Positions 1 to 64,000 of a DNA stretch of 64,000 bases are shown here, in pieces. The notes beneath the pieces were generated by a model. It had not been told where the DNA came from and made no database searches. It saw only the letters and a program-made list of their open reading frames with translations. The first letter of the stretch is position 1; each line of letters opens with the position of its first letter. The position numbers and the translations under genes are program-made. Origin of the DNA: Deltaproteobacteria bacterium (GTDB taxonomy: Bacteria > Desulfobacterota > Dissulfuribacteria > Dissulfuribacterales > DYLC01). The stretch spans positions 1-64,000 of the forward strand of contig JAQVIJ010000004.1 of the NCBI GenBank assembly GCA_028695735.1. The letters run 5' to 3'.

Positions 1-249
1 GGCACTAAAAATCGCACCATTGTCGGTTTGATCATGCAACAGTCCATCGCTTTAGGTTTGATCGGCTTTGTGGTGGGTAAGATTTCGGCAACGTTATTGA
101 TGGCGCCAATCTTTCCCAAATATGTGCTGCTGCAACCACTCGACTCCGTTATGGGTTTTATCTCCGTGGTTATGATCTGCGTACTGTCGAGCATTATCGC
201 TATTCGTGCCGCGCTCAGAGTCGATCCGGCCGAAGCCATAGGGGGCTGA
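1..249 (+). CDS. ABC transporter permease, C-terminal fragment (FtsX/MacB/DevC type)
   Basis: Reading frame 1 is open from the first base of the window, so this is the 3' end of a larger gene cut by the window edge. The visible 82 residues contain two hydrophobic helices (roughly the stretches reading IALGLIGFVVG and FISVVMICVLSSIIAI) and end in RAALRVDPAEAIGG. The motif of an Arg/Ala-rich helix followed by DP-x-EA-[IL] is the usual C-terminus of FtsX-like permeases of MacB, LolC and DevC transporters. The ATPase gene starts 1 base after the stop, so the two form one operon and probably one complex. The membrane-fusion protein expected for such a system would lie upstream, outside the window. 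Confidence 0.8.
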   Translation, partial: GTKNRTIVGLIMQQSIALGLIGFVVGKISATLLMAPIFPKYVLLQPLDSVMGFISVVMICVLSSIIAIRAALRVDPAEAIGG

Positions 250-250
250 C

Positions 251-961
251 ATGACTGCTAAAGGTATTCGTATCCAGGGGTTAAAAAAACGTTATGGAAG
301 TGGCGATACCGCCGTTGATGCCCTAAAGACCGTCGACATGCACGTTGCGCCGGGCGAGGTCGTTGGACTGATAGGTCCTTCTGGATCTGGCAAAACCACG
401 CTCCTTAAATGTTTGGGAGCGGTGATCGAGCCGACCGCCGGAAAAATGATACTCGGAGATGACGTCATTTATGATGACGGCTGGAAGGTCAAAGATCTTC
501 GTGCCTTGCGGCGGGACCGGATAGGCTTTGTATTCCAAGCACCTTATCTGATTCCTTTCCTCGATGTCACCGACAACGTAGCCCTTCTGCCCATGCTGGC
601 GGGAATGCCAAATGCCGAGGCGCGTAAACGGGCAATAGGATTGTTTAAAGCGCTTGATGTGGAGCATCGCGCCAAGGCCATGCCATCTCAACTCTCTGGT
701 GGAGAACAGCAACGAGTGGCTATTGCACGTGGCTTGGTGAATCGTCCCCCGGTAATACTGGCCGATGAACCGACCGCTCCGCTTGATAGTGAGCGCGCCC
801 TGGCCGTAATCCGGATCTTGAACGATATGGCCAAAAAATTCGAGACCGCCATTATTGTCGTCACCCACGATGAAAAAATCATTCCCACCTTCAAACGCAT
901 ATATCACATCCGTGACGGGGTAACCTATGAAGAAGAAGGCGAAGGACGTGGTTTCGAATGA
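251..961 (+). CDS. ABC transporter ATP-binding protein (DevA/LolD/MacB family)
   Basis: 236-residue cytoplasmic ATPase energising the permease just upstream. Seen: Walker A GPSGSGKTT at about residues 42-50, Q-loop FVFQAPY, signature LSGGEQQR at about 144-151, Walker B VILADEPT followed by the D-loop, and H-loop VVTHDE. The usual D-loop GNLDS reads APLDS here, a mild departure. Family knowledge: this class drives type I secretion-like or mechanotransmission exporters together with an FtsX-type permease, an HlyD-like protein and an outer-membrane factor; an outer-membrane factor follows two genes downstream. The substrate cannot be read from the sequence. Confidence 0.9.
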   Translation: MTAKGIRIQGLKKRYGSGDTAVDALKTVDMHVAPGEVVGLIGPSGSGKTTLLKCLGAVIEPTAGKMILGDDVIYDDGWKVKDLRALRRDRIGFVFQAPYLIPFLDVTDNVALLPMLAGMPNAEARKRAIGLFKALDVEHRAKAMPSQLSGGEQQRVAIARGLVNRPPVILADEPTAPLDSERALAVIRILNDMAKKFETAIIVVTHDEKIIPTFKRIYHIRDGVTYEEEGEGRGFE

Positions 962-985
962 GATCAATACAGAAAGGTATTCAAA

Positions 986-1447
986 ATGACAAAAGACGTC
1001 TGGCTTAAACGAGTCGCATTGGTTGTGCTCATGACTATTTTAACCGCAATCAGTTCTGCAACGTGGGCCGAAGAGAACGATAGTGCAGTCAAAGCGCTCT
1101 CGCTGAGAAATATCATGCAGGAATTGAGCAATAACATGCAGATAGTGACTGATGCCATTTCCAGAGAGGACTGGGAACAGGTGGCGGGAACTGCGCCGCA
1201 GATTGCCAATCATCCACAGCCGCCGATAGCAGAGAAGATGCGCATTTTAGGTTTTGCAGGTTCCAATGTGAGCAACTTCAAAAGTTTTGACAAGCAGACA
1301 CATCAAGCCGCAAAGGAATTAGAAGAAATCGCCATGAGAAAAGACGGTAAAGGGGTGATAGCACAGTTCGCAACACTCCAAAAAAGTTGTCTCGCTTGTC
1401 ACCAGAGTTTTAGAAAAACCTTCAAGGAGCATTTTTATGGGAAATAA
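986..1447 (+). CDS. Class II cytochrome c (cytochrome c'-like), periplasmic
   Basis: 153 residues. The N-terminus has a Sec signal peptide (LKRVALVVLMTILTAISSATWA then EEND). The rest is helical with one haem-binding CLACH motif near the C-terminus (about residue 137) followed by a charged helix. One C-terminal CxxCH in an otherwise helical protein of about 130 mature residues is the layout of cytochromes c' and c-556. It lies between the ABC ATPase and the outer-membrane factor, overlaps the latter by 11 bases, and is therefore probably cotranscribed. Its role in this export operon is not evident. Confidence 0.8.
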   Translation: MTKDVWLKRVALVVLMTILTAISSATWAEENDSAVKALSLRNIMQELSNNMQIVTDAISREDWEQVAGTAPQIANHPQPPIAEKMRILGFAGSNVSNFKSFDKQTHQAAKELEEIAMRKDGKGVIAQFATLQKSCLACHQSFRKTFKEHFYGK

Positions 1448-2954
1448 TAATATGGTTGTTCATTATGCTCTGATAGGAATGTGTCTTCTGACGTTGACAG
1501 GATGTGCTGTTGGGCCTGACTTCCAGCGCCCGGCACCCCCTGATGTGATTGGTTATACTCCCACCCCGCTGGCTACAAGTTTGAATTCCTCCCCCACCAC
1601 GCTGGGTGATCCACAAAACATTATTAAGGCAGAACGACTAACAAAACATTGGTGGCGAGCGATGGGTGCCGACAAACTAGACATGCTCATCAGCGAGGCC
1701 CTGGAACGTAATCCAACCCTGATGGCGGCAGAGGCTACTTTGCGTCAGGCTCAGGAACTTTACGCGGCGAGGGCTGGTTCGACGCTTTATCCACAATTAG
1801 AGGGCAACTTGGGTGGCCAGCGCCAACGCTTCAATCCTGGAACATTAGGACAAACCGGAGAAGCACGGGAATTCAGTCTCTACAATGCTGGCGTGGGTGT
1901 TCGCTATACATTTGATCTGGCCGGGGGCAATCGTAGGGCGTTGGAAGCTCTGGCTGCCCGGAGCGATTATCAGCAGTTTCAATTGGAAGGCGCTCGTTTG
2001 ACATTGGTGGCAAATATCGTCACAACGGCCATCACTCAGGCAAGCCTGAAAAGGCAGACTGAAATTATAGAAAACATCTTGAAATCGCAGGAAAACCAAC
2101 TCGAACTAACCCGGGAACGCATTCGTCTTGGTCATGGAGAACCGGACGATGCGTTAGTCCTGCAGACACAGTTGGAGCAAACGCGCGCCAAACTGCCGCC
2201 GTTACGTTATCAACTTCAACAAAACGAACATTTTTTGGCCGTTCTTGTGGGTAAAGCTCCAGGAGAGAGCTTGTTGCCGTCGTTTACCTTGGAGGATTTC
2301 ACCCTGCCTCCGGAGTTGCCGTTGTTAATTCCCTCTGAACTGGTGCGTGCAAGGCCGGATATTCTCGGCGCTGAAGCGTTGCTGCATGCCTCTAATGCAG
2401 AATACGGGGTCGCAATATCGAAACTATATCCCCAACTCAACCTTAGCGCCGATCTTGGATCACAGGCACTGACGACCGGTGCGTTGTTCGGCAGTGGTTC
2501 CGCTGTTTGGAGTCTGGTGGGGCAGCTGACACAACCCCTGTTCAATCCAGGCTTGCCCGCTGAAAAGAGAGCAGCTCTCGCCGCCTTCGATGCGGCTGCG
2601 GCAAACTACCAGTCCGTCGTTCTGGAAGCTCTTCGCAACGTAGCTGATGTATTGCGGGCATTGGAGAATGATTCAAAAAGGCTGGAGGCTCTTTCTGCTG
2701 CTGTTTCCGCTTCAGAGAAGTTTTTAGAGTCAACACAGCGTCGGTATAGGCTTGGAACAGCCAGCTATTACGATCTGCTTATCGCACAACAACAACGGCT
2801 TCAGACCGAACTCGATCTAACAGAAGGCCAGGCCAAACGCCTGGTCAACACTGCCGCTTTTTACCAGGCGATGGGCGGCGGTTTAAATGGCATTACCGGA
2901 AGCGCTGGCGATGTGTCGGAGGCTCAAAGCGCGGAGCGGATCGCCTCGCGATAG
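1437..2954 (+). CDS. Outer-membrane efflux lipoprotein (NodT/OprM/TolC family), altered C-terminus
   Basis: 505 residues. N-terminal signal with lipobox LTGC places it as an outer-membrane lipoprotein; two repeated OEP domains follow with alternating helices (for example AEATLRQAQELYAARA and RYRLGTASYYDLLIAQQQRL) and the strand segment LNLSADLGSQAL. The family forms trimeric channel-tunnels for tripartite export, fitting the ABC genes upstream. The last 25 or so residues run into DNA that, on the other strand, is the end of a phage-like gene. The native stop codon may have been lost at a junction around 2885-2925 and the protein now ends on a stop inside the acquired DNA. The rest is full length. 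Confidence 0.88.
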   Translation: MGNNNMVVHYALIGMCLLTLTGCAVGPDFQRPAPPDVIGYTPTPLATSLNSSPTTLGDPQNIIKAERLTKHWWRAMGADKLDMLISEALERNPTLMAAEATLRQAQELYAARAGSTLYPQLEGNLGGQRQRFNPGTLGQTGEAREFSLYNAGVGVRYTFDLAGGNRRALEALAARSDYQQFQLEGARLTLVANIVTTAITQASLKRQTEIIENILKSQENQLELTRERIRLGHGEPDDALVLQTQLEQTRAKLPPLRYQLQQNEHFLAVLVGKAPGESLLPSFTLEDFTLPPELPLLIPSELVRARPDILGAEALLHASNAEYGVAISKLYPQLNLSADLGSQALTTGALFGSGSAVWSLVGQLTQPLFNPGLPAEKRAALAAFDAAAANYQSVVLEALRNVADVLRALENDSKRLEALSAAVSASEKFLESTQRRYRLGTASYYDLLIAQQQRLQTELDLTEGQAKRLVNTAAFYQAMGGGLNGITGSAGDVSEAQSAERIASR

Positions 2955-3220
2955 TTCAGGAGGATCTGCTCGCGGTACTTCTCCATCACCGGATGCAGAA
3001 AGGGTCTGGCGGGGATGACGATGGTCGCGCCGTTCGGATGTTTGATGGTGGCTCCGTACTCCATGACGGCACCGATGTTCACCATGTCTTCCCCGTCCTT
3101 GTTGACGGTGCCGCGCAGCAGGCCGACAAACGCCTTGTCGGCCATGATCTTCTGGGTGATGGCGTTGACGAGAAAGCCGGTGTCGATGAGCGCCTTGCTG
3201 GAACCTTTGCGCTCGAGGAT
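2924..3220 (-). pseudogene. Phage morphogenesis (HK97 gp10-like) gene fragment
   Basis: The minus strand encodes about 98 residues that read like the C-terminal part of a phage gp10/virion morphogenesis protein: LIDTGFLVNAI, then LLRGT-NKDGEDMVNIGAVMEYGATI and IPARPFLHPVMEKYR, ending at a stop at 2924. The 5' end is missing: the frame meets a stop exactly where the repeat element begins at 3223. No other phage genes are present, so this is a stray fragment captured between mobile sequences rather than a prophage. Family assignment rests on my memory of the motif IVIPARPFLxPVM. Confidence 0.65.
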
Positions 3221-3222
3221 CT

Positions 3223-3774
3223 AAAAAAGGACAGTCACATTCTTGAATAATATTTTTAATTAAATTTTTTATCAAAAATCATTAAAATTACCTCACTGTC
3301 AACCAAAAGTAAGGGCAAAATAAGGTCTTTAGTCTGAAGATTCTTTTTTGTTACATATTTTACCCAGCATATAGATAATTCCAGGGATTTGTTTTGCGGA
3401 TGAGGGGTTCTAACCGACATCGTGCTTGTGGATTTTTCAGTTTTAATACATGGTGATAATTCAATATCTGGGCGATGAGCAGCCGGCATTTGTTCCATGC
3501 CCCACATAACCGCCCTCCTTGGCGGAGAATGTGGGGCCGGCGCCCTTCATGGCGCCTATTCCACAAACACCGGCTGCTCATCGCCCCTCCCCCACAAAAG
3601 AATGTAGGGGCGACCGGCCGGTCGCCCCTACTTCGGCGGCTATCGCCGCCCTGCAATGACGATGAGTCTGTATCGCCCTTCTTGGCAGTTATGCGCCGCA
3701 TGGAACAAATGCTTCACCGCTGTCACTCAGGAGATTTAATTAAAAAAGTTGAGCAGAAATGTGTCTGTCCTTTT
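3223..3774. repeat. MITE-like element, copy A
   Basis: Left end AAAAAAGGACAGTCACATTC, then an AT-rich arm ending TTTTTAATTAAAT. The right end (3733-3774) reads, on the opposite strand, AAAAGGACAGACACATTTCT and TTTTTTAATTAAATC. The two ends are therefore inverted repeats of about 45 bp. The interior has no credible gene but is rich in palindromes: a perfect 28-bp palindrome at 3604-3631 (half-site GTAGGGGCGACCGG), a pair of arms containing CATTTGTTCCATG and its complement, and a CCCCACAT/ATGTGGGG hairpin. It abuts the phage fragment. Copies B and C share both ends and most of the interior. Confidence 0.8.
3604..3631. repeat. Perfect 28-bp palindrome inside copy A
   Basis: GTAGGGGCGACCGG followed by its exact reverse complement. 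The same 28 bases occur at 8138-8165 in copy C, and a version with three mismatches lies at 45637-45664 inside hdrA. Confidence 0.9.
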
Positions 3775-3873
3775 GTTCTGTTCCAACCCCCTTTTTTGCC
3801 CTTGTTTTTGTTTGACAGTGCAGCAAGCCTATGATAATTTTTAGAAAACCTGTAAGGTAGATAATAAATAATG

Positions 3874-4327
<454 letters not shown>

Positions 4328-4406
4328 CTAAGATTATAAAAGATTTCCTATCCTTACTTCGTATGATATTTATGTTAAAAAGAGACCGCTCTTAGGAGGT
4401 TGTAGC

Positions 4407-4577
4407 ATGGAAACAAAGTTAAAAATGATCTATTGGAAAGGCGAGAAATTCTGGGTGGGAAAGCTCCTTGAACATCCAGAAATAATGACACAAGGCGAGA
4501 CACTGGAAGAACTTGAAGATAACATGAAGGATGCCTACGCGCTGATAATAAAAAAGGACAGTCACATTCTTGAATAA
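4407..4577 (+). CDS. Truncated HicB-like antitoxin
   Basis: 56 codons from ATG with a good ribosome site (AGGAGG, 6 bases upstream). The product starts METKLKMIYWKGEKFWVGKL and continues MTQGETLEELEDNMKDAYALI, which fits the HicB partial RNase-H fold (GDTLEEALENIKEAI in typical members). The last eight or so residues (KKDSHILE) are encoded by the left end of repeat copy B, so the C-terminal part, usually with the DNA-binding region, has been cut off. No HicA gene is next to it. It begins just after the attC site and was probably the gene of a second cassette. Confidence 0.6.
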   Translation: METKLKMIYWKGEKFWVGKLLEHPEIMTQGETLEELEDNMKDAYALIIKKDSHILE

Positions 4578-5468
4578 TATTTTTAATTAAATCTTTTTGA
4601 TTAGTTATACCAATTCCTTCAGTTACCCCCAATGAAATCTAACATTATTTATCATCTGCCTACCGACTTTTTATCAAAAATCATAAAATTGCCTCACTGT
4701 CAACCAAAAGTAAGGGCAAAACAGGGCCTTTAGTCTGAAGATTCTTTTTTTTGTTACATATCTTACCCAGCATATAGATAATTCCAGGGCCTTGTTTTGC
4801 GGATGAGGGGTTATAACCGGCATCGTGCTTGTGGATTTTTCAGTTTTAATACATGGTGACAATTCAATATCTGGGCGGGGGCAGCCGGCATTTATTTCAT
4901 GCCCCACATAACCGCCCTTCTTGGCGGAGAATGTGGGGCCGGCGCCCTTCATGGCGCCTATTCCACAAACACCGACTGCCCTCGCCCCTCCCCATCTCCA
5001 CATTCTACCTCAGAAGCCGCTTAAAAAAAGACATAGACCCTTTGGACTTTGGTTAACACCCTTCCTGAAACCCCACACCCAATCATAAACGACGCTTCAA
5101 AGCAGCACATCCCTTTGCACTTTGGTGAACAGCGGGTAAAGGCCAATTCTGCGATTTTTATTGGCAGAAATGCCGGTTCAGCCAGCGATTTTTATTATCA
5201 GAAGGGTAGGTTCATTATTTCAGCAGGTCAATCCGTTATCATTGGGATTGCAGTAGGAATGAATAGAGCATCTGTTATAAACATGGAGTTCCGCAGGGAC
5301 GAGAAGGGGCGGCCGTGGTGGAGTGTTTGTGAAATAGGCGCCATGAAGGGTGCCGGCGGCGCATCCTGCCAGGGATGGCAGTTATGCGCCGCATGGAACA
5401 AATGCTCCACCGCTGCCGCCCCAAGAGATTTAATTAAAAAAGTTGAGCAGAAATGTGTCTGTCCTTTT
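4550..5468. repeat. MITE-like element, copy B (longer)
   Basis: Same left end as copy A (AAAAAAGGACAGTCACATTC at 4550) and same right end (GAGATTTAATTAAAAAAG, then GTGTCTGTCCTTTTG ending about 5468). The interior is longer: about 330 bases at roughly 5005-5330 are absent from copies A and C, and a module matching the right part of the CGCCCTTCATGGCGCC hairpin follows in inverted orientation around 5325-5365. It lacks the 28-bp palindrome. No convincing protein-coding gene is seen. It truncates the HicB-like gene. Confidence 0.72.
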
Positions 5469-5486
5469 GCTGTGTTTTGCTGTGTT

Positions 5487-5660
5487 ATGTGGGTGGGGTT
5501 GAAGTTGATGCCGACGAATTCCACCTCCGGGTGCAGCGCGGCCATCAGGCACAGGTTCAGGCCCTGGCCGCAGCCCAGTCCATCCAGATCGGGGACTGTT
5601 CGCGGTAGTAGCCAAAGGTGTAGCCAAGGTCGGTGTTGTAGCCGTGGTTCCAGGTCATCG
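5487..5660 (-). pseudogene. SAM-dependent methyltransferase gene remnant
   Basis: On the minus strand an ATG at 5660 begins MTWNHGYNTDLGYTFGYYRE, then a frameshift with loss of sequence leads to GCGQGLNLCLMAALHPEVEF. The second part is the glycine-rich SAM-binding motif I of a class I methyltransferase, and the first part resembles the N-terminus of methyltransferases that begin W-x-HGY-x-x-D-x-GYT-[YF]-G. Both pieces are in the order expected for one gene but the middle and the C-terminal two thirds are missing. Confidence 0.5.
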
Positions 5661-5698
5661 GGGGTTTCCTTATGGGGTGTCACGCTCAAGTTTGGGTG

Positions 5699-5724
5699 TT
5701 CAAGAAAGTGACTGGCATTTTTCT
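5699..5724. repeat. Isolated element terminus, reverse orientation
   Basis: The sequence TTCAAGAAAGTGACTGGCAT resembles, on the opposite strand, the left terminus of elements A-C (consensus AAAGGACAGTCACATTCTTG). A second such terminus lies at 5822-5847. No partner end is seen close by. Confidence 0.45.
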
Positions 5725-5821
5725 ATCATAAGAACAATGTATGACTAAAAATGGGGAAAGACAAGAGAAAAATAAATGAAAAAATAATTTTCGTAGATTA
5801 GAAAATTTGATTAAAATTGTT

Positions 5822-5847
5822 GTTTAAGAAAGTGACTGTCCTTTTTC
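5822..5847. repeat. Isolated element terminus joined to a transposase fragment
   Basis: GTTTAAGAAAGTGACTGTCC followed by TTTTTCTC is the reverse complement of the left terminus of elements A-C. Transposase coding sequence begins directly after it, so this junction appears to have truncated the insertion sequence. Confidence 0.55.
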
Positions 5848-6238
5848 TCAACTCGAATGGAAAGAGGCATTAGATATGGCAATACAGAGGGAATTTCCTG
5901 GAGGTGTGAGGGGCAGTGGGCTTAAGCTTATAAGTGACAATGGCAGTCAGCCTACAGCGACCTCATTTATGAAGGATATGGCAACACTTGGTATAGAGCA
6001 GATATTCACAAGTTATGACAATCCAAAAGGCAATGCAGAAACAGAGAGGGTAATGAGGACAGCAAAGGAGATTATTTGGCTCAATGAATTTGTTTCCTTT
6101 GAGGAGGCAAAGGAGAAGATAGGCAGGTGGATACAGGAAGACTATAACAAGCTCTATGTGCACTCACAGCTTGGATACATGAGTCCAGAGGAGTTTGAGG
6201 CAAGATATGAGGAAGAGAGGATAAGAAAGACAGCATGA
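5848..6238 (+). pseudogene. IS3-type transposase (integrase core), 5'-truncated
   Basis: The open frame covers only the C-terminal part of a DDE transposase/rve domain: SDNGSQPTATSFMKDMATLG carries the second catalytic Asp, and NPKGNAETERVMRTAKEI the catalytic Glu; the C-terminal QLGYMSPEEFEARYEEERI is typical of OrfB-like proteins. The first catalytic Asp and the N-terminal half are missing because the frame starts at an element terminus. Codon use is rich in AGG and ATA, unlike the flanking metabolic genes but like the CBS/HPP pair downstream, so they may have arrived together. A possible IS right end lies around 6250-6300. Confidence 0.75.
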
Positions 6239-6327
6239 CCTCTACACCTTTAGGGTATAAAAAATGTCTTGACAAATGGGGTGCAGTACATTACCCCCTA
6301 AAGAGAGGTTAGCCTGAGGAGAAGACC

Positions 6328-6909
6328 ATGAACTGGATAGAGGACGAGGATATAAGGGCAGCATTAAAGGAGATGAGGACCTATATTGATATTACCGAGG
6401 AGGACCTCAAGAAGATCTTCGACCTTGCCATGGAACATGCAAGGAGAAGACTGAAGAAGAGGATCCCTGTGAGCCTGGTCATGACCAGGGATGTTATAAC
6501 TGTTAAAAGGGATATGAGCCTTAAAGATTTAGCAAGGCTTCTTACAGAAAAGGGGATTAGCGGAGTGCCTGTTGTGGATGACCTTAACAGGGTTATTGGC
6601 ATTGTTACAGAGTCAGATATTATCTTTCAGACAGGGCAAAAAAGAAGCAGGGGATTGAGGGAATTTCTGAGAGAGCTTATTGGAGAGCCTCATCCAAAGG
6701 ATACCAGAGGTCCCCTTTCAGAGCTCAGGGTTGAGGATATAATGAGCACTCCTGTTATTACAGCCACTCCTGATATGGATATAAGGGATGTGGCAGTCAT
6801 ACTTGAAGAAAAGAGGATAAAGAGGATGCCTGTTGTGGACTCTGATGGCAGGCTCATCGGCATAATATCAAGGCAGGATATTGTAAGGGCAGTAAGCCAT
6901 GAGTCTTAG
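6328..6909 (+). CDS. Tandem CBS-domain protein
   Basis: 193 residues. An N-terminal helical region of about 50 residues is followed by two CBS domains, about 50-110 (VMTRDVITVKRDMSLKDLAR then GVPVVDDLNRVIGIVTESDI) and about 133-190 (IMSTPVITATPDMDIRDVAV then MPVVDSDGRLIGIISRQDI). CBS pairs bind adenine nucleotides and gate partner enzymes or transporters. The gene overlaps the HPP-family membrane protein by 11 bases, so it probably senses nucleotide state for that transporter. A GAGGAGAAG ribosome site precedes the ATG. Base composition and AGG/ATA use are foreign to the window. Confidence 0.88.
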   Translation: MNWIEDEDIRAALKEMRTYIDITEEDLKKIFDLAMEHARRRLKKRIPVSLVMTRDVITVKRDMSLKDLARLLTEKGISGVPVVDDLNRVIGIVTESDIIFQTGQKRSRGLREFLRELIGEPHPKDTRGPLSELRVEDIMSTPVITATPDMDIRDVAVILEEKRIKRMPVVDSDGRLIGIISRQDIVRAVSHES

Positions 6910-7444
6910 GGAATATCTTTCAAAATTTAAAGGAGGAGCCAAGTCTCCTCCTGGTGTCTCTCCTGTTGAGGTCTTCTGGTCCTTTATTGGTTCATTTATA
7001 GGCGTCTCTGCCTGTGGATACCTCTCTTCATTCTATTTTGAGCCAAGGGAGATGAATTTGTTTATAGGTTCCTTTGGTGCATCAGCAGTCCTTGTGTATG
7101 GTGCAATAAAGAGTCCCTTTGCCCAGCCGAGGAATCTTATCGGAGGCCATGTCTTTTCAGGTATTATGGGTGTCCTCAGTTATCAAATTATAGGAGAACC
7201 TTTGTGGTTTTCTGGAGCAATAGCTGTATCAGGCGCAATTGCTGTTATGCTTATTACAAAGACCCTTCATCCACCAGGAGGCGCCACTGCCCTTATAGCT
7301 GTTATTGGTGGAGAGAAGATCCACAGGCTCGGCCTTCTCTATCCTTTTATACCAGCAGGTCTTGGAGCCCTGATTCTCTTAATTGTTGCCCTTTTTGTGA
7401 ATAACCTTTCAAGAGAAAGGAGGTATCCAGAATACTGGCTATGA
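6899..7444 (+). CDS. HPP family integral membrane protein
   Basis: 181 residues with about four to five membrane helices. The diagnostic family motif is present as TLHPPGGATALIAVIGG (about residues 119-135), together with FGASAVLVYGA and QPRNLIGGH further upstream. HPP proteins are small membrane proteins; some have been implicated in nitrite transport in chloroplasts and cyanobacteria, but the bacterial substrate is uncertain. Overlaps the CBS gene, suggesting a regulated transporter pair. Codon use is the same foreign type as the CBS gene. Confidence 0.88.
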   Translation: MSLREYLSKFKGGAKSPPGVSPVEVFWSFIGSFIGVSACGYLSSFYFEPREMNLFIGSFGASAVLVYGAIKSPFAQPRNLIGGHVFSGIMGVLSYQIIGEPLWFSGAIAVSGAIAVMLITKTLHPPGGATALIAVIGGEKIHRLGLLYPFIPAGLGALILLIVALFVNNLSRERRYPEYWL

Positions 7445-7695
7445 AGTATGAAGGACTCAAGATTTATGGAATGTGTCTTGAGAGGCTCCAGCATCAGATC
7501 AGGCTTGCAAAGGAGCGTATAAAGACCATGAACCCCTCACCAGAGAGGATAGTCCTTGAGTGCTATTATACCAGTGATGTGGAGGATCTTATTGATATCC
7601 TTGAACTTTATGATGTAGAACACAAGGATATGGATACAGTAAAACAGAAGCTCTCTGACCTTGCTGATAATAAAAAAGGACAGTCACATTCTTGA
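7441..7695 (+). CDS. Small helical protein of unknown function, 3' end replaced by repeat element
   Basis: 84 codons; the ATG overlaps the HPP stop by four bases (ATGA), so it belongs to that operon. The product is charged and helical (MCLERLQHQIRLAKERIKTM, then VEDLIDILELYDVEH). I do not recognise the family. The last seven or so residues are encoded by the left end of repeat copy C, so the true C-terminus is lost. Confidence 0.55.
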   Translation: MKYEGLKIYGMCLERLQHQIRLAKERIKTMNPSPERIVLECYYTSDVEDLIDILELYDVEHKDMDTVKQKLSDLADNKKGQSHS

Positions 7696-8309
7696 ATAAT
7701 ATTTTTAATTAAATCTTTTTTGATTAGTTATATCAATTCCTTCAGTTGCTCCCAATGAAATCTAACATTATTTATCATCTGCCTACCGATGCCTTACCGA
7801 CTTTTTATCAAAAATCATAAAATTACCTCACTGTCAATCAAAAGTAAGGGCAAAATAAGGTCTTTAGTCTGAAGATTCTTTTTTTGTTACATATCTTATC
7901 CAGCATATAGATAATTCCAGGGACTTGTTTTGCGGATGAGGGGTTCTAACCGACATCGTACTTGTGGATTTTTCAGTTTTAATACATGGTGATAATTCAA
8001 TGTCTGGGCGATGAGCAGCCGGCATTTGTTTCATGCCCCACATAACCGCCCTTCTTGGCGGAGAATGTGGGGCCGGCGCCCTCGTGGCGCCTATTCCACA
8101 AACACCGGCTGCTCATCGCCCCTCCCCACAAAAGAATGTAGGGGCGACCGGCCGGTCGCCCCTACTTCGGCGGCTATCGCCGCCCTGCAATGACGATGAG
8201 TCTGTATCGCCCTTCTTGGCAGTTATGCGCCGCATGGAACAAATGCTTCACCACTGCCACCCCAAGAGATTTAATTAAAAAAGTTGTTCAGAAATGTGTA
8301 TGTCCTTTT
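7672..8309. repeat. MITE-like element, copy C
   Basis: Left end AAAAAAGGACAGTCACATTC at 7672 and right end GAGATTTAATTAAAAAAG then GTATGTCCTTTTG to about 8309, inverted repeats of one another. The interior is nearly colinear with copy A, including the perfect 28-bp palindrome at 8138-8165. Compared with A it has an extra stretch of about 75 bases near the left end (GATTAGTTATATCAATTCC onward) shared with copy B. No gene is seen inside. Confidence 0.8.
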
Positions 8310-8333
8310 GTTCTGTTTTCTTTTTGTTCTACC

Positions 8334-8684
8334 CTAAGGCTGTGTGTTTTTCCTCTGCTCCTTCTCTTTAAGGAAATGTTGTAGTTCATTTTTGACAAAT
8401 GCCAGTACATTCATTTCCTTGATGAGATTTTTGATGTACTTGGTGTCAGGAAAGTTGATGGCATCGAAATAACACCAGGTTTTGCATGAAGTACATCCTA
8501 CCATACAATTAAGAGGATTCACTACTACAGCCTTTTCCTTTGCTATATCATAGTCAAAGACTCCACGACGGCAACTGGTGACACACATACCACACCCAGT
8601 GCATTTGTTTGTATCGATAAATGGATGCCACTCTATCTGTTTCCTTGGTATCCCTTTCCATAGCTCTTCTTTTTCAGTCAGCAT
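8334..8684 (-). CDS. 4Fe-4S dicluster ferredoxin-type protein
   Basis: 116 residues, no signal peptide, so cytoplasmic or membrane-associated. Two cluster motifs: CTGCGMCVTSCRRG at about residues 28-41 and a variant CMVGCTSCKTWC at about 60-71 in which the spacing and the missing Pro differ from classical ferredoxins. It starts 24 bases after the octaheme cytochrome stop with a clear GGAGG, so it is in the same transcript and probably passes electrons to or from that membrane cytochrome. Confidence 0.82.
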   Translation of the reverse strand: MLTEKEELWKGIPRKQIEWHPFIDTNKCTGCGMCVTSCRRGVFDYDIAKEKAVVVNPLNCMVGCTSCKTWCYFDAINFPDTKYIKNLIKEMNVLAFVKNELQHFLKEKEQRKNTQP

Positions 8685-8708
8685 GGTTTGCCTCCAGTTT
8701 ATGAATTT

Positions 8709-11171
8709 TTATTTATTCCTGCCCATCTTGCCAAAGAGGAGCGCAAGTGCTGCCCAGCCGCATAGAAATACAGCGCCTAAGTCGTGCAGTGTAAAGGCGA
8801 TCTGTCGAGTGTTTATGGAGTCGCTGAACAGCAATATGGCTGCTGTCAGCGCCATGAAGAGCACGCCGCAAACGGCAGTCCAGTACCAGATACTCCTCGC
8901 AGCCTTTGCCCTCAAAATGCTGTAGATGACCGCTGCCAGAAACACCAGCCCTGCCAATGTATGGAATTTGCCAAGCATATCCACCAGTTGGGAGGTCAGT
9001 ATCTCTTCTCCAATGATGATCAAACCTGGCCCTGCCACGGCTATGAGCAGTATGGCGATCATCAGCCCGTGAGTGGTGGAGAGGCAAATACTCTGCGGCA
9101 GAGTGAGGGTATGGCCCGTTGTCATCAGAAAGACGGCAGCCGCAATCAGTGCGCTTAAAATGACCACCAACAGCGTCTTTCCCAGCCATTCATGGCGTAT
9201 GGCCCCCATCCAGACTCCAAATTCAGAGAGCCCAAGGAGTTGTGCATTGGTGGTATAAAGCGTTTCTGCATTGGGGCCGGTAAAGGGTTTCAGCATCACC
9301 TTTTGATTCCAGAAGTTGGATTTCAGGCTGTGGCAGTCCGTGCAGCCACCTGAGCCCAAGGCGCTGGCCGCTGGCAGGATATCGTGGCTGAGCTTGAAGA
9401 CCGAGGAGTATGGCGTATATTCCCAGGGCTGCGGTTTAAAGGGCAGGGGCCTCCATGTGACTCCATCTGTTGTGTACTCACTGCCTGAAACCAGTATCAC
9501 ATCCTTGTTTTCCAGGTCTTCGCCGGCCTTTTGTAGATAACGGGCCATGGCCTTGAGCAAGGCCTGTATCTCCTCAGGTCTATTCAATTCCGCTGCGCCA
9601 TCCTGATTGTCGTCCTGAATGGAGGCCAGTTCAGGGTAGTTGTTTTTAGGGTCATCCCTGTGCGCCTTCCACACGGCGAACAGGTCCTTCATAAATGGCT
9701 GGCCGATGTGTTGGCCGTCTTTGGTGAGAGTGGCCACCCAGATGCTGTAGATGCGATTCATGGGATAGATGCGGCCTTTATACCAGATGCGCACTGGTTC
9801 ATAGAGAAACAGGGGCTGGTGCTCAGAGGTGGCAAGGCTGGCCTCGCCATAGAGGTTCCATGGCTTCATGTCAGGGCCATAAAAGGTCCAGATGCGTTTA
9901 CCAGGGGCCTCTATGCGAGGGACATCGTTAAACACGGTGCTGTCCTGAATAAGGGCGGCCTTGGCCTGCCTTTGGGGTATGTGGCAGGTCTGACAGGCTA
10001 TTTTTTCCAGGTGTCGCGAGGGCAGGCCATAGTGTTTGGGAATGGGTGCCTTGAGAAGACCTGTCATGTGACAGTCCTCGCAGGTGCGCATGGTGTTGTT
10101 CAGGTCCTTTCTGACCAGGCCTGTTGGGTCGTCACCCTTTCCGATCTGGTGCATCTCCTGGCCATTTATGCGCGCATCCTTGGCCTTTTTGCCCGTCACA
10201 TGGCAGTCCACGCAACGCACTCCAGCCTTCAGATGCACATCGGTCCTTTCGCTGTAGATGGCCCCTTTTTTCTTCCAATCCGGTTCCTTGTGGCAGTTTA
10301 GGCAGACCTCTGATGCAGGCTCTCTCACCATGTGCAAAGAGACCTCTCCAGAGGGCAGAAACAGCTCTTTTCTGTAGGTGAGCACGGGGGTTTCACCCTT
10401 TTTCACCTGGTCCTGCACTGTGGCAAGGCCTGCGCCTGCCGTGGCCGCCCAGCGAAAGTTCTGTGCTGCTATCTGTTTGGCACGCTCTGAGTAGTTATAA
10501 GCAGGCATGTGGCAGAGCAGGCAATCCGCCTCCAAGACGCCGGTGGCCGCCCAGTTGGCCTTGAAATAGTCTCCGTCCAGGCGGTTGTCTCCGTTGGGCT
10601 GAATGTGATTGGACTCATCTGAAGCAAATTGGTCATATCTGTGGCCGTTTCTATCATATTCTGCTGGCCCTCCGCCTGGATGGCAGGCGCCGCAGGCAGT
10701 TACGAATTCAAAGGATGTGAGGTCGATCTCCCTGGGGCTTTTGTTTTCCTTTTTCGCCAACTGGCGATAATTGGGGGCGGCGCTTCAGTAGCGGCCTCCA
10801 TATTGGCCGGGGCTGCGCATCCATGGGTAGATGGCCGCCATTTCTGAAGAGACCCGCTCGTCCTTGCCTTGTTGAAAATGATAGCCGCTGGTGATGCGGT
10901 CATAGTCGTGGCATCTGCCACAGGTCTTTTTGGGGCTGTAGGGCTTGTCTGTATTCATATCCTTTGATGGGTCTATGACCGCCCCGTCTTCTGTCAACAG
11001 ATGAAACGGCGGGCATACAGACATAAAGCTACGCCTGGCCGTTTCCTGAGCAGAGCGTTCCTCCACTCTTGCATGGAGGTCCATGGCAAGGGATGTCTGC
11101 CATGAAGAGATTACAATGAGGGTAATCAGGTGCCAAAGGATCAAATGTGGCAGGGAGGAGCGAGTGGGCAT
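8709..11171 (-). CDS. extKL: ExtKL-like octaheme c-type cytochrome, predicted selenoprotein with membrane domain
   Basis: The frame runs from ATG 11171 (GGAGGG ribosome site) to 8709 with a single in-frame TGA at 10785-10787; reading through it gives 820 residues. Seen: N-terminal signal anchor; eight CxxCH motifs (CGRCH before the TGA; CGACH, CLLCH, CLNCH, CVDCH, CEDCH, CQTCH, CTDCH after it); then about five membrane helices with histidines (THGLMI, KFHTLAGL, TLHDLGAV) that could bind b-haem. The TGA is followed at 17-31 nt by the hairpin UCGCC-AGUU-GGCGA, with G second in the loop. Residues around the TGA read SPGQYGGRY-U-SAAPNY. Family knowledge: ExtKL of Geobacter-type selenite/tellurite or metal-reduction loci is described as a multihaem (seleno)protein; I assign it from memory and context. 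Alternatives: nonsense mutation or sequencing error. Confidence 0.68.
10754..10767 (-). promoter_or_regulatory. Candidate bacterial SECIS hairpin for ExtKL
   Basis: Perfect 5-bp stem (UCGCC/GGCGA) with tetraloop AGUU. The loop begins 23 nt after the in-frame UGA and has G within its first two positions, both within published bacterial SECIS limits as I know them. Confidence 0.5.
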
Positions 11172-11588
11172 ATTGGGGGTTCCCTCCAATCAAAGGTGAG
11201 CCTTGCAAAATCGTCTTTCCTCGCGTCTTGTTCCCGAACGAAGATTCTAATTTTTCAAGGCTTCCGAAGCTATTCGATTTTGTAAAGAATAAAACAACAT
11301 TGTTTGATATGTCAAGCTTTTTGTTTCGCATGTAGTCAGCCCATAATTTGTCTTGAGTTTAGATAATCTTGCCAATTGTCAATATATTCTCGCCGAATGG
11401 CAAGATTAACTTGCCTATAGTCCATTGGAGTTGGACAGTTGGCGTTGTGAGCATGGAAAATATGCGTAGAATGGCCTCAAAAGCCCATATTAAATTAAAA
11501 AGGAGGTGAGACAGAAAGATATAAAATTGATTTTATGCGTTCGGCAGTTACTGAAGTATGAATCTCAATTTCATTTAGGAGGGCAGTC
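11172..11588. promoter_or_regulatory. Divergent extKL / extI intergenic region
   Basis: 417 bases without a gene. It holds (i) a repeat of the second intergenic family at 11196-11266, close to the extKL start; (ii) an 11-bp perfect inverted repeat, TAATCTTGCCA at 11364-11374 and its complement at 11398-11408, spaced by 23 bases, a candidate operator or hairpin; (iii) a TTGATATGTCAAG sequence at about 11308-11320 that is FNR-like but too short between half-sites; (iv) a GGAGGTGAG purine tract at 11502 with no frame following it; (v) the extI ribosome site AGGAGGG. No clear -10/-35 pair is chosen. Confidence 0.5.
11196..11266. repeat. Intergenic palindromic repeat, family 2, copy 1
   Basis: Left arm GAGCCTTGCAAAATCG, right arm TCTAATTTTTCAAGGCTTCC; the ends are inverted repeats with the family consensus GGAAGCCTTGAAAAATT. 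Confidence 0.6.
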
Positions 11589-12974
11589 ATGTTAAAAAAC
11601 AAAAAGATGGTATTGGCAGTGTTTGCAACCATGGGTTGTTTGGCGGCCACGCAGGCCAGCGCAGGCCCAGTGATAGAGTTTGGAGATAATGGCGAAAGTT
11701 ACTTGCAGCTGGATGTCAAATTTCAGGGCATAGCTGATTTCACAGACTTTGGTTCCGGCAAGGACGGAGAGGATTCCCGCATGGACCTCTATCTGCGCAG
11801 GGCTCGTATCGTGTTTACAGGTATGCTGAATGATACCTGGGGCGCCAAGTTTCAGACCTGCGGCGGTACCAGTGCAACCCGTAATTTCGGCGGTGGTGGA
11901 TACGAACTGGCCAAGTCCAATGAAAAGAACAATTCACAGATTCGTCTGACGGATGGCTATCTCATAGGGCTTTTGGACGATGCCTTCAATATCAAGGTGG
12001 GTCTTACCAAGATACCCCTGACCAGGGCCAATCTGGATGAGTGCTTCAACCCCCTTACACATGAGCGTTCAGCCTTTGTGTACTCACCGTACGGCACTGA
12101 CGCCACCAAAAACAGCCGTGATATGGGTATAGTGGCATCAGGTAACTTCGTTGGCAACCATTTGAAATACTTTGCGGCTATTATGGAGGGTCGCGAGGGT
12201 TCATCACGGTTTTATAACCCCTTTGTAGATAAGACCTTTACCTCTTCCCCAGAACCTGACAGCAATTTTGATTATGTGTTTAGACTGCACTATTCCTTCC
12301 TGAAACCGGAAAGCGGGCCCACTGCTATGGGTTATAAAGGGACTTATCTGGGCAAAAAGGGGCCTATCCTGACCCTGGGTGGTGCTGTGGCATACGAGCC
12401 TGATGCGGCCTATAAGAACACCAGACCCAAGGGGGCATCCGGCACACCTGACTTCCTGTTGGCCACGGTCTTAAATGACGATAAGGTGGATTACAAGGCC
12501 TACACAGCAGATGTCTTCTTTGAGTACCCAATGGCAGACATGGGCACCCTGACTGCTACCGGTCTGTGGCTGAAGGTGGATTTCGACGACGCCTATAAGA
12601 CAGCCCGGGCCATTGCAGACCTGAACACCATTGTGGGCGGCGCTACCGGCCAAAGGGAAGGCGGTTATGTGAAGGCAGGTTATATCCTTCCATACACAGT
12701 GGGCTCCAAGGGCCTGGTACAGCCGTTTGCCCGTTACGAGAAGTGGGATGTGGCCAGTTTTCTCGGTGTTGATAACCAGACGGTTAAACAATACGGTATA
12801 GGCGCCAATTATTTTGTCCGGGGGGATGATAGCGTCAGGTTTACCTTTGAATACTACAGGACGGACTTCGACAAGAAGACCAAGCTGGGTGATTACCTGG
12901 ATCAGACCACGCCTGGTTCCAAACTCTACGATGGTTATAACACATTTACATTGATGTTTATGGTTGTAATTTGA
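11589..12974 (+). CDS. extI: Outer-membrane porin, ExtI-like
   Basis: 461 residues with a Sec signal (MLKNKKMVLAVFATMGCLAA...ASA|GP). The mature part alternates short amphipathic strands typical of a beta-barrel (SYLQLDVKFQGIADF, RMDLYLRRARIVFTG, FEYPMADMGTLTATGLWLKV) and ends in an aromatic/hydrophobic C-terminal strand (NTFTLMFMVVI). It resembles phosphate-selective porin O/P-like barrels. Gene order next to the octaheme cytochrome and the small ExtJ-like protein is that of ext loci, where a porin of this size is predicted to form the outer-membrane conduit. One Cys (FQTCGG) in the barrel is unusual. Symbol given by context and general likeness. Confidence 0.7.
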   Translation: MLKNKKMVLAVFATMGCLAATQASAGPVIEFGDNGESYLQLDVKFQGIADFTDFGSGKDGEDSRMDLYLRRARIVFTGMLNDTWGAKFQTCGGTSATRNFGGGGYELAKSNEKNNSQIRLTDGYLIGLLDDAFNIKVGLTKIPLTRANLDECFNPLTHERSAFVYSPYGTDATKNSRDMGIVASGNFVGNHLKYFAAIMEGREGSSRFYNPFVDKTFTSSPEPDSNFDYVFRLHYSFLKPESGPTAMGYKGTYLGKKGPILTLGGAVAYEPDAAYKNTRPKGASGTPDFLLATVLNDDKVDYKAYTADVFFEYPMADMGTLTATGLWLKVDFDDAYKTARAIADLNTIVGGATGQREGGYVKAGYILPYTVGSKGLVQPFARYEKWDVASFLGVDNQTVKQYGIGANYFVRGDDSVRFTFEYYRTDFDKKTKLGDYLDQTTPGSKLYDGYNTFTLMFMVVI

Positions 12975-13004
12975 TATTTTTCATGTAGCCTTCGAGCTGG
13001 AACG

Positions 13005-13041
13005 CCGTGGGCCTTCAGATGCCAGACTGAAACGCCCACGG
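13005..13041 (+). other. Hairpin between extI and extJ
   Basis: CCGTGGGC and its complement GCCCACGG, loop of 21 bases, followed by TTTCCTTTG. It may act as a weak terminator or as an RNA-stability structure separating expression of extI and extJ. Confidence 0.4.
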
Positions 13042-13107
13042 TTTCCTTTGTTTGAGGCTAAAGATGAACCTAGCCCATAGGCAAAAATTTGGCGTTAAGG
13101 GGGAAAT

Positions 13108-13491
13108 ATGCCCAAAAAAAAGGTCTTTGTCCTGTCTGCCTGCCTTTTATTGTGTGCGCAGACGGTTTCTGCTGAAGAACTTTTGATTCAGCTCAAGTCA
13201 GGTAATATCATCAAGGTCAAATATGAGGGTGTGGTGCAAGGCGTCTCCCTGGATGGGAAGACCGATGCAATAGAGGGTTTTCGCATAGAGGGCCAGAGAA
13301 TGTCTCCTGTGGCAGCCCCGTCTCCCAATCAGGCCCTTAATCAGACCCCTGGTCAGGCCCAGACAGCAGCAGTCCCTGCCGCCAGTGGGCAGCCTGTCTC
13401 CGAGGTCAAGCCAGCCAAGCCTGCAGAGAAAAAGGATGCAGGAGAGGGCTGGTTTAAGTTGAAATGGGCACCGCCTAAGTCAGAGGATTGA
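13108..13491 (+). CDS. extJ: Small exported protein, ExtJ-like
   Basis: 127 residues with a Sec signal (KVFVLSACLLLCAQTVSAEE). The mature protein begins with a short beta-rich module (LLIQLKSGNIIKVKYEGVVQ, GKTDAIEGFRI), followed by a Pro/Ala/Gln-rich linker and a positively charged end (WFKLKWAPPKSED). This layout matches small ExtJ proteins of ext loci as I remember them. Biochemical role unknown; presumed periplasmic partner of the porin/cytochrome conduit. The gene ends 20 bases before the convergent Crp/Fnr gene. Confidence 0.6.
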   Translation: MPKKKVFVLSACLLLCAQTVSAEELLIQLKSGNIIKVKYEGVVQGVSLDGKTDAIEGFRIEGQRMSPVAAPSPNQALNQTPGQAQTAAVPAASGQPVSEVKPAKPAEKKDAGEGWFKLKWAPPKSED

Positions 13492-13510
13492 GGTGGTATC
13501 GCGAAGGTAA

Positions 13511-14203
13511 TCAGCAGGTCTTGCAGCCCTCACCAGAGAGGATAGCCCTCAGATGGAATGGTTTTGAGACATGTATGCGTTTTTTCTTCATGGTCAGGGC
13601 ACCATCTTCTTTTAGCTGGCTGATGACCCGTGCCACTGTTCGTTTGCTCTGGCCTGAGGTGGTTGCAAGTTGTTCCTGGTTCAGGTTGCAGATCAGATCC
13701 CCGTCCTTGTCTGTGGTGCTGTTATAGAGGATGATCTTGGCTATGTGTTCCAATGGGGATTTGATGGTCAGATTTGTGACCTTGTCTGTGTACTCTATGA
13801 CCCTGCGGGAAAGGCATCTCAGCAAGGCATAGGGAAACTCCGCATATTCTTTGGCGAGTTTTTCAAACACAGGCTTGCTCAGGGTATAACAGAGGGAATC
13901 CTCTACGGCCTCGGCATAGAGGTGTGCCGCTCCTGTGATAAGAGTGGGGACACAGAAGATTTCATTGGGATATATGAACCAGATGGTGACCTTGTCTCCT
14001 GCCTCGTTTAGTTTGTATGCCTCCACCAAACCTATCTCTAAAAGAAAGATGCTATCTATGGTGTCTCCCTCAGAATATATGATCTCACCCTTGTTATACT
14101 GGTGTTTTTGTAGATTCTGTTTTATGATGGATAATACCGAATCTGATAGCATGGAAAATGCCGGTATGGATTTTAAAAAATCATACAACGCATCTTTCTC
14201 CAT
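13511..14203 (-). CDS. Crp/Fnr family transcriptional regulator
   Basis: 230 residues from the ATG at 14203, chosen because GGGAGGG lies 5-11 bases upstream. N-terminal cyclic-nucleotide-binding fold (about 15-125: QYNKGEIIYSEGDTIDSIFL, PNEIFCVPTLITG), a dimerisation helix, and a C-terminal helix-turn-helix (about 175-200: EQLATTSGQSKRTVARVISQ). There is no FNR-type Cys set in the N-terminus, so it is not an obvious iron-sulfur oxygen sensor; cysteines occur mainly near the C-terminus (GEGCKTC). It lies between the ext and ttr-like loci and is divergent from the PhnD-like gene with 163 bases between them; it could control either. Confidence 0.88.
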   Translation of the reverse strand: MEKDALYDFLKSIPAFSMLSDSVLSIIKQNLQKHQYNKGEIIYSEGDTIDSIFLLEIGLVEAYKLNEAGDKVTIWFIYPNEIFCVPTLITGAAHLYAEAVEDSLCYTLSKPVFEKLAKEYAEFPYALLRCLSRRVIEYTDKVTNLTIKSPLEHIAKIILYNSTTDKDGDLICNLNQEQLATTSGQSKRTVARVISQLKEDGALTMKKKRIHVSKPFHLRAILSGEGCKTC

Positions 14204-14366
14204 ATTTTTCCCTCCCTGTGGTCCCATCGCCCTTGCAAATCTGATGCTGTTGTCATAAATAAGATGAGTTTCCATAAGTTATAATTGGTTGCGCCCTTTA
14301 ATACAAGGCCCATGTTTTTATTTTGAAACACCTTTCGTCAGCCATCTTTTTATTTTAGGAAGCATT

Positions 14367-15320
14367 ATGGCCAGGAACTATAGAGGTTATGAGGGGATTC
14401 GGCTGTGTCTGATGGCCCTTTTGTGTTGTTTATTGGCGGTCGCCTGCAATGACCTGTCGAGAAAGGAAGGAGGCAATGCAAACGGCCCTCAAGAGGCGGC
14501 CGATGTCATTAGATTGGACAAGCTTTCACCTATCCCTTCCAAAAAACAGATGGATTCCGGGCCGCCCCTTCGAGTGGCCGTAGCGGCGATACTGTCCCCT
14601 GAAGGGACAGTGGAGTCCTATTCTCCGCTTTTGAGATATCTCGAAGCGGTCACAGGCAGACCCGTAAAACTCATTCAAAAAAAGACCTATGGCGAGGTAA
14701 ACGAGATGGTAGTTTCAAGTCAAGTGGACCTGGCCTTCATCTGTACCGGTGCCTATTTCAAGGAGACAGACAGACAGAAAATGAAGCTCCTGGTGACCCC
14801 TCAAATAAATGGCAAGGATACCTATCGGGCAGTTGTCATCGTACCTGCCTCTTCTTCAGTGCAGGAGTTTTCTCAGCTGAGGGATAAGGTGTTCGCCTTT
14901 ACGGATCCCATGTCAAATACGGGTTACCTGTATCCCATGACCATCTTGGATGGGCTGGGTGAGCGGGCGGATGTGTTTTTCAAACGCACCTTTTTTACCT
15001 ATAGTCATGACAGGGCCATTGAGGCGGTGGCGAATGGTCTGGCTGATGGTGCATCAGTGGATGAGATAGTTTATACACATGCCATTCAAAAAAGGCCTGA
15101 GTTGGTCAAGCGATTGAAGGTGATTCATACATCTCAGGAATTCGGTATGCCGCCTGTGGTGGTGCCGGCGGAGACTGACCCCAGTGTCTCTAATGCCTTG
15201 CAGGATATATTTTTGCATATGCATGAGAATCAAGATGGCAAAAAGGTCTTGACTGCCATTGGAGTGGAGCGTTTTTTGGAGCCCAATCCCTTGAACTATA
15301 AGTTGGCGCCCAATGGATAG
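14367..15320 (+). CDS. PhnD-like periplasmic binding lipoprotein (probable sensor partner)
   Basis: 317 residues from ATG 14367 (AGGAAG ribosome site). Lipobox LAVAC puts the acylated Cys at residue 27. The mature part is a type-2 periplasmic binding protein of the PhnD/phosphonate-binding class: LRVAVAAILSPEGTVESYSP, VNEMVVSSQVDLAFICTGAY, FTDPMSNTGYLYPM. No ABC permease or ATPase follows; a histidine kinase gene starts 6 bases after the stop. In TtrS and related thiosulfate/tetrathionate sensors a PhnD-like domain is fused to the kinase. Here it appears as a separate lipoprotein, so it probably binds a sulfur oxyanion and presents it to the kinase. Ligand is inferred. Confidence 0.8.
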   Translation: MARNYRGYEGIRLCLMALLCCLLAVACNDLSRKEGGNANGPQEAADVIRLDKLSPIPSKKQMDSGPPLRVAVAAILSPEGTVESYSPLLRYLEAVTGRPVKLIQKKTYGEVNEMVVSSQVDLAFICTGAYFKETDRQKMKLLVTPQINGKDTYRAVVIVPASSSVQEFSQLRDKVFAFTDPMSNTGYLYPMTILDGLGERADVFFKRTFFTYSHDRAIEAVANGLADGASVDEIVYTHAIQKRPELVKRLKVIHTSQEFGMPPVVVPAETDPSVSNALQDIFLHMHENQDGKKVLTAIGVERFLEPNPLNYKLAPNG

Positions 15321-15326
15321 GCCTCT

Positions 15327-16784
15327 ATGACCGAGTGGTGGAACAACCTAAAGGCGTGGCTCAGTATTTTTTGGGCCCATGCCGATGCTGTACCCATCCG
15401 CATAAAGATCATGGGGATGGTGGCTGGGACTGCCTTTTTGGTGGGGGGATGGTCCATCTTTCAGGTGAATGAGGTGATGAAACAGGAGGCTGAGCGTCAG
15501 TGCCATGATATGAGTATCGCCTTGGCCAGTGAATTGGCTGTAAGGGCACAGGAATATGTCTTGTTAAATGATCTCTTGGGGTTGACACAGCTTCTGAAAA
15601 ACGCGGTCAAGAACCTGCCGGATCTCCGTTATGCCTTTGTGCTGGATAACCATGGAGAGGTGATTGCCCATTCCTTTGAAGGCGGTTTCCCGTTGGATCT
15701 GCTGAAGGTGGAGCATGGCATATCGCCGGCTGTAGAGTCCCTTGCCATTAAAACCAATGAGGGACAGGTGTGGGATGCCGTTATCCCCATTTTAAAGGGT
15801 GAGGGAGGGCTGTTACGGGCAGGCGTCTCGGAAAGGCGCTCAGAGACTGCCAGATTATCCCTTTTGAACGCCTTGATGCTGACCACTATAGTGGTTGCAG
15901 GTCTGGGCATCCTCTTTTCAGGACTTTTGACCTGGCTTTTAACCAGGCCGTTAAAGGAGTTGGTGAACTTTACACGCATGTTAAAGACAAGGGATTTTTC
16001 AGCGAGGGTGACACGAATAACCGACGATGAGATAGGCCAATTGGCGGCTGCCTTCAATGAGATGGCTGCACAGTTAGAGATGGCTGAAAGGGTTAGGCAA
16101 GATGCTGATGCCATGCGCAGTGGTTTTTTACAAAAGGTGATTCTGGCCCAGGAAGAGGAGCGAAAGCGCATTGCCTGTGAGCTTCACGATCAAACCGCTC
16201 AGTCTCTGGCCTTTTTGATGTTGGAGTTGCGTATTCTGGAACAGGCCCAGGACCAAGCCGCCATAAATGCCAGCATCGGACGGCTTCGTCAGGCCCTTAC
16301 ACAGGAATTGAATTCCATTCGCAACATGGCTATGGAGTTAAGGCCATTGGTACTGGATGATATGGGTGTCAGTGCGGCCATCGAAAGCTATGTAAGGCGT
16401 TTTGAAGAGGGCTATGGCATGAAAATAGACCTCTATCTCGATGGGTTTGATGGCATTCATCTGCCTTTTTATGTGGAGATAGCCCTTTATCGTATTGTGC
16501 AGGAGGCCATGTTGAATGTGGTGCGGCATGCAGCCGCATCCAATGTTACAGTGATAATTGAGCGGATAGAAAATGAGATACGCGGGGTGGTGGAGGACAA
16601 TGGCAGGGGTTTTGATGTGAGCTCTCTGGCTGCTACTCACAGATTCGGTATCTATGGTATGAAAGAGAGGGCACAATTGTTGGGCGGCAGTCTGTCGGTG
16701 GAGTCAGAGCCTGGGCAGGGTACCATGGTGAGTTTTGTCATTCCCATTCGACAGGTTTTTGCAGAAGATGCAAGACTGCCTTGA
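15327..16784 (+). CDS. Membrane histidine kinase, HisKA_3/NarX type (TtrS-like signalling half)
   Basis: 485 residues. TM1 about 26-45, a periplasmic domain of about 135 residues, TM2 about 181-204, HAMP about 205-255, dimerisation/phosphoacceptor helix with ELHDQ (His about 287), and an ATPase domain with the N box (EAMLNVVRHAA) and G box (VEDNGRGFD). The HisKA_3 class pairs with LuxR-type regulators, and one follows 32 bases downstream. Cotranscribed with the PhnD-like lipoprotein, which probably supplies ligand sensing. The kinase retains its own periplasmic domain, so it could also sense directly. Confidence 0.9.
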   Translation: MTEWWNNLKAWLSIFWAHADAVPIRIKIMGMVAGTAFLVGGWSIFQVNEVMKQEAERQCHDMSIALASELAVRAQEYVLLNDLLGLTQLLKNAVKNLPDLRYAFVLDNHGEVIAHSFEGGFPLDLLKVEHGISPAVESLAIKTNEGQVWDAVIPILKGEGGLLRAGVSERRSETARLSLLNALMLTTIVVAGLGILFSGLLTWLLTRPLKELVNFTRMLKTRDFSARVTRITDDEIGQLAAAFNEMAAQLEMAERVRQDADAMRSGFLQKVILAQEEERKRIACELHDQTAQSLAFLMLELRILEQAQDQAAINASIGRLRQALTQELNSIRNMAMELRPLVLDDMGVSAAIESYVRRFEEGYGMKIDLYLDGFDGIHLPFYVEIALYRIVQEAMLNVVRHAAASNVTVIIERIENEIRGVVEDNGRGFDVSSLAATHRFGIYGMKERAQLLGGSLSVESEPGQGTMVSFVIPIRQVFAEDARLP

Positions 16785-16816
16785 AAAACATGAGTGAGCC
16801 TGAAGGGGTCAATTAA

Positions 16817-17470
16817 ATGCCTATCATCAAAATTGCCTTGGTGGATGACCATGCCCTGCTTTTGGCAGGTCTGAAAATGCTCATCTCTGCTCAAGAGGAT
16901 ATGCGAGTAGTGGCAGAGGCGCAGACCGCTCAAGAGGCCTTGAAGGTCATTCCAGCAACAACACCTGATTGTATTTTATTGGACATCTCCCTTCCTGATA
17001 TGAGTGGCATGGAGCTCTTGCCCCTTTTGAAGGAAAGGCTGCCTTCAAGCCATATAATCCTGCTTACCATGCATGAGGACCAGCAATATCTCAAAAAAGG
17101 CATGGAGTTAGGGGCCAGTGGTTTTCTTTTGAAACGGGCTATGGATCAAGACCTTCTCTATGCCATTAGAACGGTTTATGGCGGCGGTATCTACATACAG
17201 CCCGATATGCTCAAATATATGGTCGGCAATAAGTCAGCCTCCGTTAATCCACAGGAAAAGGCCCTGGCCCTGTGGAATACCCTAAGTCCAAGGGAACAGG
17301 ATGTAATGATTCAATTGGCCAAGGGGTTTAGTAGCCGTGAGATAGCAGATGCATGTAATTTAAGTGAAAAGACCGTGGCCACCTATCGCTATCGCGGCTT
17401 TTTGAAGTTGGGCATCTCAAGGCGTTCAGAGCTGGTGGCCTTTGTGATGAAGATCGGCGTGCTGTCTTGA
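16817..17470 (+). CDS. LuxR/NarL-family response regulator (TtrR-like)
   Basis: 217 residues: receiver domain 1-120 with acidic pair DD at 10-11, phosphoacceptor Asp56 (CILLDISLPDMSG), and Lys near 107 (FLLKRAMD); C-terminal LuxR helix-turn-helix about 150-212 (LSPREQDVMIQLAKGFSSREIADACNLSEKTV is the characteristic stretch, given here in part). It is next to the cognate kinase and just upstream of the molybdoenzyme operon, whose promoter region contains a short inverted repeat (GTAAGA/TCTTAC at 17485-17501) that could be its target. Confidence 0.92.
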   Translation: MPIIKIALVDDHALLLAGLKMLISAQEDMRVVAEAQTAQEALKVIPATTPDCILLDISLPDMSGMELLPLLKERLPSSHIILLTMHEDQQYLKKGMELGASGFLLKRAMDQDLLYAIRTVYGGGIYIQPDMLKYMVGNKSASVNPQEKALALWNTLSPREQDVMIQLAKGFSSREIADACNLSEKTVATYRYRGFLKLGISRRSELVAFVMKIGVLS

Positions 17471-17716
17471 TCCTTTTCACCGTGTAAGAGAAATTCTTAC
17501 ATCCTTCAGGATTTTTTCTATCATTTCCTACGAAATTGTCTAATTTTCTCCGCTGGTCATTTTTCCTTCAAATGTTAAAAACAGACTGTATTCGTTGAGC
17601 CAGACAATGGATACAGGGATATGTGGTGTTTTTTATTATTGTTGCCTCCGAGAGGAGGGATGCGGCGGTCTCAATTTAGGACCGCCCTGTTTTGAATTCT
17701 TGAAAGGAGAAGAGAG
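17471..17716 (+). promoter_or_regulatory. Leader region of the ttr-like operon
   Basis: 246 bases without a gene. Contains the inverted repeat GTAAGA-n5-TCTTAC at 17485-17501 and, close to the start codon, two hairpins: CCTCC/GGAGG around 17645-17658 and GGCGGTC/GACCGCC at 17664-17686. The second lies about 30 bases before ttrB and could act as an attenuator or protect the mRNA. Ribosome site AAAGGAGAAG at 17701-17710. No confident sigma-70 boxes. Confidence 0.45.
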
Positions 17717-18532
17717 ATGGTCAATTCAGCATTTGCTGCAGAGACACAACAGGCGCCGGCACAGGCGGCGCCGGTCAGTGCCCCCAAACAGGCTCCGGCC
17801 CCACAGGATGTCCTGGTCAGGATGCACAAGGAATTGCAGGCCGCCTTAAAGAGAAGCCAGGCGGAGAGGCGTTGGGTGATGGTGATTGATCTGCGTAGGT
17901 GTATAGGCTGTCATGCCTGCACAGTGGCATGTATCTCGGAAAATAAATTGCCGCCAGGAGTGGTTTATAGGCCTGTCACCATCAAAGAGGTAGGGGTCTA
18001 TCCAAAGGTAAGCATGGAATTTCTGCCCAGGCCATGCATGCAGTGTGATGAGCCTCCCTGTACAGAGGTCTGCCCCGTACATGCCACTTATAAAAACAGC
18101 GACGGCATCGTAGTGGTGGATTATGACCAGTGTATCGGTTGCCGAGCCTGTATTGCGGCATGTCCGTATGGTGCCCGTACCTTTGATTTCGGCCATAACT
18201 ACCTGGAAGGTACTCCAAAGGGTATGGAGTTTCTGTTGAGTCAGGAGAAGGCGAATGCCTATGAAAACAAGGTTAACATAGAATACGGTAAAAGGCGCGA
18301 ACGAAATGGCCATGCCTCTCCTGTTGGCAATGTGCGTAAGTGCCATTTCTGCCTGCATCGTTTGGAGGCTGGAATCCTGCCTGCCTGCACTACAACTTGT
18401 ATCGGCAGGGCTACGTATTTTGGCGATGCCAATGACAAAGGGTCCTTGGTCCATGAGCTCATTGCTCGCGCCGATGTAGTACAGCTCAAAAAAGAATTGG
18501 GGACGCGGCCTCGCGTCTATTACATCTATTAG
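17717..18532 (+). CDS. ttrB: Iron-sulfur subunit of molybdoenzyme (TtrB/PsrB-like, four 4Fe-4S clusters)
   Basis: 271 residues with four cysteine clusters: [35 protein letters not shown] and CHFCLHR with CTTTC, the DmsB/PsrB/TtrB pattern. It would carry electrons from the membrane quinol oxidase (next gene) to the catalytic subunit. The N-terminus is odd: it begins [12 protein letters not shown] and an Ala/Pro/Gln-rich linker, like a protein just after signal cleavage, but no hydrophobic segment precedes it and an in-frame stop lies 24 bases upstream. It is probably exported by hitch-hiking on the Tat signal of the catalytic subunit. Confidence 0.82.
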
Positions 18533-18541
18533 GAGGCCTTT

Positions 18542-19666
18542 ATGAACAAAAGTATCGCATATACAGTTGGTGTAATAGCCTTGCTCATCGGTCTGTATGG
18601 TTTTTTTGACCGTCTGGTCTATGGGGAGGCCCATGCGGCCTATGGCTCTTTTGTGGTCTGGGGGCTGTGGGTGGCTGCCTATTTCTTTTTGGGCGGCATT
18701 GCAGTGGGTTGTTTCCTCTGGGGCAGCCTGGACCTGCTCTTTGGTTTAGAGACCTTTAAGGGCATGGGCAAGACAGCCCTTTGGGCTGCACTGGTGACCT
18801 TGGTGGCAGGTCTTATGGCAATCGGTTTTGATTTGGGCCATATGGAGCGCATCTGGAAGGCCTACATACAGGTCAATTTCCATTCCGGCGTGGCAGAAGA
18901 TGTATGGGCATATACCCTCTTTGGCATATTCACTCTTATAGCCCTGTATCAGAGTTGCAGTGGTTCTAAACCTGCAAAGGTGATTCTGATTCTGGGACTC
19001 ATCGTAGCCCTGTTTGTGGCAGGTGCACCTGGTAAGCTCATGGGCGTAAATGCAGGCCGTATGTACTGGCATGCCGGGCTGTTACCTGTGCAGTTTTTGA
19101 TCTTTGCCTTGACCACAGGCGCTGCCATGTTGATGGTCATCTTTGGTCTGTTCGGTGCATCAGACAAGGCTGCCAGGTCCTTTCCTGTGCTCACCAAGGC
19201 TACGGCGGGGTTGCTTTTTGTCAATCTCTATATGCTCTGGGCCTATTACAGTGAGGGGCTTACAGGCAATATGCCTTCTGTTGCAGAGCCCATCCGTATG
19301 GTTATGCAGGAGCATGCAGTGCTCTTTTGGCTTGTGCAGGTGGCCGTCGGTCTTTTGATTCCATTGGTGGTCTTGTCCCAGTCCAGGACCGCAGCCAATC
19401 CGGCACTGGTGGGCGTTATGGGCCTGTGTGTGCTCCTGGGGAATTTGGTGAGCCGTTACTTCATTTTGGTCCCTGCTCAACAGATAGACCTGTTGGAAGG
19501 TCTGTCATCCGCCTTCCATGGCAGGGGATATACCCTGGCATATACCCCAAGCATGACAGAATGGGCGGTCTTTTTAGGGCTTATCGGTATCGTGATATTA
19601 GGGCTTTTGATAGGTGCGGACTACCTGCATCCCTTGTGCCAGTGTAAATCTCAAAAGGAGGCATAA
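18542..19666 (+). CDS. ttrC: NrfD/PsrC/TtrC-type membrane quinol oxidoreductase subunit
   Basis: 374 residues, almost entirely hydrophobic, with about nine or ten membrane helices (for example GLWVAAYFFLGGIAVGCFLW, AVLFWLVQVAVGLLIPLVVL). NrfD-type proteins anchor the iron-sulfur subunit and exchange electrons with menaquinol. The gene starts 9 bases after ttrB with an AGGAGG site and is followed 6 bases later by the catalytic subunit, so the three are one transcription unit in the order B-C-A, the order of Salmonella ttrBCA. Confidence 0.85.
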   Translation: MNKSIAYTVGVIALLIGLYGFFDRLVYGEAHAAYGSFVVWGLWVAAYFFLGGIAVGCFLWGSLDLLFGLETFKGMGKTALWAALVTLVAGLMAIGFDLGHMERIWKAYIQVNFHSGVAEDVWAYTLFGIFTLIALYQSCSGSKPAKVILILGLIVALFVAGAPGKLMGVNAGRMYWHAGLLPVQFLIFALTTGAAMLMVIFGLFGASDKAARSFPVLTKATAGLLFVNLYMLWAYYSEGLTGNMPSVAEPIRMVMQEHAVLFWLVQVAVGLLIPLVVLSQSRTAANPALVGVMGLCVLLGNLVSRYFILVPAQQIDLLEGLSSAFHGRGYTLAYTPSMTEWAVFLGLIGIVILGLLIGADYLHPLCQCKSQKEA

Positions 19667-19672
19667 CAACAT

Positions 19673-22600
19673 ATGATTAAGTTTAATTCCATGACTCGAA
19701 GGGATTTTCTCAAGGTCTCTGCTGTGGGTACAGGTGCAGCGTTTTTGAGTGACATGCCTCATGTGTGTCACGCCATAGAAAAGGCATTGGCAGCCGGTGA
19801 TTCCAGCCTGTTTGAGGCTGATCCCACAAAGCAGATACATACAGTTTGTCTTCAGTGCAATACGGGCTGCGCCATTCGTGTAAAGATATTGGACGGTATT
19901 GCAGCCAAGATAGAAGGTAATCCCTACAGCCCCTGGACCCTTTGGCCCCATCCTGCTTACAAGACACCCATCAAGGAGATGGCCACTCTGGAAGGCGGTA
20001 TCTGCCCCAAGGGACAGGCTGGCATTCAGACACTCTATGACCCATATCGCATTGTCAGTGTGCTGAAGAGAAAGCCCGGCACCAAACGCGGGGAGGGCAA
20101 GTGGGTTACCATTTCATTTGATAAGGCCATCGATGAGATAGTAAACGGCGGTGATCTCTTTGGCGAAGGTCGTGTGGAGGGGTTGAAGTCAGTTCGTGCC
20201 CTTACAGACACGGAAGTGGCCGCCAAGATGGCAGAGGCCATCAAGAAATACTGGGATGAAAAGGACAAGGACAAGAAAAAGGAGCTGCTTGCCAAGTTCA
20301 AAGAGGATTTCAAGGACCACCTCCACACCCTCATTGACCCTGAGCATCCGGACCTGGGGCCGAAAAATAACCAGTTTATGTTTGTTTGGGGCCGTATGAA
20401 GGGGGGCAGAGAGGACTTGGTGCATCGTTTTGTGCAGGAGGCCTTTGGTTCTATCAACATGAACGGCCATACCACGGTCTGTCAGGGCTCTCTTTATTTT
20501 ACAGGCAAGTCCATGTCATCCAAATGGAATCCTGAAAAAGGCGAGTTTGACAGCGGTGACAAGTTCTATTGGCAGGCGGATACGGGCAACAGCAAGTTTG
20601 TGATCTATGTGGGCAATAACCTCTATGATGCCAATTATGGTCCGCCGCAGCGGGTGCCCAAGGCCACTCAGGCTACAGTTGACGGCCGAAAATTTGTGGT
20701 GATAGACCCACGTTGTTCCAAGTTGGCAGCCAAGGCCTGGAAGTGGGTTCCCATAAAACCAGGCATGGATGCGGCCTTTGCCATGGGCATGATGCGTTGG
20801 ATCTTTGAAAACGAGCGATATAACAAGGGCTACCTGGCCATTGCCAACCAGGCTGCAGCCAAGGCAGCGGAGGAACCCAATTATTCCAATGCTGCCTGGT
20901 TGGTGAAATTGGATGACAAGGGCAATCCAACCAAATTTTTGCGAGCAAGCGAGATCGGTTTGGTGACTCCGGTAAATGAACAGGGGCCTGACGGCAAGCC
21001 TGTGACTCGCTATGTGGACAAGGCAGGTCATAAATATCCAGGGGATGTCCCTGTGATTCTGGTGGATGGTAAGCCGGTTGCCTTTGACCCAGTGGATGAA
21101 AAGGCAGCCCCTGCCGTAGGCGAACTCCTTGTGGATACCACCATAGCTGACAAGCCTGTCAAGTCCTCACTACAGCTTTTGAAGGATGAGGCATTTAAGT
21201 ACTCCATTGAGGAGTGGGCGCAGATCTCAGGGGTCTCTGCCGAGGACATAGTTGTGGTGGCCAAGGAGTTCACCTCCCATGGCAGAAAGGCGGTGGCAGA
21301 CATACACAGAGGTCCGTCCCAGCACACCAATGGATTTTATAATAACAATGCCTTCAATGTCTTGAACCTGCTCATCGGCAACTACGACTATGCCGGCGGC
21401 TATATAAAGGTCAGCACCTATGACAGAAATGGCGGGAAAAAGGGGCAGCCATATCCTGTGGCAAAGATGTTTGGCGAGCACCATTTCAAGGCATTTGGCG
21501 TGGATATGCTGCGCACAAAGGCGGGTTATGAAAAGACCAGCCTTTTTGACGGCAAATACCCCACCAAACGGCCGTGGTATCCGCTGGCAAGCGATGTATA
21601 TCAAGAGGACTGGGCATCCATTGGAGACGCATATCCCTATCCCATCAAGGTATTGATGACTTACATGTGCGGAGCTGTGTACAGCCTGCCTGCATCCCAG
21701 ACGGTCATAGACATATTGTCTGATACCAAGAAGGTGCCTCTGCACATAGCATCCGATATCCTCATAGGTGAGACCTCCAGTTATGCAGATTATATCTTCC
21801 CTGACCTTTCTTATCTGGAGCGTTGGGAGTTCCATGGCTCGCATCCGTCTGTGCCCTGGCAGGTGGAGAATGTGCGCCAGCCTGCTGTAAGTCTCCCCGG
21901 CTGGCCCACGGTCAAGGTCTTTGGGGAGGAGATCCCCATGTGTTTTGAGGCGGTCTATCTGGCCATTGCTGAGCGTCTGAAGCTCCCTGGTTTTGGACCA
22001 AATGGTTTTGCAGAAGGCTTGCCCTTTACAAGACCTGAGCACTTCTACCTGAAACAGGTGGCGGATATCGCATTTGGTCATAAGGAAGACGGCTCTGATT
22101 CTGTTCCTGAGGCCAGTGATGAAGAGTTGCGAATCTTTTTGGAGGCCAGAAAACACCTGCCCAAGAGCGTGTTTGACCCTGCAAAGTGGAAAGAGGCGCT
22201 TAAAAACGATGAAAGTATGTGGCGCAAGGCGGTCTATGTGCTAAATCGTGGCGGTCGTTATGAGGACTTTGCCAAGGCATACAAGGGCGACAAGGTGGCC
22301 CATCCCTACGGCCGTCTCATCAATCTGTTCCAGGAGAAGACCGCCAAGTCCATCAACACCATGACAGGGAAACACATGATCGGTCTGCCCACCTTTATTC
22401 CGCCAGGCAGGGATTACCTGGATCAGGAGATCAAGGATGAGGGATATCCATTCAATCTCATCACCTTTAAGACCATGACCATGACCAAGTGCCGAACCAT
22501 TACCAATTACTGGCTGCTTTCCATATTGCCTGAGGGCTATGTGCTCATAAACAGCGCAGATGCAGCCAAATTGGGTATCCGTCATGGCGATAAGGTCAGG

Positions 22601-22921
22601 CTTGCCTCTGCCAGCAATCCTGAGGGTGTGTTGGATGTGAAAGGCGGAAGAAAGATCCCCATTGAAGGGAAGGCATATGTAAGCGAGGGTATTCGGCCTG
22701 GTGTCGTGGCCTTTCCTCTCGGTTTTGGCCATTGGGCCAGCGGTGCAGGAGACGTGGATGTGGATGGAAGGCTGGTCAAGGCCGATGCCCGACGGACAAC
22801 CCCATTACATGGGAATGGTGTCATGCGGGTGGATCCGGTCACCAAAAACGTGGGCCTTTCAGATTTAGTGGGCGGTTCATCGGTGTTTTATGACACCAAG
22901 GTCAAGGTCATAAAGGTCTAA
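19673..22921 (+). CDS. ttrA: Periplasmic molybdopterin oxidoreductase, tetrathionate/polysulfide reductase-like catalytic subunit
   Basis: 1082 residues. Tat signal TRRDFLK at 8-14; N-terminal 4Fe-4S site C59, C62, C66, C111 (CLQCNTGC and GGICPKGQAG); candidate Mo ligand Cys270 in NGHTTVCQGS; a C-terminal dinucleotide-binding domain from about residue 930 (VLINSADAAKLGIRHGDKVR). The size (over 1000 residues) and a lysine-rich insert near 190-215 favour TtrA/ArrA-like enzymes over the shorter PsrA/PhsA. Adjacent split TtrS-like sensor and B-C-A order support tetrathionate or thiosulfate as substrate; arsenate, selenate or polysulfide cannot be excluded from sequence reading alone. Confidence 0.75.
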   Translation: MIKFNSMTRRDFLKVSAVGTGAAFLSDMPHVCHAIEKALAAGDSSLFEADPTKQIHTVCLQCNTGCAIRVKILDGIAAKIEGNPYSPWTLWPHPAYKTPIKEMATLEGGICPKGQAGIQTLYDPYRIVSVLKRKPGTKRGEGKWVTISFDKAIDEIVNGGDLFGEGRVEGLKSVRALTDTEVAAKMAEAIKKYWDEKDKDKKKELLAKFKEDFKDHLHTLIDPEHPDLGPKNNQFMFVWGRMKGGREDLVHRFVQEAFGSINMNGHTTVCQGSLYFTGKSMSSKWNPEKGEFDSGDKFYWQADTGNSKFVIYVGNNLYDANYGPPQRVPKATQATVDGRKFVVIDPRCSKLAAKAWKWVPIKPGMDAAFAMGMMRWIFENERYNKGYLAIANQAAAKAAEEPNYSNAAWLVKLDDKGNPTKFLRASEIGLVTPVNEQGPDGKPVTRYVDKAGHKYPGDVPVILVDGKPVAFDPVDEKAAPAVGELLVDTTIADKPVKSSLQLLKDEAFKYSIEEWAQISGVSAEDIVVVAKEFTSHGRKAVADIHRGPSQHTNGFYNNNAFNVLNLLIGNYDYAGGYIKVSTYDRNGGKKGQPYPVAKMFGEHHFKAFGVDMLRTKAGYEKTSLFDGKYPTKRPWYPLASDVYQEDWASIGDAYPYPIKVLMTYMCGAVYSLPASQTVIDILSDTKKVPLHIASDILIGETSSYADYIFPDLSYLERWEFHGSHPSVPWQVENVRQPAVSLPGWPTVKVFGEEIPMCFEAVYLAIAERLKLPGFGPNGFAEGLPFTRPEHFYLKQVADIAFGHKEDGSDSVPEASDEELRIFLEARKHLPKSVFDPAKWKEALKNDESMWRKAVYVLNRGGRYEDFAKAYKGDKVAHPYGRLINLFQEKTAKSINTMTGKHMIGLPTFIPPGRDYLDQEIKDEGYPFNLITFKTMTMTKCRTITNYWLLSILPEGYVLINSADAAKLGIRHGDKVRLASASNPEGVLDVKGGRKIPIEGKAYVSEGIRPGVVAFPLGFGHWASGAGDVDVDGRLVKADARRTTPLHGNGVMRVDPVTKNVGLSDLVGGSSVFYDTKVKVIKV

Positions 22922-22953
22922 TTCGACCTCTGCTATTCTCATTAATTCTCCGG

Positions 22954-22979
22954 CCCCGCTCGAAAGAGCGGGGTTTTTT
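22954..22979 (+). terminator. Rho-independent terminator after ttrA
   Basis: CCCCGCTC-GAAA-GAGCGGGG with a perfect 8-bp stem and GNRA-type loop, followed by six T. It lies 32 bases after the ttrA stop and overlaps the last codons of the convergent GT9 gene. Confidence 0.93.
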
Positions 22980-24078
22980 ATTTTGGGCTTTTTAGGGGCC
23001 GAGTTCCTGCCTGCAACACCTCCAATGCCGCACTCAAGACCTCTTGCACCGATATGGAATTCATGCAGTGAAATCCTCCATTACAGGTGGGTGAGCGCTT
23101 GCAGGGTGCACAGGCCAGGTCGTGGTAAATGACTCGAAGGCGTGCATTCCAGGCAGAAAGATATGGCCTTGTTGAGCCGAAGATGGCCACTGTGGGTATA
23201 TTGGCAATCACCGCTGCATGAGTCAGACCTGTGTCAACTCCAATGGCCAAGGATGCCCCTTGAATCAGGGCAAGGGCAGTGGAAAGCGGCACAGCAGCCG
23301 TGAGATTCAGGATTTGCCTTGATGAAGCGGCGATTACCTGCGCCTTTTCTTGGTCCATGGGACCACCCAACATTAGTGTGCGATACCCCAAGTTATGCAG
23401 GCCCTCGGCCAATTGCCCCCAGCCTTGCTGAATCCAGTGTTTTTGCGGCCTGGTGGTAAAGGGCAAAATGACCACATAGTTTTCTATGGAATGGCGAGCA
23501 AGTAAGTCCTTTGCTGTCCTTGTGCTGGTTTGGGACACATGAACAGCGGGGCTGATGGCCTTTTGCAGATGGTGAGGGTCTGTGGCCGTAAGATGTGCCA
23601 GGAGATACAGGTATTCTGAGGCCATGAAGGTGTCATGGGGTGGATTGACCAGTTCGGTCATGAGAAAACCGCCTGGCTCACGGGAGGTAAGGCCGATACG
23701 CCTTTGGGCTCCGGTCAACCAGCTCAAGATTCGACTGCGCAACAGCCCCTGGGCATCCAAAACCAGGTCATAATATGGGCCTTTTGCCCCATTATTTGGC
23801 CCGAAACGCAGGAGATGCCGCAGTGCAGCCGTCTCTTTCCAAAGGGCTGCGAGCTGTAGCCCCTTAAATTGCTTGCTCCACTCCGCCTTGTTCCAAAAAA
23901 TGGCCCGATTTAAGGCTGGATGATGTTCAATGACCTGAAAAAAACGGGGCTCCACTACCCAGTCTATTTGAGACCTGGGATAAAAATGTTTTAGGCCTGA
24001 GAGCAGACAGGATGCCATGAGTATATCGCCCATGGCGCTGGGCCGAACGATGAGAATCCGTCTATAATCCTCATTCAC
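22978..24078 (-). CDS. Glycosyltransferase family 9 (LPS heptosyltransferase-like)
   Basis: 366 residues. N-terminal ILIVRPSAMGDILMASCLL is the GT9 start motif with the nucleotide-sugar/acceptor loop (RxSAxGD), and C-terminal GASLAIGVDTGLTHAAVIANIPT with the following FGSTRP is the donor-binding region. GT9 enzymes transfer heptose or similar sugars to lipid A core in the cytoplasm. A CxxCxRSPTCNGGFHCM segment near the C-terminus matches the cysteine-containing tail of many GT9 proteins. Overlaps the msbA stop by 8 bases and is last in the minus-strand envelope operon. Confidence 0.88.
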   Translation of the reverse strand: MNEDYRRILIVRPSAMGDILMASCLLSGLKHFYPRSQIDWVVEPRFFQVIEHHPALNRAIFWNKAEWSKQFKGLQLAALWKETAALRHLLRFGPNNGAKGPYYDLVLDAQGLLRSRILSWLTGAQRRIGLTSREPGGFLMTELVNPPHDTFMASEYLYLLAHLTATDPHHLQKAISPAVHVSQTSTRTAKDLLARHSIENYVVILPFTTRPQKHWIQQGWGQLAEGLHNLGYRTLMLGGPMDQEKAQVIAASSRQILNLTAAVPLSTALALIQGASLAIGVDTGLTHAAVIANIPTVAIFGSTRPYLSAWNARLRVIYHDLACAPCKRSPTCNGGFHCMNSISVQEVLSAALEVLQAGTRPLKSPK

Positions 24079-25792
24079 GGCCCATTACCTGATAGAGCTC
24101 CCTGTAAAGCATGTTCTCGGCCAGAAGCTGTGCATGGGAGCCTATAGCGGAGATGCGCCCCCTGTCTATCACGGCAATGAGGTCAGCGTTCTGAATGGTG
24201 GTGAGTCTGTGGGCGATGACAATGGTGGTGCGGCCTGCCATGGCCTTGTCCAAGGCATCCTGCACCGCCTGCTCCGAGACCGTATCCAAGGCGCTGGTGG
24301 CCTCATCCAGTATGAGAAGTGGGGGATTTTTGAGCAGTGCCCGAGCGATGGCGATGCGTTGGCGCTGTCCACCTGAGAGGTTCAACCCACGTTCACCCAA
24401 GACCGTGTCGTAGCCGTTGGGGGTCTCCAATATGAAGTCATGGGCATTGGCCAGTTTGGCGGCCTGTTCGATCTCTTCTTGTGAGGCATTCGGCCTGCCT
24501 GCGGCGATATTCTCTCGAATGGTGTCACTAAACAGCATCACATCCTGGCTTACTATGCCGATCTGTCTGCGCAGGTCGGCGACATTCAATTCCTGAATAT
24601 CCTCGCCGTCCCAGAGTATTCTGCCGGAAGTGACTGCATAAAACCGTGGAATCAGGTCCGCAATCGTGCTTTTCCCTGCCCCGCTTGGGCCTACGATAGC
24701 GAATATGGAGCCCTTGGGAATAAAAAAACTGATGTGCTGCAAAATGTCCGGTGTGTCCGGCGAGTAACGGAAGGACACATCCTGAAACTCTATGCCATAT
24801 TTGAGACCATGCACAGGCCTGCCTGAGGCCGGTTCGGGCCGCTGGTCGAAAAAGTCATCCAGCCGCTCCAGCACGCCAAGGGATTCCTGAAACACGGCAT
24901 AGGCCTGTCCCAGCTTCTTCATGGGCGCAAAGGCCATGACGATGGCGGTGAGAAGCGAGAAAAAATCACCCGAGGTCATGTCACCCTTTACCACCAAATG
25001 ACTGCCGTAACCCAAGATGATGGCCACGGCCACGCCTGAAATGGCCTCGTTGGTGTATTTAGACCACTCATTCAAACGCACCAGTCTGGCGTTCTGACGA
25101 TAGGACGCCTGATTTTCCTGCTGAAACTGTGTGATCTTGGCCTGCTCCATGCCGAATATCTTCACAACCTTTATACCACTTACGGATTCGGCCATTCTGT
25201 GAGTGATACTGGACATGGTGACCTGGGCGTCTCTGCGTTTTTGACGCAGGAATCTGCCCAATTTTTTGGTGGCCAGGGCTATAAAAGGCAGCAAAATGAA
25301 GCTCAACATGGCCAGGTCCCATCTGCGGTACAGGGCAACACCCAGCAGCACCACAAGGGATGGTATCTGACCGAGAAAGGTCTTGAAGCTGTCGGAAACT
25401 ATGCGGCTCAGGAGTGTGATGTCGTTTACGAGCCTGGAGACCATATCGCCTGAAGAGGTGCGCGTCACGGTGGAGACCGGCAGATACAAAATGGTCCTGA
25501 AAAACGCATCCCTCATGTCTCGAATCATCTTGTATCCGGCGGTCTGCATGAGATATGTCTGTATCATATCCGCTCCACCCCGCAGGAGATAGAGCAACAG
25601 CACGCCGATGGGCAGCAGCCAGATATAATCGTACCGCCGGTCCACGAACACATAGTCCATGGCAGGCTTGACCATCCAGGCCAGGGCGCCGTTTATTGCG
25701 GAGAGCACCAGACCGCAGAGGACTGAGGCCAGGACTCGAGGGAAATAGGGCCGAAGCAGGGTTGTGAGGCGGCGAGTGATGTCTTTGGTCAT
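24071..25792 (-). CDS. msbA: Lipid A flippase-type ABC transporter (MsbA)
   Basis: 573 residues: six-helix exporter domain 1-310 and ATPase domain with Walker A GPSGAGKS (368-375), signature LSGGQRQR (472-479), Walker B LLILDEATSALD and the H-loop IAHR. Full-length fused half-transporter of the MsbA group, acting as a homodimer in the inner membrane to flip lipid A core. Overlaps both neighbours (4 bases with the GH26-like gene, 8 bases with GT9), so translation is probably coupled. Confidence 0.9.
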   Translation of the reverse strand: MTKDITRRLTTLLRPYFPRVLASVLCGLVLSAINGALAWMVKPAMDYVFVDRRYDYIWLLPIGVLLLYLLRGGADMIQTYLMQTAGYKMIRDMRDAFFRTILYLPVSTVTRTSSGDMVSRLVNDITLLSRIVSDSFKTFLGQIPSLVVLLGVALYRRWDLAMLSFILLPFIALATKKLGRFLRQKRRDAQVTMSSITHRMAESVSGIKVVKIFGMEQAKITQFQQENQASYRQNARLVRLNEWSKYTNEAISGVAVAIILGYGSHLVVKGDMTSGDFFSLLTAIVMAFAPMKKLGQAYAVFQESLGVLERLDDFFDQRPEPASGRPVHGLKYGIEFQDVSFRYSPDTPDILQHISFFIPKGSIFAIVGPSGAGKSTIADLIPRFYAVTSGRILWDGEDIQELNVADLRRQIGIVSQDVMLFSDTIRENIAAGRPNASQEEIEQAAKLANAHDFILETPNGYDTVLGERGLNLSGGQRQRIAIARALLKNPPLLILDEATSALDTVSEQAVQDALDKAMAGRTTIVIAHRLTTIQNADLIAVIDRGRISAIGSHAQLLAENMLYRELYQVMGRE

Positions 25793-26943
25793 TTATATTC
25801 CGGCCAGGCCAGCCAATACGAATCAGCTACGGCCTTTTTATACGCCTCCAGGGCCCTGGGAGACGAATTGACCCGCAGATTACTGGTGCTTCCGTCATGA
25901 TTTTCCCAGCGTTCATGCCAGAAGACAGCGGCCTTGACACGTGGATACTTGGTTCTAAATGCGGTCATGGCCTCCTCTATCCAGGCCGCCTTATCCCCTG
26001 ATTCAGGGAATTCACCAATACCCCATTCGCCGATTAGAAGGGGTTTGGTTGAATGAATGGCGCATATCTCATGGTATGCCCTGTCCATCATGTCGTGAAA
26101 CTTGAGCCAACCCTGGCCTGGAAACTGTTGGCCATAGACGCTCAGGCCCAGCCAATCCACATACTCATCACCAGGATAATAGTTGGCAAAGGAGTTCCAG
26201 GGTTCAGGGGGGCTTGAACCGTTATTGACATGAAAGCCCCACAGGATATTGGTTGCCCCGCGGGCCCTTACTCGATTCACTACATAGCGATAGGCCTGTT
26301 TGTATGTCTCTGGCCCCTTGAAGACGGTCTTTTCGCCCTGGGGAGTGGAAATGGTTACGGGTTGGTTTGCACCATAGTGCACGCCTGACCAGGGAAACCA
26401 ATGCCCGTTCATCTCCACACCAAACACCACCAAAATGGGCCTGCCATAGGCCTTGGCCTCATCCGCCCATTGATCTATGTAGGCATCCCACTTGCCGGCC
26501 AGGATGCTGGTGAGGCTGAAGCGGTCAGGCTGTCTTTCTTCGTCATAGGGCCTGTCCCACGGTGACCAGAAGAGCAAAGGCACTGCCCCATAATTCTGAA
26601 TGATCTCCAGATTTTTGCGAGGAAAGGTCTGTTCCCCCCAGTAGCTGGAAGAGGCGATGATGGCCTGATGTTTGCCCACCAGGTGTTCGAAGTCCTCTAT
26701 GGCCTCCAGGGTTACTTGGGCCTCGCACTCCCCAAAATCCACATATGCACCGGTATATGCGCCTTTTTCAGGAAAGACGAGCCGTTTGCCCGGGGAATAG
26801 ACCGCTGATGCCGGCGGTGAACTCAATGCCCCATTTGCCGGGGCTGGTTTGATCCTTTCGTTCTGCGATGAATTACAGGCAAAACAGCAGGTAATTACAA
26901 GCAAAAAAACAAAAAAAGACGCAGAGATCTTCCTGATATTCAT
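25789..26943 (-). CDS. Glycoside hydrolase family 26-like lipoprotein
   Basis: 384 residues from ATG 26943. The N-terminal signal ends in the lipobox CFAC (Cys23), so the enzyme is membrane-anchored in the periplasm or on the surface. The TIM-barrel shows the two clan GH-A glutamates expected for GH26: the acid/base Glu177 in VFGVEMNGHWFPW and the nucleophile Glu306 in LLIGEWGIGE; FWSPWDRPY lies between barrel strands. GH26 covers beta-mannanases and related endo-glycanases. Placed between a synthase/deacetylase fusion and msbA, it may trim or release the polymer made by that fusion. Confidence 0.78.
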   Translation of the reverse strand: MNIRKISASFFVFLLVITCCFACNSSQNERIKPAPANGALSSPPASAVYSPGKRLVFPEKGAYTGAYVDFGECEAQVTLEAIEDFEHLVGKHQAIIASSSYWGEQTFPRKNLEIIQNYGAVPLLFWSPWDRPYDEERQPDRFSLTSILAGKWDAYIDQWADEAKAYGRPILVVFGVEMNGHWFPWSGVHYGANQPVTISTPQGEKTVFKGPETYKQAYRYVVNRVRARGATNILWGFHVNNGSSPPEPWNSFANYYPGDEYVDWLGLSVYGQQFPGQGWLKFHDMMDRAYHEICAIHSTKPLLIGEWGIGEFPESGDKAAWIEEAMTAFRTKYPRVKAAVFWHERWENHDGSTSNLRVNSSPRALEAYKKAVADSYWLAWPEYK

Positions 26944-26996
26944 TGTGTTTCCCTTTGCAGAATTGTCCGTGCACCCGTTTGGCACATGCAATGCGC

Positions 26997-29900
26997 CTAC
27001 GTCTGCATACCCGCGGCCCTTGGCATGACGGATGCCGTGCGTTCTAACTTGCCCCAGCCCAACCAGACCCCTTTCAATGCCCTAATAATGGAACGCCAGA
27101 CCACCAGGGCCAGAATGTATCTATATGTAAATCGCATGGGCAGCAGGATCCACAGTCGCGAGATGGGTTCCTTTTCCTTTTGTATTGCCATTACCACCAG
27201 TGCTATCTCCAGCAGAGTAAATGTTGCAAAATAGAAATAGATGGCGCTATTGGCTGTCCCAAACAGGGATTTGAAAAACATCAGGTCCAAAAACGGCCCT
27301 ATGGCAGCCAAAAAGACATGATAGAACCAGATGCTGGGCAGGCCGAACCAGCCGAGTGCCTTATATCGCATGTCAAACAGCATGTCCCTGTGCTTCCAAA
27401 GGCACTGAAGTGTGCCATAGACCCATCGAATGCGCTGTTTCATCAATGCCTTTACGGTCTCAGGGGCCTCTGTCCAGGCCACAGCCGAGGAGACATATTT
27501 TACTTTATAGCCCGCCTTGTGCAAGGCCAGGGTGAGGTCCGTATCCTCCGCCAGGGTATCCATGCTGATGCCGCCTGCCCTTTGCACAGCGGCCTTGCGC
27601 ACAGCGCACACCGCGCCAGGCACCACTGTTATGCAGTTTAAGACATCGTATGCCCGTCGATCCAGATTGAAGCTGCACATGTATTCCAGGGCCTGACACC
27701 TGGTGATCAGATTGTTTTGATTGCCCACCTTGGCATGACCTGCCACGGCCCCGATGGTTTCATCCTTTAACAGCGGGGCGATGAGGTGAAAGATGGTCTG
27801 GGGTTCAAAGATGGTGTCGGCATCCAGCATGACCACCAGTTCATGCCCGGCCTCCTCTAATCCCCGTTTTATGGCCATGGATTTGCCCTGATTCTTTTGG
27901 TTGATGAGCCGAATGCATGAGTGCTGTCTTGCCAATTCTTCCACCACCTCGGCGGTCTTGTCCGTAGAGCCGTCATTTACCACCAGAATCTCCAGGCCGC
28001 CTTTGTAATCAGAGGCCAAAAGGGCATTTATGGTATTGGCTATGACCTTTTCCTCGTTATAGGCAGGCAGCAGCACAGTCACAGGAGGCAGCTGTTCCAT
28101 GTCGTTGAGCCTTGTATGGGCCTTGTATCTTTGCGAGAAGAACAGGATGGTGCCTATGCGCAGGACCACCAGCAGGGTTGAAAGTACTATGAATGCCCAA
28201 AGCAGTTCATCCAGCCAACGGTATGTGAAAAAACCTGCCGAGCTGATGAGGTTTGGAATGCCCAGTTGTTGTTGGGGTATCTCAGGCATGAGTTGCGGCC
28301 TCGGGATGTCCAACATCTCACTCAATGGAACGATGACATCCCCCCGTTTGCGCAGGTATTCGATGACCATGGGCAGCGCCTGCACTGTCTGTTCCCTGTT
28401 TCCGCCGGCATCGTGCATGAGCACTATGTTTCCCTCACCCCTTTGCTGACGCACACGCTTCAATATGTTTTCCACACCTGGCTTGGCCCAGTCCTCTGTG
28501 TCTATGGTATAGGCTACGGTGAGATAGCCCATGTCCTGTGCGATCTTAAAGGGTTTCAGCTCGTTAGCGGTATGGGGCATACAGTCGCTGTAGGGCGGCC
28601 TAAACAAAATGGTGGAATGGCCTGTAACGGCCTCGATGAGCCGCTGTGAGGCATTTAACTCCAGGACAATACGGTCTTCAGAGGCGATGTACATATCGGG
28701 GTGGGTGTAGGAATGTATGCCGATCTCATGCCCCTCTTCCAGAATACGCCTCAAGAGCCTGGGATTGTCCTCCACCTTGGTGCCCAGGACAAAAAAGGCG
28801 GCCTTTACATTATATTGCTTGAGGACATCCAGAATGCGGGGCGTCCACTTGGAGTCAGGTCCGTCGTCAAAGGTGATGGCCACCTGGTTTGAGGCAACAG
28901 GGGCCTGATGGTAGAGGGTCAGGTACTTGGGAAGTGTCTTATAGGTGGCTCTGGGGTGGCCATCTTTGATGTAAATCTCCCGTTCACCGTCCATCTGTTC
29001 CCATTCCACAGTCAAAAACTCGCCCTTGCCCACATTTGCCACCAGGTCTGCTGTGGGTATGGTCTGCATGCCTGCCAGTTGGTCTGGGCTGAGTTCCTCT
29101 TTGCTTAACAGAGGCAGGGCCTGCCAGATGGCAGGGTCTTCGGCACCCAAGAAGGTAATGGCTATGCCACTGTTTTTGAGCTTGCTGTTTACAAGCCTGG
29201 CCTGATATAGAAAGGATATGGCATCGGAAAACCATACCTCGTGGGATATGCCGTTATCTTCATAGGAGAAATGGGGTTGATAAAAGGGCGGCCCTGTCTC
29301 CAGGGTGTGTATGTCGGTCTTTAATGCCCTGGCCATGGCATCCTTGAAGGTGATGAGTTGGGCCTTGTTGGCCGCATTGCGCAAGGGTGTGGTGGCTTCA
29401 CTTACAGGCCAGTCATAGCCATAGACTCCAAGCCCGATTATCCACTGCTCAGGTCTGCCATAGGAAGAAATGGTCTCTGCCCAGCCCTCCAGCCACTGAG
29501 GCGAGGCAATTGGGCCTGGTTCGTCGTATTCTGCGTTTTCGTCCTGCAACATGGCTATGAAACGGTCGGTTACCTCTGCAAGGGCGTCCAAGTCGTAGGC
29601 CTTTAGCTCCAGCCCCATGGGTACGCACAGCCAGAGCTCCATATCCTTGCCATGCAGCGCCCCTGCCAGGCCCTTCAGCAATAGGGTGATCTCATTCTTT
29701 CTGGCGGCATCCAGCTGTCCCCAGTCCACCACCAGGCCGGAGGCCCCCACTGATTCCAGCCTTTGCAGGATCCTTGCAAAGAAATCGGCCTGAGTCCTGG
29801 CATCGGCCATTGCCAGCCCTTCCACGGCCTCAGGCTGCCAGGCCTCTCCCTTCAAGTTGTTCAAAAGGGGCATCAGAGCCAGGCGGGAATCGTGCACGAC

Positions 29901-30383
29901 TTTCAAGAAATTTTCGTCCCATTCCTCTTCCTTGAGCCGTCCTGTGGAATCCACTACGGAAAGCCATTCAGGGCACACATGGGTCAGGCGACCTGTGTTG
30001 CGTTTGAGGGAGGCAAGGCTGTTGTGGTCCCAGCCCACATAAAAACCCATCACCACCCCTTTGCCATTGTTTTTTTGTGACAGGGCCTTGTTGTAAGCTG
30101 GCGGCGTTTGGTCTTTTGTCCGCTGATTAGATGCAATAAAGCCCTGCCAGGTCCTTTTGCTTGCATAGAGATTGTCATGGGGATTTTTCTTTTGTTCCGC
30201 TCGAATCCGGTCCTTCATCTGGAGAATGGATTGGGGGAGGTATATGGCAGGTTTGATGAAGAGGGTCCTGAAAAAGATCAGCACAGCCACTGCTGCTACA
30301 AGGGATGTGATGACCGTAAAGAGTTTGATGCGAGACCAACGCTTGCCTTCGGCATCCAGAAATATAAAGCTGGTATTGTCCAT
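26997..30383 (-). CDS. Trimodular exopolysaccharide protein: GH18-like + NodB deacetylase + GT2 synthase
   Basis: 1128 residues. TM helix 20-43; GH18-like barrel about 105-430 (MGFYVGWDHNSLASLKRN, GLVVDWGQLDA); NodB polysaccharide deacetylase about 498-690 with the metal site TFDDGPD (504-510), HSYTH (557-561) and RPPYSD; second TM about 722-748; GT2 processive glycosyltransferase about 765-1000 with DGSTD, LDADT, AEDTD and QRIRW (983-987); C-terminal membrane helices. The GH18 strand that should end in the catalytic Glu (DxxDxDxE) reads VVDWGQ, so this domain may bind rather than cut. The GT2 domain resembles PgaC-type N-acetylglucosamine synthases and NodB resembles PgaB, suggesting synthesis and deacetylation of a PNAG-like polymer by one protein. 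Confidence 0.85.
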   Translation of the reverse strand: MDNTSFIFLDAEGKRWSRIKLFTVITSLVAAVAVLIFFRTLFIKPAIYLPQSILQMKDRIRAEQKKNPHDNLYASKRTWQGFIASNQRTKDQTPPAYNKALSQKNNGKGVVMGFYVGWDHNSLASLKRNTGRLTHVCPEWLSVVDSTGRLKEEEWDENFLKVVHDSRLALMPLLNNLKGEAWQPEAVEGLAMADARTQADFFARILQRLESVGASGLVVDWGQLDAARKNEITLLLKGLAGALHGKDMELWLCVPMGLELKAYDLDALAEVTDRFIAMLQDENAEYDEPGPIASPQWLEGWAETISSYGRPEQWIIGLGVYGYDWPVSEATTPLRNAANKAQLITFKDAMARALKTDIHTLETGPPFYQPHFSYEDNGISHEVWFSDAISFLYQARLVNSKLKNSGIAITFLGAEDPAIWQALPLLSKEELSPDQLAGMQTIPTADLVANVGKGEFLTVEWEQMDGEREIYIKDGHPRATYKTLPKYLTLYHQAPVASNQVAITFDDGPDSKWTPRILDVLKQYNVKAAFFVLGTKVEDNPRLLRRILEEGHEIGIHSYTHPDMYIASEDRIVLELNASQRLIEAVTGHSTILFRPPYSDCMPHTANELKPFKIAQDMGYLTVAYTIDTEDWAKPGVENILKRVRQQRGEGNIVLMHDAGGNREQTVQALPMVIEYLRKRGDVIVPLSEMLDIPRPQLMPEIPQQQLGIPNLISSAGFFTYRWLDELLWAFIVLSTLLVVLRIGTILFFSQRYKAHTRLNDMEQLPPVTVLLPAYNEEKVIANTINALLASDYKGGLEILVVNDGSTDKTAEVVEELARQHSCIRLINQKNQGKSMAIKRGLEEAGHELVVMLDADTIFEPQTIFHLIAPLLKDETIGAVAGHAKVGNQNNLITRCQALEYMCSFNLDRRAYDVLNCITVVPGAVCAVRKAAVQRAGGISMDTLAEDTDLTLALHKAGYKVKYVSSAVAWTEAPETVKALMKQRIRWVYGTLQCLWKHRDMLFDMRYKALGWFGLPSIWFYHVFLAAIGPFLDLMFFKSLFGTANSAIYFYFATFTLLEIALVVMAIQKEKEPISRLWILLPMRFTYRYILALVVWRSIIRALKGVWLGWGKLERTASVMPRAAGMQT

Positions 30384-30545
30384 TTTGTTAGTTGATTTAA
30401 AATTTTTATACGATGTTGATTACTGCTGATCGTAGCCGACTAATTTAAGCATCTTTACAAAGAAAGTCCATGGATTCTTGCTGAATTTCCCGAATTCCGT
30501 GCTTGAATCTGTCATAAGCGTAATAACTCCGTGTTTGATTTTTAA

Positions 30546-30591
30546 GGGCGGTTATGTGCCGCATGGAACAAATGCTTCCAGCTGCCGCCCC
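30546..30591. repeat. Partial copy of the A-C element inner arm
   Basis: GGTTATGTGCCGCATGGAAC followed by AAATGCTTCCAGCTGCCGCC matches the arm present in copies A (about 3688), B (about 5382) and C (about 8222). The outer terminal repeats are absent. Confidence 0.6.
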
Positions 30592-30680
30592 CCTCTCATT
30601 ATTTCTTTGTAAGATTCAAATTCGGATTTTGGGAAATTCTATTGCTATTGACGCAATATGGGGTTATTTTTAGAAGCTAA

Positions 30681-30703
30681 AATAGTAACCTATGGTTACT
30701 ATT
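30681..30703. promoter_or_regulatory. Perfect 23-bp inverted repeat upstream of hemL
   Basis: AATAGTAACC, spacer TAT, then the exact complement of the arm. No T-run follows, so it looks more like a protein-binding operator than a terminator. Confidence 0.5.
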
Positions 30704-30736
30704 AATCAATTTGCAATAAATTCTTTCGGAGGCCCT

Positions 30737-32044
30737 ATGGAACCATATTTTCTCTCCGCCCGCTATTTCGACGCAGCGCAGAACGTCATTCCAGGAGGCG
30801 TCAACAGCCCTGTAAGGGCCTGCAAATCCGTGGGCTGCAATCCTGTATTTATAGACAGGGCTGAGGGCAGCATCATATACGATGTGGACGGCAATCGCTA
30901 CATTGATTACGTGTGTTCCTGGGGCCCGATGATCCTTGGTCACGGTAATTCAGCGGTAACCGCCGCCATAGAAGAGGCATTGAAAAACGGCACGAGCTAC
31001 GGGGCCCCCACCTGGCGCGAGGTGGAACTGGCCAGAAAGATCATCGACATGGTGCCGTCCATAGAGCAGGTGAGGCTGGTGAATTCCGGTACGGAGGCCA
31101 CCATGAGCGCCATACGCCTGGCCCGTGCCTATACAAATCGCAAGAAGATCATCAAGTTTGACGGGTGCTATCACGGCCATGCGGACGCATTTTTGGTGAA
31201 GGCAGGCTCGGGAGTGGTAACCCTTGGCATTCCGGGCAGCCCTGGCGTGCCGGAAGAGGTGGTGGGCAACACCATCTCTCTGCCCTTTAATGACCTGGAG
31301 ACCCTGAAAAAGGTCCTGGAATTGGAAGGCGACCAGGTCGCAGCCGTTATTGTGGAGCCAGTGCCGGCCAACATGGGAGTGGTTCTGCCGCTTCCTGACT
31401 TTTTGCCCACCTTGCGGGACTGGACCGCACAAAACGGCATAGTGCTCATCTTCGACGAGGTGATCACAGGGTTCCGTCTGGCGCCTGGAGGCGCCCAGGA
31501 GTTTTATGATGTAATGCCCGACCTCACATGTCTGGGCAAGATCATAGGCGGCGGTCTGCCCGTGGGTGCCTATGGCGGCAGGGCCGAGATCATGCAGTAT
31601 GTGGCGCCTGCCGGGCCTGTGTATCAGGCTGGCACTCTCTCCGGTAATCCCTTGGCCACGGCGGCGGGGCTTGCCACACTGGAGGTCCTGAGCAGACCAG
31701 GCATATACGAGCTTCTGGGCAACAAGACATCGCTCCTGACAGAGGCACTTACGGAAGTGGCGGCGGGGCTTGAAATCCCTTGTCACATACAGGCCATCGG
31801 CTCTATGTTTACCTGTTTCTTCGGCGTAACCGGTCCTGTCTATAACTTTGAAGAGGTCAAAAAGGCAGACACTGAGATGTATGGCAGATTCTTCAGAAAT
31901 ATGCTGGAGGCCGGTGTATATCTGGCGCCATCTCAGTTCGAAGCCGCCTTCCTCTCCTTGGCACACGGCATGGACGACATGGAATGGACCGTAGAGGCAG
32001 CGGAAATCACACTGAAAGAAATGGCTGAAGCGGAAACGGAATAA
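30737..32044 (+). CDS. hemL: Glutamate-1-semialdehyde 2,1-aminomutase
   Basis: 435 residues from ATG 30737, chosen because CGGAGG lies 5-10 bases upstream and the product then begins MEPYFLSARYFDAAQNVIPG as HemL proteins do. PLP class III aminotransferase fold: NSGTEATMSAIRLAR, DEVITGFR, and the PLP lysine in LGKIIGGGLPVGAYGG. It converts glutamate-1-semialdehyde to 5-aminolevulinate, the committed step to haem and sirohaem; sirohaem is the DsrAB cofactor and haem is needed for the many cytochromes. Separated from mlaE by 16 bases. Confidence 0.95.
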   Translation: MEPYFLSARYFDAAQNVIPGGVNSPVRACKSVGCNPVFIDRAEGSIIYDVDGNRYIDYVCSWGPMILGHGNSAVTAAIEEALKNGTSYGAPTWREVELARKIIDMVPSIEQVRLVNSGTEATMSAIRLARAYTNRKKIIKFDGCYHGHADAFLVKAGSGVVTLGIPGSPGVPEEVVGNTISLPFNDLETLKKVLELEGDQVAAVIVEPVPANMGVVLPLPDFLPTLRDWTAQNGIVLIFDEVITGFRLAPGGAQEFYDVMPDLTCLGKIIGGGLPVGAYGGRAEIMQYVAPAGPVYQAGTLSGNPLATAAGLATLEVLSRPGIYELLGNKTSLLTEALTEVAAGLEIPCHIQAIGSMFTCFFGVTGPVYNFEEVKKADTEMYGRFFRNMLEAGVYLAPSQFEAAFLSLAHGMDDMEWTVEAAEITLKEMAEAETE

Positions 32045-32060
32045 AGATAAAATAACCCAT

Positions 32061-32849
32061 ATGGTAATATCCCTTCTCAACAGAATCGGCGGCTGGACCA
32101 TAGAAAATCTGGACAGACGGGGGCAGGAGACCATCTTCCTCTTCAACTGTCTGCTGGCCTCCATAGCCCCTCCCTATAAATTCAAGGCCATTTTGCATCA
32201 GATGCTCTTCATAGGCGCCTCTTCTGTATTCGTGATCTTCTTTACCGGTGCATTTACAGGCATGGTGCTGGGCTTACAGGGCTATTATAGTCTGAGGCAG
32301 TTCGGGGCCGAAGGCGCTCTTGGTTCAGCAGTGGGCCTGAGCCTCATCAGAGAGCTGGGGCCCGTACTCACGGCCCTGATGGTTACAGGCAGGGCCGGCT
32401 CCGCCATCTGCGCTGAGATTGGCATCATGCGTAATTCCGATCAGATCGATGCCCTGGAGTGCATGGCCATAGACCCCCATAAATACATCATGTCCCCCAA
32501 GTTTACAGCGGCCATCCTCTGCATTCCGCTTTTGACCAGCATCTTTGACGTGGTCGGCATATTCGGCGGTGCATTGGTGGGAGTGAAGCTTCTGGGCGTC
32601 AACGAAGGCGCTTATTTTCAGGGGCTTTACAAAAGTGTCGTATGGGCTGATGTCTATATGGGCATCGTGAAATCCCTGGTCTTTGCCCTGCTGATGGTGT
32701 GGATCTGCTCATCACGGGGCTTCTTCCTGTATATGTATAAGGTTGGGTTCGGATCTGAGGGTGTCAGCAGGGCCACCACTCAGGCGGTGGTGATGTCTTC
32801 GGTGACCATTTTAGTGGCCGATTATCTCATCACATCCATTATGCTATGA
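32061..32849 (+). CDS. mlaE: Phospholipid/ABC transport permease MlaE
   Basis: 262 residues of the MlaE (YrbE) family: FTGAFTGMVLGLQGYYSLRQ and LGPVLTALMVTGRAGSAICAEIGIM are the family signatures; about five membrane helices. Inner-membrane permease of the Mla system that keeps outer-membrane lipid asymmetry. Overlaps mlaF by 4 bases. Confidence 0.93.
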   Translation: MVISLLNRIGGWTIENLDRRGQETIFLFNCLLASIAPPYKFKAILHQMLFIGASSVFVIFFTGAFTGMVLGLQGYYSLRQFGAEGALGSAVGLSLIRELGPVLTALMVTGRAGSAICAEIGIMRNSDQIDALECMAIDPHKYIMSPKFTAAILCIPLLTSIFDVVGIFGGALVGVKLLGVNEGAYFQGLYKSVVWADVYMGIVKSLVFALLMVWICSSRGFFLYMYKVGFGSEGVSRATTQAVVMSSVTILVADYLITSIML

Positions 32850-33628
32850 CAAACGGCGCAAATGGCATTGCCATAGAGCTCAGAGGGCTCAACAAGACCT
32901 TCGGAAGGCAGCAGGTGCTGCGCGGAGTGGATTTGGCCATTCGGGAGGGTTGCACCACTGTCATTGTGGGTGCGAGCGGTCAGGGGAAATCCGTGCTCAT
33001 AAAACACATGCTGGGTCTGCTTAGACCAGATGAGGGAGAGGTTTTGATCTACGGCAAAGACCTGCTGAAAATGAACCGCAGGGAACTGAACGAGACCAGA
33101 CAGAACTTCGGGGTGTTGTTTCAGGGGGCCGCCCTGTTCGATTCCCTGACTGTCTATGAAAATATCGCCCTCCCCCTGCTGGAGCGCACGAAGCTGTCTT
33201 CCGGTGAAATCCATCGCAGGGTAAGGGAAAAACTTGATCTCGTGGACTTGGAAGGGGTCGAAGAGAAGTACCCTGCCCAGCTAAGCGGCGGCATGAAAAA
33301 ACGCGTGGGGTTGGCCAGGGCATTGATTCTGGAGCCGAAGGTTATATTTTTAGACGAACCCACCACTGGTCTGGATGTGAAGATGAGCAAGGAGATTTAC
33401 CGGCTCTTTGAGGCCATGCAGAATAAACTGCGCCTGACTGTGGTAATTGTCAGCCACGACGCCCCTAAGATATTCAAACTGGCGGACTATATCGCATTGA
33501 TCGCAGAAGGCAAAATACAGGGCTGTGTCCCGCCAGAGGAATTTCAGCTCTCATCCAATCCCTATATCAGGAGGTTTGTGGAAGATACCATGGGTAATAT
33601 ATATGCAAGCGGAGAGATAAAGACATGA
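32846..33628 (+). CDS. mlaF: Mla ABC transporter ATPase MlaF
   Basis: 260 residues. Walker A reads VGASGQGKSVLIKHM (a normal GxxGxGKS form), signature LSGGMKKRVGLARAL as in MlaF/Ttg2A, Walker B VIFLDEPTTGLD, H-loop VSHD. Energises MlaE; overlaps mlaE and mlaD by 4 bases each. Confidence 0.93.
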   Translation: MTNGANGIAIELRGLNKTFGRQQVLRGVDLAIREGCTTVIVGASGQGKSVLIKHMLGLLRPDEGEVLIYGKDLLKMNRRELNETRQNFGVLFQGAALFDSLTVYENIALPLLERTKLSSGEIHRRVREKLDLVDLEGVEEKYPAQLSGGMKKRVGLARALILEPKVIFLDEPTTGLDVKMSKEIYRLFEAMQNKLRLTVVIVSHDAPKIFKLADYIALIAEGKIQGCVPPEEFQLSSNPYIRRFVEDTMGNIYASGEIKT

Positions 33629-34083
33629 GCGCGTCTGAAAATAGCTTCAAGCTCGAAACCATAGTCGGTCTTTTTCTGGTGGCAGGTATTCTATGTTTTG
33701 CATATCTGGCGATCAAACTGGGCAAAATTGACATATTTCATCAAAATTCATACGAAATACACGCCCTGTTTTCCTCCATATCAGGCCTGAAAGAAGGCGC
33801 CAATGTCGAGATGGCGGGCGTGAAGATCGGAAGTGTCAAAAAGATTACATTGGATACCAAAAAATATGAAGCCGATGTCTATCTTGCCCTAAACAACGAT
33901 GTAAAAATATCTTCCGACGCCATTGCAAGTATAAAAACCGCTGGTATCATCGGAGATAAATACATCAACATAAGTCAAGGAGGGGCCAGCACCTATCTTG
34001 CAAACGGTGAGGCCATAACAGAGACTGAAAGCGCCCTTGACCTTGAAGGGCTGATCAGCAAATATATCTTTGAAAAGAAGTGA
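33625..34083 (+). CDS. mlaD: Mla system substrate-binding protein MlaD (MCE domain)
   Basis: 152 residues: N-terminal TM helix (TIVGLFLVAGILCFAYLAI) and one MCE domain (LFSSISGLKEGANVEMAGVK, IGDKYINISQGG). Hexameric lipid-binding ring attached to MlaEF on the periplasmic side. Usual length for the single-MCE type. Confidence 0.93.
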   Translation: MSASENSFKLETIVGLFLVAGILCFAYLAIKLGKIDIFHQNSYEIHALFSSISGLKEGANVEMAGVKIGSVKKITLDTKKYEADVYLALNNDVKISSDAIASIKTAGIIGDKYINISQGGASTYLANGEAITETESALDLEGLISKYIFEKK

Positions 34084-34090
34084 GGCGGTT

Positions 34091-34747
34091 ATGAAAACAG
34101 TCAGACTCCATACCATCGTTTTTTTGATATTGTGTGCCTTTATCTTGTCGCATGCAGCCGGGTATGCCATTGGGCCAGCCATGGCCGCTGCCTCCGGCTC
34201 CCCCAAGGTCCTGATAAAGACCATGATCGACTCAGTGCTTGCGGCGCTGAATGAAAAAGGGCTCGACAAACATGCCAAACGTGCCAAGGTCAGGGAGGCC
34301 GTCCGGCAACGGTTCGATTTTACGGAGATGTCCAAACGTGTCATAGGCCCCAAGTGGCGCGAACTCTCCGATGCCGACAAGGCCCTTTTTACGGACCTCT
34401 TTATGCAGTTGCTGGAGGAATCCTATTCAAACAAGATTGACACCTATGCAGGCGATGAATCTGTAGTAATCGGCAACGAAACAGTACAGGACAATCTTGC
34501 CAAGGTGGATACCACCATCAAAAGCAAGAATAATGACATTCCAGTCAACTACAAACTTTATAACAATGGCAAAGATTGGATGGTTTATGATGTCATAATA
34601 GAAGAAGTGAGTCTTATCAGCACCTATCGCAATACTTATGCGCAGATACTTCAAAAGGATGGTTTTAAGGGTCTGATAAGCCAGATGAAACACAAGATAG
34701 AAGAGTTGCAGCTTTCACCGCCTGCCGCAACAAACAACAAGGGATAA
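34091..34747 (+). CDS. mlaC: Periplasmic lipid shuttle MlaC
   Basis: 218 residues from ATG 34091 (GAGGCGG upstream). Sec signal TVRLHTIVFLILCAFILSHA; mature part with VREAVRQRFDFTEMSKRVIGPKW and LISTYRNTYAQILQKDGFKGL, both typical of the MlaC/Ttg2D fold. It carries phospholipid between MlaA and MlaFEDB. Starts 7 bases after the mlaD stop. Confidence 0.92.
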   Translation: MKTVRLHTIVFLILCAFILSHAAGYAIGPAMAAASGSPKVLIKTMIDSVLAALNEKGLDKHAKRAKVREAVRQRFDFTEMSKRVIGPKWRELSDADKALFTDLFMQLLEESYSNKIDTYAGDESVVIGNETVQDNLAKVDTTIKSKNNDIPVNYKLYNNGKDWMVYDVIIEEVSLISTYRNTYAQILQKDGFKGLISQMKHKIEELQLSPPAATNNKG

Positions 34748-34760
34748 CAAGGGCGTTCCA

Positions 34761-35231
34761 GTGGATACAGCCACTCATCAGTGTGAGGCTCTCAAGCGCA
34801 TACTCAAGCGTTTTTTTCTCATAGAAGAGGATAAAGGTGGGCTTTTGTGCCCCTTTCTGAAGGAGAGGACGCTGGAGCGCGGGGAAGTGCTCTTTCGAGA
34901 GGACGACCCTGCGGATTATATGGCCTTTATCCTGGAAGGCGCCCTGGAGATCAAGAAAAAAACGGAATTTGTGGATAAACACATTGTGCTTTCCATACTT
35001 GGAGCAGGCACCTTTGTGGGAGAGATAGTGCTGTTTGAATACGAAAATCCTGTGCGTTCCGCCACTGCAACCGCCCTCGAGAGAACGCAGTTGGCATTAC
35101 TCACAAAGGAGAATTTCGAGGTCATGTCAAAGGAGCAGCCCGCAGTGTGTCTCAGGCTGTTGAAGTCGGTATTAAAGGAAGTGGCCTTGAGACTCAGGGC
35201 GGTAAATGAAAGAATGGCGTCTGTATTTTGA
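34761..35231 (+). CDS. Cyclic-nucleotide-binding-domain protein without DNA-binding domain
   Basis: 156 residues from a GTG start. One cNMP-binding fold (about 35-130): LERGEVLFREDDPADYMAFI, GAGTFVGEIVLFEYENPVRSATATA. The Arg of the phosphate-binding cassette is replaced (ENPVRSAT keeps one Arg). No helix-turn-helix follows, so it is a stand-alone sensor or scaffold rather than a transcription factor. Its place between mlaC and mlaA suggests a link to the Mla system or simply shared transcription. Confidence 0.8.
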   Translation: MDTATHQCEALKRILKRFFLIEEDKGGLLCPFLKERTLERGEVLFREDDPADYMAFILEGALEIKKKTEFVDKHIVLSILGAGTFVGEIVLFEYENPVRSATATALERTQLALLTKENFEVMSKEQPAVCLRLLKSVLKEVALRLRAVNERMASVF

Positions 35232-35282
35232 TCTTCAATTGCATCTTGACTACAACATATATCAAATCAAAGGGGGCAAAAT

Positions 35283-36020
35283 ATGATTTCCCTTAAGAAC
35301 AGCCTAAAATTAATAGCAATGTCAATCTGTTGCATGCTGCTTCAGACTGCGGCCCCTGTCGCCGGGATTGCCGCCGACAAGGAAGAACTTTCCTTTGAGG
35401 AGGATTACACAGAGAAGTCTCTGGCCGACCCCATAGAACCGGTCAACCGCTTCATGTTTCAATTCAACGACAAACTCTACTTCTATCTGCTGAAGCCTGT
35501 GGCCCAGGGCTATTCGTTCATCCTGCCCGAACCGGCCAGGATATCCGTATCCAACTTCTTTAGAAACCTTGGTTTTCCTGTGAGATTCCTCAACTCGACC
35601 TTACAGTTCAAATTCAGGGATGCAGGCAATGAATTTTCCCGATTCTGCATAAACACCCTATACGGCGTGGGCGGCCTTTTCGATCCGGCCAAGGAGTACT
35701 GGGGGATACAACAAAAAGACGAGGATTTCGGTCAGACCCTGGGGCATTATGGCGCCGGTCAAGGTTTTTATCTGGTGTTGCCCATCTTCGGTCCATCCTC
35801 CCTGAGAGACGGTGTGGGACTGGTTGCGGATACCTTCACCGATCCGCTGACCTATTACCTGAACTGGGAGACCAACGCAGCGGAGCATGGGGTGTCCATG
35901 GTGAACCACACGTCCCTGCATATAGGGGAGTATGAGAATATCAAGAAGGAGGCATTGGATCCGTATATCCTGATAAAGGAAGGCTGGACGCAGAGAAGAA
36001 ATGCCCTGGTCAAAGAGTGA
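35283..36020 (+). CDS. mlaA: Outer-membrane lipid asymmetry protein MlaA (VacJ)
   Basis: 245 residues. Signal peptide followed by the conserved MlaA core: DPIEPVNRFMFQFNDKLYFY, NFFRNLGFPVRFLNSTLQFK, RFCINTLYGVGGLFDPAKEY and LPIFGPSSLRDGVG. The signal region has Cys residues (SICCML) but the likely cleavage is after GIAA, so lipidation is uncertain. It removes misplaced phospholipid from the outer leaflet and hands it to MlaC. A strong bidirectional terminator follows after about 50 bases. Confidence 0.93.
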   Translation: MISLKNSLKLIAMSICCMLLQTAAPVAGIAADKEELSFEEDYTEKSLADPIEPVNRFMFQFNDKLYFYLLKPVAQGYSFILPEPARISVSNFFRNLGFPVRFLNSTLQFKFRDAGNEFSRFCINTLYGVGGLFDPAKEYWGIQQKDEDFGQTLGHYGAGQGFYLVLPIFGPSSLRDGVGLVADTFTDPLTYYLNWETNAAEHGVSMVNHTSLHIGEYENIKKEALDPYILIKEGWTQRRNALVKE

Positions 36021-36047
36021 CGAAAGGGCAATTTTTAAAGGCTTCCG
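36021..36047. repeat. Family 2 repeat, half copy
   Basis: CGAAAGGGCAATTTTTAAAG then GCTTCCG, matching the right half of the family 2 intergenic repeat; the left half is absent. Confidence 0.5.
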
Positions 36048-36068
36048 AAAGTTTTTTCCGGAAAATGA

Positions 36069-36106
36069 AAAATGGACAGCATTCTTGAAAACGCTGTCCA
36101 TTTTTT
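36069..36106. terminator. Bidirectional rho-independent terminator
   Basis: 12-bp perfect stem AAAATGGACAGC with its complement, loop of 12 bases, T-run on each strand. It separates mlaA (plus) from the convergent FmdB-like gene (minus). Confidence 0.9.
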
Positions 36107-36143
36107 AGACATGCACCGGCAGCCTGCCGGCCAGGGCTTAACC

Positions 36144-36359
36144 TCAGCCGAATCGTCTTGTTGGGCTGCTGCCGCAACTGGAACTGAAACCGGCCTTGAG
36201 ACCGTCGCTTCCACAGTTGCAACTGAAACCGGAAGGCATCTTCTTGACTTGGTCCGTTTTACATTGCGGGCATGTCACATCCTTTTTCTGCTGAGAGGAA
36301 AGCACCAGGGTTTCAAAGATGGTCTTGCATTTTTCGCAGATGAATTCATAAATAGGCAT
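36144..36359 (-). CDS. FmdB-family zinc ribbon protein
   Basis: 71 residues beginning MPIYEFICEKCKTIFE with a second CPQCKTDQVKK, the CxxC...CxxC zinc ribbon of the FmdB/putative regulatory family. The C-terminal part is Ser/Gly-rich with extra CNCG and SSSCG motifs, common in these proteins. Function in vivo is not established. Confidence 0.88.
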   Translation of the reverse strand: MPIYEFICEKCKTIFETLVLSSQQKKDVTCPQCKTDQVKKMPSGFSCNCGSDGLKAGFSSSCGSSPTRRFG

Positions 36360-36428
36360 GTTGTGTGTTACTCCTTGTGAAAAGTATCTTTAAGAATTAA
36401 CAATAAGTTATAACTTCAGATTGTCAAG

Positions 36429-37016
36429 ATGGATATGGATCAAAGGTTGTGCCTGCCGACAATAGCTCGATGTATGGAACTGTTGGACCGACATGAGGTC
36501 CCTCACCATATCGTTCAGCACAGTATGCGCGTTGCCCAGGTCGGCCTGCGCATAGCCGTCGGTCTGAAAGAAAAAGGGCATGACCTGAATGCGGCCCTCG
36601 TGGTAGCGGGTGGCCTCCTGCACGACATAGCCAAGATGCAGTCCATTCTAAGCGGTGGAGACCATGCCAAGGCAGCATCGGTTCTTTTGAGGGGCTATGG
36701 TTATGACAGGATAGCTGAAATAGCTGAAAGACACGTGGCAATTGACGAGGCCATGGAGCGGACAGCCGTCTTGACCGAGGTACACATAGTGAATTATGCT
36801 GATAAACGTGTCCGGCATACGGAGATCGTGGGTCTTTCCGAGCGGTTCCTTGACCTGCTGGAGCGCTACGGAAAAACAGAGGAACAGCGCATCCGCATAG
36901 ATATCACGCTGCAAAAGGCCCGCTCTCTGGAAAACCGCATATTCTCATGCTTAGACTTTCAGCCGTCTTATCTCTGTACATTAAATAAGATATCACCTGT
37001 TTTCAAGGAGTTATAA
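36429..37016 (+). CDS. HD-domain phosphohydrolase
   Basis: 195 residues. HD metal-binding pattern: H in VQHSMRV, GLLHDIAK (HD pair) and further ERHVAID and NYADKRV. The small HDIG/YqeK-like class hydrolyses nucleotides or related phosphoesters; substrate unknown. It ends 2 bases before the next gene, so they are cotranscribed. Confidence 0.85.
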   Translation: MDMDQRLCLPTIARCMELLDRHEVPHHIVQHSMRVAQVGLRIAVGLKEKGHDLNAALVVAGGLLHDIAKMQSILSGGDHAKAASVLLRGYGYDRIAEIAERHVAIDEAMERTAVLTEVHIVNYADKRVRHTEIVGLSERFLDLLERYGKTEEQRIRIDITLQKARSLENRIFSCLDFQPSYLCTLNKISPVFKEL

Positions 37017-37018
37017 CC

Positions 37019-37744
37019 ATGGCTACTGCAAAAATCACCTATTTCGGGCATTCGGCGTTTCACATCCTCACCGCCAACGGAATCGGTATCTGGATAGATC
37101 CATGGCTCGAAAATCCGCTGGCCCCAGAGGGCATTCACTCCGGCCTTGCCTGTGATATTATATTGGTTACTCACGGACACGGCGACCATCTGGGGAATTG
37201 CATCGCCATGGCCCGTAACCCCGGCACAGAGGTGGTGGTCATTCATGAATTGCAACAATATCTGCTGGGCAAAGGGCTTCCAAATGTCACCGGCATGAAC
37301 ATCGGGGGCACATACACAACAAAAACCGTCACCATCACCATGACTCAGGCCATTCACAGCTCTTCCTTTTTCGAGGCCGGTGAGCACCACTATGCTGGTT
37401 GCCCCGCAGGCTTTGTAATCCGCACAGAAGACGGCCTCAGTATATATCATGCCGGCGATACAGCGCTTTTCGGGGATATGGCCTTGATTAGTGAACTTTA
37501 TAGGCCTGATCTGGCCATGTTACCCATCGGTGGTCATTATGTAATGGGCCCCAAAGAGGCCGCCCATGCAGTGCGGTTCCTAAATGTAAAAAAGGTCATT
37601 CCCATGCACTATGCCTCATTTCCTGTGCTCAAGGGCACACCGGACAATCTGAAAGAAGAGCTGAAAAGGCTTGGGCTGGAAAGCGATGTCATTGCATTGT
37701 CGCCGGGAGGCTACATGGAATTGCAGGCCACACCTCAAAATTGA
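37019..37744 (+). CDS. Metallo-beta-lactamase-fold hydrolase (UPF0173)
   Basis: 241 residues. KITYFGHSAFHI at the N-terminus, metal motif THGHGDHLGN, IYHAGDTALFGDM and IPMHYASFPVLKGTP are the UPF0173 hallmarks. Two-metal hydrolase of unknown physiological substrate. Overlaps the 3' end of the convergent pabBC gene by 10 bases. Confidence 0.9.
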   Translation: MATAKITYFGHSAFHILTANGIGIWIDPWLENPLAPEGIHSGLACDIILVTHGHGDHLGNCIAMARNPGTEVVVIHELQQYLLGKGLPNVTGMNIGGTYTTKTVTITMTQAIHSSSFFEAGEHHYAGCPAGFVIRTEDGLSIYHAGDTALFGDMALISELYRPDLAMLPIGGHYVMGPKEAAHAVRFLNVKKVIPMHYASFPVLKGTPDNLKEELKRLGLESDVIALSPGGYMELQATPQN

Positions 37745-39702
37745 TTTTCAGCGGCCTTTGCATCCTCAAATGGCGTGAGCTGCACTTGCTTCAACCCCCT
37801 GACCGAATTGCCTACAAATACGGCCTCGGCAGTGCGCAGGTCGTGCAGGTACAACACATCCTCTGCAGCCTTTCCTGTCTCCAGCAGTTCCTGACGCAGC
37901 GTGCCGTTCAACAGACCGCAGGAGACAGGCGGTGTAAACAGCACGGTTGAGCCTTGCCGTTTGATAAAGACATTGGTAATGGTGCCTTCAGTGACCTCGT
38001 TCCGCTCGTTCAAAAATATGCAATCGAAATGCCTTCTGGCCGCAGCCTTTGCATATTCGGCATCATAGACCGGCCTGTGCGTGGTCTTGTGATACAAAAA
38101 CACATCCTGACTCGATGTGAAGGCGCCCGCAATGGACACAGGCGCGAGTTCGTGGCTATTGGGCGCAAGAGGCCAATCCTGCCATTTGATGGTGATTCTT
38201 CCCGAACGGGACAGGGACATGCGCACCCGTACAGGCAGGCAGCGGGCAGTCAATTGTTGTGAAAGCCCGGCGAGGCGCTGCAACACCTCTTCTTCGTTCC
38301 AGATGAAATCAAAATAATGGGCCGAGTCAGCCATTCGTCTCATATGACGCCCCAGTAACAGATAGTGGGCCAGTGGCCGGCCGGGTTCCTGCATCCCTTG
38401 TGGATTCCACAGCATGGTCTCTATCAGTTCAAAATCAGGCAGCTGCCGGTGCTTGAAAAGAAAATCGGCCTTGAGCCGGCACTCCTCATATTCCGAATGG
38501 GGGTCCGAGCCGATGGTCACTCCGCTTCCTATGCCCAGCTCCGCCCGGCCTTCATTCATGACCAGTGTGCGAATAGCCACATTGAAACAGGCGGTCTGCA
38601 GCGGAGATATAAAGCCGATGGCGCCGGTGTAGATGCCTCGAGCGGAATTCTCGAGTTCCGCTATAATCTCCATGGTGCGCAATTTCGGTGCGCCTGTGAC
38701 AGAACCGGATGGAAAGAGTGAACGCAAGATTTGCTCATAGGAACAGTTATCAGCGATTTGCGCCTGCACCGTGGAGGTCATCTGGAACAGGGTTGAATAC
38801 CGTTCCACACGAAATAACTCCGGTGCTTCCACACTCCCGATGGCGGCAATGCGGCCCAGGTCGTTTCGAAGCAGGTCCACGATCATGATATTTTCGGCGC
38901 GGTTTTTTATATCCACATGAAGACGTTCAGCGCGCTCCCTGTCCTCCTGAACCGTCCTGCCGCGTCCTGCCGTTCCCTTCATGGGCCTGGTGACCAGCAG
39001 TTCCCCATCTCTTCGAAAAAAAAGCTCTGGAGAACAGGAAAGTACATGAGTGGTGCCGATTCGCATGAATGCACCGTAAGGCACTGGCTGACTCTCCCTG
39101 AGCTGAAGATACAGGGATAAGGGGTTGCAATCCTCAGGCACCTTAAAACGGTTGCGCAGGGTGTAGTTCACCTGATATGTGTCGCCTGCGCCGATATATC
39201 CCTTGATTTGTGCAATTGCCGAGAGATACCGCTCATGCGTCACATCCAGCAGCATTTCCTGGGCTGCACAATGAGGCATTGGCTGATTTGAATAGACCGT
39301 CTCCAGGGGTGGAACGCCCTTGTTCCCATGAGACAAGATGTAAGGCTCTCTGAACATGAGCAAAAGCGCAAGGGGGAGCTGCGGCCTATGCAGGTCCAGA
39401 AGCGAAAGCATCCGTTTATTGAGCAGATAACCCCATTCATAACAGAACCAGCCGGCCAGCCAGAAACCTTGTTTCAATGCCTGTTCAATACCCCTGAAAA
39501 AACCGGGCAGCTCCTCAAGGCTGTCGCACCGGAGCACGTCCAGCGGCCCTGTAAAGAGATATGATTTGCATTCTTCCGGCGTAATCAGACCCGTATCAAG
39601 CCAAATCACATCACCGGCTGTGGCGTTCAGAACGCTTAGCAACCCATTGGATACCGGCGATGTCCGGCCTGTCAGATACGATGTTTTAATGTCATCAGCC
39701 AT
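37735..39702 (-). CDS. pabBC: Aminodeoxychorismate synthase component I fused to aminodeoxychorismate lyase (PabB-PabC)
   Basis: 655 residues. PabB chorismate-binding domain to about 420 (GAGDTYQVNYTLRNRF, TRPMKGTAGRGRT, SGSVTGAPKLRTMEI) and a C-terminal class IV aminotransferase-fold PabC domain from about 440 (HKTTHRPVYD, NERNEVTEGTITNVF). It makes 4-aminobenzoate for folate in the cytoplasm; the PabA glutaminase is elsewhere. Starts 1 base downstream of the AmpG-like stop, so they share a transcript. Confidence 0.92.
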   Translation of the reverse strand: MADDIKTSYLTGRTSPVSNGLLSVLNATAGDVIWLDTGLITPEECKSYLFTGPLDVLRCDSLEELPGFFRGIEQALKQGFWLAGWFCYEWGYLLNKRMLSLLDLHRPQLPLALLLMFREPYILSHGNKGVPPLETVYSNQPMPHCAAQEMLLDVTHERYLSAIAQIKGYIGAGDTYQVNYTLRNRFKVPEDCNPLSLYLQLRESQPVPYGAFMRIGTTHVLSCSPELFFRRDGELLVTRPMKGTAGRGRTVQEDRERAERLHVDIKNRAENIMIVDLLRNDLGRIAAIGSVEAPELFRVERYSTLFQMTSTVQAQIADNCSYEQILRSLFPSGSVTGAPKLRTMEIIAELENSARGIYTGAIGFISPLQTACFNVAIRTLVMNEGRAELGIGSGVTIGSDPHSEYEECRLKADFLFKHRQLPDFELIETMLWNPQGMQEPGRPLAHYLLLGRHMRRMADSAHYFDFIWNEEEVLQRLAGLSQQLTARCLPVRVRMSLSRSGRITIKWQDWPLAPNSHELAPVSIAGAFTSSQDVFLYHKTTHRPVYDAEYAKAAARRHFDCIFLNERNEVTEGTITNVFIKRQGSTVLFTPPVSCGLLNGTLRQELLETGKAAEDVLYLHDLRTAEAVFVGNSVRGLKQVQLTPFEDAKAAENQF

Positions 39703-39703
39703 T

Positions 39704-40909
39704 TCAGCAAAAATATCGAGTGGTTTTCTTCAAAAAAACCAGAATAGCCAGGCCTGGCACGGCCACCAGAAAGGTGATGAAGAAGAACCATGGCCAACCC
39801 ACCTGAGTCACGAGCCAGCCGGAAGGGGCCCCTACCAGGACCCTGCCCATGGCCGCAATGCCGGAAAGCAGGGCGTACTGCGTTGCAGTCCATTCCTTGT
39901 GGCATAAGGACATCACAAGGGTCACAAATGCCGCTGTCCCCATACCACCCGTAAAATTTTCCAGAAAAACAGAACCGATGAAAAGATACATATTCCGTCC
40001 CAGAATCGCCATGGCGCAAAACCCGAGATTGGATACAGCCTGCAACAGCCCGAACCAGAAAAGCGCCCTGTACGTATCGAGACGCAACATGATGGCACCG
40101 CCGGTTATGCCTCCTATAACAGCGCTTATCAGCCCGATGGTCTTGTTGACCAGCCCTACCTCCGTTGGAGTGAAACCCATAGCCCTGATCAAAAACGGCG
40201 TGGTCATGGCGCCTGCAAAGGCATCCCCCAATTTATAGAGGAGAATAAGCCCCAAAAGCCAAACGGCATATCTGCGCGACATCAATTCCCTGACGGGCCC
40301 GGCGATGGCGCTCAGCAGTCCTCCGGAACGGGCTGGAATAGGGACTGGCTCAGGGGCAAAAAAGGTAATGACAGCGCATCCGGCCATGATACCTGCCATT
40401 ACAGCATACATCCACGGCCATCCTATATGCTCTCCCATTATCAGGGCCAGTCCGCCTGACACCAGCATGGCAAGGCGATAGCCTGTAATGGTCAGAGAGG
40501 CGCCCAATCCCCTTTCATCCTCGCGAAGTATCTCCGTGCGATGGGCATCGATGGCCATGTCCTGGGTGGCCGAAAGACAGGCGACAAAAATGGCGGCAAT
40601 TAACATAAACCACAGATGCCTTGACGGAGACAGACAGGCAGTCAACAGCAGAAACAACACCACACCGGTCTGAGACAGAAGTATCCAGCCCTTCCGTCTG
40701 CCCAACCCATATAAAGAAAAGGTATCCAGCAGGGGGGACCAGAGGAATTTTAGGGTATATGGCAGGGCGGCTAAGGAAAAGAGACCGATAACCGTCATGT
40801 CCACGCCGTCCACAGTAAGCCATGCCTGCAGGGTGGCGCCGGTCAAGGCGACAGGCAACCCCGAGGCAAAACCCAGCGGAAGCATAAACAATAGGGATTT
40901 TAAGGACAT
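39704..40909 (-). CDS. MFS transporter, AmpG (muropeptide permease) family
   Basis: 401 residues with about twelve membrane helices. N-terminal LPLGFASGLPVALTGATLQA and LPYTLKFLWSPLLDTF match the AmpG motif (GFSSGLP, KFLWAPLvD). It would import anhydro-muropeptides during cell-wall recycling, though related members carry other solutes. Operon with pabBC. Confidence 0.85.
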   Translation of the reverse strand: MSLKSLLFMLPLGFASGLPVALTGATLQAWLTVDGVDMTVIGLFSLAALPYTLKFLWSPLLDTFSLYGLGRRKGWILLSQTGVVLFLLLTACLSPSRHLWFMLIAAIFVACLSATQDMAIDAHRTEILREDERGLGASLTITGYRLAMLVSGGLALIMGEHIGWPWMYAVMAGIMAGCAVITFFAPEPVPIPARSGGLLSAIAGPVRELMSRRYAVWLLGLILLYKLGDAFAGAMTTPFLIRAMGFTPTEVGLVNKTIGLISAVIGGITGGAIMLRLDTYRALFWFGLLQAVSNLGFCAMAILGRNMYLFIGSVFLENFTGGMGTAAFVTLVMSLCHKEWTATQYALLSGIAAMGRVLVGAPSGWLVTQVGWPWFFFITFLVAVPGLAILVFLKKTTRYFC

Positions 40910-40916
40910 GGGAAAT

Positions 40917-40957
40917 AAAAAGGCGTTCCATCCACATGGGACGAAACGCCTTTTATT
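40917..40957 (-). terminator. Rho-independent terminator
   Basis: AAAAGGCGTT and its complement AACGCCTTTT around a 17-base loop, with a T-run on both strands. It ends the transcript of the tetraheme cytochrome on the minus strand, just before the AmpG start. Confidence 0.8.
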
Positions 40958-40976
40958 GGCTTAGGTGAAAATGAAA

Positions 40977-41324
40977 TTATTTGTGGCAACCGTCACACTT
41001 GGTGGGACCGCCCTTTTCTGTATGGCAACCCTTGCAATTCTTATGCATGTTGTCGCTGGGCTTGCCGAGCTCATGGCAGGTGGAGCACTTGGCCTCCTTG
41101 CCGGCCTCATATGGCCCCTTCTTGCCGTCAGCGGTCTTGCTGTGGTGACACTTGGCACACTCTGCCTTGGCCTGATGGGCCTTGTGGTTGAAAACTACTT
41201 CCTTCTTACCGGCCGGCCCTTTGATGGTAACGGTGTCAGGACCTGTACCAGCGGCGATCACTGCACCAGCGCCCATTACACCAAAGGCCATGGCCACCAA
41301 AACAGACAATGTCTTTTTCTTCAT
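40977..41324 (-). CDS. Tetraheme cytochrome c3-family protein, periplasmic
   Basis: 115 residues from ATG 41324, chosen for the AGGGAGGAATTCC ribosome site. Sec signal (KKKTLSVLVAMAFGVMGAGAVIAA). Four haem sites CAKCH, CSTCH, CKGCH, CDGCH and a free axial His in FNHKAHQ, the compact class III/c7-like layout. Small periplasmic electron carrier, likely partner for hydrogenases, ttr-type reductases or membrane cytochrome complexes. 131 bases separate it from flxA upstream. Confidence 0.88.
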   Translation of the reverse strand: MKKKTLSVLVAMAFGVMGAGAVIAAGTGPDTVTIKGPAGKKEVVFNHKAHQAKAECAKCHHSKTADGKKGPYEAGKEAKCSTCHELGKPSDNMHKNCKGCHTEKGGPTKCDGCHK

Positions 41325-41455
41325 GGAATTCCTCCCTCGATTTTTATTAAATGAATGGCTATTCATTTGGAATATCTTTTAACCACCTCGACGCAGTTTG
41401 TCAACAGGAATTTTGTGAAGGCCGTCGCAATGAATTCTTTTCTGTTGGAGTGCGA

Positions 41456-42301
41456 CTAAAACTCCACAGGCAGGCCTTTGACCCGTGCCCTGGTAAACAC
41501 CGGGCCATCCTTGCACACATAGACCGGGCCCACATTACAATGGCCGCACACGCCCAGTCCGCATTTCATGCGGTTTTCCAGGGACAGATATATCTGCTCG
41601 TCCTTCCAGCCTGTCTTCTCCAGGGCAGGCATGGTGAATTTGATCATGATGGGCGGGCCGCACACCACGGCTACGCTGTTTTCAGGGGCAGGCGCCACCC
41701 TTTCCGTAACAGCAGGCACAAACCCCACGATGCCGTTCCAGCCTGGGGCCTCGCGATCCACTGTGATGTGGCACTCCACCAGCCCACTCTGCTCCCAGTC
41801 CTTGAGTTCGTTCCGGTAGAGCAGCATTCCAGGCGTCCTTGCCCCATAGATGAGGGTGATTTTGCCATAGTCCTGGCGATGGGCCAGCAGATAGACGATG
41901 GTGGCCCGCAGGGTGGTAAAGGCATAACCTCCTGCAATTACTACTATATTTTTGCCCTTAAACTCAGAATTCACAGGGAATCCGTTTCCAAGAGGGCCCC
42001 TCACTCCGATGCGTGCGCCCTTGGGCAATTGATGCAGTGCAGTGGTCAGGGAGCCGATGCGGCTTACTGTAAAGAGCAGATAGCCCTTTTCCGTGGGGGA
42101 TGAGGCTATGCCTATGGCCGCTTCGCCCTTGCCAGGCACGGAGAGCATGGCAAATTGCCCTGGCGTGTGGTTCCAGTTCTGTCTTATTCCTTCATCCTCA
42201 ATGACCAGCTTGAAGGTCTTGAGGCTCTTATCCTCTGTTTCCACGACAATATCATCTATGATTACGCTGTAAGGCAGATATGGATTCTTCTGATCGAACA
42301 T
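41456..42301 (-). CDS. flxA: FlxA-like FAD/NAD(P)H oxidoreductase subunit
   Basis: 281 residues. FAD-binding beta-barrel to about 110 (HTPGQFAMLSV, GIASSPTEKG), NAD-binding domain about 115-225 (IVVIAGGYAFTTLRA, VAVVCGPPIMI) and a C-terminal 2Fe-2S site CGLGVCGHCNVG with a later VCKDGPVF. This is the layout of dihydroorotate dehydrogenase/sulfhydrogenase gamma and of FlxA, the NADH-oxidising entry of the Flx-Hdr complex of sulfate reducers. Last gene of the hdr-flx operon. Confidence 0.85.
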   Translation of the reverse strand: MFDQKNPYLPYSVIIDDIVVETEDKSLKTFKLVIEDEGIRQNWNHTPGQFAMLSVPGKGEAAIGIASSPTEKGYLLFTVSRIGSLTTALHQLPKGARIGVRGPLGNGFPVNSEFKGKNIVVIAGGYAFTTLRATIVYLLAHRQDYGKITLIYGARTPGMLLYRNELKDWEQSGLVECHITVDREAPGWNGIVGFVPAVTERVAPAPENSVAVVCGPPIMIKFTMPALEKTGWKDEQIYLSLENRMKCGLGVCGHCNVGPVYVCKDGPVFTRARVKGLPVEF

Positions 42302-42315
42302 GGATTGACCCCTTT

Positions 42316-43338
42316 TTAAACAGCTTGCATGAGGGAGATTACCTCACGAATATCGATGTTGACAGGGCAGTCTTTTACGCACCTGCCGCACCCCACACAG
42401 GAGACCGGGCCGAAGCGGTCAGGGAAGTATTTGAATTTGTGCATAAAACGGTTTCTGACCCTCTGCACCTTCTGGCCCCTTGGGTTGTGCCCTGAGGCAT
42501 GCAGGGTGAAGAGTGGAAACATGCAGGAGTCCCAGTAGCGCAGGCGCACGCCCTTGGTCCCGGCTACCTCGTCTTGAATGTCGAAACAATAACAGGTGGG
42601 GCACAAAAAAGTACATGCCCCGCAGTTGATGCAGGCCTCGGCTATCTGAGGCCAAAAAGAGGCGTTGTAGAGGGCCAAAAGGTCCTTTTTTTGCATCTCA
42701 CGGGCTACTATAGGGAGTTCTTGGCCTCCTTGCTGTTGCGGAGTGGGTTGCAGGCCCGCAGACTCAGCACACGGGTTTTGCTTCAGAAAATCTGCGCCCT
42801 TTTGTGTCAGGACCTCCAGTGCGAGCCCGTCTTCTGTCTTCAAAATCACCAGGTCCATGCCCTCTGTGCCATGGGGGGAGCCGCCCACCAGCTCGCAGAA
42901 ACAGGTGGAACAGGTCTCATCACAGGGCCTGCCGATGATGACGGTCCGCTTCAGCATTTTTTGAAAATACGGGTCCTCGGCATAGGGCATGGAGTTCAAG
43001 GCCACACTGCGGGCGTCACATGGCCTGATATTCAGCAAGACTTGAGTCTGTAACGCAGTGCCTGGTTCCTTTAATACAAAGGCCTCGGCATCTTGCGCTG
43101 CTATGGAAAAGCGTGCAATGACCTCGGGTTGCGGCATAAAAAAGGTCTTGATGGAAGTCTTGGGCACGCCGCTCACAGGCTTTAAAATGGCATCGGAATT
43201 TAATGAGCCCGTTGCCTTTTGAATGTGAACCACACCTGAGTTGGCATCCTGTAGCGGATAAAATACCTGAAATTTAGTGATAAGGCCTTGAATCCATTGA
43301 ATCAATTGATGGTCATTTATGCGAATCTTCATGGGCAT
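42316..43338 (-). CDS. flxB: FlxB-like iron-sulfur subunit
   Basis: 340 residues from ATG 43338 (the ATG overlaps the flxC stop as TGATG; a GTG just upstream is less likely). Related to sulfhydrogenase beta/anaerobic sulfite reductase A: RPCDARSVALN and IGRPCDETCSTCFC in the N-terminal half, then two 4Fe-4S motifs CINCGACTFLCPTCYC and CVGCGRCVKDCPVN. Relays electrons from FlxA within the complex. Confidence 0.83.
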   Translation of the reverse strand: MPMKIRINDHQLIQWIQGLITKFQVFYPLQDANSGVVHIQKATGSLNSDAILKPVSGVPKTSIKTFFMPQPEVIARFSIAAQDAEAFVLKEPGTALQTQVLLNIRPCDARSVALNSMPYAEDPYFQKMLKRTVIIGRPCDETCSTCFCELVGGSPHGTEGMDLVILKTEDGLALEVLTQKGADFLKQNPCAESAGLQPTPQQQGGQELPIVAREMQKKDLLALYNASFWPQIAEACINCGACTFLCPTCYCFDIQDEVAGTKGVRLRYWDSCMFPLFTLHASGHNPRGQKVQRVRNRFMHKFKYFPDRFGPVSCVGCGRCVKDCPVNIDIREVISLMQAV

Positions 43339-44381
43339 CACTCTTTTTTACCTTTTGATGAACAGGTATCGCACTCAAAGGGATTCTGGTCAGATGGGGC
43401 ATAGGTGGTAAAAGGCGGCGGCACAGAGACGTCCATGCCGGCCTCGGCCCCAAACAGGGTCAGGATATCCTTTGAGAGTTTTTGTGTGAGCAGTCTGACC
43501 TTGATGCCCATGGGACACACACTTTCGCATGCCCCGCAGTCCGTGCACCTGCCTGCGCAGTGAAATGCCCGCAGGATGTGAAAGGTCAGGACATCAGGGG
43601 CGTTCAAGGCCTTGCCTACCCATTGCGGGCGGTTGTCGTCCACAAAACAGGTGGAGCAGTAACAGAGCGGACAGGCGTTTCTGCAGGCATAACAGCGAAT
43701 ACACGAGGCAAATGCCTGTTGAAACCACTGCCAGCGCTCATCGCTGGACATGGCCTCAATGGCCTCTATTTGGCTGAATGGGGCCTGTGCCTGTCTTTCA
43801 GAGGCCGCATCCAGCAGCCTGTCAAAGAGAACGGGGTTTGGATGGCGGCAGCTCTGACAGTTATCCCGCACCACGGCCCAGCGGGAGAGCTCGGTTTCCC
43901 CCCACTTACCTTTCAGCCTCAAGGAGTGGTCATCTTCTTGTGCCTCCAGCACCTCTTTGCCCTGTAGGGCGGCCAGGACCTTTTTTCGATCCACCATGCC
44001 CCGGCTGGGCACCCCCAAAATGACAAGCCTGCTCCTATCTACTTGATTTTCTTGAATCTGTACAACTATATTGCGGGACCAACAGCCGGTGGCCAGCACT
44101 CCCACCTTGGGAAGCGGCCCAGTGGGCGGCGGGTCTTTGGGGCTTCGTGGCGGTTCCAGGGACTTTAAAAGTGCAGGCAGATAATTGGCTAAATTGACGG
44201 TACAAAAGCTGTTCCAGACAAGCCTCTCCGCCTCTTGGGGTGTGCGGGCCACAAAGGGTCTGGTGGTCATGGGAAGGCTGCCTGCCGAAAAGCCCAAAAA
44301 GGCTGCCACCTCCCCTGAGGCCAACAGCTCTTTGGCCTGCCTTTGAATCTCTTGTGTGAGTTCTGCATGTTTGACGGTCAT
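43338..44381 (-). CDS. flxC: FlxC-like 4Fe-4S protein
   Basis: 347 residues. N-terminal half without cofactor motifs (contains VLATGCWSRNIVVQIQENQV), C-terminal ferredoxin domain with CIRCYACRNACPLCYCSTC and CTDCGACESVCPMGIK. Similar to the second ferredoxin-like protein in Flx clusters. Gene spacing of 1 base to flxD. Confidence 0.78.
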   Translation of the reverse strand: MTVKHAELTQEIQRQAKELLASGEVAAFLGFSAGSLPMTTRPFVARTPQEAERLVWNSFCTVNLANYLPALLKSLEPPRSPKDPPPTGPLPKVGVLATGCWSRNIVVQIQENQVDRSRLVILGVPSRGMVDRKKVLAALQGKEVLEAQEDDHSLRLKGKWGETELSRWAVVRDNCQSCRHPNPVLFDRLLDAASERQAQAPFSQIEAIEAMSSDERWQWFQQAFASCIRCYACRNACPLCYCSTCFVDDNRPQWVGKALNAPDVLTFHILRAFHCAGRCTDCGACESVCPMGIKVRLLTQKLSKDILTLFGAEAGMDVSVPPPFTTYAPSDQNPFECDTCSSKGKKE

Positions 44382-44382
44382 A

Positions 44383-44805
44383 TTATGCCTCTATCCTCTT
44401 TACCAGACGGGTTGCAGGGCCAAGGGCCTTGACCCGTTCAGTGACCTCCCTTACCACAGTAGCGAACTGTTCCCCTTCCGAGGCCGAAACCCAGGAAAAA
44501 TTGAGTCTGCCGGGCTCTATGCCCAGGAACTCCAGGAAGTTCTTCAAGACCGAAAACCTTCTTCGGGCATGGAGATTGCCGCTGATGTAATGGCAGTCGC
44601 CTGGATGGCAGCCTGAGACCAGCACTCCATCTGCACCGCTTCGCAGGGCTGAAAGTATCATGTTGGCGCTCACACGGCCTGAACAAGGCACTCGAATAAT
44701 GCGAATGTTGGGCGGATATTGAAACCTGCTGACGCCTGCCAAGTCAGCGCCTGCATAACTACACCAGTTGCATAAAAAGGCCACTATCTTCGGCTCCCAG
44801 TCCAT
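44383..44805 (-). CDS. flxD: FlxD/MvhD-like 2Fe-2S electron-transfer subunit
   Basis: 140 residues from ATG 44805 (GGAGG 6 bases upstream; hdrA stop 1 base before). MvhD family: FLCNWCSYAGADLAGVSRF, VPCSGRV, GCHPGDCHY. It connects the FAD/NAD module to HdrA, as MvhD connects hydrogenase to Hdr in methanogens. All expected cysteines are present. Confidence 0.88.
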   Translation of the reverse strand: MDWEPKIVAFLCNWCSYAGADLAGVSRFQYPPNIRIIRVPCSGRVSANMILSALRSGADGVLVSGCHPGDCHYISGNLHARRRFSVLKNFLEFLGIEPGRLNFSWVSASEGEQFATVVREVTERVKALGPATRLVKRIEA

Positions 44806-44806
44806 T

Positions 44807-47800
44807 CTATCCTCCACAATTACACATGGCTGCCTCTATGGCGGCCATAATCTGTTCATTGCCCATATTCTTGAGCGTAATGGCATCTGAACGGCAGGAT
44901 GCCACACATGCCCCGCAGCCCTTGCAAAGGCTGGCATCCACCGAGGCCTTTTGTAACACAGGGTCCTTTGAGATGGCGGAATATGGGCATATCTTGGCGC
45001 ATACACCACAGGTCACGCACTTGGCCGGATTGACCACGGCTACGGCGCTTTCCGCAGGCACCACATCCTGGGCCAACACCCTTACCGCCCTGACAGCCGC
45101 TGCCTTGGCCTGGGCTATGCTTTCTTCCAGGGGCTTGGGATAATGACAGAGCCCTGCCAGAAATACGCCATCCGTGGCGAAGTCCACAGGACGCAGTTTG
45201 GCATGGGCCTCCATCAAAAAGCCCTCGGCATTGATGGAACACTTGAAAAACTTGGACAGCTCGCCGGCATCCCTTCGAGGCTCCACTGCAGAGGCCAACA
45301 CCACCATGTCGGGGTGTATGACCAGAGGCCGTTTCAACACATGATCCATGGCCCCTATGCACAGTGTGTCCCCGTCCTTGGTCAGTGTGGGCCTGTTGTT
45401 CAGGTCATAGCGAATGAATACGATGCCCTTGGCCCTGGCCTCCTGATACAGGATCTCCCTCTGGCCGTAGGTGCGAATGTCCCGATATAGCATATAGATA
45501 TTCATTCGTGGATTCAGTTCCTTGAGCTTTAAGGCCTGATCTATGGCATGTGTGCAGCAGACTCGGCTGCAATAGGGCCTTTCTGGAATGCGGGAGCCCA
45601 CGCAGTGAATAAAGACCACATGGTTGAGCTGTGAGAGTAGGGGCGACCGGCCAGTCGCCTTTACATTCTCATCCGCCATGCAGAGCTCATCCACCTCCAG
45701 CAGTGTCTTGACCCGTTCCTCCTCGCCATAGAGATACTGCCACTCTCCGCTGGGCCTCCAGGGCTGCCCACCCACTGCCAAAATGGCCACTCCGTGCTCT
45801 ATCTCTTTTCCGTTGGAAAGGGTGGTCTTGAAGCGCCCCACCGAGCCGCTGGTCCTTTCAAGGGTGGTGGATGAATGCAGAGTGATGTTTGCATGGTTTG
45901 TGGTGCGGTCAATGAGGCTTTGAAGCATTTCGGCCACCTCTTCTCCCTGCCAGGTGCGGTATAACCTTCTGGCATTGCCGCCCAAGCCCTCGGCCTTTTC
46001 CACCAGGTCCACGGGAAAGCCCTGGTCTGCCAAGGAAAGGGCAGCTACCATGCCTGTGACGCCGCCACCTATGACCAGGGCCCTCTTGTGCACAGGGACT
46101 ACATTGGCGGAAAGGGGTTGGTCTCCTCTTACCTTGGCTATTGCCATGCGCACCAGGTCCTTGGCCTTTTGAGTAGCCTTTTCAGGTTCGTTTTGATGGA
46201 CCCAGGAGTCCTGGTCTCGAATGTTGGCCATCTCAAAGAGATAGGGGTTCAGGCCTGCCTCCCGCAGGGTCTCTTGAAACAGGGGTTCATGTGTCCTGGG
46301 CGTGCAGGAGGCCACCACCACTCGATTCAGCCCCTCACGCCTGATGGTGGCCACCATGTTTACGATGGTGTCCTGGGAACAGGTGAAGAGGTTGTCCTGA
46401 ACGAATACCACCCCTGGCAATGTGCGGGCATATTCGGCCACCTCCTTTACATTCACCACGCTTGCTATGTTGATGCCGCAATGGCAGACAAACACGCCGA
46501 TGCGGGGCGGTTCTGCCGTGATGTCCCGTTCTGGAGGGAATTCCTTGGTCTTTGTGGTCTGCCAACGGCTGGAGGAGAGGAGTGCACTGATCTCTGCCGC
46601 CACTGAACTGGCCTCAGTGACGGATTGTGGAATGTCCTTTGGGTCTGAGACAGGTCCGCAAATAAAGATGCCGGGTTTTGAAGTAGAGTTGGGCGAAAAG
46701 GAGGAAAACGGCACAAAACCATGTGAATTCAGGGGAATATCCAGTTTTGACAGCAGTCCCCTTGCGGATGCGGAAAGTTGCATGCCCACGGACAAGACCA
46801 CCAGGTCAAAGGTCTCTTCGTGCAAGTGGCCATCCTCATCGCTGTATCGCACAAGCAGGTCATGGCCGTATTCAAAGCCCTTTTGAGTGTGAACGGCCTG
46901 GCCTGCGGGCCAGACGCTATGGACTCGCGAGCGTATGAAACTAATGCCGCTTGCCTTGGCCCGCTCATAATATTTTTCAAAATCCTTGCCATGGGTGCGC
47001 ATGTCCATATAAAAGATGGTGGCATCCAGGTGGCCTGCGGCATGTTCCTTGGCGATGACCGCCTGTTTGATGGCATACATACAGCAGACCGACGAACAAT
47101 AGGCATTACATGCCCGGTTGATGTCCCTGGAGCCCACACATTGCAGCCAAGCGATGCGTTTGGGTATGGCATGGTCAGATGGCCGCTCCATGTGCCCCAA
47201 ACACGGCCCTGATGGGCTTAAAAGCCTTTCAAACTCCAGGCTGGTGACCACATTCTTGAGCCTGCCATAGCCGGTGAAGTCCAGGAGAGAAGGGTCATAG
47301 GTCTCAAATCCCAGGGCCAGGGCAACGGCACCCACCTCCAATATATGCTCTTTTGGCTTATCGTCGAAGTTGATGGCCCCAGCCGGACAGGCCTTGGCAC
47401 AGGCCCCGCACCGGCCTGGCTTGTTCAGCCAGATGCAGTGTTTGGCATCTATGGCATACTTGAGCGGAACTGCCTGAGGAAATTTGAGATAGGCGGCCTT
47501 TCGAGTGCCCAGGCCGTTATTGAATTCATTGGGCACGACCTTGGGGCATTTTTCAGCACACATGCCGCATGCAATACACTTGTTGGCGTCTACATATCTG
47601 GGGTTTTCTCGAATAACCGCCCTGAAGTTGCCTGGCTCACCCTTCAGGGAAACCAGCTCAGACAGGGTCAGGAGTTGAATGTTGAGGTGTCTGCCGCATT
47701 CCACCAGTTTGGGAGACAGAATGCAGGCGGAACAGTCATTGGTGGGAAAGGTCTTGTCCAATTGGGACATGACGCCGCCGATGGCAGCGGTGCGTTCCAC

Positions 47801-47911
47801 CAGATATACATAAAAACCACTGTCAGCCAGGTCTAAGGCGGTCTGTACGCCGGTGATGCCACCTCCTATGACCAGCACGGAACCCTTGGTGTTATTCATA
47901 GCATTCCTCAT
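44807..47911 (-). CDS. hdrA: HdrA-like flavoprotein, double-length
   Basis: 1034 residues from ATG 47911 (ATGA overlap with hdrCB). First half: FAD Rossmann VIGGGITGVQTALDLADSGF, ferredoxin motifs CIACGMCAEKCPK and CGACAKACPAG, and LQCVGSRD. Second half: HdrA N-domain VFVCHCGINI with NLFTCSQDT, a second FAD motif VIGGGVTGMVAALSLADQGF, IHCVGSR, and C-terminal CVTCGVCAKICPYSAI and CKGCGACVASC. So it is a fusion of two HdrA-type flavoproteins, the likely bifurcating core of the Flx-Hdr complex. Residues about 750-759 (VKATGRSPLL) come from a degenerate copy of the 28-bp palindromic repeat. Confidence 0.88.
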   Translation of the reverse strand: MRNAMNNTKGSVLVIGGGITGVQTALDLADSGFYVYLVERTAAIGGVMSQLDKTFPTNDCSACILSPKLVECGRHLNIQLLTLSELVSLKGEPGNFRAVIRENPRYVDANKCIACGMCAEKCPKVVPNEFNNGLGTRKAAYLKFPQAVPLKYAIDAKHCIWLNKPGRCGACAKACPAGAINFDDKPKEHILEVGAVALALGFETYDPSLLDFTGYGRLKNVVTSLEFERLLSPSGPCLGHMERPSDHAIPKRIAWLQCVGSRDINRACNAYCSSVCCMYAIKQAVIAKEHAAGHLDATIFYMDMRTHGKDFEKYYERAKASGISFIRSRVHSVWPAGQAVHTQKGFEYGHDLLVRYSDEDGHLHEETFDLVVLSVGMQLSASARGLLSKLDIPLNSHGFVPFSSFSPNSTSKPGIFICGPVSDPKDIPQSVTEASSVAAEISALLSSSRWQTTKTKEFPPERDITAEPPRIGVFVCHCGINIASVVNVKEVAEYARTLPGVVFVQDNLFTCSQDTIVNMVATIRREGLNRVVVASCTPRTHEPLFQETLREAGLNPYLFEMANIRDQDSWVHQNEPEKATQKAKDLVRMAIAKVRGDQPLSANVVPVHKRALVIGGGVTGMVAALSLADQGFPVDLVEKAEGLGGNARRLYRTWQGEEVAEMLQSLIDRTTNHANITLHSSTTLERTSGSVGRFKTTLSNGKEIEHGVAILAVGGQPWRPSGEWQYLYGEEERVKTLLEVDELCMADENVKATGRSPLLSQLNHVVFIHCVGSRIPERPYCSRVCCTHAIDQALKLKELNPRMNIYMLYRDIRTYGQREILYQEARAKGIVFIRYDLNNRPTLTKDGDTLCIGAMDHVLKRPLVIHPDMVVLASAVEPRRDAGELSKFFKCSINAEGFLMEAHAKLRPVDFATDGVFLAGLCHYPKPLEESIAQAKAAAVRAVRVLAQDVVPAESAVAVVNPAKCVTCGVCAKICPYSAISKDPVLQKASVDASLCKGCGACVASCRSDAITLKNMGNEQIMAAIEAAMCNCGG
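45637..45664. repeat. 28-bp palindromic repeat inside hdrA coding sequence
   Basis: GTAGGGGCGACCGGCCAGTC and the following eight bases match the palindrome of elements A and C at 25 of 28 positions. It is translated in frame in hdrA as VKATGRSPLL. Confidence 0.8.
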
Positions 47912-49128
47912 ATCATCGCCTTTACTATCCAGTTCCACAGGTGTGTGGTCTGCCATTTGCCATTGTAATGGTCACAGATATCCTTGACCTGGGTATGACA
48001 GTTATGGCATGGCGTGATGACCACATCGGCGCCTGTGGCCTGAAGCTGTTGAAACTTGGCCTTGCCGCAGGCCCTGCGGTTCTGCACAAAACCGGATTGA
48101 AGCGCACCTCCGCCTCCGCCGCAGCAGTAGTTGTTGGATTTGTTGGGCCAGACATCTATAAAGTTCTCTTCTCCGGCCACCTGCCTTATGACAAACCGCA
48201 GGTCCTCGGCGACCTCATCTCCAATGCCCTGTCTCACTAACTTACATGGGTCCTGAACAGTGAACTTAAGTCCCTCGGTATTCCATGCCGAACTCACATT
48301 GAGCCTGCCTTCTCTGATCCAGCGGGCATAGAGGCTGATGATGCTCACAAACTCAAAGTTGTGGGGTATCTTGAAGCGGCGCAGTCCTTCCAGGACCGCA
48401 TAGAACATGTGGCCTCACTCGGTGTTGATGTAATATCGGCAGCCAAGGGCATCGACGACCTCCACCTGTTTTCGCAAGGTCTCTTCCCAGTCCTTTGGGT
48501 CGCCTGGAAAGAGGCAATAGTTGGCCCCATCCCACCATTTGGAGGAATATGTCCAGTCTATGCCCACTCGATGCAGAATCTTCCAGAGGGGCACCATCTC
48601 TTCAGGCTCCACAGTGGGTTCCTTGGCGTTTTGGTTGAGGTAGTACTCTGCTCCGGCCTTGTCGATGGGGGCCTGAAGCCCTGCCCACTCAGGCTCGTTT
48701 TGCCGAGTCTCTTCCAGTACATCCCCCACCACCCATACAAAGTCTTCGTTGGGGATGCCGGTGCTGTTTCCGGCCTTTTGCAGCTCACAGGAGCGCTGCA
48801 GATTGGCTGGCCGCTGGTCCTTGGGCCTCATTCCTCGAAGGACATAGACGATTCTGCCCACATCTATGCCCATGGGGCAGGCATGTTTGCACCTGCCGCA
48901 CACTGTACAGGTGTATATCCATCGAGTGGAGAGGAGCTCTTCCTCCTGGCCCAGCACGAACATGCGCAAAAGCTTGCGGGGGTCCAAACCCTCGATGTCG
49001 GCTGCAGGGCAACCGCTCACACACATGCCGCATGTGAGACAATAGTCGAGATTGGACTCAGGGAAGACATCTTTGATGTGATTGCGCAGTTCTTCCTTGC
49101 GTCGAGAGAGGTCTATGGTGTTTTCCAT
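47908..49128 (-). CDS. hdrCB: HdrC-HdrB fusion (HdrD-like) iron-sulfur subunit, predicted selenoprotein
   Basis: The frame runs from ATG 49128 (GAGG upstream) to 47908 with one in-frame TGA at 48415-48417; with read-through it is 406 residues and U is residue 238. HdrC part: CLTCGMCVSGCPA and CTVCGRCKHACPMG. HdrB part: CCG-type domain with DPCKLVRQG, NNYCCGGGGG and TPCHNCHTQ. The TGA falls in NTE-U-GH, where HdrB/HdrD-type proteins commonly have NTECGH, so Sec replaces a conserved Cys. At 16-34 nt after the UGA the mRNA forms GCGGUCCU-GGA-AGGACUGC (8-bp stem, one G-U), loop starting with G: a good bacterial SECIS. The subunit would carry the heterodisulfide (DsrC trisulfide or similar) site. 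Confidence 0.82.
48381..48399 (-). promoter_or_regulatory. Candidate bacterial SECIS hairpin for HdrCB
   Basis: 8-bp stem (one G-U pair) with triloop GGA, starting 16 nt and with the loop 24 nt after the in-frame UGA. It meets the usual rules: G in the first two loop positions and suitable spacing. Confidence 0.7.
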
Positions 49129-49179
49129 GTGTTGCCTCATGTATCAAAATGGCGGGGTCTATAAATCATGCCCTGCCTG

Positions 49180-49383
49180 CTACACCTGCCTGGCCATTAC
49201 CAGCCTTGCAAAGTGTTCAAAGCTCCTGTCGTAGGTCCTTTCAGCCTCTGCCGAAAAACAACAGCCTGGAAGCTGCCTGGATTTCAGGTGATACCGCAGA
49301 CACTCGCAGCAGATCCCCTTTTTGTTACAGGATGCATACGAACAGGTGCAATCCTTCAAATTCCTTTCCTTCTGGCATTCCAT
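49180..49383 (-). CDS. DUF6485 family cysteine-rich small protein
   Basis: 67 residues from ATG 49383 (TAGGAGGTGATG upstream). MECQKERNLKDCTCSYASCN, then KKGICCECLRYHLKSRQLPGCCF and AERTYDRSFEHF. Nine cysteines, probably metal-binding. I recognise the family as a small uncharacterised protein frequent in anaerobes. It is 51 bases upstream of hdrCB and may be the first gene of that operon. Confidence 0.75.
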   Translation of the reverse strand: MECQKERNLKDCTCSYASCNKKGICCECLRYHLKSRQLPGCCFSAEAERTYDRSFEHFARLVMARQV

Positions 49384-49423
49384 AACATCACCTCCTAACA
49401 CATTCAAGGGTTTTTTAACGCCT

Positions 49424-51037
49424 CTATGGAGTTATGTATTTTCGTTCAGAGGCTGGTGTCCACCAGCGAATGAAATTATAGCTGATGCCTGCAGGCGCCG
49501 GCTCTATGCCTCTAAATCTCTTGTGAATTATGGAGAGGCTCATTGGCACATATAAAAAGACATAAGGCTGATCCTCGGCCAAAATCTCCTGTATGCGGTC
49601 ATAGATGGCCTTTCGTTTGGCCTTGTCAAAGGTCATACGGCCCTCTACCAGCAGCCTGTCCACCTCTTCATTTTTATATCCTATGAAGTTCAGTTCCTTT
49701 TTACCGGTCTTGGATGAGTGCCAGATGTCATAGATATCCGGATCCTGGCCTGTTGTCCAGCCCATGATAACCGCCTCGAAGCGCCTCTTGTCTATGAAGT
49801 CATTTATGAGGGCGGTCCATTCCACTGAACGGATCTGCATGTCTATGCCCACCTGTTTGAGTCTGTATTGAATGATCTGTGCCGTCTTTTCCCTCAGGCT
49901 GTTGCCCTGATTGATGAGCACAGTAAAGGCAAACCTTCTGCCGTCTTTGTAAAGCCAGCCATCCTTTTCAGAGCGCACCCAACCTGCCTCTTTCAGCATG
50001 GCCTCTGCCTTTTGCGAATTAAAATCGTATCGTTTGACATTGGGGTTATAAAACCAGGCATCGGGTTTGTAGGGCCCTGTGGCCGCTACTCCGTGGCCTG
50101 AAAGTGCACCCCGAACCAGCTCGTCCTTGTCGATGGCATGGGCGATGGCCTGTCGTATTTTTTTGTCTGAAAACAGAGAATTGTCCAGATTGAAGCCCAT
50201 ATATGTATATGCAAAGGCCAAGTAACTGTATTTTTTGAAATTTTGCTGAAAATAGCGGCTATCGGTCTGTCTGTCAAACTGAAGAGGAGAAAGACCTGTC
50301 CAATCCACCCCGCCTGCCTTCAGTTCCATAAAGGTGGTGGCGGCATCTGGAATGATGCGCATGAGATAGCGATCCAGGCAGGGCCGGCCCTCAAAATAGT
50401 CAGAGTTGGCCACCAGTTCTATGCGTTCCTGTGTCTTCCACTCCTTGAGTTTGTATGGGCCCAATCCCACAGGGTTTCGCGCCAGGGGGCTTTGAGTGAT
50501 GTCCTTGCCCTCCAGGAGGTGTTTGGGCAAGACCACCAGGTTCCCCCAGGAACTGAGGGCAGGGGCAAAGGGCCGTTTGTAACGCACCTTGAAGGTATAT
50601 GGGTCAGGGGCAGTGGCCTCCTCCACCTCTAAAAAGTCTCCGGCATAGGCCGTGGGCGTCTTGGGGTTGGTAATGGTCTGAAAGCCAAAGAGCACATCTG
50701 CAGAGGTAAATTCCGTGCCATCGGTCCATTTCACTCCCTTTTTGAGGTGAAATGTGATCTCCAGGCCGTTTGAAGAGACCTCCCATGATTCAGCTAAGTC
50801 CCCTATGAGTTCCAGGTTTTTGTCGTATTTCACAAGGCCGTTGTAGATCAGGCCAGCGATCTCATGGGATGTGGCATCTGCTGAAAGCATGGGAATGAGG
50901 TTGGAGGCATCCCCTATGGAGGCTGTGACGAGAGTGTCTCCCGTCTCAGGGCAGCGGCTCTCAGCCCCTTCCTGGGCCTGACCAATAGAGCTTATCAAAA
51001 GCCCGAAAAAAAGGCATAAAAGGAAGAGGCAATGCAT
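49424..51037 (-). CDS. ABC transporter substrate-binding protein, family 5 (peptide/nickel type)
   Basis: 537 residues from ATG 51037, which overlaps the PHP gene's stop (TGATG). Sec signal CLFLLCLFFGLLISSIGQAQ. SBP_bac_5 features: LIPMLSADATSHEIAGLIYNG, KGVKWTDGTEFTSADVLFGF, DKKIRQAIAHAIDKDELV. Family binds peptides, nickel chelates or similar. No permease or ATPase genes are adjacent, so it is an orphan component here. Confidence 0.9.
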   Translation of the reverse strand: MHCLFLLCLFFGLLISSIGQAQEGAESRCPETGDTLVTASIGDASNLIPMLSADATSHEIAGLIYNGLVKYDKNLELIGDLAESWEVSSNGLEITFHLKKGVKWTDGTEFTSADVLFGFQTITNPKTPTAYAGDFLEVEEATAPDPYTFKVRYKRPFAPALSSWGNLVVLPKHLLEGKDITQSPLARNPVGLGPYKLKEWKTQERIELVANSDYFEGRPCLDRYLMRIIPDAATTFMELKAGGVDWTGLSPLQFDRQTDSRYFQQNFKKYSYLAFAYTYMGFNLDNSLFSDKKIRQAIAHAIDKDELVRGALSGHGVAATGPYKPDAWFYNPNVKRYDFNSQKAEAMLKEAGWVRSEKDGWLYKDGRRFAFTVLINQGNSLREKTAQIIQYRLKQVGIDMQIRSVEWTALINDFIDKRRFEAVIMGWTTGQDPDIYDIWHSSKTGKKELNFIGYKNEEVDRLLVEGRMTFDKAKRKAIYDRIQEILAEDQPYVFLYVPMSLSIIHKRFRGIEPAPAGISYNFIRWWTPASERKYITP

Positions 51038-51942
51038 CACTTCTGTAGCCGATCCCTTAATAGAATCACACATTCATAGGGGACACACAGGTTGCCCTTG
51101 CCTTTCCCCAGTTGGATATTGGGCTTGGGCCTGCCATGAAAGTCGCTGCCGCCTGTGGCAACCAAATCATACCTGTCTGCAACCCTCAGACACATCTCCG
51201 TAAATGATGGGTCGTGTTCACTGTAATAACACTCCATTCCGTCTATGCCCCATGTCTTCAGTTCCGCAACGATCTCCTCCAGCGCCGCCTGGTGATTGCA
51301 ATGCAGGCTGAAGGGATGGGCCAAAACCGCCAGCCCGCCTGCGGAGTGAATGGCCTCTATGGCCCGTTTGGGCGAAAGAATGGACTTTGGGGCATAGGCA
51401 GGCCCGCCTTTTTTGAGATACATGGCAAAGGCGGTGCGTGTGTCCGAGACAAAGCCGTGGTTCACCATGGCCTGGGCGATATGAGGCCTGCCGATCTGAC
51501 CTCCCTGGGCCATGTCCGCCAATTCGTCCATGTTGATCTTGCAGCCAAGATATGCCAGTTTTTCCAGAATGAGGGGGTTTCTTCTGGCCCGGGCCTGTTG
51601 GACCTCTTGTAATACTTCAGTTAAAAGGGGGGATGGAGAGATGTAGTAGCCAAGTATGTGCATGTCTCCCTGGCGGTAGAGTACGCTCAGTTCCATGCCG
51701 GCAATCACCTCTACGCCGTATTCCTTGCCTGCCTCCATGGCCTCTGAAATACCCTGCATTGTATCGTGATCCGTGACGGCTATGGCCTTTAGACCAGCAG
51801 CAGCGGCCATTTTTACCAGCTCTTGCGGTGAATATGACCCATCTGAGGCGGTAGTGTGAGTATGGAGGTCACAGCAGGCGGTTTCCAAGGGCAGCTCCTT
51901 TTTCCATTGATGTAGTGCTTCTTTTGTTATCACAAAAAGCAC
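51037..51942 (-). CDS. PHP-domain phosphoesterase (TrpH/RNase AM-like)
   Basis: 301 residues if the GTG at 51942 is used; a second GTG at 51933 is equally possible and neither has a clear ribosome site. Metal motifs DLHTHTTASDG, VTDHDT and AGMELS, and C-terminal GGSDFHGRPKP define a PHP domain of the TrpH group (3',5'-nucleoside bisphosphate phosphatase / 5'-3' RNA exonuclease). Overlaps the binding-protein gene by one base, suggesting cotranscription without obvious functional link. Confidence 0.88.
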   Translation of the reverse strand: MLFVITKEALHQWKKELPLETACCDLHTHTTASDGSYSPQELVKMAAAAGLKAIAVTDHDTMQGISEAMEAGKEYGVEVIAGMELSVLYRQGDMHILGYYISPSPLLTEVLQEVQQARARRNPLILEKLAYLGCKINMDELADMAQGGQIGRPHIAQAMVNHGFVSDTRTAFAMYLKKGGPAYAPKSILSPKRAIEAIHSAGGLAVLAHPFSLHCNHQAALEEIVAELKTWGIDGMECYYSEHDPSFTEMCLRVADRYDLVATGGSDFHGRPKPNIQLGKGKGNLCVPYECVILLRDRLQK

Positions 51943-52274
51943 ACAAAAAAAAGGCTAAAAGAAAACCCAGATTCCATTATTTCCCTGGTTTTCAGGCTGG
52001 AGCTTGGGAACGATTTTGACTTCATTATTTCTCAAAAGGAATTATTACTATTAAGTAACTTCAATCGCGGAATTTGGGGACGTGGAAATTGGTGAAAAGA
52101 TAGATTTTGGTAGAGAGACCATATTTTTAGCTTGACAAAAAAAACACAAAGATAGTATAAGAAATTTCCGAATGGCGATTCATTTTTTTGCAGAAGTTTC
52201 ATCTTTTGGCCAATCTAATGGCCCAAGGCAATACAAAGATTTTTATCAAAAATCTCAAGTCGGAGGAAAAAGCA
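51943..52274 (+). promoter_or_regulatory. dsr upstream region
   Basis: 332 bases, AT-rich, no gene. The dsrA promoter lies at 52132-52161. Upstream of it an imperfect dyad (CCCTGGTTTTCAGGCTGGAG at about 51983) and a GGAATTTGGGGACGTGGAAA tract are the only structured parts I see. The dsrA ribosome site CGGAGGAAAA is at 52261-52270. Confidence 0.5.
52132..52161 (+). promoter_or_regulatory. Sigma-70-type promoter for dsrAB
   Basis: Consensus -35 TTGACA at 52132-52137, 18-base spacer, -10 TATAAG at 52156-52161 (GTATAA with a 17-base spacer is an alternative). It leaves a leader of about 105 bases before dsrA. Confidence 0.7.
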
Positions 52275-53561
52275 ATGGCAGAAGTCAAGAAACATGCCAC
52301 ACCAATGTGCGACGAGTTAAAGAAAGGGTCATGGCCCAGCTTCGTCGATGACATCGAGCAGAAAGGTCTCGCTGGTAAACAGGAGTGCCTCGACCTGCTC
52401 GGTCAGCTCGAACTCTCTTTCAAACACAAAGAGACCCACTGGAAACACGGTGGTATCGTGGGTGTCTTCGGTTACGGCGGCGGCGTCATCGGCCGTTATT
52501 CCGATGCGCCCGAGCAGTTCCCCAGCATCGCCCACTTCCACACAGTGCGCGTAAATCAGCCCAACGGCAAGTTTTACTCCAGCGCCTTCCTGCGCAAGAT
52601 GTGTGATATATGGGATTACAGGGGCAGCGGTATGACCAACCTGCATGGCTCCACAGGCGACCTGGTCATGCTCGGAACCAAGTCAGACCAGCTTGAACCC
52701 ATTTTTTTCGATTTCACGCATCAGATGAGCGTTGACCTGGGCGGTTCAGGCTCCAACCTTCGTACACCTGAGTGCTGCATGGGCAAATCCCGCTGTGAAT
52801 GGGCATGTATAGACACCCAGGGCATCATTTATGACCTGACTCAGACCTTCCAGGATGAACTGCACAGGCCGGCCTTCCCATACAAGTTCAAGTTCAAGTC
52901 ATCCGGCTGCCCCAATGACTGTGTGGCCGCCATCGCCCGTTCCGACTGCTCCATCATCGGCACATGGCGCGACGAAATCCGTATAGATCAGGCCGCAGTG
53001 GCTGCATATATGGCCGGAGAGCTCAAGCCCAATGCAGGCGCACATTCCGATAGGGACTGGGGTAAATTCGACATTCAGAAAGAGGTCATCGACCTCTGTC
53101 CCACCAAGTGTATGTGGATGGAGGGCAAGACCCTGAAGATCGACAATCGTGAGTGCACCCGCTGCATGCACTGCATCAACGTCATGCCGGTAGCGCTGCG
53201 TCCAGGCGTGGACACAGGTGCCACCATCCTGATGGGCGCCAAGGCCCCCATTCTGGACGGCGCCCAGATATCCACACTGGTCATTCCCTTCATCAAGATG
53301 GAACCCCCCTATGATGAATTCAAGGACTTCGTTGGTTCCATCTGGGATTGGTGGATGGAAGAGGGTAAGAACCGTGAGCGTTTCGGAGAGCTGTTGCAGC
53401 GTCAGAGCATTCAGGAACTGCTCCGCCGCACCGGTCTCAAGGCCATTCCACAGATGGTCAAAGAGCCACGCTCCAACCCATATGTATTCTGGAGCGCCGA
53501 TGAGGTCGAAGGCGGCTGGAAACGTGATGCAGCCGAATTCCGCAAGAGACACGCTGCATAG
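52275..53561 (+). CDS. dsrA: Dissimilatory sulfite reductase alpha subunit
   Basis: 428 residues from ATG 52275 (CGGAGG upstream; earlier in-frame starts lack a site). Sirohaem-4Fe4S region with Cys167/168, 174 and 178 (ECCMGKSRCEWAC) and Cys212/216 (SGCPNDCVAA); inserted ferredoxin domain with CPTKCMW and CTRCMHC. Family: DsrAB reduces sulfite in the cytoplasm (with DsrC). The downstream dsrD indicates the reductive clade used by sulfate/sulfite reducers and sulfur disproportionators. Normal length. Confidence 0.97.
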   Translation: MAEVKKHATPMCDELKKGSWPSFVDDIEQKGLAGKQECLDLLGQLELSFKHKETHWKHGGIVGVFGYGGGVIGRYSDAPEQFPSIAHFHTVRVNQPNGKFYSSAFLRKMCDIWDYRGSGMTNLHGSTGDLVMLGTKSDQLEPIFFDFTHQMSVDLGGSGSNLRTPECCMGKSRCEWACIDTQGIIYDLTQTFQDELHRPAFPYKFKFKSSGCPNDCVAAIARSDCSIIGTWRDEIRIDQAAVAAYMAGELKPNAGAHSDRDWGKFDIQKEVIDLCPTKCMWMEGKTLKIDNRECTRCMHCINVMPVALRPGVDTGATILMGAKAPILDGAQISTLVIPFIKMEPPYDEFKDFVGSIWDWWMEEGKNRERFGELLQRQSIQELLRRTGLKAIPQMVKEPRSNPYVFWSADEVEGGWKRDAAEFRKRHAA

Positions 53562-53588
53562 TTTACGCAAACAAGGAGACAGACAACT

Positions 53589-54839
53589 ATGAACGAATAT
53601 TTCGAAAAACAGAAGGAACTCTATGGCGACAACCCGGGCTTCGATATCTCTGAGCTGTTGAGCAAGCCCTATGACAAGACATTGGCCGAGAAGCTCTATG
53701 ACCCTGCCAAGCCCATGCAGAACCGCATCACAGACATCGGTCCTGCCCACTTCTTCCAGTTCTTGCCACCGGTTCTCAAGAAGAACTATGGCCAGTGGAA
53801 ATATCATGAGATCGTGCAGCCCGGTGTAATCAAATATACCGCTGAAAGCGGCGATACCGTGTTTGCCGTGCGCTGCGCCTCCGCCCGTCTTATCACCACG
53901 AATCTCATTCGTGAGGTTGCCGAGATCGCCGATAAATACTGTGACGGCTGTGTGCGTTGGACCACCCGCAACAACATCGAATTCCATGTGGAGACTGAGG
54001 ACAAACTGCGCGCCCTGCTGGATGACCTGAAGGGCCGTAAGTTCCCGGGCGGTTCCTACAAGTTCCCGGTGGGCGGCACAGGCGCCTCTGTAACCAATAT
54101 CGTGCATACCCAGGGTTGGGTGCACTGCCATACACCGGCCATTGATGCCTCCAGCGTCGTAAAGTCCGTGATGGACGACCTGTTTGAATACTTCGGCAGC
54201 CACAAGCTCCCCGCCCAGGTGCGTATCGCCCTGGCCTGCTGTCTGAATATGTGCGGCGCGGTGCACTGCTCCGACATAGCCATACTTGGTGTTCACAGAA
54301 AGCCACCCCTGGTCGAGGATGAGCGTATCACCGGCGTGTGTGAGCTGCCCTTGGCCGTTGCTGCCTGTCCTCTGGGAGCCATCAAGCCGGCTACTGTGGA
54401 GATCAACGGTGAGAAGAAAAAGACCGTGCGCGTCAATGAAGACCGTTGTATGTTCTGTGGTAACTGCTATACCATGTGTCCCGCCATGCCATTGGCAGAC
54501 GGTCAAGGTGACGGCGTAGCCATTCTGGTTGGCGGCAAGATCTCCAACCGAATCAGCACCCCTCAGTTTTCCAAGCTCGTAATCCCATATATCCCCAGTG
54601 AACCGCCCCGTTGGCAGTCAACCGTAAAGACCATCAGAAATATCTTGGAGGTCTATGCCTCTAATGCCAACAAGTATGAGCGTCTGGGTGACTGGGCTGC
54701 CAGAATCGGCTGGGAACGCTTCTTTGAGAAGTGCAACATTCCGTTCACCGACAAGTCCATCGACGATTATCGTCTGGCCTATGACACATATCACACCACC
54801 ACACAGTTCAAGTGGAGTGTACATACCGATAACCTTTAA
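53589..54839 (+). CDS. dsrB: Dissimilatory sulfite reductase beta subunit
   Basis: 416 residues, slightly long for DsrB. Sirohaem-site cysteines occur in [17 protein letters not shown] and [17 protein letters not shown]; ferredoxin domain with [14 protein letters not shown]. The gene begins 27 bases after dsrA with an AAGGAG site. Forms the A2B2 enzyme with DsrA. Confidence 0.97.
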
Positions 54840-54868
54840 CCAAATAGCCTCACAGGAGGAATATTAAA

Positions 54869-55129
54869 ATGGCAGTCGATAAAGAAGAACTCAAAAGGTT
54901 GCTCGTGGAATTTTGCACAAAAAAAGCGGCGTTCAAGTCCAAGATGTATATCAAGGACATGTATGCCGCCTGTCCAGATGCATCTCCACGTGAGGTGAAG
55001 AATGCGGCCAACGAACTCGTAAGAGAAGGCAAGCTGGAATTTTTCTCCTCGGGCTCTACTGTTATGTATGGCGTGCCTGGCTTTGGAAAGGGCGTGGAAG
55101 AGGCCTTTGAAGAAGAAAAGGCAGAGTAA
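54869..55129 (+). CDS. dsrD: DsrD, allosteric activator of DsrAB
   Basis: 86 residues, winged-helix fold: VDKEELKRLLVEFCTKKAAF, MYAACPDASPREVKNAANEL, GKLEFFSSGSTVMYGVPGFG. DsrD stimulates sulfite reduction by DsrAB and is largely confined to reductive-type organisms. AGGAGG site; third gene of the operon, followed by a strong terminator. Confidence 0.96.
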   Translation: MAVDKEELKRLLVEFCTKKAAFKSKMYIKDMYAACPDASPREVKNAANELVREGKLEFFSSGSTVMYGVPGFGKGVEEAFEEEKAE

Positions 55130-55156
55130 TACTGCTTTCATAAAATGCTGTTAAGC

Positions 55157-55195
55157 AAAAGCCCTGTTGCGATATACTGCAACAGGGCTTTTTTT
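55157..55195 (+). terminator. Rho-independent terminator of dsrABD
   Basis: 14-bp stem AAAAGCCCTGTTGC with its complement, 8-base loop, then a T-run. No dsrN or dsrC follows, so the operon is dsrABD only. Confidence 0.95.
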
Positions 55196-55204
55196 GTTTA
55201 TATA

Positions 55205-55340
55205 AGGGAACCTCGAAAAATTGCCTTTTCGCTCATGATTGCGTTGCCCGCCGGGGAAAAATGCTCCCTGCCTGTCTGCGTGCAACGTACAGGCAGGGAG
55301 CAGGGGCGAACGGAAATTCTAATTTTATAGGGGCTCCCTT
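55205..55340. repeat. Family 2 intergenic repeat, long copy
   Basis: Ends AAGGGAACCTCGAAAAATT and, inverted, AAGGGAGCCCCTATAAAATT. The interior holds the conserved module (AACGCAATCATGAGCGAAAA on the minus strand) and a perfect 14-bp hairpin TGCTCCCTGCCTGT/ACAGGCAGGGAGCA. The remaining bases to 55480 contain no gene. Confidence 0.65.
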
Positions 55341-55487
55341 TAATGTAAAACGGTAATGGTTTATTTTTCAAGGAACCCATAAGACATTGGTTGGACACAC
55401 AGGTATGTAGAGTATATATTGGCAGGCGCATAGGCCTGTGTTACCCTACAACCATGCAACAGGGCTTTTTGACAGGAGGAAATGACC

Positions 55488-55883
55488 GTGCAACAGGGGA
55501 GTAGAACAGATAGTAGCCAATTGATGATTGCCAAAGACCAGCTAATCTTTCTGGAAGGCGATGACGCCAATGATATGTTCTATATACTTGAAGGAGAGGT
55601 GGAGGTATTTAAGACCATGGAAGGCCGCCGCATCACCATAGCCACCCTGGGCAAGGGAGAGGTCTTTGGAGAAATGGGACTGCTTACGGAAGGCTCCAGG
55701 CGCACAGCCTCCGCTCAGGCTACAAAAGAATCGACTGTGCTGAGCCTTACAAAGGAAGAATTTCTGCGCAGAATAACCCTTACCCCCACATTCTGCCTCA
55801 CCATCCTGAAAAGTCTGGCAGAACGGCTGCAACAGGCTACGAGTGAATTGATCTTGTTGAAATATGTCATATCCGGCCAATAG
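55488..55883 (+). CDS. Cyclic-nucleotide-binding-domain protein
   Basis: 131 residues from GTG 55488; the AGGAGGA at 55474-55480 is only 1-2 bases from the ATG at 55482 but 7 bases from this GTG, so GTG fits better. One cNMP fold: IFLEGDDANDMFYILEGEVE, LGKGEVFGEMGLLTEGSRRTASAQA (phosphate-binding cassette with the Arg). No DNA-binding domain. Second stand-alone cNMP protein in the window. Confidence 0.82.
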   Translation: MQQGSRTDSSQLMIAKDQLIFLEGDDANDMFYILEGEVEVFKTMEGRRITIATLGKGEVFGEMGLLTEGSRRTASAQATKESTVLSLTKEEFLRRITLTPTFCLTILKSLAERLQQATSELILLKYVISGQ

Positions 55884-55901
55884 GCCGCCAAAATATGCGG
55901 T

Positions 55902-56531
55902 TCAGCCCTTGATGGGCGCGCTGTATTGCCGTTGCAGGGCGGATACCGACCTGCCGAGAAAGAAATCAATGGCATCCTCTTTGATTCCAAAGGTCTCTCG
56001 CACCCTCACCCTGAACGCTTCATCTTTTTCAGCTATATCCTGCAACGCAGACAATATCTCTTTGGCGGAATCCAAGAGGTCCCTGGCCTCGAAGATCATT
56101 GAAAAGATCTCTTTGGGAGGGAATCGCTGGTCATAGGCCTTTATAACCTCTATAAAGGAAGAACCGGATGGGAATATATCCTCTCTGGCAAGGACATCCG
56201 TCAAAAACAGCCCCTCCGCCTCTTTGGTATCCCAACATCTAAATGCCCTGCACTCCAACGGCCTGTCGCGATATATATCACAAGACATTTCCCCCACATT
56301 GAAAAAGATACAGGCGGTCTCTTGAGTCTTTGTCCTGATTTTGATTATATCCATCGGCAACTCTACAAGCCTGTCCTCTGTGGGGTGATAGACAGGTTCG
56401 CCCTTGCGAATGGTGACCAGGACATCCGGCGATAAAAGACTGGAAGAGAGCAGTGAAATGTCCTCTTGATGAAGGACGGGGCCGCCCTTGATGCAGCAGG
56501 CCCCGCAACGTTTACAGACAGTCTTTGTCAT
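55902..56531 (-). CDS. YkgJ-family cysteine cluster protein
   Basis: 209 residues. N-terminal CKRCGACC, then CIFFNVGEMSCDIYRDRPLECRAFRCW: the zinc/iron-chelating CxxCxxCC ... C ... C pattern of the YkgJ/UPF0153 family. C-terminal 90 residues are helical. Role unknown, perhaps metal binding or redox. ATG overlaps the upstream lipoprotein stop (TAATG), so the two are coupled. Confidence 0.85.
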   Translation of the reverse strand: MTKTVCKRCGACCIKGGPVLHQEDISLLSSSLLSPDVLVTIRKGEPVYHPTEDRLVELPMDIIKIRTKTQETACIFFNVGEMSCDIYRDRPLECRAFRCWDTKEAEGLFLTDVLAREDIFPSGSSFIEVIKAYDQRFPPKEIFSMIFEARDLLDSAKEILSALQDIAEKDEAFRVRVRETFGIKEDAIDFFLGRSVSALQRQYSAPIKG

Positions 56532-57019
56532 TATTGACCGGTTTTAGGGGTTTCCTTGCCGGCTGGTGCCTTTACAGTCTCGCTTACACCTGCTCCGGCA
56601 ACGGGCTTGTCGCTCGTCACATCCGATGTATGGGGTGCGGCAGGGGCAGGGGCCTGAGGCTCAGCAGCAGGCTTGGCAGCCTCTGCCTGGGGGGCAGGAG
56701 CTGTCTCGGCAGGCTTGGTCTCGGCGGCAGGTGCGGGCTGCGTCTCTTTCGCTGCATTTTCGGCAGCGGCAGGGGCCTGAGATTCAGCAGCAGGCTTGGC
56801 AGCCTCTGCCTGGGGGGCAGGAGCTGTCTCGGCAGGCTTGGTCTCGGCGGCAGGCACTGCTGCCTTGGTTTCAGGAGCAGCGGCCGGGGCTGAAGCCGCA
56901 GCCGGTGGGGCTGCTGGTTTGGCGGTCTCCTGTGTTGTAGAGGGCTGTTTCTGGTCCGCTGGATTACTGCAGCCAATCAACAAGCCAGCCATCAAAACCA
57001 CGAAGATATACTTTTTCAT
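56531..57019 (-). CDS. Ala/Pro/Glu-rich repeat lipoprotein
   Basis: 162 residues from ATG 57019 (GGAGGG upstream). Lipobox LLIGC. After the Cys the sequence is low complexity (Ala, Pro, Glu, Lys, Thr) with no folded domain. It contains two copies of a segment reading AAETKPAETAPAPQAEAAKP, mirrored by an 85-bp direct DNA repeat. It looks like a periplasm-spanning tether or cell-wall linker; no function is assigned. Codon use is strongly GC-rich because of the Ala/Pro content. Confidence 0.78.
   Translation of the reverse strand: MKKYIFVVLMAGLLIGCSNPADQKQPSTTQETAKPAAPPAAASAPAAAPETKAAVPAAETKPAETAPAPQAEAAKPAAESQAPAAAENAAKETQPAPAAETKPAETAPAPQAEAAKPAAEPQAPAPAAPHTSDVTSDKPVAGAGVSETVKAPAGKETPKTGQ
56647..56731. 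repeat. 85-bp direct repeat, unit 1 (lipoprotein gene)
   Basis: Nearly identical to 56770-56854 (differences only near GAGGCTCAGC/GAGATTCAGC). Suggests recent tandem duplication or slippage within the coding region, preserving frame. Confidence 0.85.
56770..56854. repeat. 85-bp direct repeat, unit 2 (lipoprotein gene)
   Basis: Second unit of the repeat. The two unit starts are 123 bases apart, a multiple of three, so the reading frame is kept. Confidence 0.85.
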
Positions 57020-57225
57020 CTTAAAATCCCTCCTTTGGAATTTTTCAGCATGATAGCACCAACTCCTGCATATTTCCATAAAAAATGCAAGATTTTTCAC
57101 ATGTGGTCGTCTTTAATCCGTTTCAGAGTTTCTTGAGAAGATACCCATTAAAAAGAAACTGTATTGCAATATGCCTCTGTGCAAATACGCGGGCACAGCC
57201 ATTCAACAAAAGGGTAGGCACTCAT

Positions 57226-58026
57226 CTAAAAATAATGGGCTATGATACGCGCATGTCCCTTTTCCTGGTCTGCTAATTGCAAAAACACCCGTGCCATCTC
57301 CACGTCCTTTGTAATGGCTGCATAATTTTTGTAAAGCTCATAGGCCATCCACTCTATCTCAATAGCGATTTCACCAAGATTCAGAATCGGCTCACCCTCC
57401 ATGGTCTTCAGGCGCTCTATCGCCTCCTCCGGCATCAGACCGCCCTCCAAAAAATTGTCGGATGCGGTCTCATACAGTGTTTCAAAAGGCGGTGCGGCAG
57501 GATTCAGGTGTTTGAGCAGGCCATAAATCACCTTTGCATGACTTATTTCAAATCTGGCCAGGTGTAAGGCCATATCAGAGACCAACGACTGCGGAAACAC
57601 GCGGGCCGCCGTCTCATAGAAACGTTCGGCAGCCTTTTCAAAACCTATGGCATCCATCAGCACCTTTTCAGGGCCTTGGGAGATGTCAATGGTCATGACA
57701 TGCGGGAAACCTGACAGTGACTTGCCCTGCCAGGCCAAAATGCCGCCTGCCAGATTGAATATCTTTTTGAACGCAGCACCCATGCCGTCAACGAACTCGG
57801 CGGCGATGCGCGAACGCCTGCCGCTCCTGCAATAAAAGATCACCTCTTTATCGGCATCCAGACCGACTATTTTTGCCTCCACATCTTTCAAAGGGATGAG
57901 CAGTGCCCCTGGAATATGCGACACAGCGTATTCTTTCGGCTCCCTCACATCTATGAGCAGATACTCTTGTTCCTTGCGGTTTTTTAGATAATCCTTGAGT
58001 TCATCGGAAGAGATGTCGGTCACCAT
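57226..58026 (-). CDS. Rhodanese-ferritin-like fusion protein
   Basis: 266 residues. Rhodanese domain 1-105 with DVREPKEYAVSHIPGA and active-site loop FYCRSGRRS (Cys). The second half (about 115-266) is a ferritin-like four-helix domain with candidate diiron ligands in FEKAAERFYE, RFEISHAKV, EIEWMAYELY and QEKGHARI. Both domains appear complete. The fusion suggests sulfane-sulfur handling tied to peroxide or iron chemistry. No signal peptide, so cytoplasmic. It occurs in sulfur-metabolising anaerobes as far as I know. Confidence 0.88.
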   Translation of the reverse strand: MVTDISSDELKDYLKNRKEQEYLLIDVREPKEYAVSHIPGALLIPLKDVEAKIVGLDADKEVIFYCRSGRRSRIAAEFVDGMGAAFKKIFNLAGGILAWQGKSLSGFPHVMTIDISQGPEKVLMDAIGFEKAAERFYETAARVFPQSLVSDMALHLARFEISHAKVIYGLLKHLNPAAPPFETLYETASDNFLEGGLMPEEAIERLKTMEGEPILNLGEIAIEIEWMAYELYKNYAAITKDVEMARVFLQLADQEKGHARIIAHYF

Positions 58027-58196
58027 GTGGTATTCCTCCCTGTAGATTTTTTACCTCAACCTCCTGTATATTTGATGAAATTATAAAGGAGCATCAGGCA
58101 TCTGTTTAAATAAACCACAAAAATAGCAAAACGCATTTATAATATGCATAAAAACAATAACCGCTGCTGGTTACCGAAAAAAAATCCGCCAGCGCC

Positions 58197-58225
58197 TTGA
58201 CAAATATGGACTTTTCCTTTATGAA
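58197..58225 (+). promoter_or_regulatory. Sigma-70-type promoter for rplM-rpsI
   Basis: TTGACA at 58197-58202, 17-base spacer, TATGAA at 58220-58225. The 58027-58196 stretch upstream is AT-rich without a gene. A family 2 repeat lies between this promoter and rplM, so it is in the leader. Confidence 0.65.
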
Positions 58226-58235
58226 TTTAACTTCT

Positions 58236-58301
58236 TTAGGAAGTTTTGAAAAATTAAACGCAGTTGTGAGCGAAAGGGCAATTTTTCAAGGCTTCCTTTA
58301 G
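58236..58301. repeat. Family 2 intergenic repeat in the rplM leader
   Basis: TTTAGGAAGTTTTGAAAAATT at the left (inverted at the right as AAAGGAAGCCTTGAAAAATT) around the core ACGCAGTTGTGAGCGAAAGG. The ends pair, so the leader RNA could form a long hairpin. Confidence 0.7.
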
Positions 58302-58340
58302 AAAAATCATCAAGAACAGCCTTAAATGGAGAATACTTTC

Positions 58341-58775
58341 ATGAAAACGCCGCTTCCAAAGGTGAACGAGATAGAACACAAATGGTATGTAGTGGATGCC
58401 AAGGGCGAGACCCTGGGCAGACTTGCCACTCAAATCGCCACTCGTTTGCGTGGCAAACACAAACCCATCTTCACTCCGCACTTAGACACAGGGGATTTTA
58501 TCATTGTTATCAATGCCAGCCAGGTGCGTCTGACGGGAAACAAGGCCACAGAAAAGCCGTATAAGACCTACACCGGTTTCACCGGCGGTCTTAAGATCAA
58601 AAAGGCCTCAGAGATGCTGGCCAAACGGCCTGAGGATGTGATAAAGCTTGCCGTAAAGCGCATGCTGCCCAAAAACACCCTGGGCGGTCTGCAGTTCAAA
58701 AAGCTGAAGGTATATGCGGGCTCCGAGCATCCACATGCATCCCAACTTCCTGAAAAATTACAGTTTACCCAATAA
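58341..58775 (+). CDS. rplM: 50S ribosomal protein L13
   Basis: 144 residues from ATG 58341 (TGGAGA site 8 bases upstream). Core L13 motifs: [71 protein letters not shown]. Usual rplM-rpsI order. Confidence 0.97.
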
Positions 58776-58785
58776 AATCAAAACA

Positions 58786-58849
58786 TTAGGGAATTTTGAA
58801 AAATTAAGCGCAGTCGTGAGCGAAAGGGCGATTTTTTAAGGTTCCCATT
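58786..58849. repeat. Family 2 intergenic repeat between rplM and rpsI
   Basis: TTAGGGAATTTTGAAAAATT left end, GCGCAGTCGTGAGCGAAAGG core, right end inverted as TGGGAACCTTAAAAAATCG. It sits inside the ribosomal protein operon. Confidence 0.7.
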
Positions 58850-58869
58850 AAAAATAGAAGGGATTCGAT

Positions 58870-59262
58870 ATGGCTAAAGATACACATTACGCTACAGGCA
58901 GAAGGAAAACAGCAGTAGCCCGTGTCTGGCTTCTGCCGGGCTCAGGCTCCATACAGGTCAACAACAAGGGCTGCAAGGAATATTTTTCCTCTGATCTGGC
59001 TGAAACCACCATCACCAAACCATTGCTCATAACCAATACGCAAGGGAAATTCGATATAAAGGCTACGGTAACTGGTGGCGGGATCTCAGCCCAGGCTGAG
59101 GCGATCCGTCACGGCATAGCCAGGGCGCTCCTGCTGGCCGATCCTGAACACAGGGTCCCTCTAAAAAAGGCTGGTTTCCTCACAAGGGATCCCAGGGCCA
59201 AGGAACGCAAGAAATACGGCCTTGCCGCAGCCAGAAAGCGCTTCCAGTACTCCAAACGTTAA
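58870..59262 (+). CDS. rpsI: 30S ribosomal protein S9
   Basis: 130 residues. [20 protein letters not shown] at the N-terminus, [20 protein letters not shown] in the middle and the basic C-terminal tail [16 protein letters not shown] that reaches the ribosomal P site. Complete. Confidence 0.97.
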
Positions 59263-59278
59263 TTCATTATCAGGCTTG

Positions 59279-59330
59279 AAGCGGTTTCTTTGCCCCCTTT
59301 GTGCAGCTGGGCGAGGAAACCGCTTTTCTT
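59279..59330 (+). terminator. Rho-independent terminator after rpsI
   Basis: AAGCGGTTTC and complement GAAACCGCTT with a 27-base loop, then TTCTTT. It lies immediately before the argC start. Confidence 0.75.
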
Positions 59331-59333
59331 TGA

Positions 59334-60386
59334 GTGAAGAACATGCTGAAAGTAGCTATCATAGGAGGCTCTGGATACACAGGGCTCGAACTGCTTAGGG
59401 TTCTACGCCGGCATGGGCAGGTGCAGGTCGTTGCCGTAACATCCCGCAAGGAGGCGGGTCTTTCGGTGGAAAGCCTCTTTCCATCCCTGACAGGCCTGTT
59501 TTCAGGGCTCAACTTCGAGGAACCAGATATAACCTCCATAGCGAAACGTTCTGAGCTGGTCTTCACCGCGGTCCCCCATGAAGCGGCCATGGCCGTTGTA
59601 CCTGACCTCTTGCAGGCAGGGCTGAAGGTGATCGACCTCTCCGCTGATTTCCGCATTCATGACCAAGCTGTCTATGAAGCCTGGTATTCAGCACACAAAG
59701 CCCCTCAATATCTTGCGGCAGCCGTCTATGGCCTGCCTGAATTATATGCCCGGCAGATCAGCAACGCCAGGCTTACAGCAAATCCTGGCTGTTATCCAAC
59801 AAGCGCCATTCTGCCTCTTGCGCCGCTTTTGAAACAGCGCATGATTCAACACCATGGTATCATAGTGGATTCCAAATCAGGGACCAGCGGAGCAGGCCGC
59901 AGCCCCTCCATGACAACGCTGTTTTGCGAGGTAAACGAGGGCTTTTGCGCCTATAAAGTGGGCCAGCACCGCCATACACCCGAAATAGAACAGGAGTTGT
60001 CCATCGCAGCGGGGGCGCAGGTAACCATCAACTTCACACCGCATCTGCTGCCTGTTTCTCGCGGCATCCTCACCACCATCTATGCAGATCTGACAGACCA
60101 GAACACCTCCACAGAAGACATTCTGGCCGCCCTGAGGGGTTTTTACGCAGACAAACCCTTTGTCCGCATCTTGCCAAAAGGCACATTTCCCAATGTCCTG
60201 CGCGTGAGGGGCAGTAACTACTGTGACATAGGCTGCAAGGTGGACGTACGCACCCGCAGGCTGATTTTGATATCCGCCATAGACAACCTGGTAAAGGGGG
60301 CATCAGGTCAAGCCATTCAGAACATGAATCTCATGTGCGGATTTCCAGAAACCGAGGGCCTGCTGCAGGCCCCGCTGTATCCGTAA
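59334..60386 (+). CDS. argC: N-acetyl-gamma-glutamyl-phosphate reductase
   Basis: 350 residues from GTG 59334 (ATG 59343, giving MLKVAIIGGSGYTG, is an equally likely start). NAD(P) motif GGSGYTGLELLR, catalytic Cys in ANPGCYPTSA, and SGTSGAGRS. Third step of arginine synthesis. Followed after 42 bases by truA. Confidence 0.95.
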   Translation: MKNMLKVAIIGGSGYTGLELLRVLRRHGQVQVVAVTSRKEAGLSVESLFPSLTGLFSGLNFEEPDITSIAKRSELVFTAVPHEAAMAVVPDLLQAGLKVIDLSADFRIHDQAVYEAWYSAHKAPQYLAAAVYGLPELYARQISNARLTANPGCYPTSAILPLAPLLKQRMIQHHGIIVDSKSGTSGAGRSPSMTTLFCEVNEGFCAYKVGQHRHTPEIEQELSIAAGAQVTINFTPHLLPVSRGILTTIYADLTDQNTSTEDILAALRGFYADKPFVRILPKGTFPNVLRVRGSNYCDIGCKVDVRTRRLILISAIDNLVKGASGQAIQNMNLMCGFPETEGLLQAPLYP

Positions 60387-60428
60387 TCCCATCATTCCAT
60401 TCCCCATCTTTTTGCGCTGGCCGGACTC

Positions 60429-61289
60429 ATGCGCAACATAAAACTCCTGATTTCATATGACGGTTCCTGCTGCCATGGCTGGCAGCGGCAGAGGCCTCAT
60501 GAAGTGACTTTACAGGGGGTTCTGGAGCAGGCCCTCGCCACCCTGTTTCAGGAAAAAATTTATGTCACAGCATCGGGCAGGACCGACGCAGGCGTGCATG
60601 CCCTGGGTCAGGTGGCCAATTTCCACACTCAAAACACCACAATCCCACTTACAGGTATCAAAAACGGCCTGAACGCCCTGCTGCCCGAGTATATGGCGGT
60701 CCTGAGCGCCGAGGATGTTCCGCTGGATTTCCATGCGCGAAAGCATGCCCTGTGCAAAATTTATACATATCATCTCGTGTTGGCCCACAATCCTCTGCCT
60801 CTCTGGAGAAGACATGCCTGGGTATTGAGAACCAACTCACTGCAAAAACTGGATTTAGAGGCCATGCGAAAGGGGGCTGCGTTCCTGCTGGGCACACATG
60901 ACTTCAAGACCTTTCAGGCCAGCGGCAGTTCGGTTACCACAACGGAGCGCACTGTTTACAGTCTTTCCATTCAGCATCAGCCAATTTCCCTCAGCCCTCC
61001 TTTTTATTTTCCTTTGTCCGATACACATTTATATACATTTACCATTGCCGCAAACGGGTTTCTTCGTTATATGGTTAGGAATATCGTAGGGTTGCTGGCA
61101 GTCATAGGCATGGGTCGAATGCACTTTGAACATGTCAAAACAGCCTTGCTGGCCAGAGACAGGTCGGTTTCAGCCCCAACGGCTCCGGCGCAGGGTTTGT
61201 TCCTGGAACAGGTCATCTACGAACGGACAACCCTGGATGCCTGGCTCGCATTCCAGCAACAACTACATGCGGAAGATTTTAAAAAATAA
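60429..61289 (+). CDS. truA: tRNA pseudouridine(38-40) synthase
   Basis: 286 residues. LLISYDGSCCHGWQRQ, catalytic Asp in ASGRTDAGVHALGQVANF, and FLRYMVRNIVGLL are the TruA signatures. Slightly longer than E. coli TruA because of a loop around 180-195. Modifies the tRNA anticodon arm. Confidence 0.95.
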   Translation: MRNIKLLISYDGSCCHGWQRQRPHEVTLQGVLEQALATLFQEKIYVTASGRTDAGVHALGQVANFHTQNTTIPLTGIKNGLNALLPEYMAVLSAEDVPLDFHARKHALCKIYTYHLVLAHNPLPLWRRHAWVLRTNSLQKLDLEAMRKGAAFLLGTHDFKTFQASGSSVTTTERTVYSLSIQHQPISLSPPFYFPLSDTHLYTFTIAANGFLRYMVRNIVGLLAVIGMGRMHFEHVKTALLARDRSVSAPTAPAQGLFLEQVIYERTTLDAWLAFQQQLHAEDFKK

Positions 61290-61381
61290 AGGGAGCCTTG
61301 AAAAATTAGAATTTTCGTTCGATAACAGGCAGGGAAGAGCAACGCAGTTGTGAGCGAAAGGGCAATTTTGCAAGACTCCCT
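61290..61381. repeat. Family 2 intergenic repeat upstream of the aminotransferase
   Basis: Left AGGGAGCCTTGAAAAATT, then AATTTTCGTTCG; right end inverted AGGGAGTCTTGCAAAATTG; core ACGCAGTTGTGAGCGAAAGG. Fills almost the whole gap between truA and the next gene. Confidence 0.72.
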
Positions 61382-61403
61382 AAAATGAAAGGACACAGAC
61401 ATC

Positions 61404-62639
61404 ATGCACTCATCTATGAATAATCAGGCAAACTGGCAGCCGCCTCTTTCGGAACGCGTAAGAAATCTGAAGCCATCCCCCACCCTGGCCATAGACGCCA
61501 AGGCCAAGGCCCTCAAGGCCCAGGGCGCCGACATCATCAATCTGTCGGTGGGAGAGCCGGACTTCGACACCCCTGATCACATCAAAGAGGCCGCAATCAA
61601 GGCCATAAAAGATGGTTTCACCAAATATACGGCGGTGGGCGGCATCCCTGACCTGAAAAAGGCCATTATCGAAAAGATGGAACGGGATTACGGGCTCACC
61701 TATTCTGAGAATGCGGTCATGGTCTCTACAGGCGGCAAACTGGCGCTCTACAACTGCATGCAGGCCATCATAGACCCAGGCGACGAGGTGATCCTGCCGG
61801 TACCCTATTGGGTCTCATATCCTCCCATGGTGGAACTGGCAGGTGGAGTGGTGCGGTATCTTCAGACAGAGCCATCCAATGGCTTCGCCATAGAGCCTGC
61901 GGCCATCGCCGAGCTCCTGACCAGCCGCACAAAGGCCATCATCCTGAACAGCCCTTCAAATCCCACAGGTTCGGTATATTCATCTGAAAACCTGAAAGAT
62001 ATCGCTGAGTTGGCGGTCAAACACGGCTTTTATGTCATCTCTGACGATATCTATGACGCCATTCGCTTCGACGGCAAGGGTTGTGAAAACGCCGCGTCCC
62101 TGTTTCCTGAGGCAAAGGATCGCACACTGGTAATAAACGGCGTATCCAAAACCTATGCCATGACAGGCTGGCGCATCGGATACCTGGCCGGGCCTGAGGC
62201 AGTGGTCAAGGCCGCCACCAAGATTCAAAGCCAGAACACCTCGAATCCCACCTCCATAGCCCAAAAGGCCGCTGCGGCAGCCATCGCAGGCCCGCAGGAC
62301 TGTGTCAGGAACATGCTGAAGGCCTTTGCAGAACGCAAGGACTATCTGATGCAGGAACTGCCTTCCATCCCCGCTCTCTCTTGTGTGGAGCCAAAGGGTG
62401 CATTTTATGTATTCCCTGATTTTTCGGCATATTACGGCAAGAAGACCCCCAACAATGGCAGAGAGATCGACGGCTCCCTGGCCATGGCCGATTATCTGCT
62501 GGACGAGGCAAGAATCGCTGCAGTGCCGGGAATCGCCTTTGGTGACGATAGATTTATACGTTTTTCCTATGCAGCCAGCCTTGATACCCTGAAGGAGGGC
62601 GTCAAACGGCTCAAAAAGGCGCTGGCGGCCCTGAGTTAA
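61404..62639 (+). CDS. Class I/II pyridoxal-phosphate aminotransferase (aspartate aminotransferase-like)
   Basis: 411 residues. INLSVGEPDFDTPDHIKEAA, LNSPSNPTGSVYS, the PLP lysine in GVSKTYAMTGWRIGY, and the C-terminal substrate Arg in DRFIRFSYA: the AspB/AspC I-gamma subgroup. Likely makes aspartate/glutamate or related amino acids; exact substrate not certain. Confidence 0.92.
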   Translation: MHSSMNNQANWQPPLSERVRNLKPSPTLAIDAKAKALKAQGADIINLSVGEPDFDTPDHIKEAAIKAIKDGFTKYTAVGGIPDLKKAIIEKMERDYGLTYSENAVMVSTGGKLALYNCMQAIIDPGDEVILPVPYWVSYPPMVELAGGVVRYLQTEPSNGFAIEPAAIAELLTSRTKAIILNSPSNPTGSVYSSENLKDIAELAVKHGFYVISDDIYDAIRFDGKGCENAASLFPEAKDRTLVINGVSKTYAMTGWRIGYLAGPEAVVKAATKIQSQNTSNPTSIAQKAAAAAIAGPQDCVRNMLKAFAERKDYLMQELPSIPALSCVEPKGAFYVFPDFSAYYGKKTPNNGREIDGSLAMADYLLDEARIAAVPGIAFGDDRFIRFSYAASLDTLKEGVKRLKKALAALS

Positions 62640-62659
62640 CGGAACGGAGGGGGAGAAGA

Positions 62660-64000
62660 GTGGAATTGTTGCGCAAAAAAACGGTTAGAGGGCATGGTTG
62701 CTCCAGACTGAAACGCTGCTTGAGCGCCACAGACCTGACTCTTATGGGCATCGGCGCCATCATCGGTGCAGGCATTTTCGTCCTGACAGGTGTCGCCGCT
62801 GCCACAAAGGCAGGGCCTGCTATCATGCTTTCCTTTGTGCTTTCGGGTTTTGCCTGTGCATTTACCGCCCTTTCCTATGCTGAACTGGCTGCGGCCATAG
62901 GCGGATGTGGAAGTGCCTATGGCTATGCCTATGCAGGGCTGGGCGAGATAGTAGCCTGGATCATTGGTTGGGATCTAATCCTGGAATATGGTGTAGCCAC
63001 GCCTACCGTGGCCATTGGTTGGTCTGGGTATGTGAATAATGCCCTGACAGCACTTGGATTCGGTCTGCCCCAGCTACTGACTATGTCACCTGCCGAGGGA
63101 TGTTTTGTGAACCTGCCGGCTGTCTTGATAATCCTTTTTCTCTCGGCCCTTCTCTCCATAGGCGTGCAGATGAGCGTGCGCTTCAACGCCGTCATGGTGG
63201 CGGTAAAGATACTGGCCATCCTGCTTTTTATCATAGTGGCGGCGGGCAGCTTCAAACTTGAAAACTGGACACCTTTCATGCCGTTCGGCTGGCATGGAGT
63301 GGCGGCGGGAGCGGCCATCATCTTCTTTGCATACATAGGCTTTGATGCGGTCTCCACCGCAGCGGAAGAGGCGGTAAACCCCCAAAGGGACCTGCCCATC
63401 GGCATAGTGGCCTCGTTGGCCGTCTGCACCATCGTCTATATCGTGGTATCTGGAATGCTGACCGGCATAGTGCCCTATGCGACCCTCAATGTCCCATCCC
63501 CTGTAGCTGATGCCATGCTGCGCATCGGTCACCGCTGGGCCTCGGCTGTAATAGCCGCAGGCGCCATTGCAGGGCTCACCACAGTAATGCTTGTGCTGTA
63601 TTATGCGCTGACACGCATCTTTCTGGCCATGTCACGCGATGGGCTACTTCCTCCCGTATTTGCCCAGGTCAATGAGACCACTCGCACCCCTGTGCGTATC
63701 ATTCTCACCAGCGGCTTTATCATGGCTGCCATAGCAGGCTTTACACCCATTTCGCATGTGACGGAATTGGTCAATATCGGCACCCTGGCTGCCTTTGTGC
63801 TGGTCTGTGCCGGAGTCATAGTGCTTCGCTACAAACAACCGGACCTGCCCAGGCCGTTCAAGACACCATGCAGCCCCCTGATCCCTCTGCTTGGCATGGC
63901 CTTCTGCATCTATCTGATGATAAGCCTGCCTTCCATAACCTGGCTGCGCTTTCTCCTCTGGCTGATCATAGGGATGATCGTTTATTTCAGCTATTCCAGA
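62660..64000 (+). CDS. APC-family amino acid permease, 3' end outside window
   Basis: Open from GTG 62660 (GGAGGGGGAG upstream) through the last base, 447 codons, so only the C-terminus is missing. About twelve membrane helices; the family start motif GIGAIIGAGIFVLTG, then FACAFTALSYAELA and FFAYIGFDAVSTAAEEAVNP place it in the cationic amino acid transporter/YfnA-like branch. Inner-membrane amino-acid importer or exchanger. Confidence 0.9.
   Translation, partial: MELLRKKTVRGHGCSRLKRCLSATDLTLMGIGAIIGAGIFVLTGVAAATKAGPAIMLSFVLSGFACAFTALSYAELAAAIGGCGSAYGYAYAGLGEIVAWIIGWDLILEYGVATPTVAIGWSGYVNNALTALGFGLPQLLTMSPAEGCFVNLPAVLIILFLSALLSIGVQMSVRFNAVMVAVKILAILLFIIVAAGSFKLENWTPFMPFGWHGVAAGAAIIFFAYIGFDAVSTAAEEAVNPQRDLPIGIVASLAVCTIVYIVVSGMLTGIVPYATLNVPSPVADAMLRIGHRWASAVIAAGAIAGLTTVMLVLYYALTRIFLAMSRDGLLPPVFAQVNETTRTPVRIILTSGFIMAAIAGFTPISHVTELVNIGTLAAFVLVCAGVIVLRYKQPDLPRPFKTPCSPLIPLLGMAFCIYLMISLPSITWLRFLLWLIIGMIVYFSYSR

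What the first reader, a model, noticed from the sequence alone, without database searches (positions are those of the whole stretch)
8709..11171. Octaheme ExtKL-like cytochrome read through an in-frame TGA: second probable selenoprotein
Two open frames (one haem; seven haems plus membrane helices) are in the same frame, separated only by TGA 10785-10787. Twenty-two nt later a perfect hairpin with AGUU loop starts its loop. The loop spacing (23 nt) is nearly that of HdrCB (24 nt). Two unrelated genes with the same defect and the same structure support selenocysteine rather than errors. A Sec next to c-haems in an electron conduit suggests direct chemistry with selenite, tellurite or sulfur species.
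Basis: partly seen in the sequence, partly recalled or inferred. Interest (0 to 1): 0.83.

Follow-up and report, generated by a model that had tools for sequence, protein, structure and literature searches.

The report
Selenium-containing eight-haem membrane cytochrome

Summary
Minus-strand frame 11171-8709 encodes one exported, membrane-anchored octahaem c-type cytochrome, interrupted only by TGA 10785-10787, with a SECIS-like hairpin (loop AGUU) 22 nt downstream. Selenocysteine is strongly supported: the genome has selA, selB, selD and tRNA-Sec(UCA); the codon is TGA in 26 homologous sites and Cys in others, never TAA or TAG; all 26 TGA sites have the hairpin, while 10 of 10 Cys sites outside one genus lack it.

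"ExtKL-like" is wrong. The true ExtKL (five haems, then Sec) is another gene of this genome, and its profile does not match. Our protein is closest to octahaem tetrathionate reductase (OTR): haems 1-7 align in order, the Lys that ligates OTR's catalytic haem 2 is invariant, and Sec lies between haems 1 and 2, as does OTR Cys64. True OTR proteins of this phylum, one in this genome, carry Sec at Cys64. The divergent neighbour is the ExtI porin; homologues elsewhere sit beside ExtKL or arsenic genes.

Best reading: a quinol-linked oxyanion reductase with Sec at its active site. Selenoprotein status is near certain, the OTR-like active site probable, the substrate unknown.

The parts
8709..11171 (-). 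coding sequence of the 820-residue octahaem selenocytochrome, stop codon included
   Evidence: one frame, read through TGA; full-length homologues at 57-62% identity in the same order
11183..11187 (-). ribosome-binding site GGAGG
   Evidence: sequence
11082..11171 (-). export signal, residues 1-30
   Evidence: hydrophobic N-terminus; helix 6-27 in the model
10908..10922 (-). haem 1 site CGRCH, residues 84-88
10785..10787 (-). Sec codon UGA, residue 129
   Evidence: TGA or Cys codon in homologues
10754..10767 (-). SECIS-like hairpin UCGCC-AGUU-GGCGA
   Evidence: present in 26 of 26 TGA sites, absent from 10 of 10 Cys sites outside one genus; shuffles
10680..10694 (-). haem 2 site CGACH, residues 160-164; counterpart of the catalytic haem of OTR
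   Evidence: PMC11024163
10509..10523 (-). haem 3 site CLLCH, residues 217-221
10290..10304 (-). haem 4 site CLNCH, residues 290-294
10263..10280 (-). DWKKKG, residues 298-303; Lys301 aligns with the Lys ligand (Lys153 of 1SP3) of OTR haem 2
   Evidence: Lys301 and Gly303 in 35 of 35, Asp298 in 27 of 35
10200..10214 (-). haem 5 site CVDCH, residues 320-324
10068..10082 (-). haem 6 site CEDCH, residues 364-368
9981..9995 (-). haem 7 site CQTCH, residues 393-397
9330..9344 (-). haem 8 site CTDCH, residues 610-614
8733..9224 (-). C-terminal membrane domain, residues about 650-813
   Evidence: long helices in the model; b561-type domain at this place in relatives L020, L027, L048, no clear family match in the window copy
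8334..8684 (-). downstream 4Fe-4S ferredoxin, 116 residues
11589..12974 (+). divergent neighbour: ExtI porin
   Evidence: NF040900, 318.8 bits, cut-off 150; conserved near the homologue in G013

Best explanation
The gene encodes a selenoprotein: UGA codon 129 is decoded as Sec by SelB and tRNA-Sec(UCA) under direction of the hairpin at 10767-10754 (comparative evidence; about 0.96). The exported product is a periplasmic octahaem domain of an OTR-like kind fused to a C-terminal membrane anchor (about 0.75). Inferred mechanism (about 0.5): electrons enter from the quinol pool at the membrane domain, run through the haem chain to haem 2, which is ligated by Lys301 instead of His, and reduce a sulfur, selenium, tellurium or arsenic oxyanion. 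Sec129, in the loop between haems 1 and 2, acts there as nucleophile or redox-active ligand and holds the substrate as a selenium adduct, much as the haem-ligating Cys of TsdA does with thiosulfate. The substrate is not known, and the direction could be oxidative.
For: selA, selB, selD (with its own in-frame TGA) and tRNA-Sec(UCA) in this genome. Sec or Cys at the site in all close homologues, never TAA or TAG. Hairpin in 26 of 26 TGA sites and 0 of 10 Cys sites outside one genus. Best library matches are TIGR04314 and TIGR04315; profile comparison with genuine OTR 99.3%, E 8e-21, haems 1-7 in order and Lys301 on the OTR Lys ligand. Genuine OTRs of this phylum carry Sec at Cys64 of 1SP3 with their own hairpin. 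Neighbours handle oxyanions: ExtI, ExtKL, ACR3, ArsR, ArsC, ArsG. TsdA precedent for Cys catalysis at a haem: PMC5146829.
Against: The TIGR04315 score is far below its cut-off (45 of 375 bits). ExtKL against OTR also gives 96.6% in the same profile test, so haem motifs inflate such scores. The aligner does not place Sec129 and Cys64 in one column. No PDB fold match. One clade has Ser at the site. The b-type haem or quinol site is not recognisable in the window copy. The core hairpin, -6.9 kcal/mol, is just short of the published -7.5 limit.
Confidence: 0.65

Rival explanations
1. It is a divergent ExtKL, the Geobacter selenite/tellurite selenocytochrome.
For: ExtI porin adjoins; in G062 the homologue is directly upstream of ExtKL; ExtKL is itself a proposed selenocytochrome (PMC5877670).
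Against: NF040886 does not match at E = 10; ExtKL has five haems and Sec after the last; true ExtKL is a separate gene of this genome; profile probability 13.7%.
Confidence: 0.02
2. It is a selenoprotein, but an electron conduit: Sec is a thiol-like redox or structural residue and not the catalytic group.
For: The ExtI porin adjoins; the related MmcA is a conduit (PMC11024163); a clade with Ser at the site exists.
Against: The Lys of the catalytic haem and haem 2 are kept, whereas MmcA lacks both (PMC11024163); genuine OTR has Sec or Cys in the same inter-haem stretch.
Confidence: 0.25
3. UGA is decoded as Cys, not Sec, by the second tRNA (selC*-type) and the second selB of this genome.
For: Such a pair exists at C2:677348-678567; in some Desulfobacterales selC* tRNA-Cys has anticodon UCA (PMC7609411).
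Against: Here its anticodon is GCA, which reads UGU/UGC, not UGA; G008, G018 and G028 show only the UCA tRNA-Sec.
Confidence: 0.02
4. Two separate genes, a pseudogene or a sequencing error.
For: A stop codon does interrupt the frame.
Against: TGA recurs at the same codon in many independent genomes with the same hairpin; Cys relatives are unbroken; the downstream part would lack a signal peptide.
Confidence: 0.01

Closest known systems
Octahaem tetrathionate reductase, OTR (TIGR04315; Shewanella oneidensis, 1SP3)
   Same: Eight haems; haems 1-7 align in order; Lys ligand of haem 2; Cys or Sec between haems 1 and 2; Sec members in this phylum.
   Different: Below the family cut-off; longer loops; extra insert before haem 8; C-terminal membrane domain; Sec not aligned residue for residue.
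ExtKL (NF040886; Geobacter gsu2937-2936)
   Same: Selenocytochrome c associated with ExtI.
   Different: Five haems, Sec after the last haem, no detectable profile match; present separately in this genome.
The 1321-residue Sec multihaem family of the same genomes (L059:7301-11266 and others)
   Same: N-terminal haem 1 to haem 3 region homologous (profile E 1e-54) with Sec in the same column and the same hairpin loop.
   Different: Much longer, no TIGR04315-like compactness, other neighbours; not named in any library searched.
MmcA of Methanosarcina (TIGR04314)
   Same: Best NCBIfam hit by score (48.7 bits); OTR-related cytochrome.
   Different: Seven haems, lacks the catalytic haem and its Lys (PMC11024163); cut-off 250 not met.
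TsdA thiosulfate dehydrogenase/tetrathionate reductase
   Same: Mechanistic analogy only: Cys at the active haem forms a covalent thiosulfonate (PMC5146829).
   Different: Dihaem; homology not claimed; Cys, not Sec.

Membership tests
bacterial selenoprotein | in-frame UGA aligned with Sec or Cys of homologues | tested here: met
[quoted passage not shown]
   loop AGUU, 5 bp, 22 nt; core energy -6.9, slightly short of the limit; 54-nt fold -8.5
bacterial selenoprotein | selA, selB, selD and tRNA-Sec in the genome | tested here: met
bacterial selenoprotein | selenium in the product | not testable with these tools
   needs 75Se or mass spectrometry
OTR (TIGR04315) | score over the curated cut-off | tested here: not met
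   45.4 of 375 bits
OTR (TIGR04315) | eight CXXCH haem sites in the same order | tested here: met
   haem 8 not covered by the alignment
OTR (TIGR04315) | Lys ligand of catalytic haem 2 | tested here: met
   Lys301, 35 of 35, aligned with Lys153 of 1SP3; ligation itself not testable
OTR (TIGR04315) | Cys64 equivalent | tested here: inconclusive
   Sec129 lies in the same inter-haem 1-2 stretch but not in the same column
OTR (TIGR04315) | fold of 1SP3 | tested here: inconclusive
   moderate model, no Foldseek match
OTR (TIGR04315) | reduction of tetrathionate, nitrite or hydroxylamine | not testable with these tools
   needs enzyme assays
ExtKL (NF040886) | match to the family model | tested here: not met
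   no match at E = 10
ExtKL (NF040886) | five haems followed by Sec | tested here: not met
ExtKL (NF040886) | association with ExtI | tested here: met
   shared by neighbourhood only

The most novel reading that the evidence does not exclude
Sec129 directly ligates the iron of the catalytic c-haem opposite Lys301, giving a natural selenolate-ligated haem, by analogy with the Cys-ligated active haem of TsdA. To my knowledge selenolate-ligated haem is known only from engineered proteins.
Probability: 0.15. Interest if true: 0.9.

Novelty: new variant of a known kind. Interest (0 to 1): 0.62.

Why it matters
Sec beside a catalytic c-haem joins two redox chemistries rarely seen together. If the OTR-like reading is right, three related families in one 2.2-Mb genome (this one, OTR itself and the 1321-residue family) have Sec between haems 1 and 2. 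[quoted passage not shown] natural Sec, Cys and Ser variants make the role of that residue, and the real substrate, directly testable. The family was found in 65 of 395 sampled genomes of its phylum yet no Pfam or NCBIfam model over its cut-off describes it as a whole, so routine annotation may split such genes at the UGA.

Tried and rejected
ExtKL membership: rejected by model, layout and profile control. Error, pseudogene or two genes: rejected by recurrence. UGA read as Cys by the second tRNA: rejected by its GCA anticodon. UGU recoded as Sec in the SeepSRB2-type genus: two well-covered genomes have only tRNA-Sec(UCA), so a vestigial SECIS is likelier. Dead ends: PDB sequence searches with our protein or its profile; AF2 with 18 rows poor, with 35 rows moderate but low around Sec; Foldseek against PDB and viral proteins gave no real match; Rfam gave no SECIS; no convincing target for the second tRNA/selB pair in the neighbouring molybdoenzyme.

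Full report
OBSERVATION. The minus-strand frame from ATG 11171 to TAA 8709 is open apart from TGA 10787-10785. It has eight CXXCH motifs, one before and seven after the TGA, an export signal and a hydrophobic C-terminal domain. A hairpin UCGCC-AGUU-GGCGA follows with 22 nt between UGA and loop.

SELENOCYSTEINE. The genome (2.22 Mb, 97% complete) has selB (365 bits), selA (592 bits), selD (366 bits, itself with one in-frame TGA) and tRNA-Sec with anticodon UCA. The protein was found in 65 of 395 sampled genomes of the phylum at E <= 1e-30, the more distant hits being only partial, and in MAGs labelled Spirochaetota and Draconibacterium. At the homologous codon close members have TGA or a Cys codon; one distant clade has Ser. 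No TAA or TAG was seen at the site. On a maximum-likelihood tree the window lies in a well supported clade of mostly Sec members.

SECIS. Among distinct homologous sites (our family plus the related 1321-residue family) 26 of 26 TGA sites have a hairpin with loop AG[UG]U starting 22 or 16 nt after the UGA; 10 of 10 Cys sites outside one genus have none, even where the peptide YRQL is the same. Four TGA members have only 4 bp. The stem changes on both sides between members (UCGCC/GGCGA, CCGCC/GGCGG, UUUCCGC/GCGGAAA). Synonymous-codon shuffles give P = 0.026 for the window and 0.004 to 0.11 for its Sec relatives: single values are modest, the co-occurrence of Sec and hairpin is the strong evidence. 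The core hairpin (-6.9 kcal/mol) is slightly weaker than the -7.5 of the published bSECIS model (PMC13188914).

A RELIC. One genus of the same order (L017-L019, L024, L044, L045, L049; one record is labelled SeepSRB2) has TGT at the site but keeps a 7-bp version of the hairpin. The tree nests these inside a Sec clade. Two of these genomes show only tRNA-Sec(UCA) and still carry a Sec ExtKL. The simplest reading is a recent Sec-to-Cys exchange with a vestigial SECIS.

NOT EXTKL. Geobacter ExtKL (gsu2937-2936) was already proposed as a selenocytochrome (PMC5877670; PMC6148476). Its NCBIfam model NF040886 does not match our protein at E = 10. The same genome has a true ExtKL at C2:606201-607487 (573 bits, one TGA), with five haems followed by Sec in PDGUPTP. 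Profile comparison of the two families gives 13.7%.

WHAT IT RESEMBLES. The best library hits are the methanogen cytochrome TIGR04314 (48.7 bits) and the OTR family TIGR04315 (45.4 bits, cut-off 375). Profile-profile comparison with 14 genuine OTRs gives 99.3% and E 8e-21. As a caution, ExtKL against OTR gives 96.6% and E 6e-10 in the same test, so haem motifs inflate these numbers. In the forced alignment haems 1 to 7 pair in order and Lys301 meets the Lys ligand of haem 2 of 1SP3; that haem 2 is catalytic and Lys-ligated is stated in PMC11024163. Lys301 is present in 35 of 35 sequences. Sec129 and OTR Cys64 both lie between haems 1 and 2, but the aligner does not put them in one column, so their equivalence is inferred.

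OTR ITSELF CARRIES SEC. Ten proteins matching TIGR04315 in this phylum, nine of them over its cut-off and one of these in this genome (C8:270674-272020, 597 bits), have an in-frame TGA in NNF-U-xxxxSNWCRCTSCH. It aligns with Cys64 of 1SP3 (counted from the alignment). These have a strong hairpin CUGGUGC-AGGU-GCACCAG, absent in Cys members. The 2026 review already lists TIGR04315 as a GenBank-annotated Sec family (PMC13188914), so that part is not new. I did not see our family in the passages of that review that I read, and no library model describes it as a whole.

MECHANISM. Shown by sequence: gene architecture, Sec/Cys alternation, hairpin, machinery, neighbourhood. Inferred: quinol to membrane domain to haems to haem 2, with Sec129 as nucleophile or ligand. 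The membrane part is a b561-type domain in relatives L020, L027 and L048 but not recognisable as such in the window copy. The mechanistic precedent is TsdA, whose haem-ligating Cys forms a thiosulfonate with substrate (PMC5146829). That Cys64 of OTR lies at the catalytic haem is my recollection of the 2004 structure paper and was not checked here.

NEIGHBOURHOOD. The divergent gene is the ExtI porin (318.8 bits, cut-off 150), named for selenite/tellurite reduction; a ferredoxin follows downstream; a TtrA-like molybdoenzyme with TtrB/DsrO-like, NrfD-like and sensor genes lies at 14289-22921. ExtI, the 127-residue gene, a Crp/Fnr regulator and TtrA/TtrB-like genes also lie near the homologue in G013. 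Elsewhere the neighbours are ExtKL with ACR3, ArsR and an ArsE-type thioredoxin (G062), ACR3 and ArsR (G018), or ArsG, an ArsC-like and a rhodanese-like protein (G027). This points to oxyanion chemistry without fixing the substrate; no statistical test of the association was made.

STRUCTURE. AF2 with 18 rows was poor, with 35 rows moderate (pLDDT 74, pTM 0.76) and low around Sec. Foldseek found no PDB relative, so fold membership is undecided.

VERDICT. A selenoprotein with high confidence; a new Sec family that works like, and is probably a distant relative of, OTR; not ExtKL; substrate unknown.

Noticed in passing
L086:1348-2955 (own genome C8:270674-272020); also L077, L080, L081, L084, L085, L087, L088, L091, L095: Genuine OTR-family proteins with an in-frame TGA at Cys64 of 1SP3 and a strong hairpin with loop AGGU.
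   Followed up: yes
L059:7301-11266 (own genome C7:149301-153265): A second Sec multihaem family, 1321 residues, sharing the haem 1 to haem 3 region and Sec column with our protein, beside a beta-barrel protein, a multihaem cytochrome and a sensor/regulator pair.
   Followed up: partly
L017, L018, L019, L024, L044, L045, L049: Homologues with TGT at the Sec codon that keep a 7-bp SECIS-like hairpin: probably a recent Sec-to-Cys exchange.
   Followed up: partly
L062 (own genome C2:677348-678567): A tRNA-Sec-shaped tRNA with anticodon GCA directly upstream of a second selB; fits the published selC*/selB* tRNA-Cys system (PMC7609411). Also a GCA tRNA in G062.
   Followed up: partly
L120, L121, L117: Arsenic genes (ACR3, ArsR, ArsC-like, ArsG, ArsE-type thioredoxin) beside homologues of the octahaem gene.
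   Followed up: partly
window 14289-22921: PhnD-like binding protein, NarX-like kinase, response regulator, TtrB/DsrO-like, NrfD-like and TtrA-like molybdoenzyme: a tetrathionate-reductase-like system near the octahaem gene.
   Followed up: partly
   Followed up: no
window about 2883-5003 and 8033-8278: Repeated short ORF-like stretches (for example LIKNIIQECDCPFL and LLRRLSPPCNDDESVSPFLAVMRRMEQ) suggest an intergenic repeat family.
   Followed up: no
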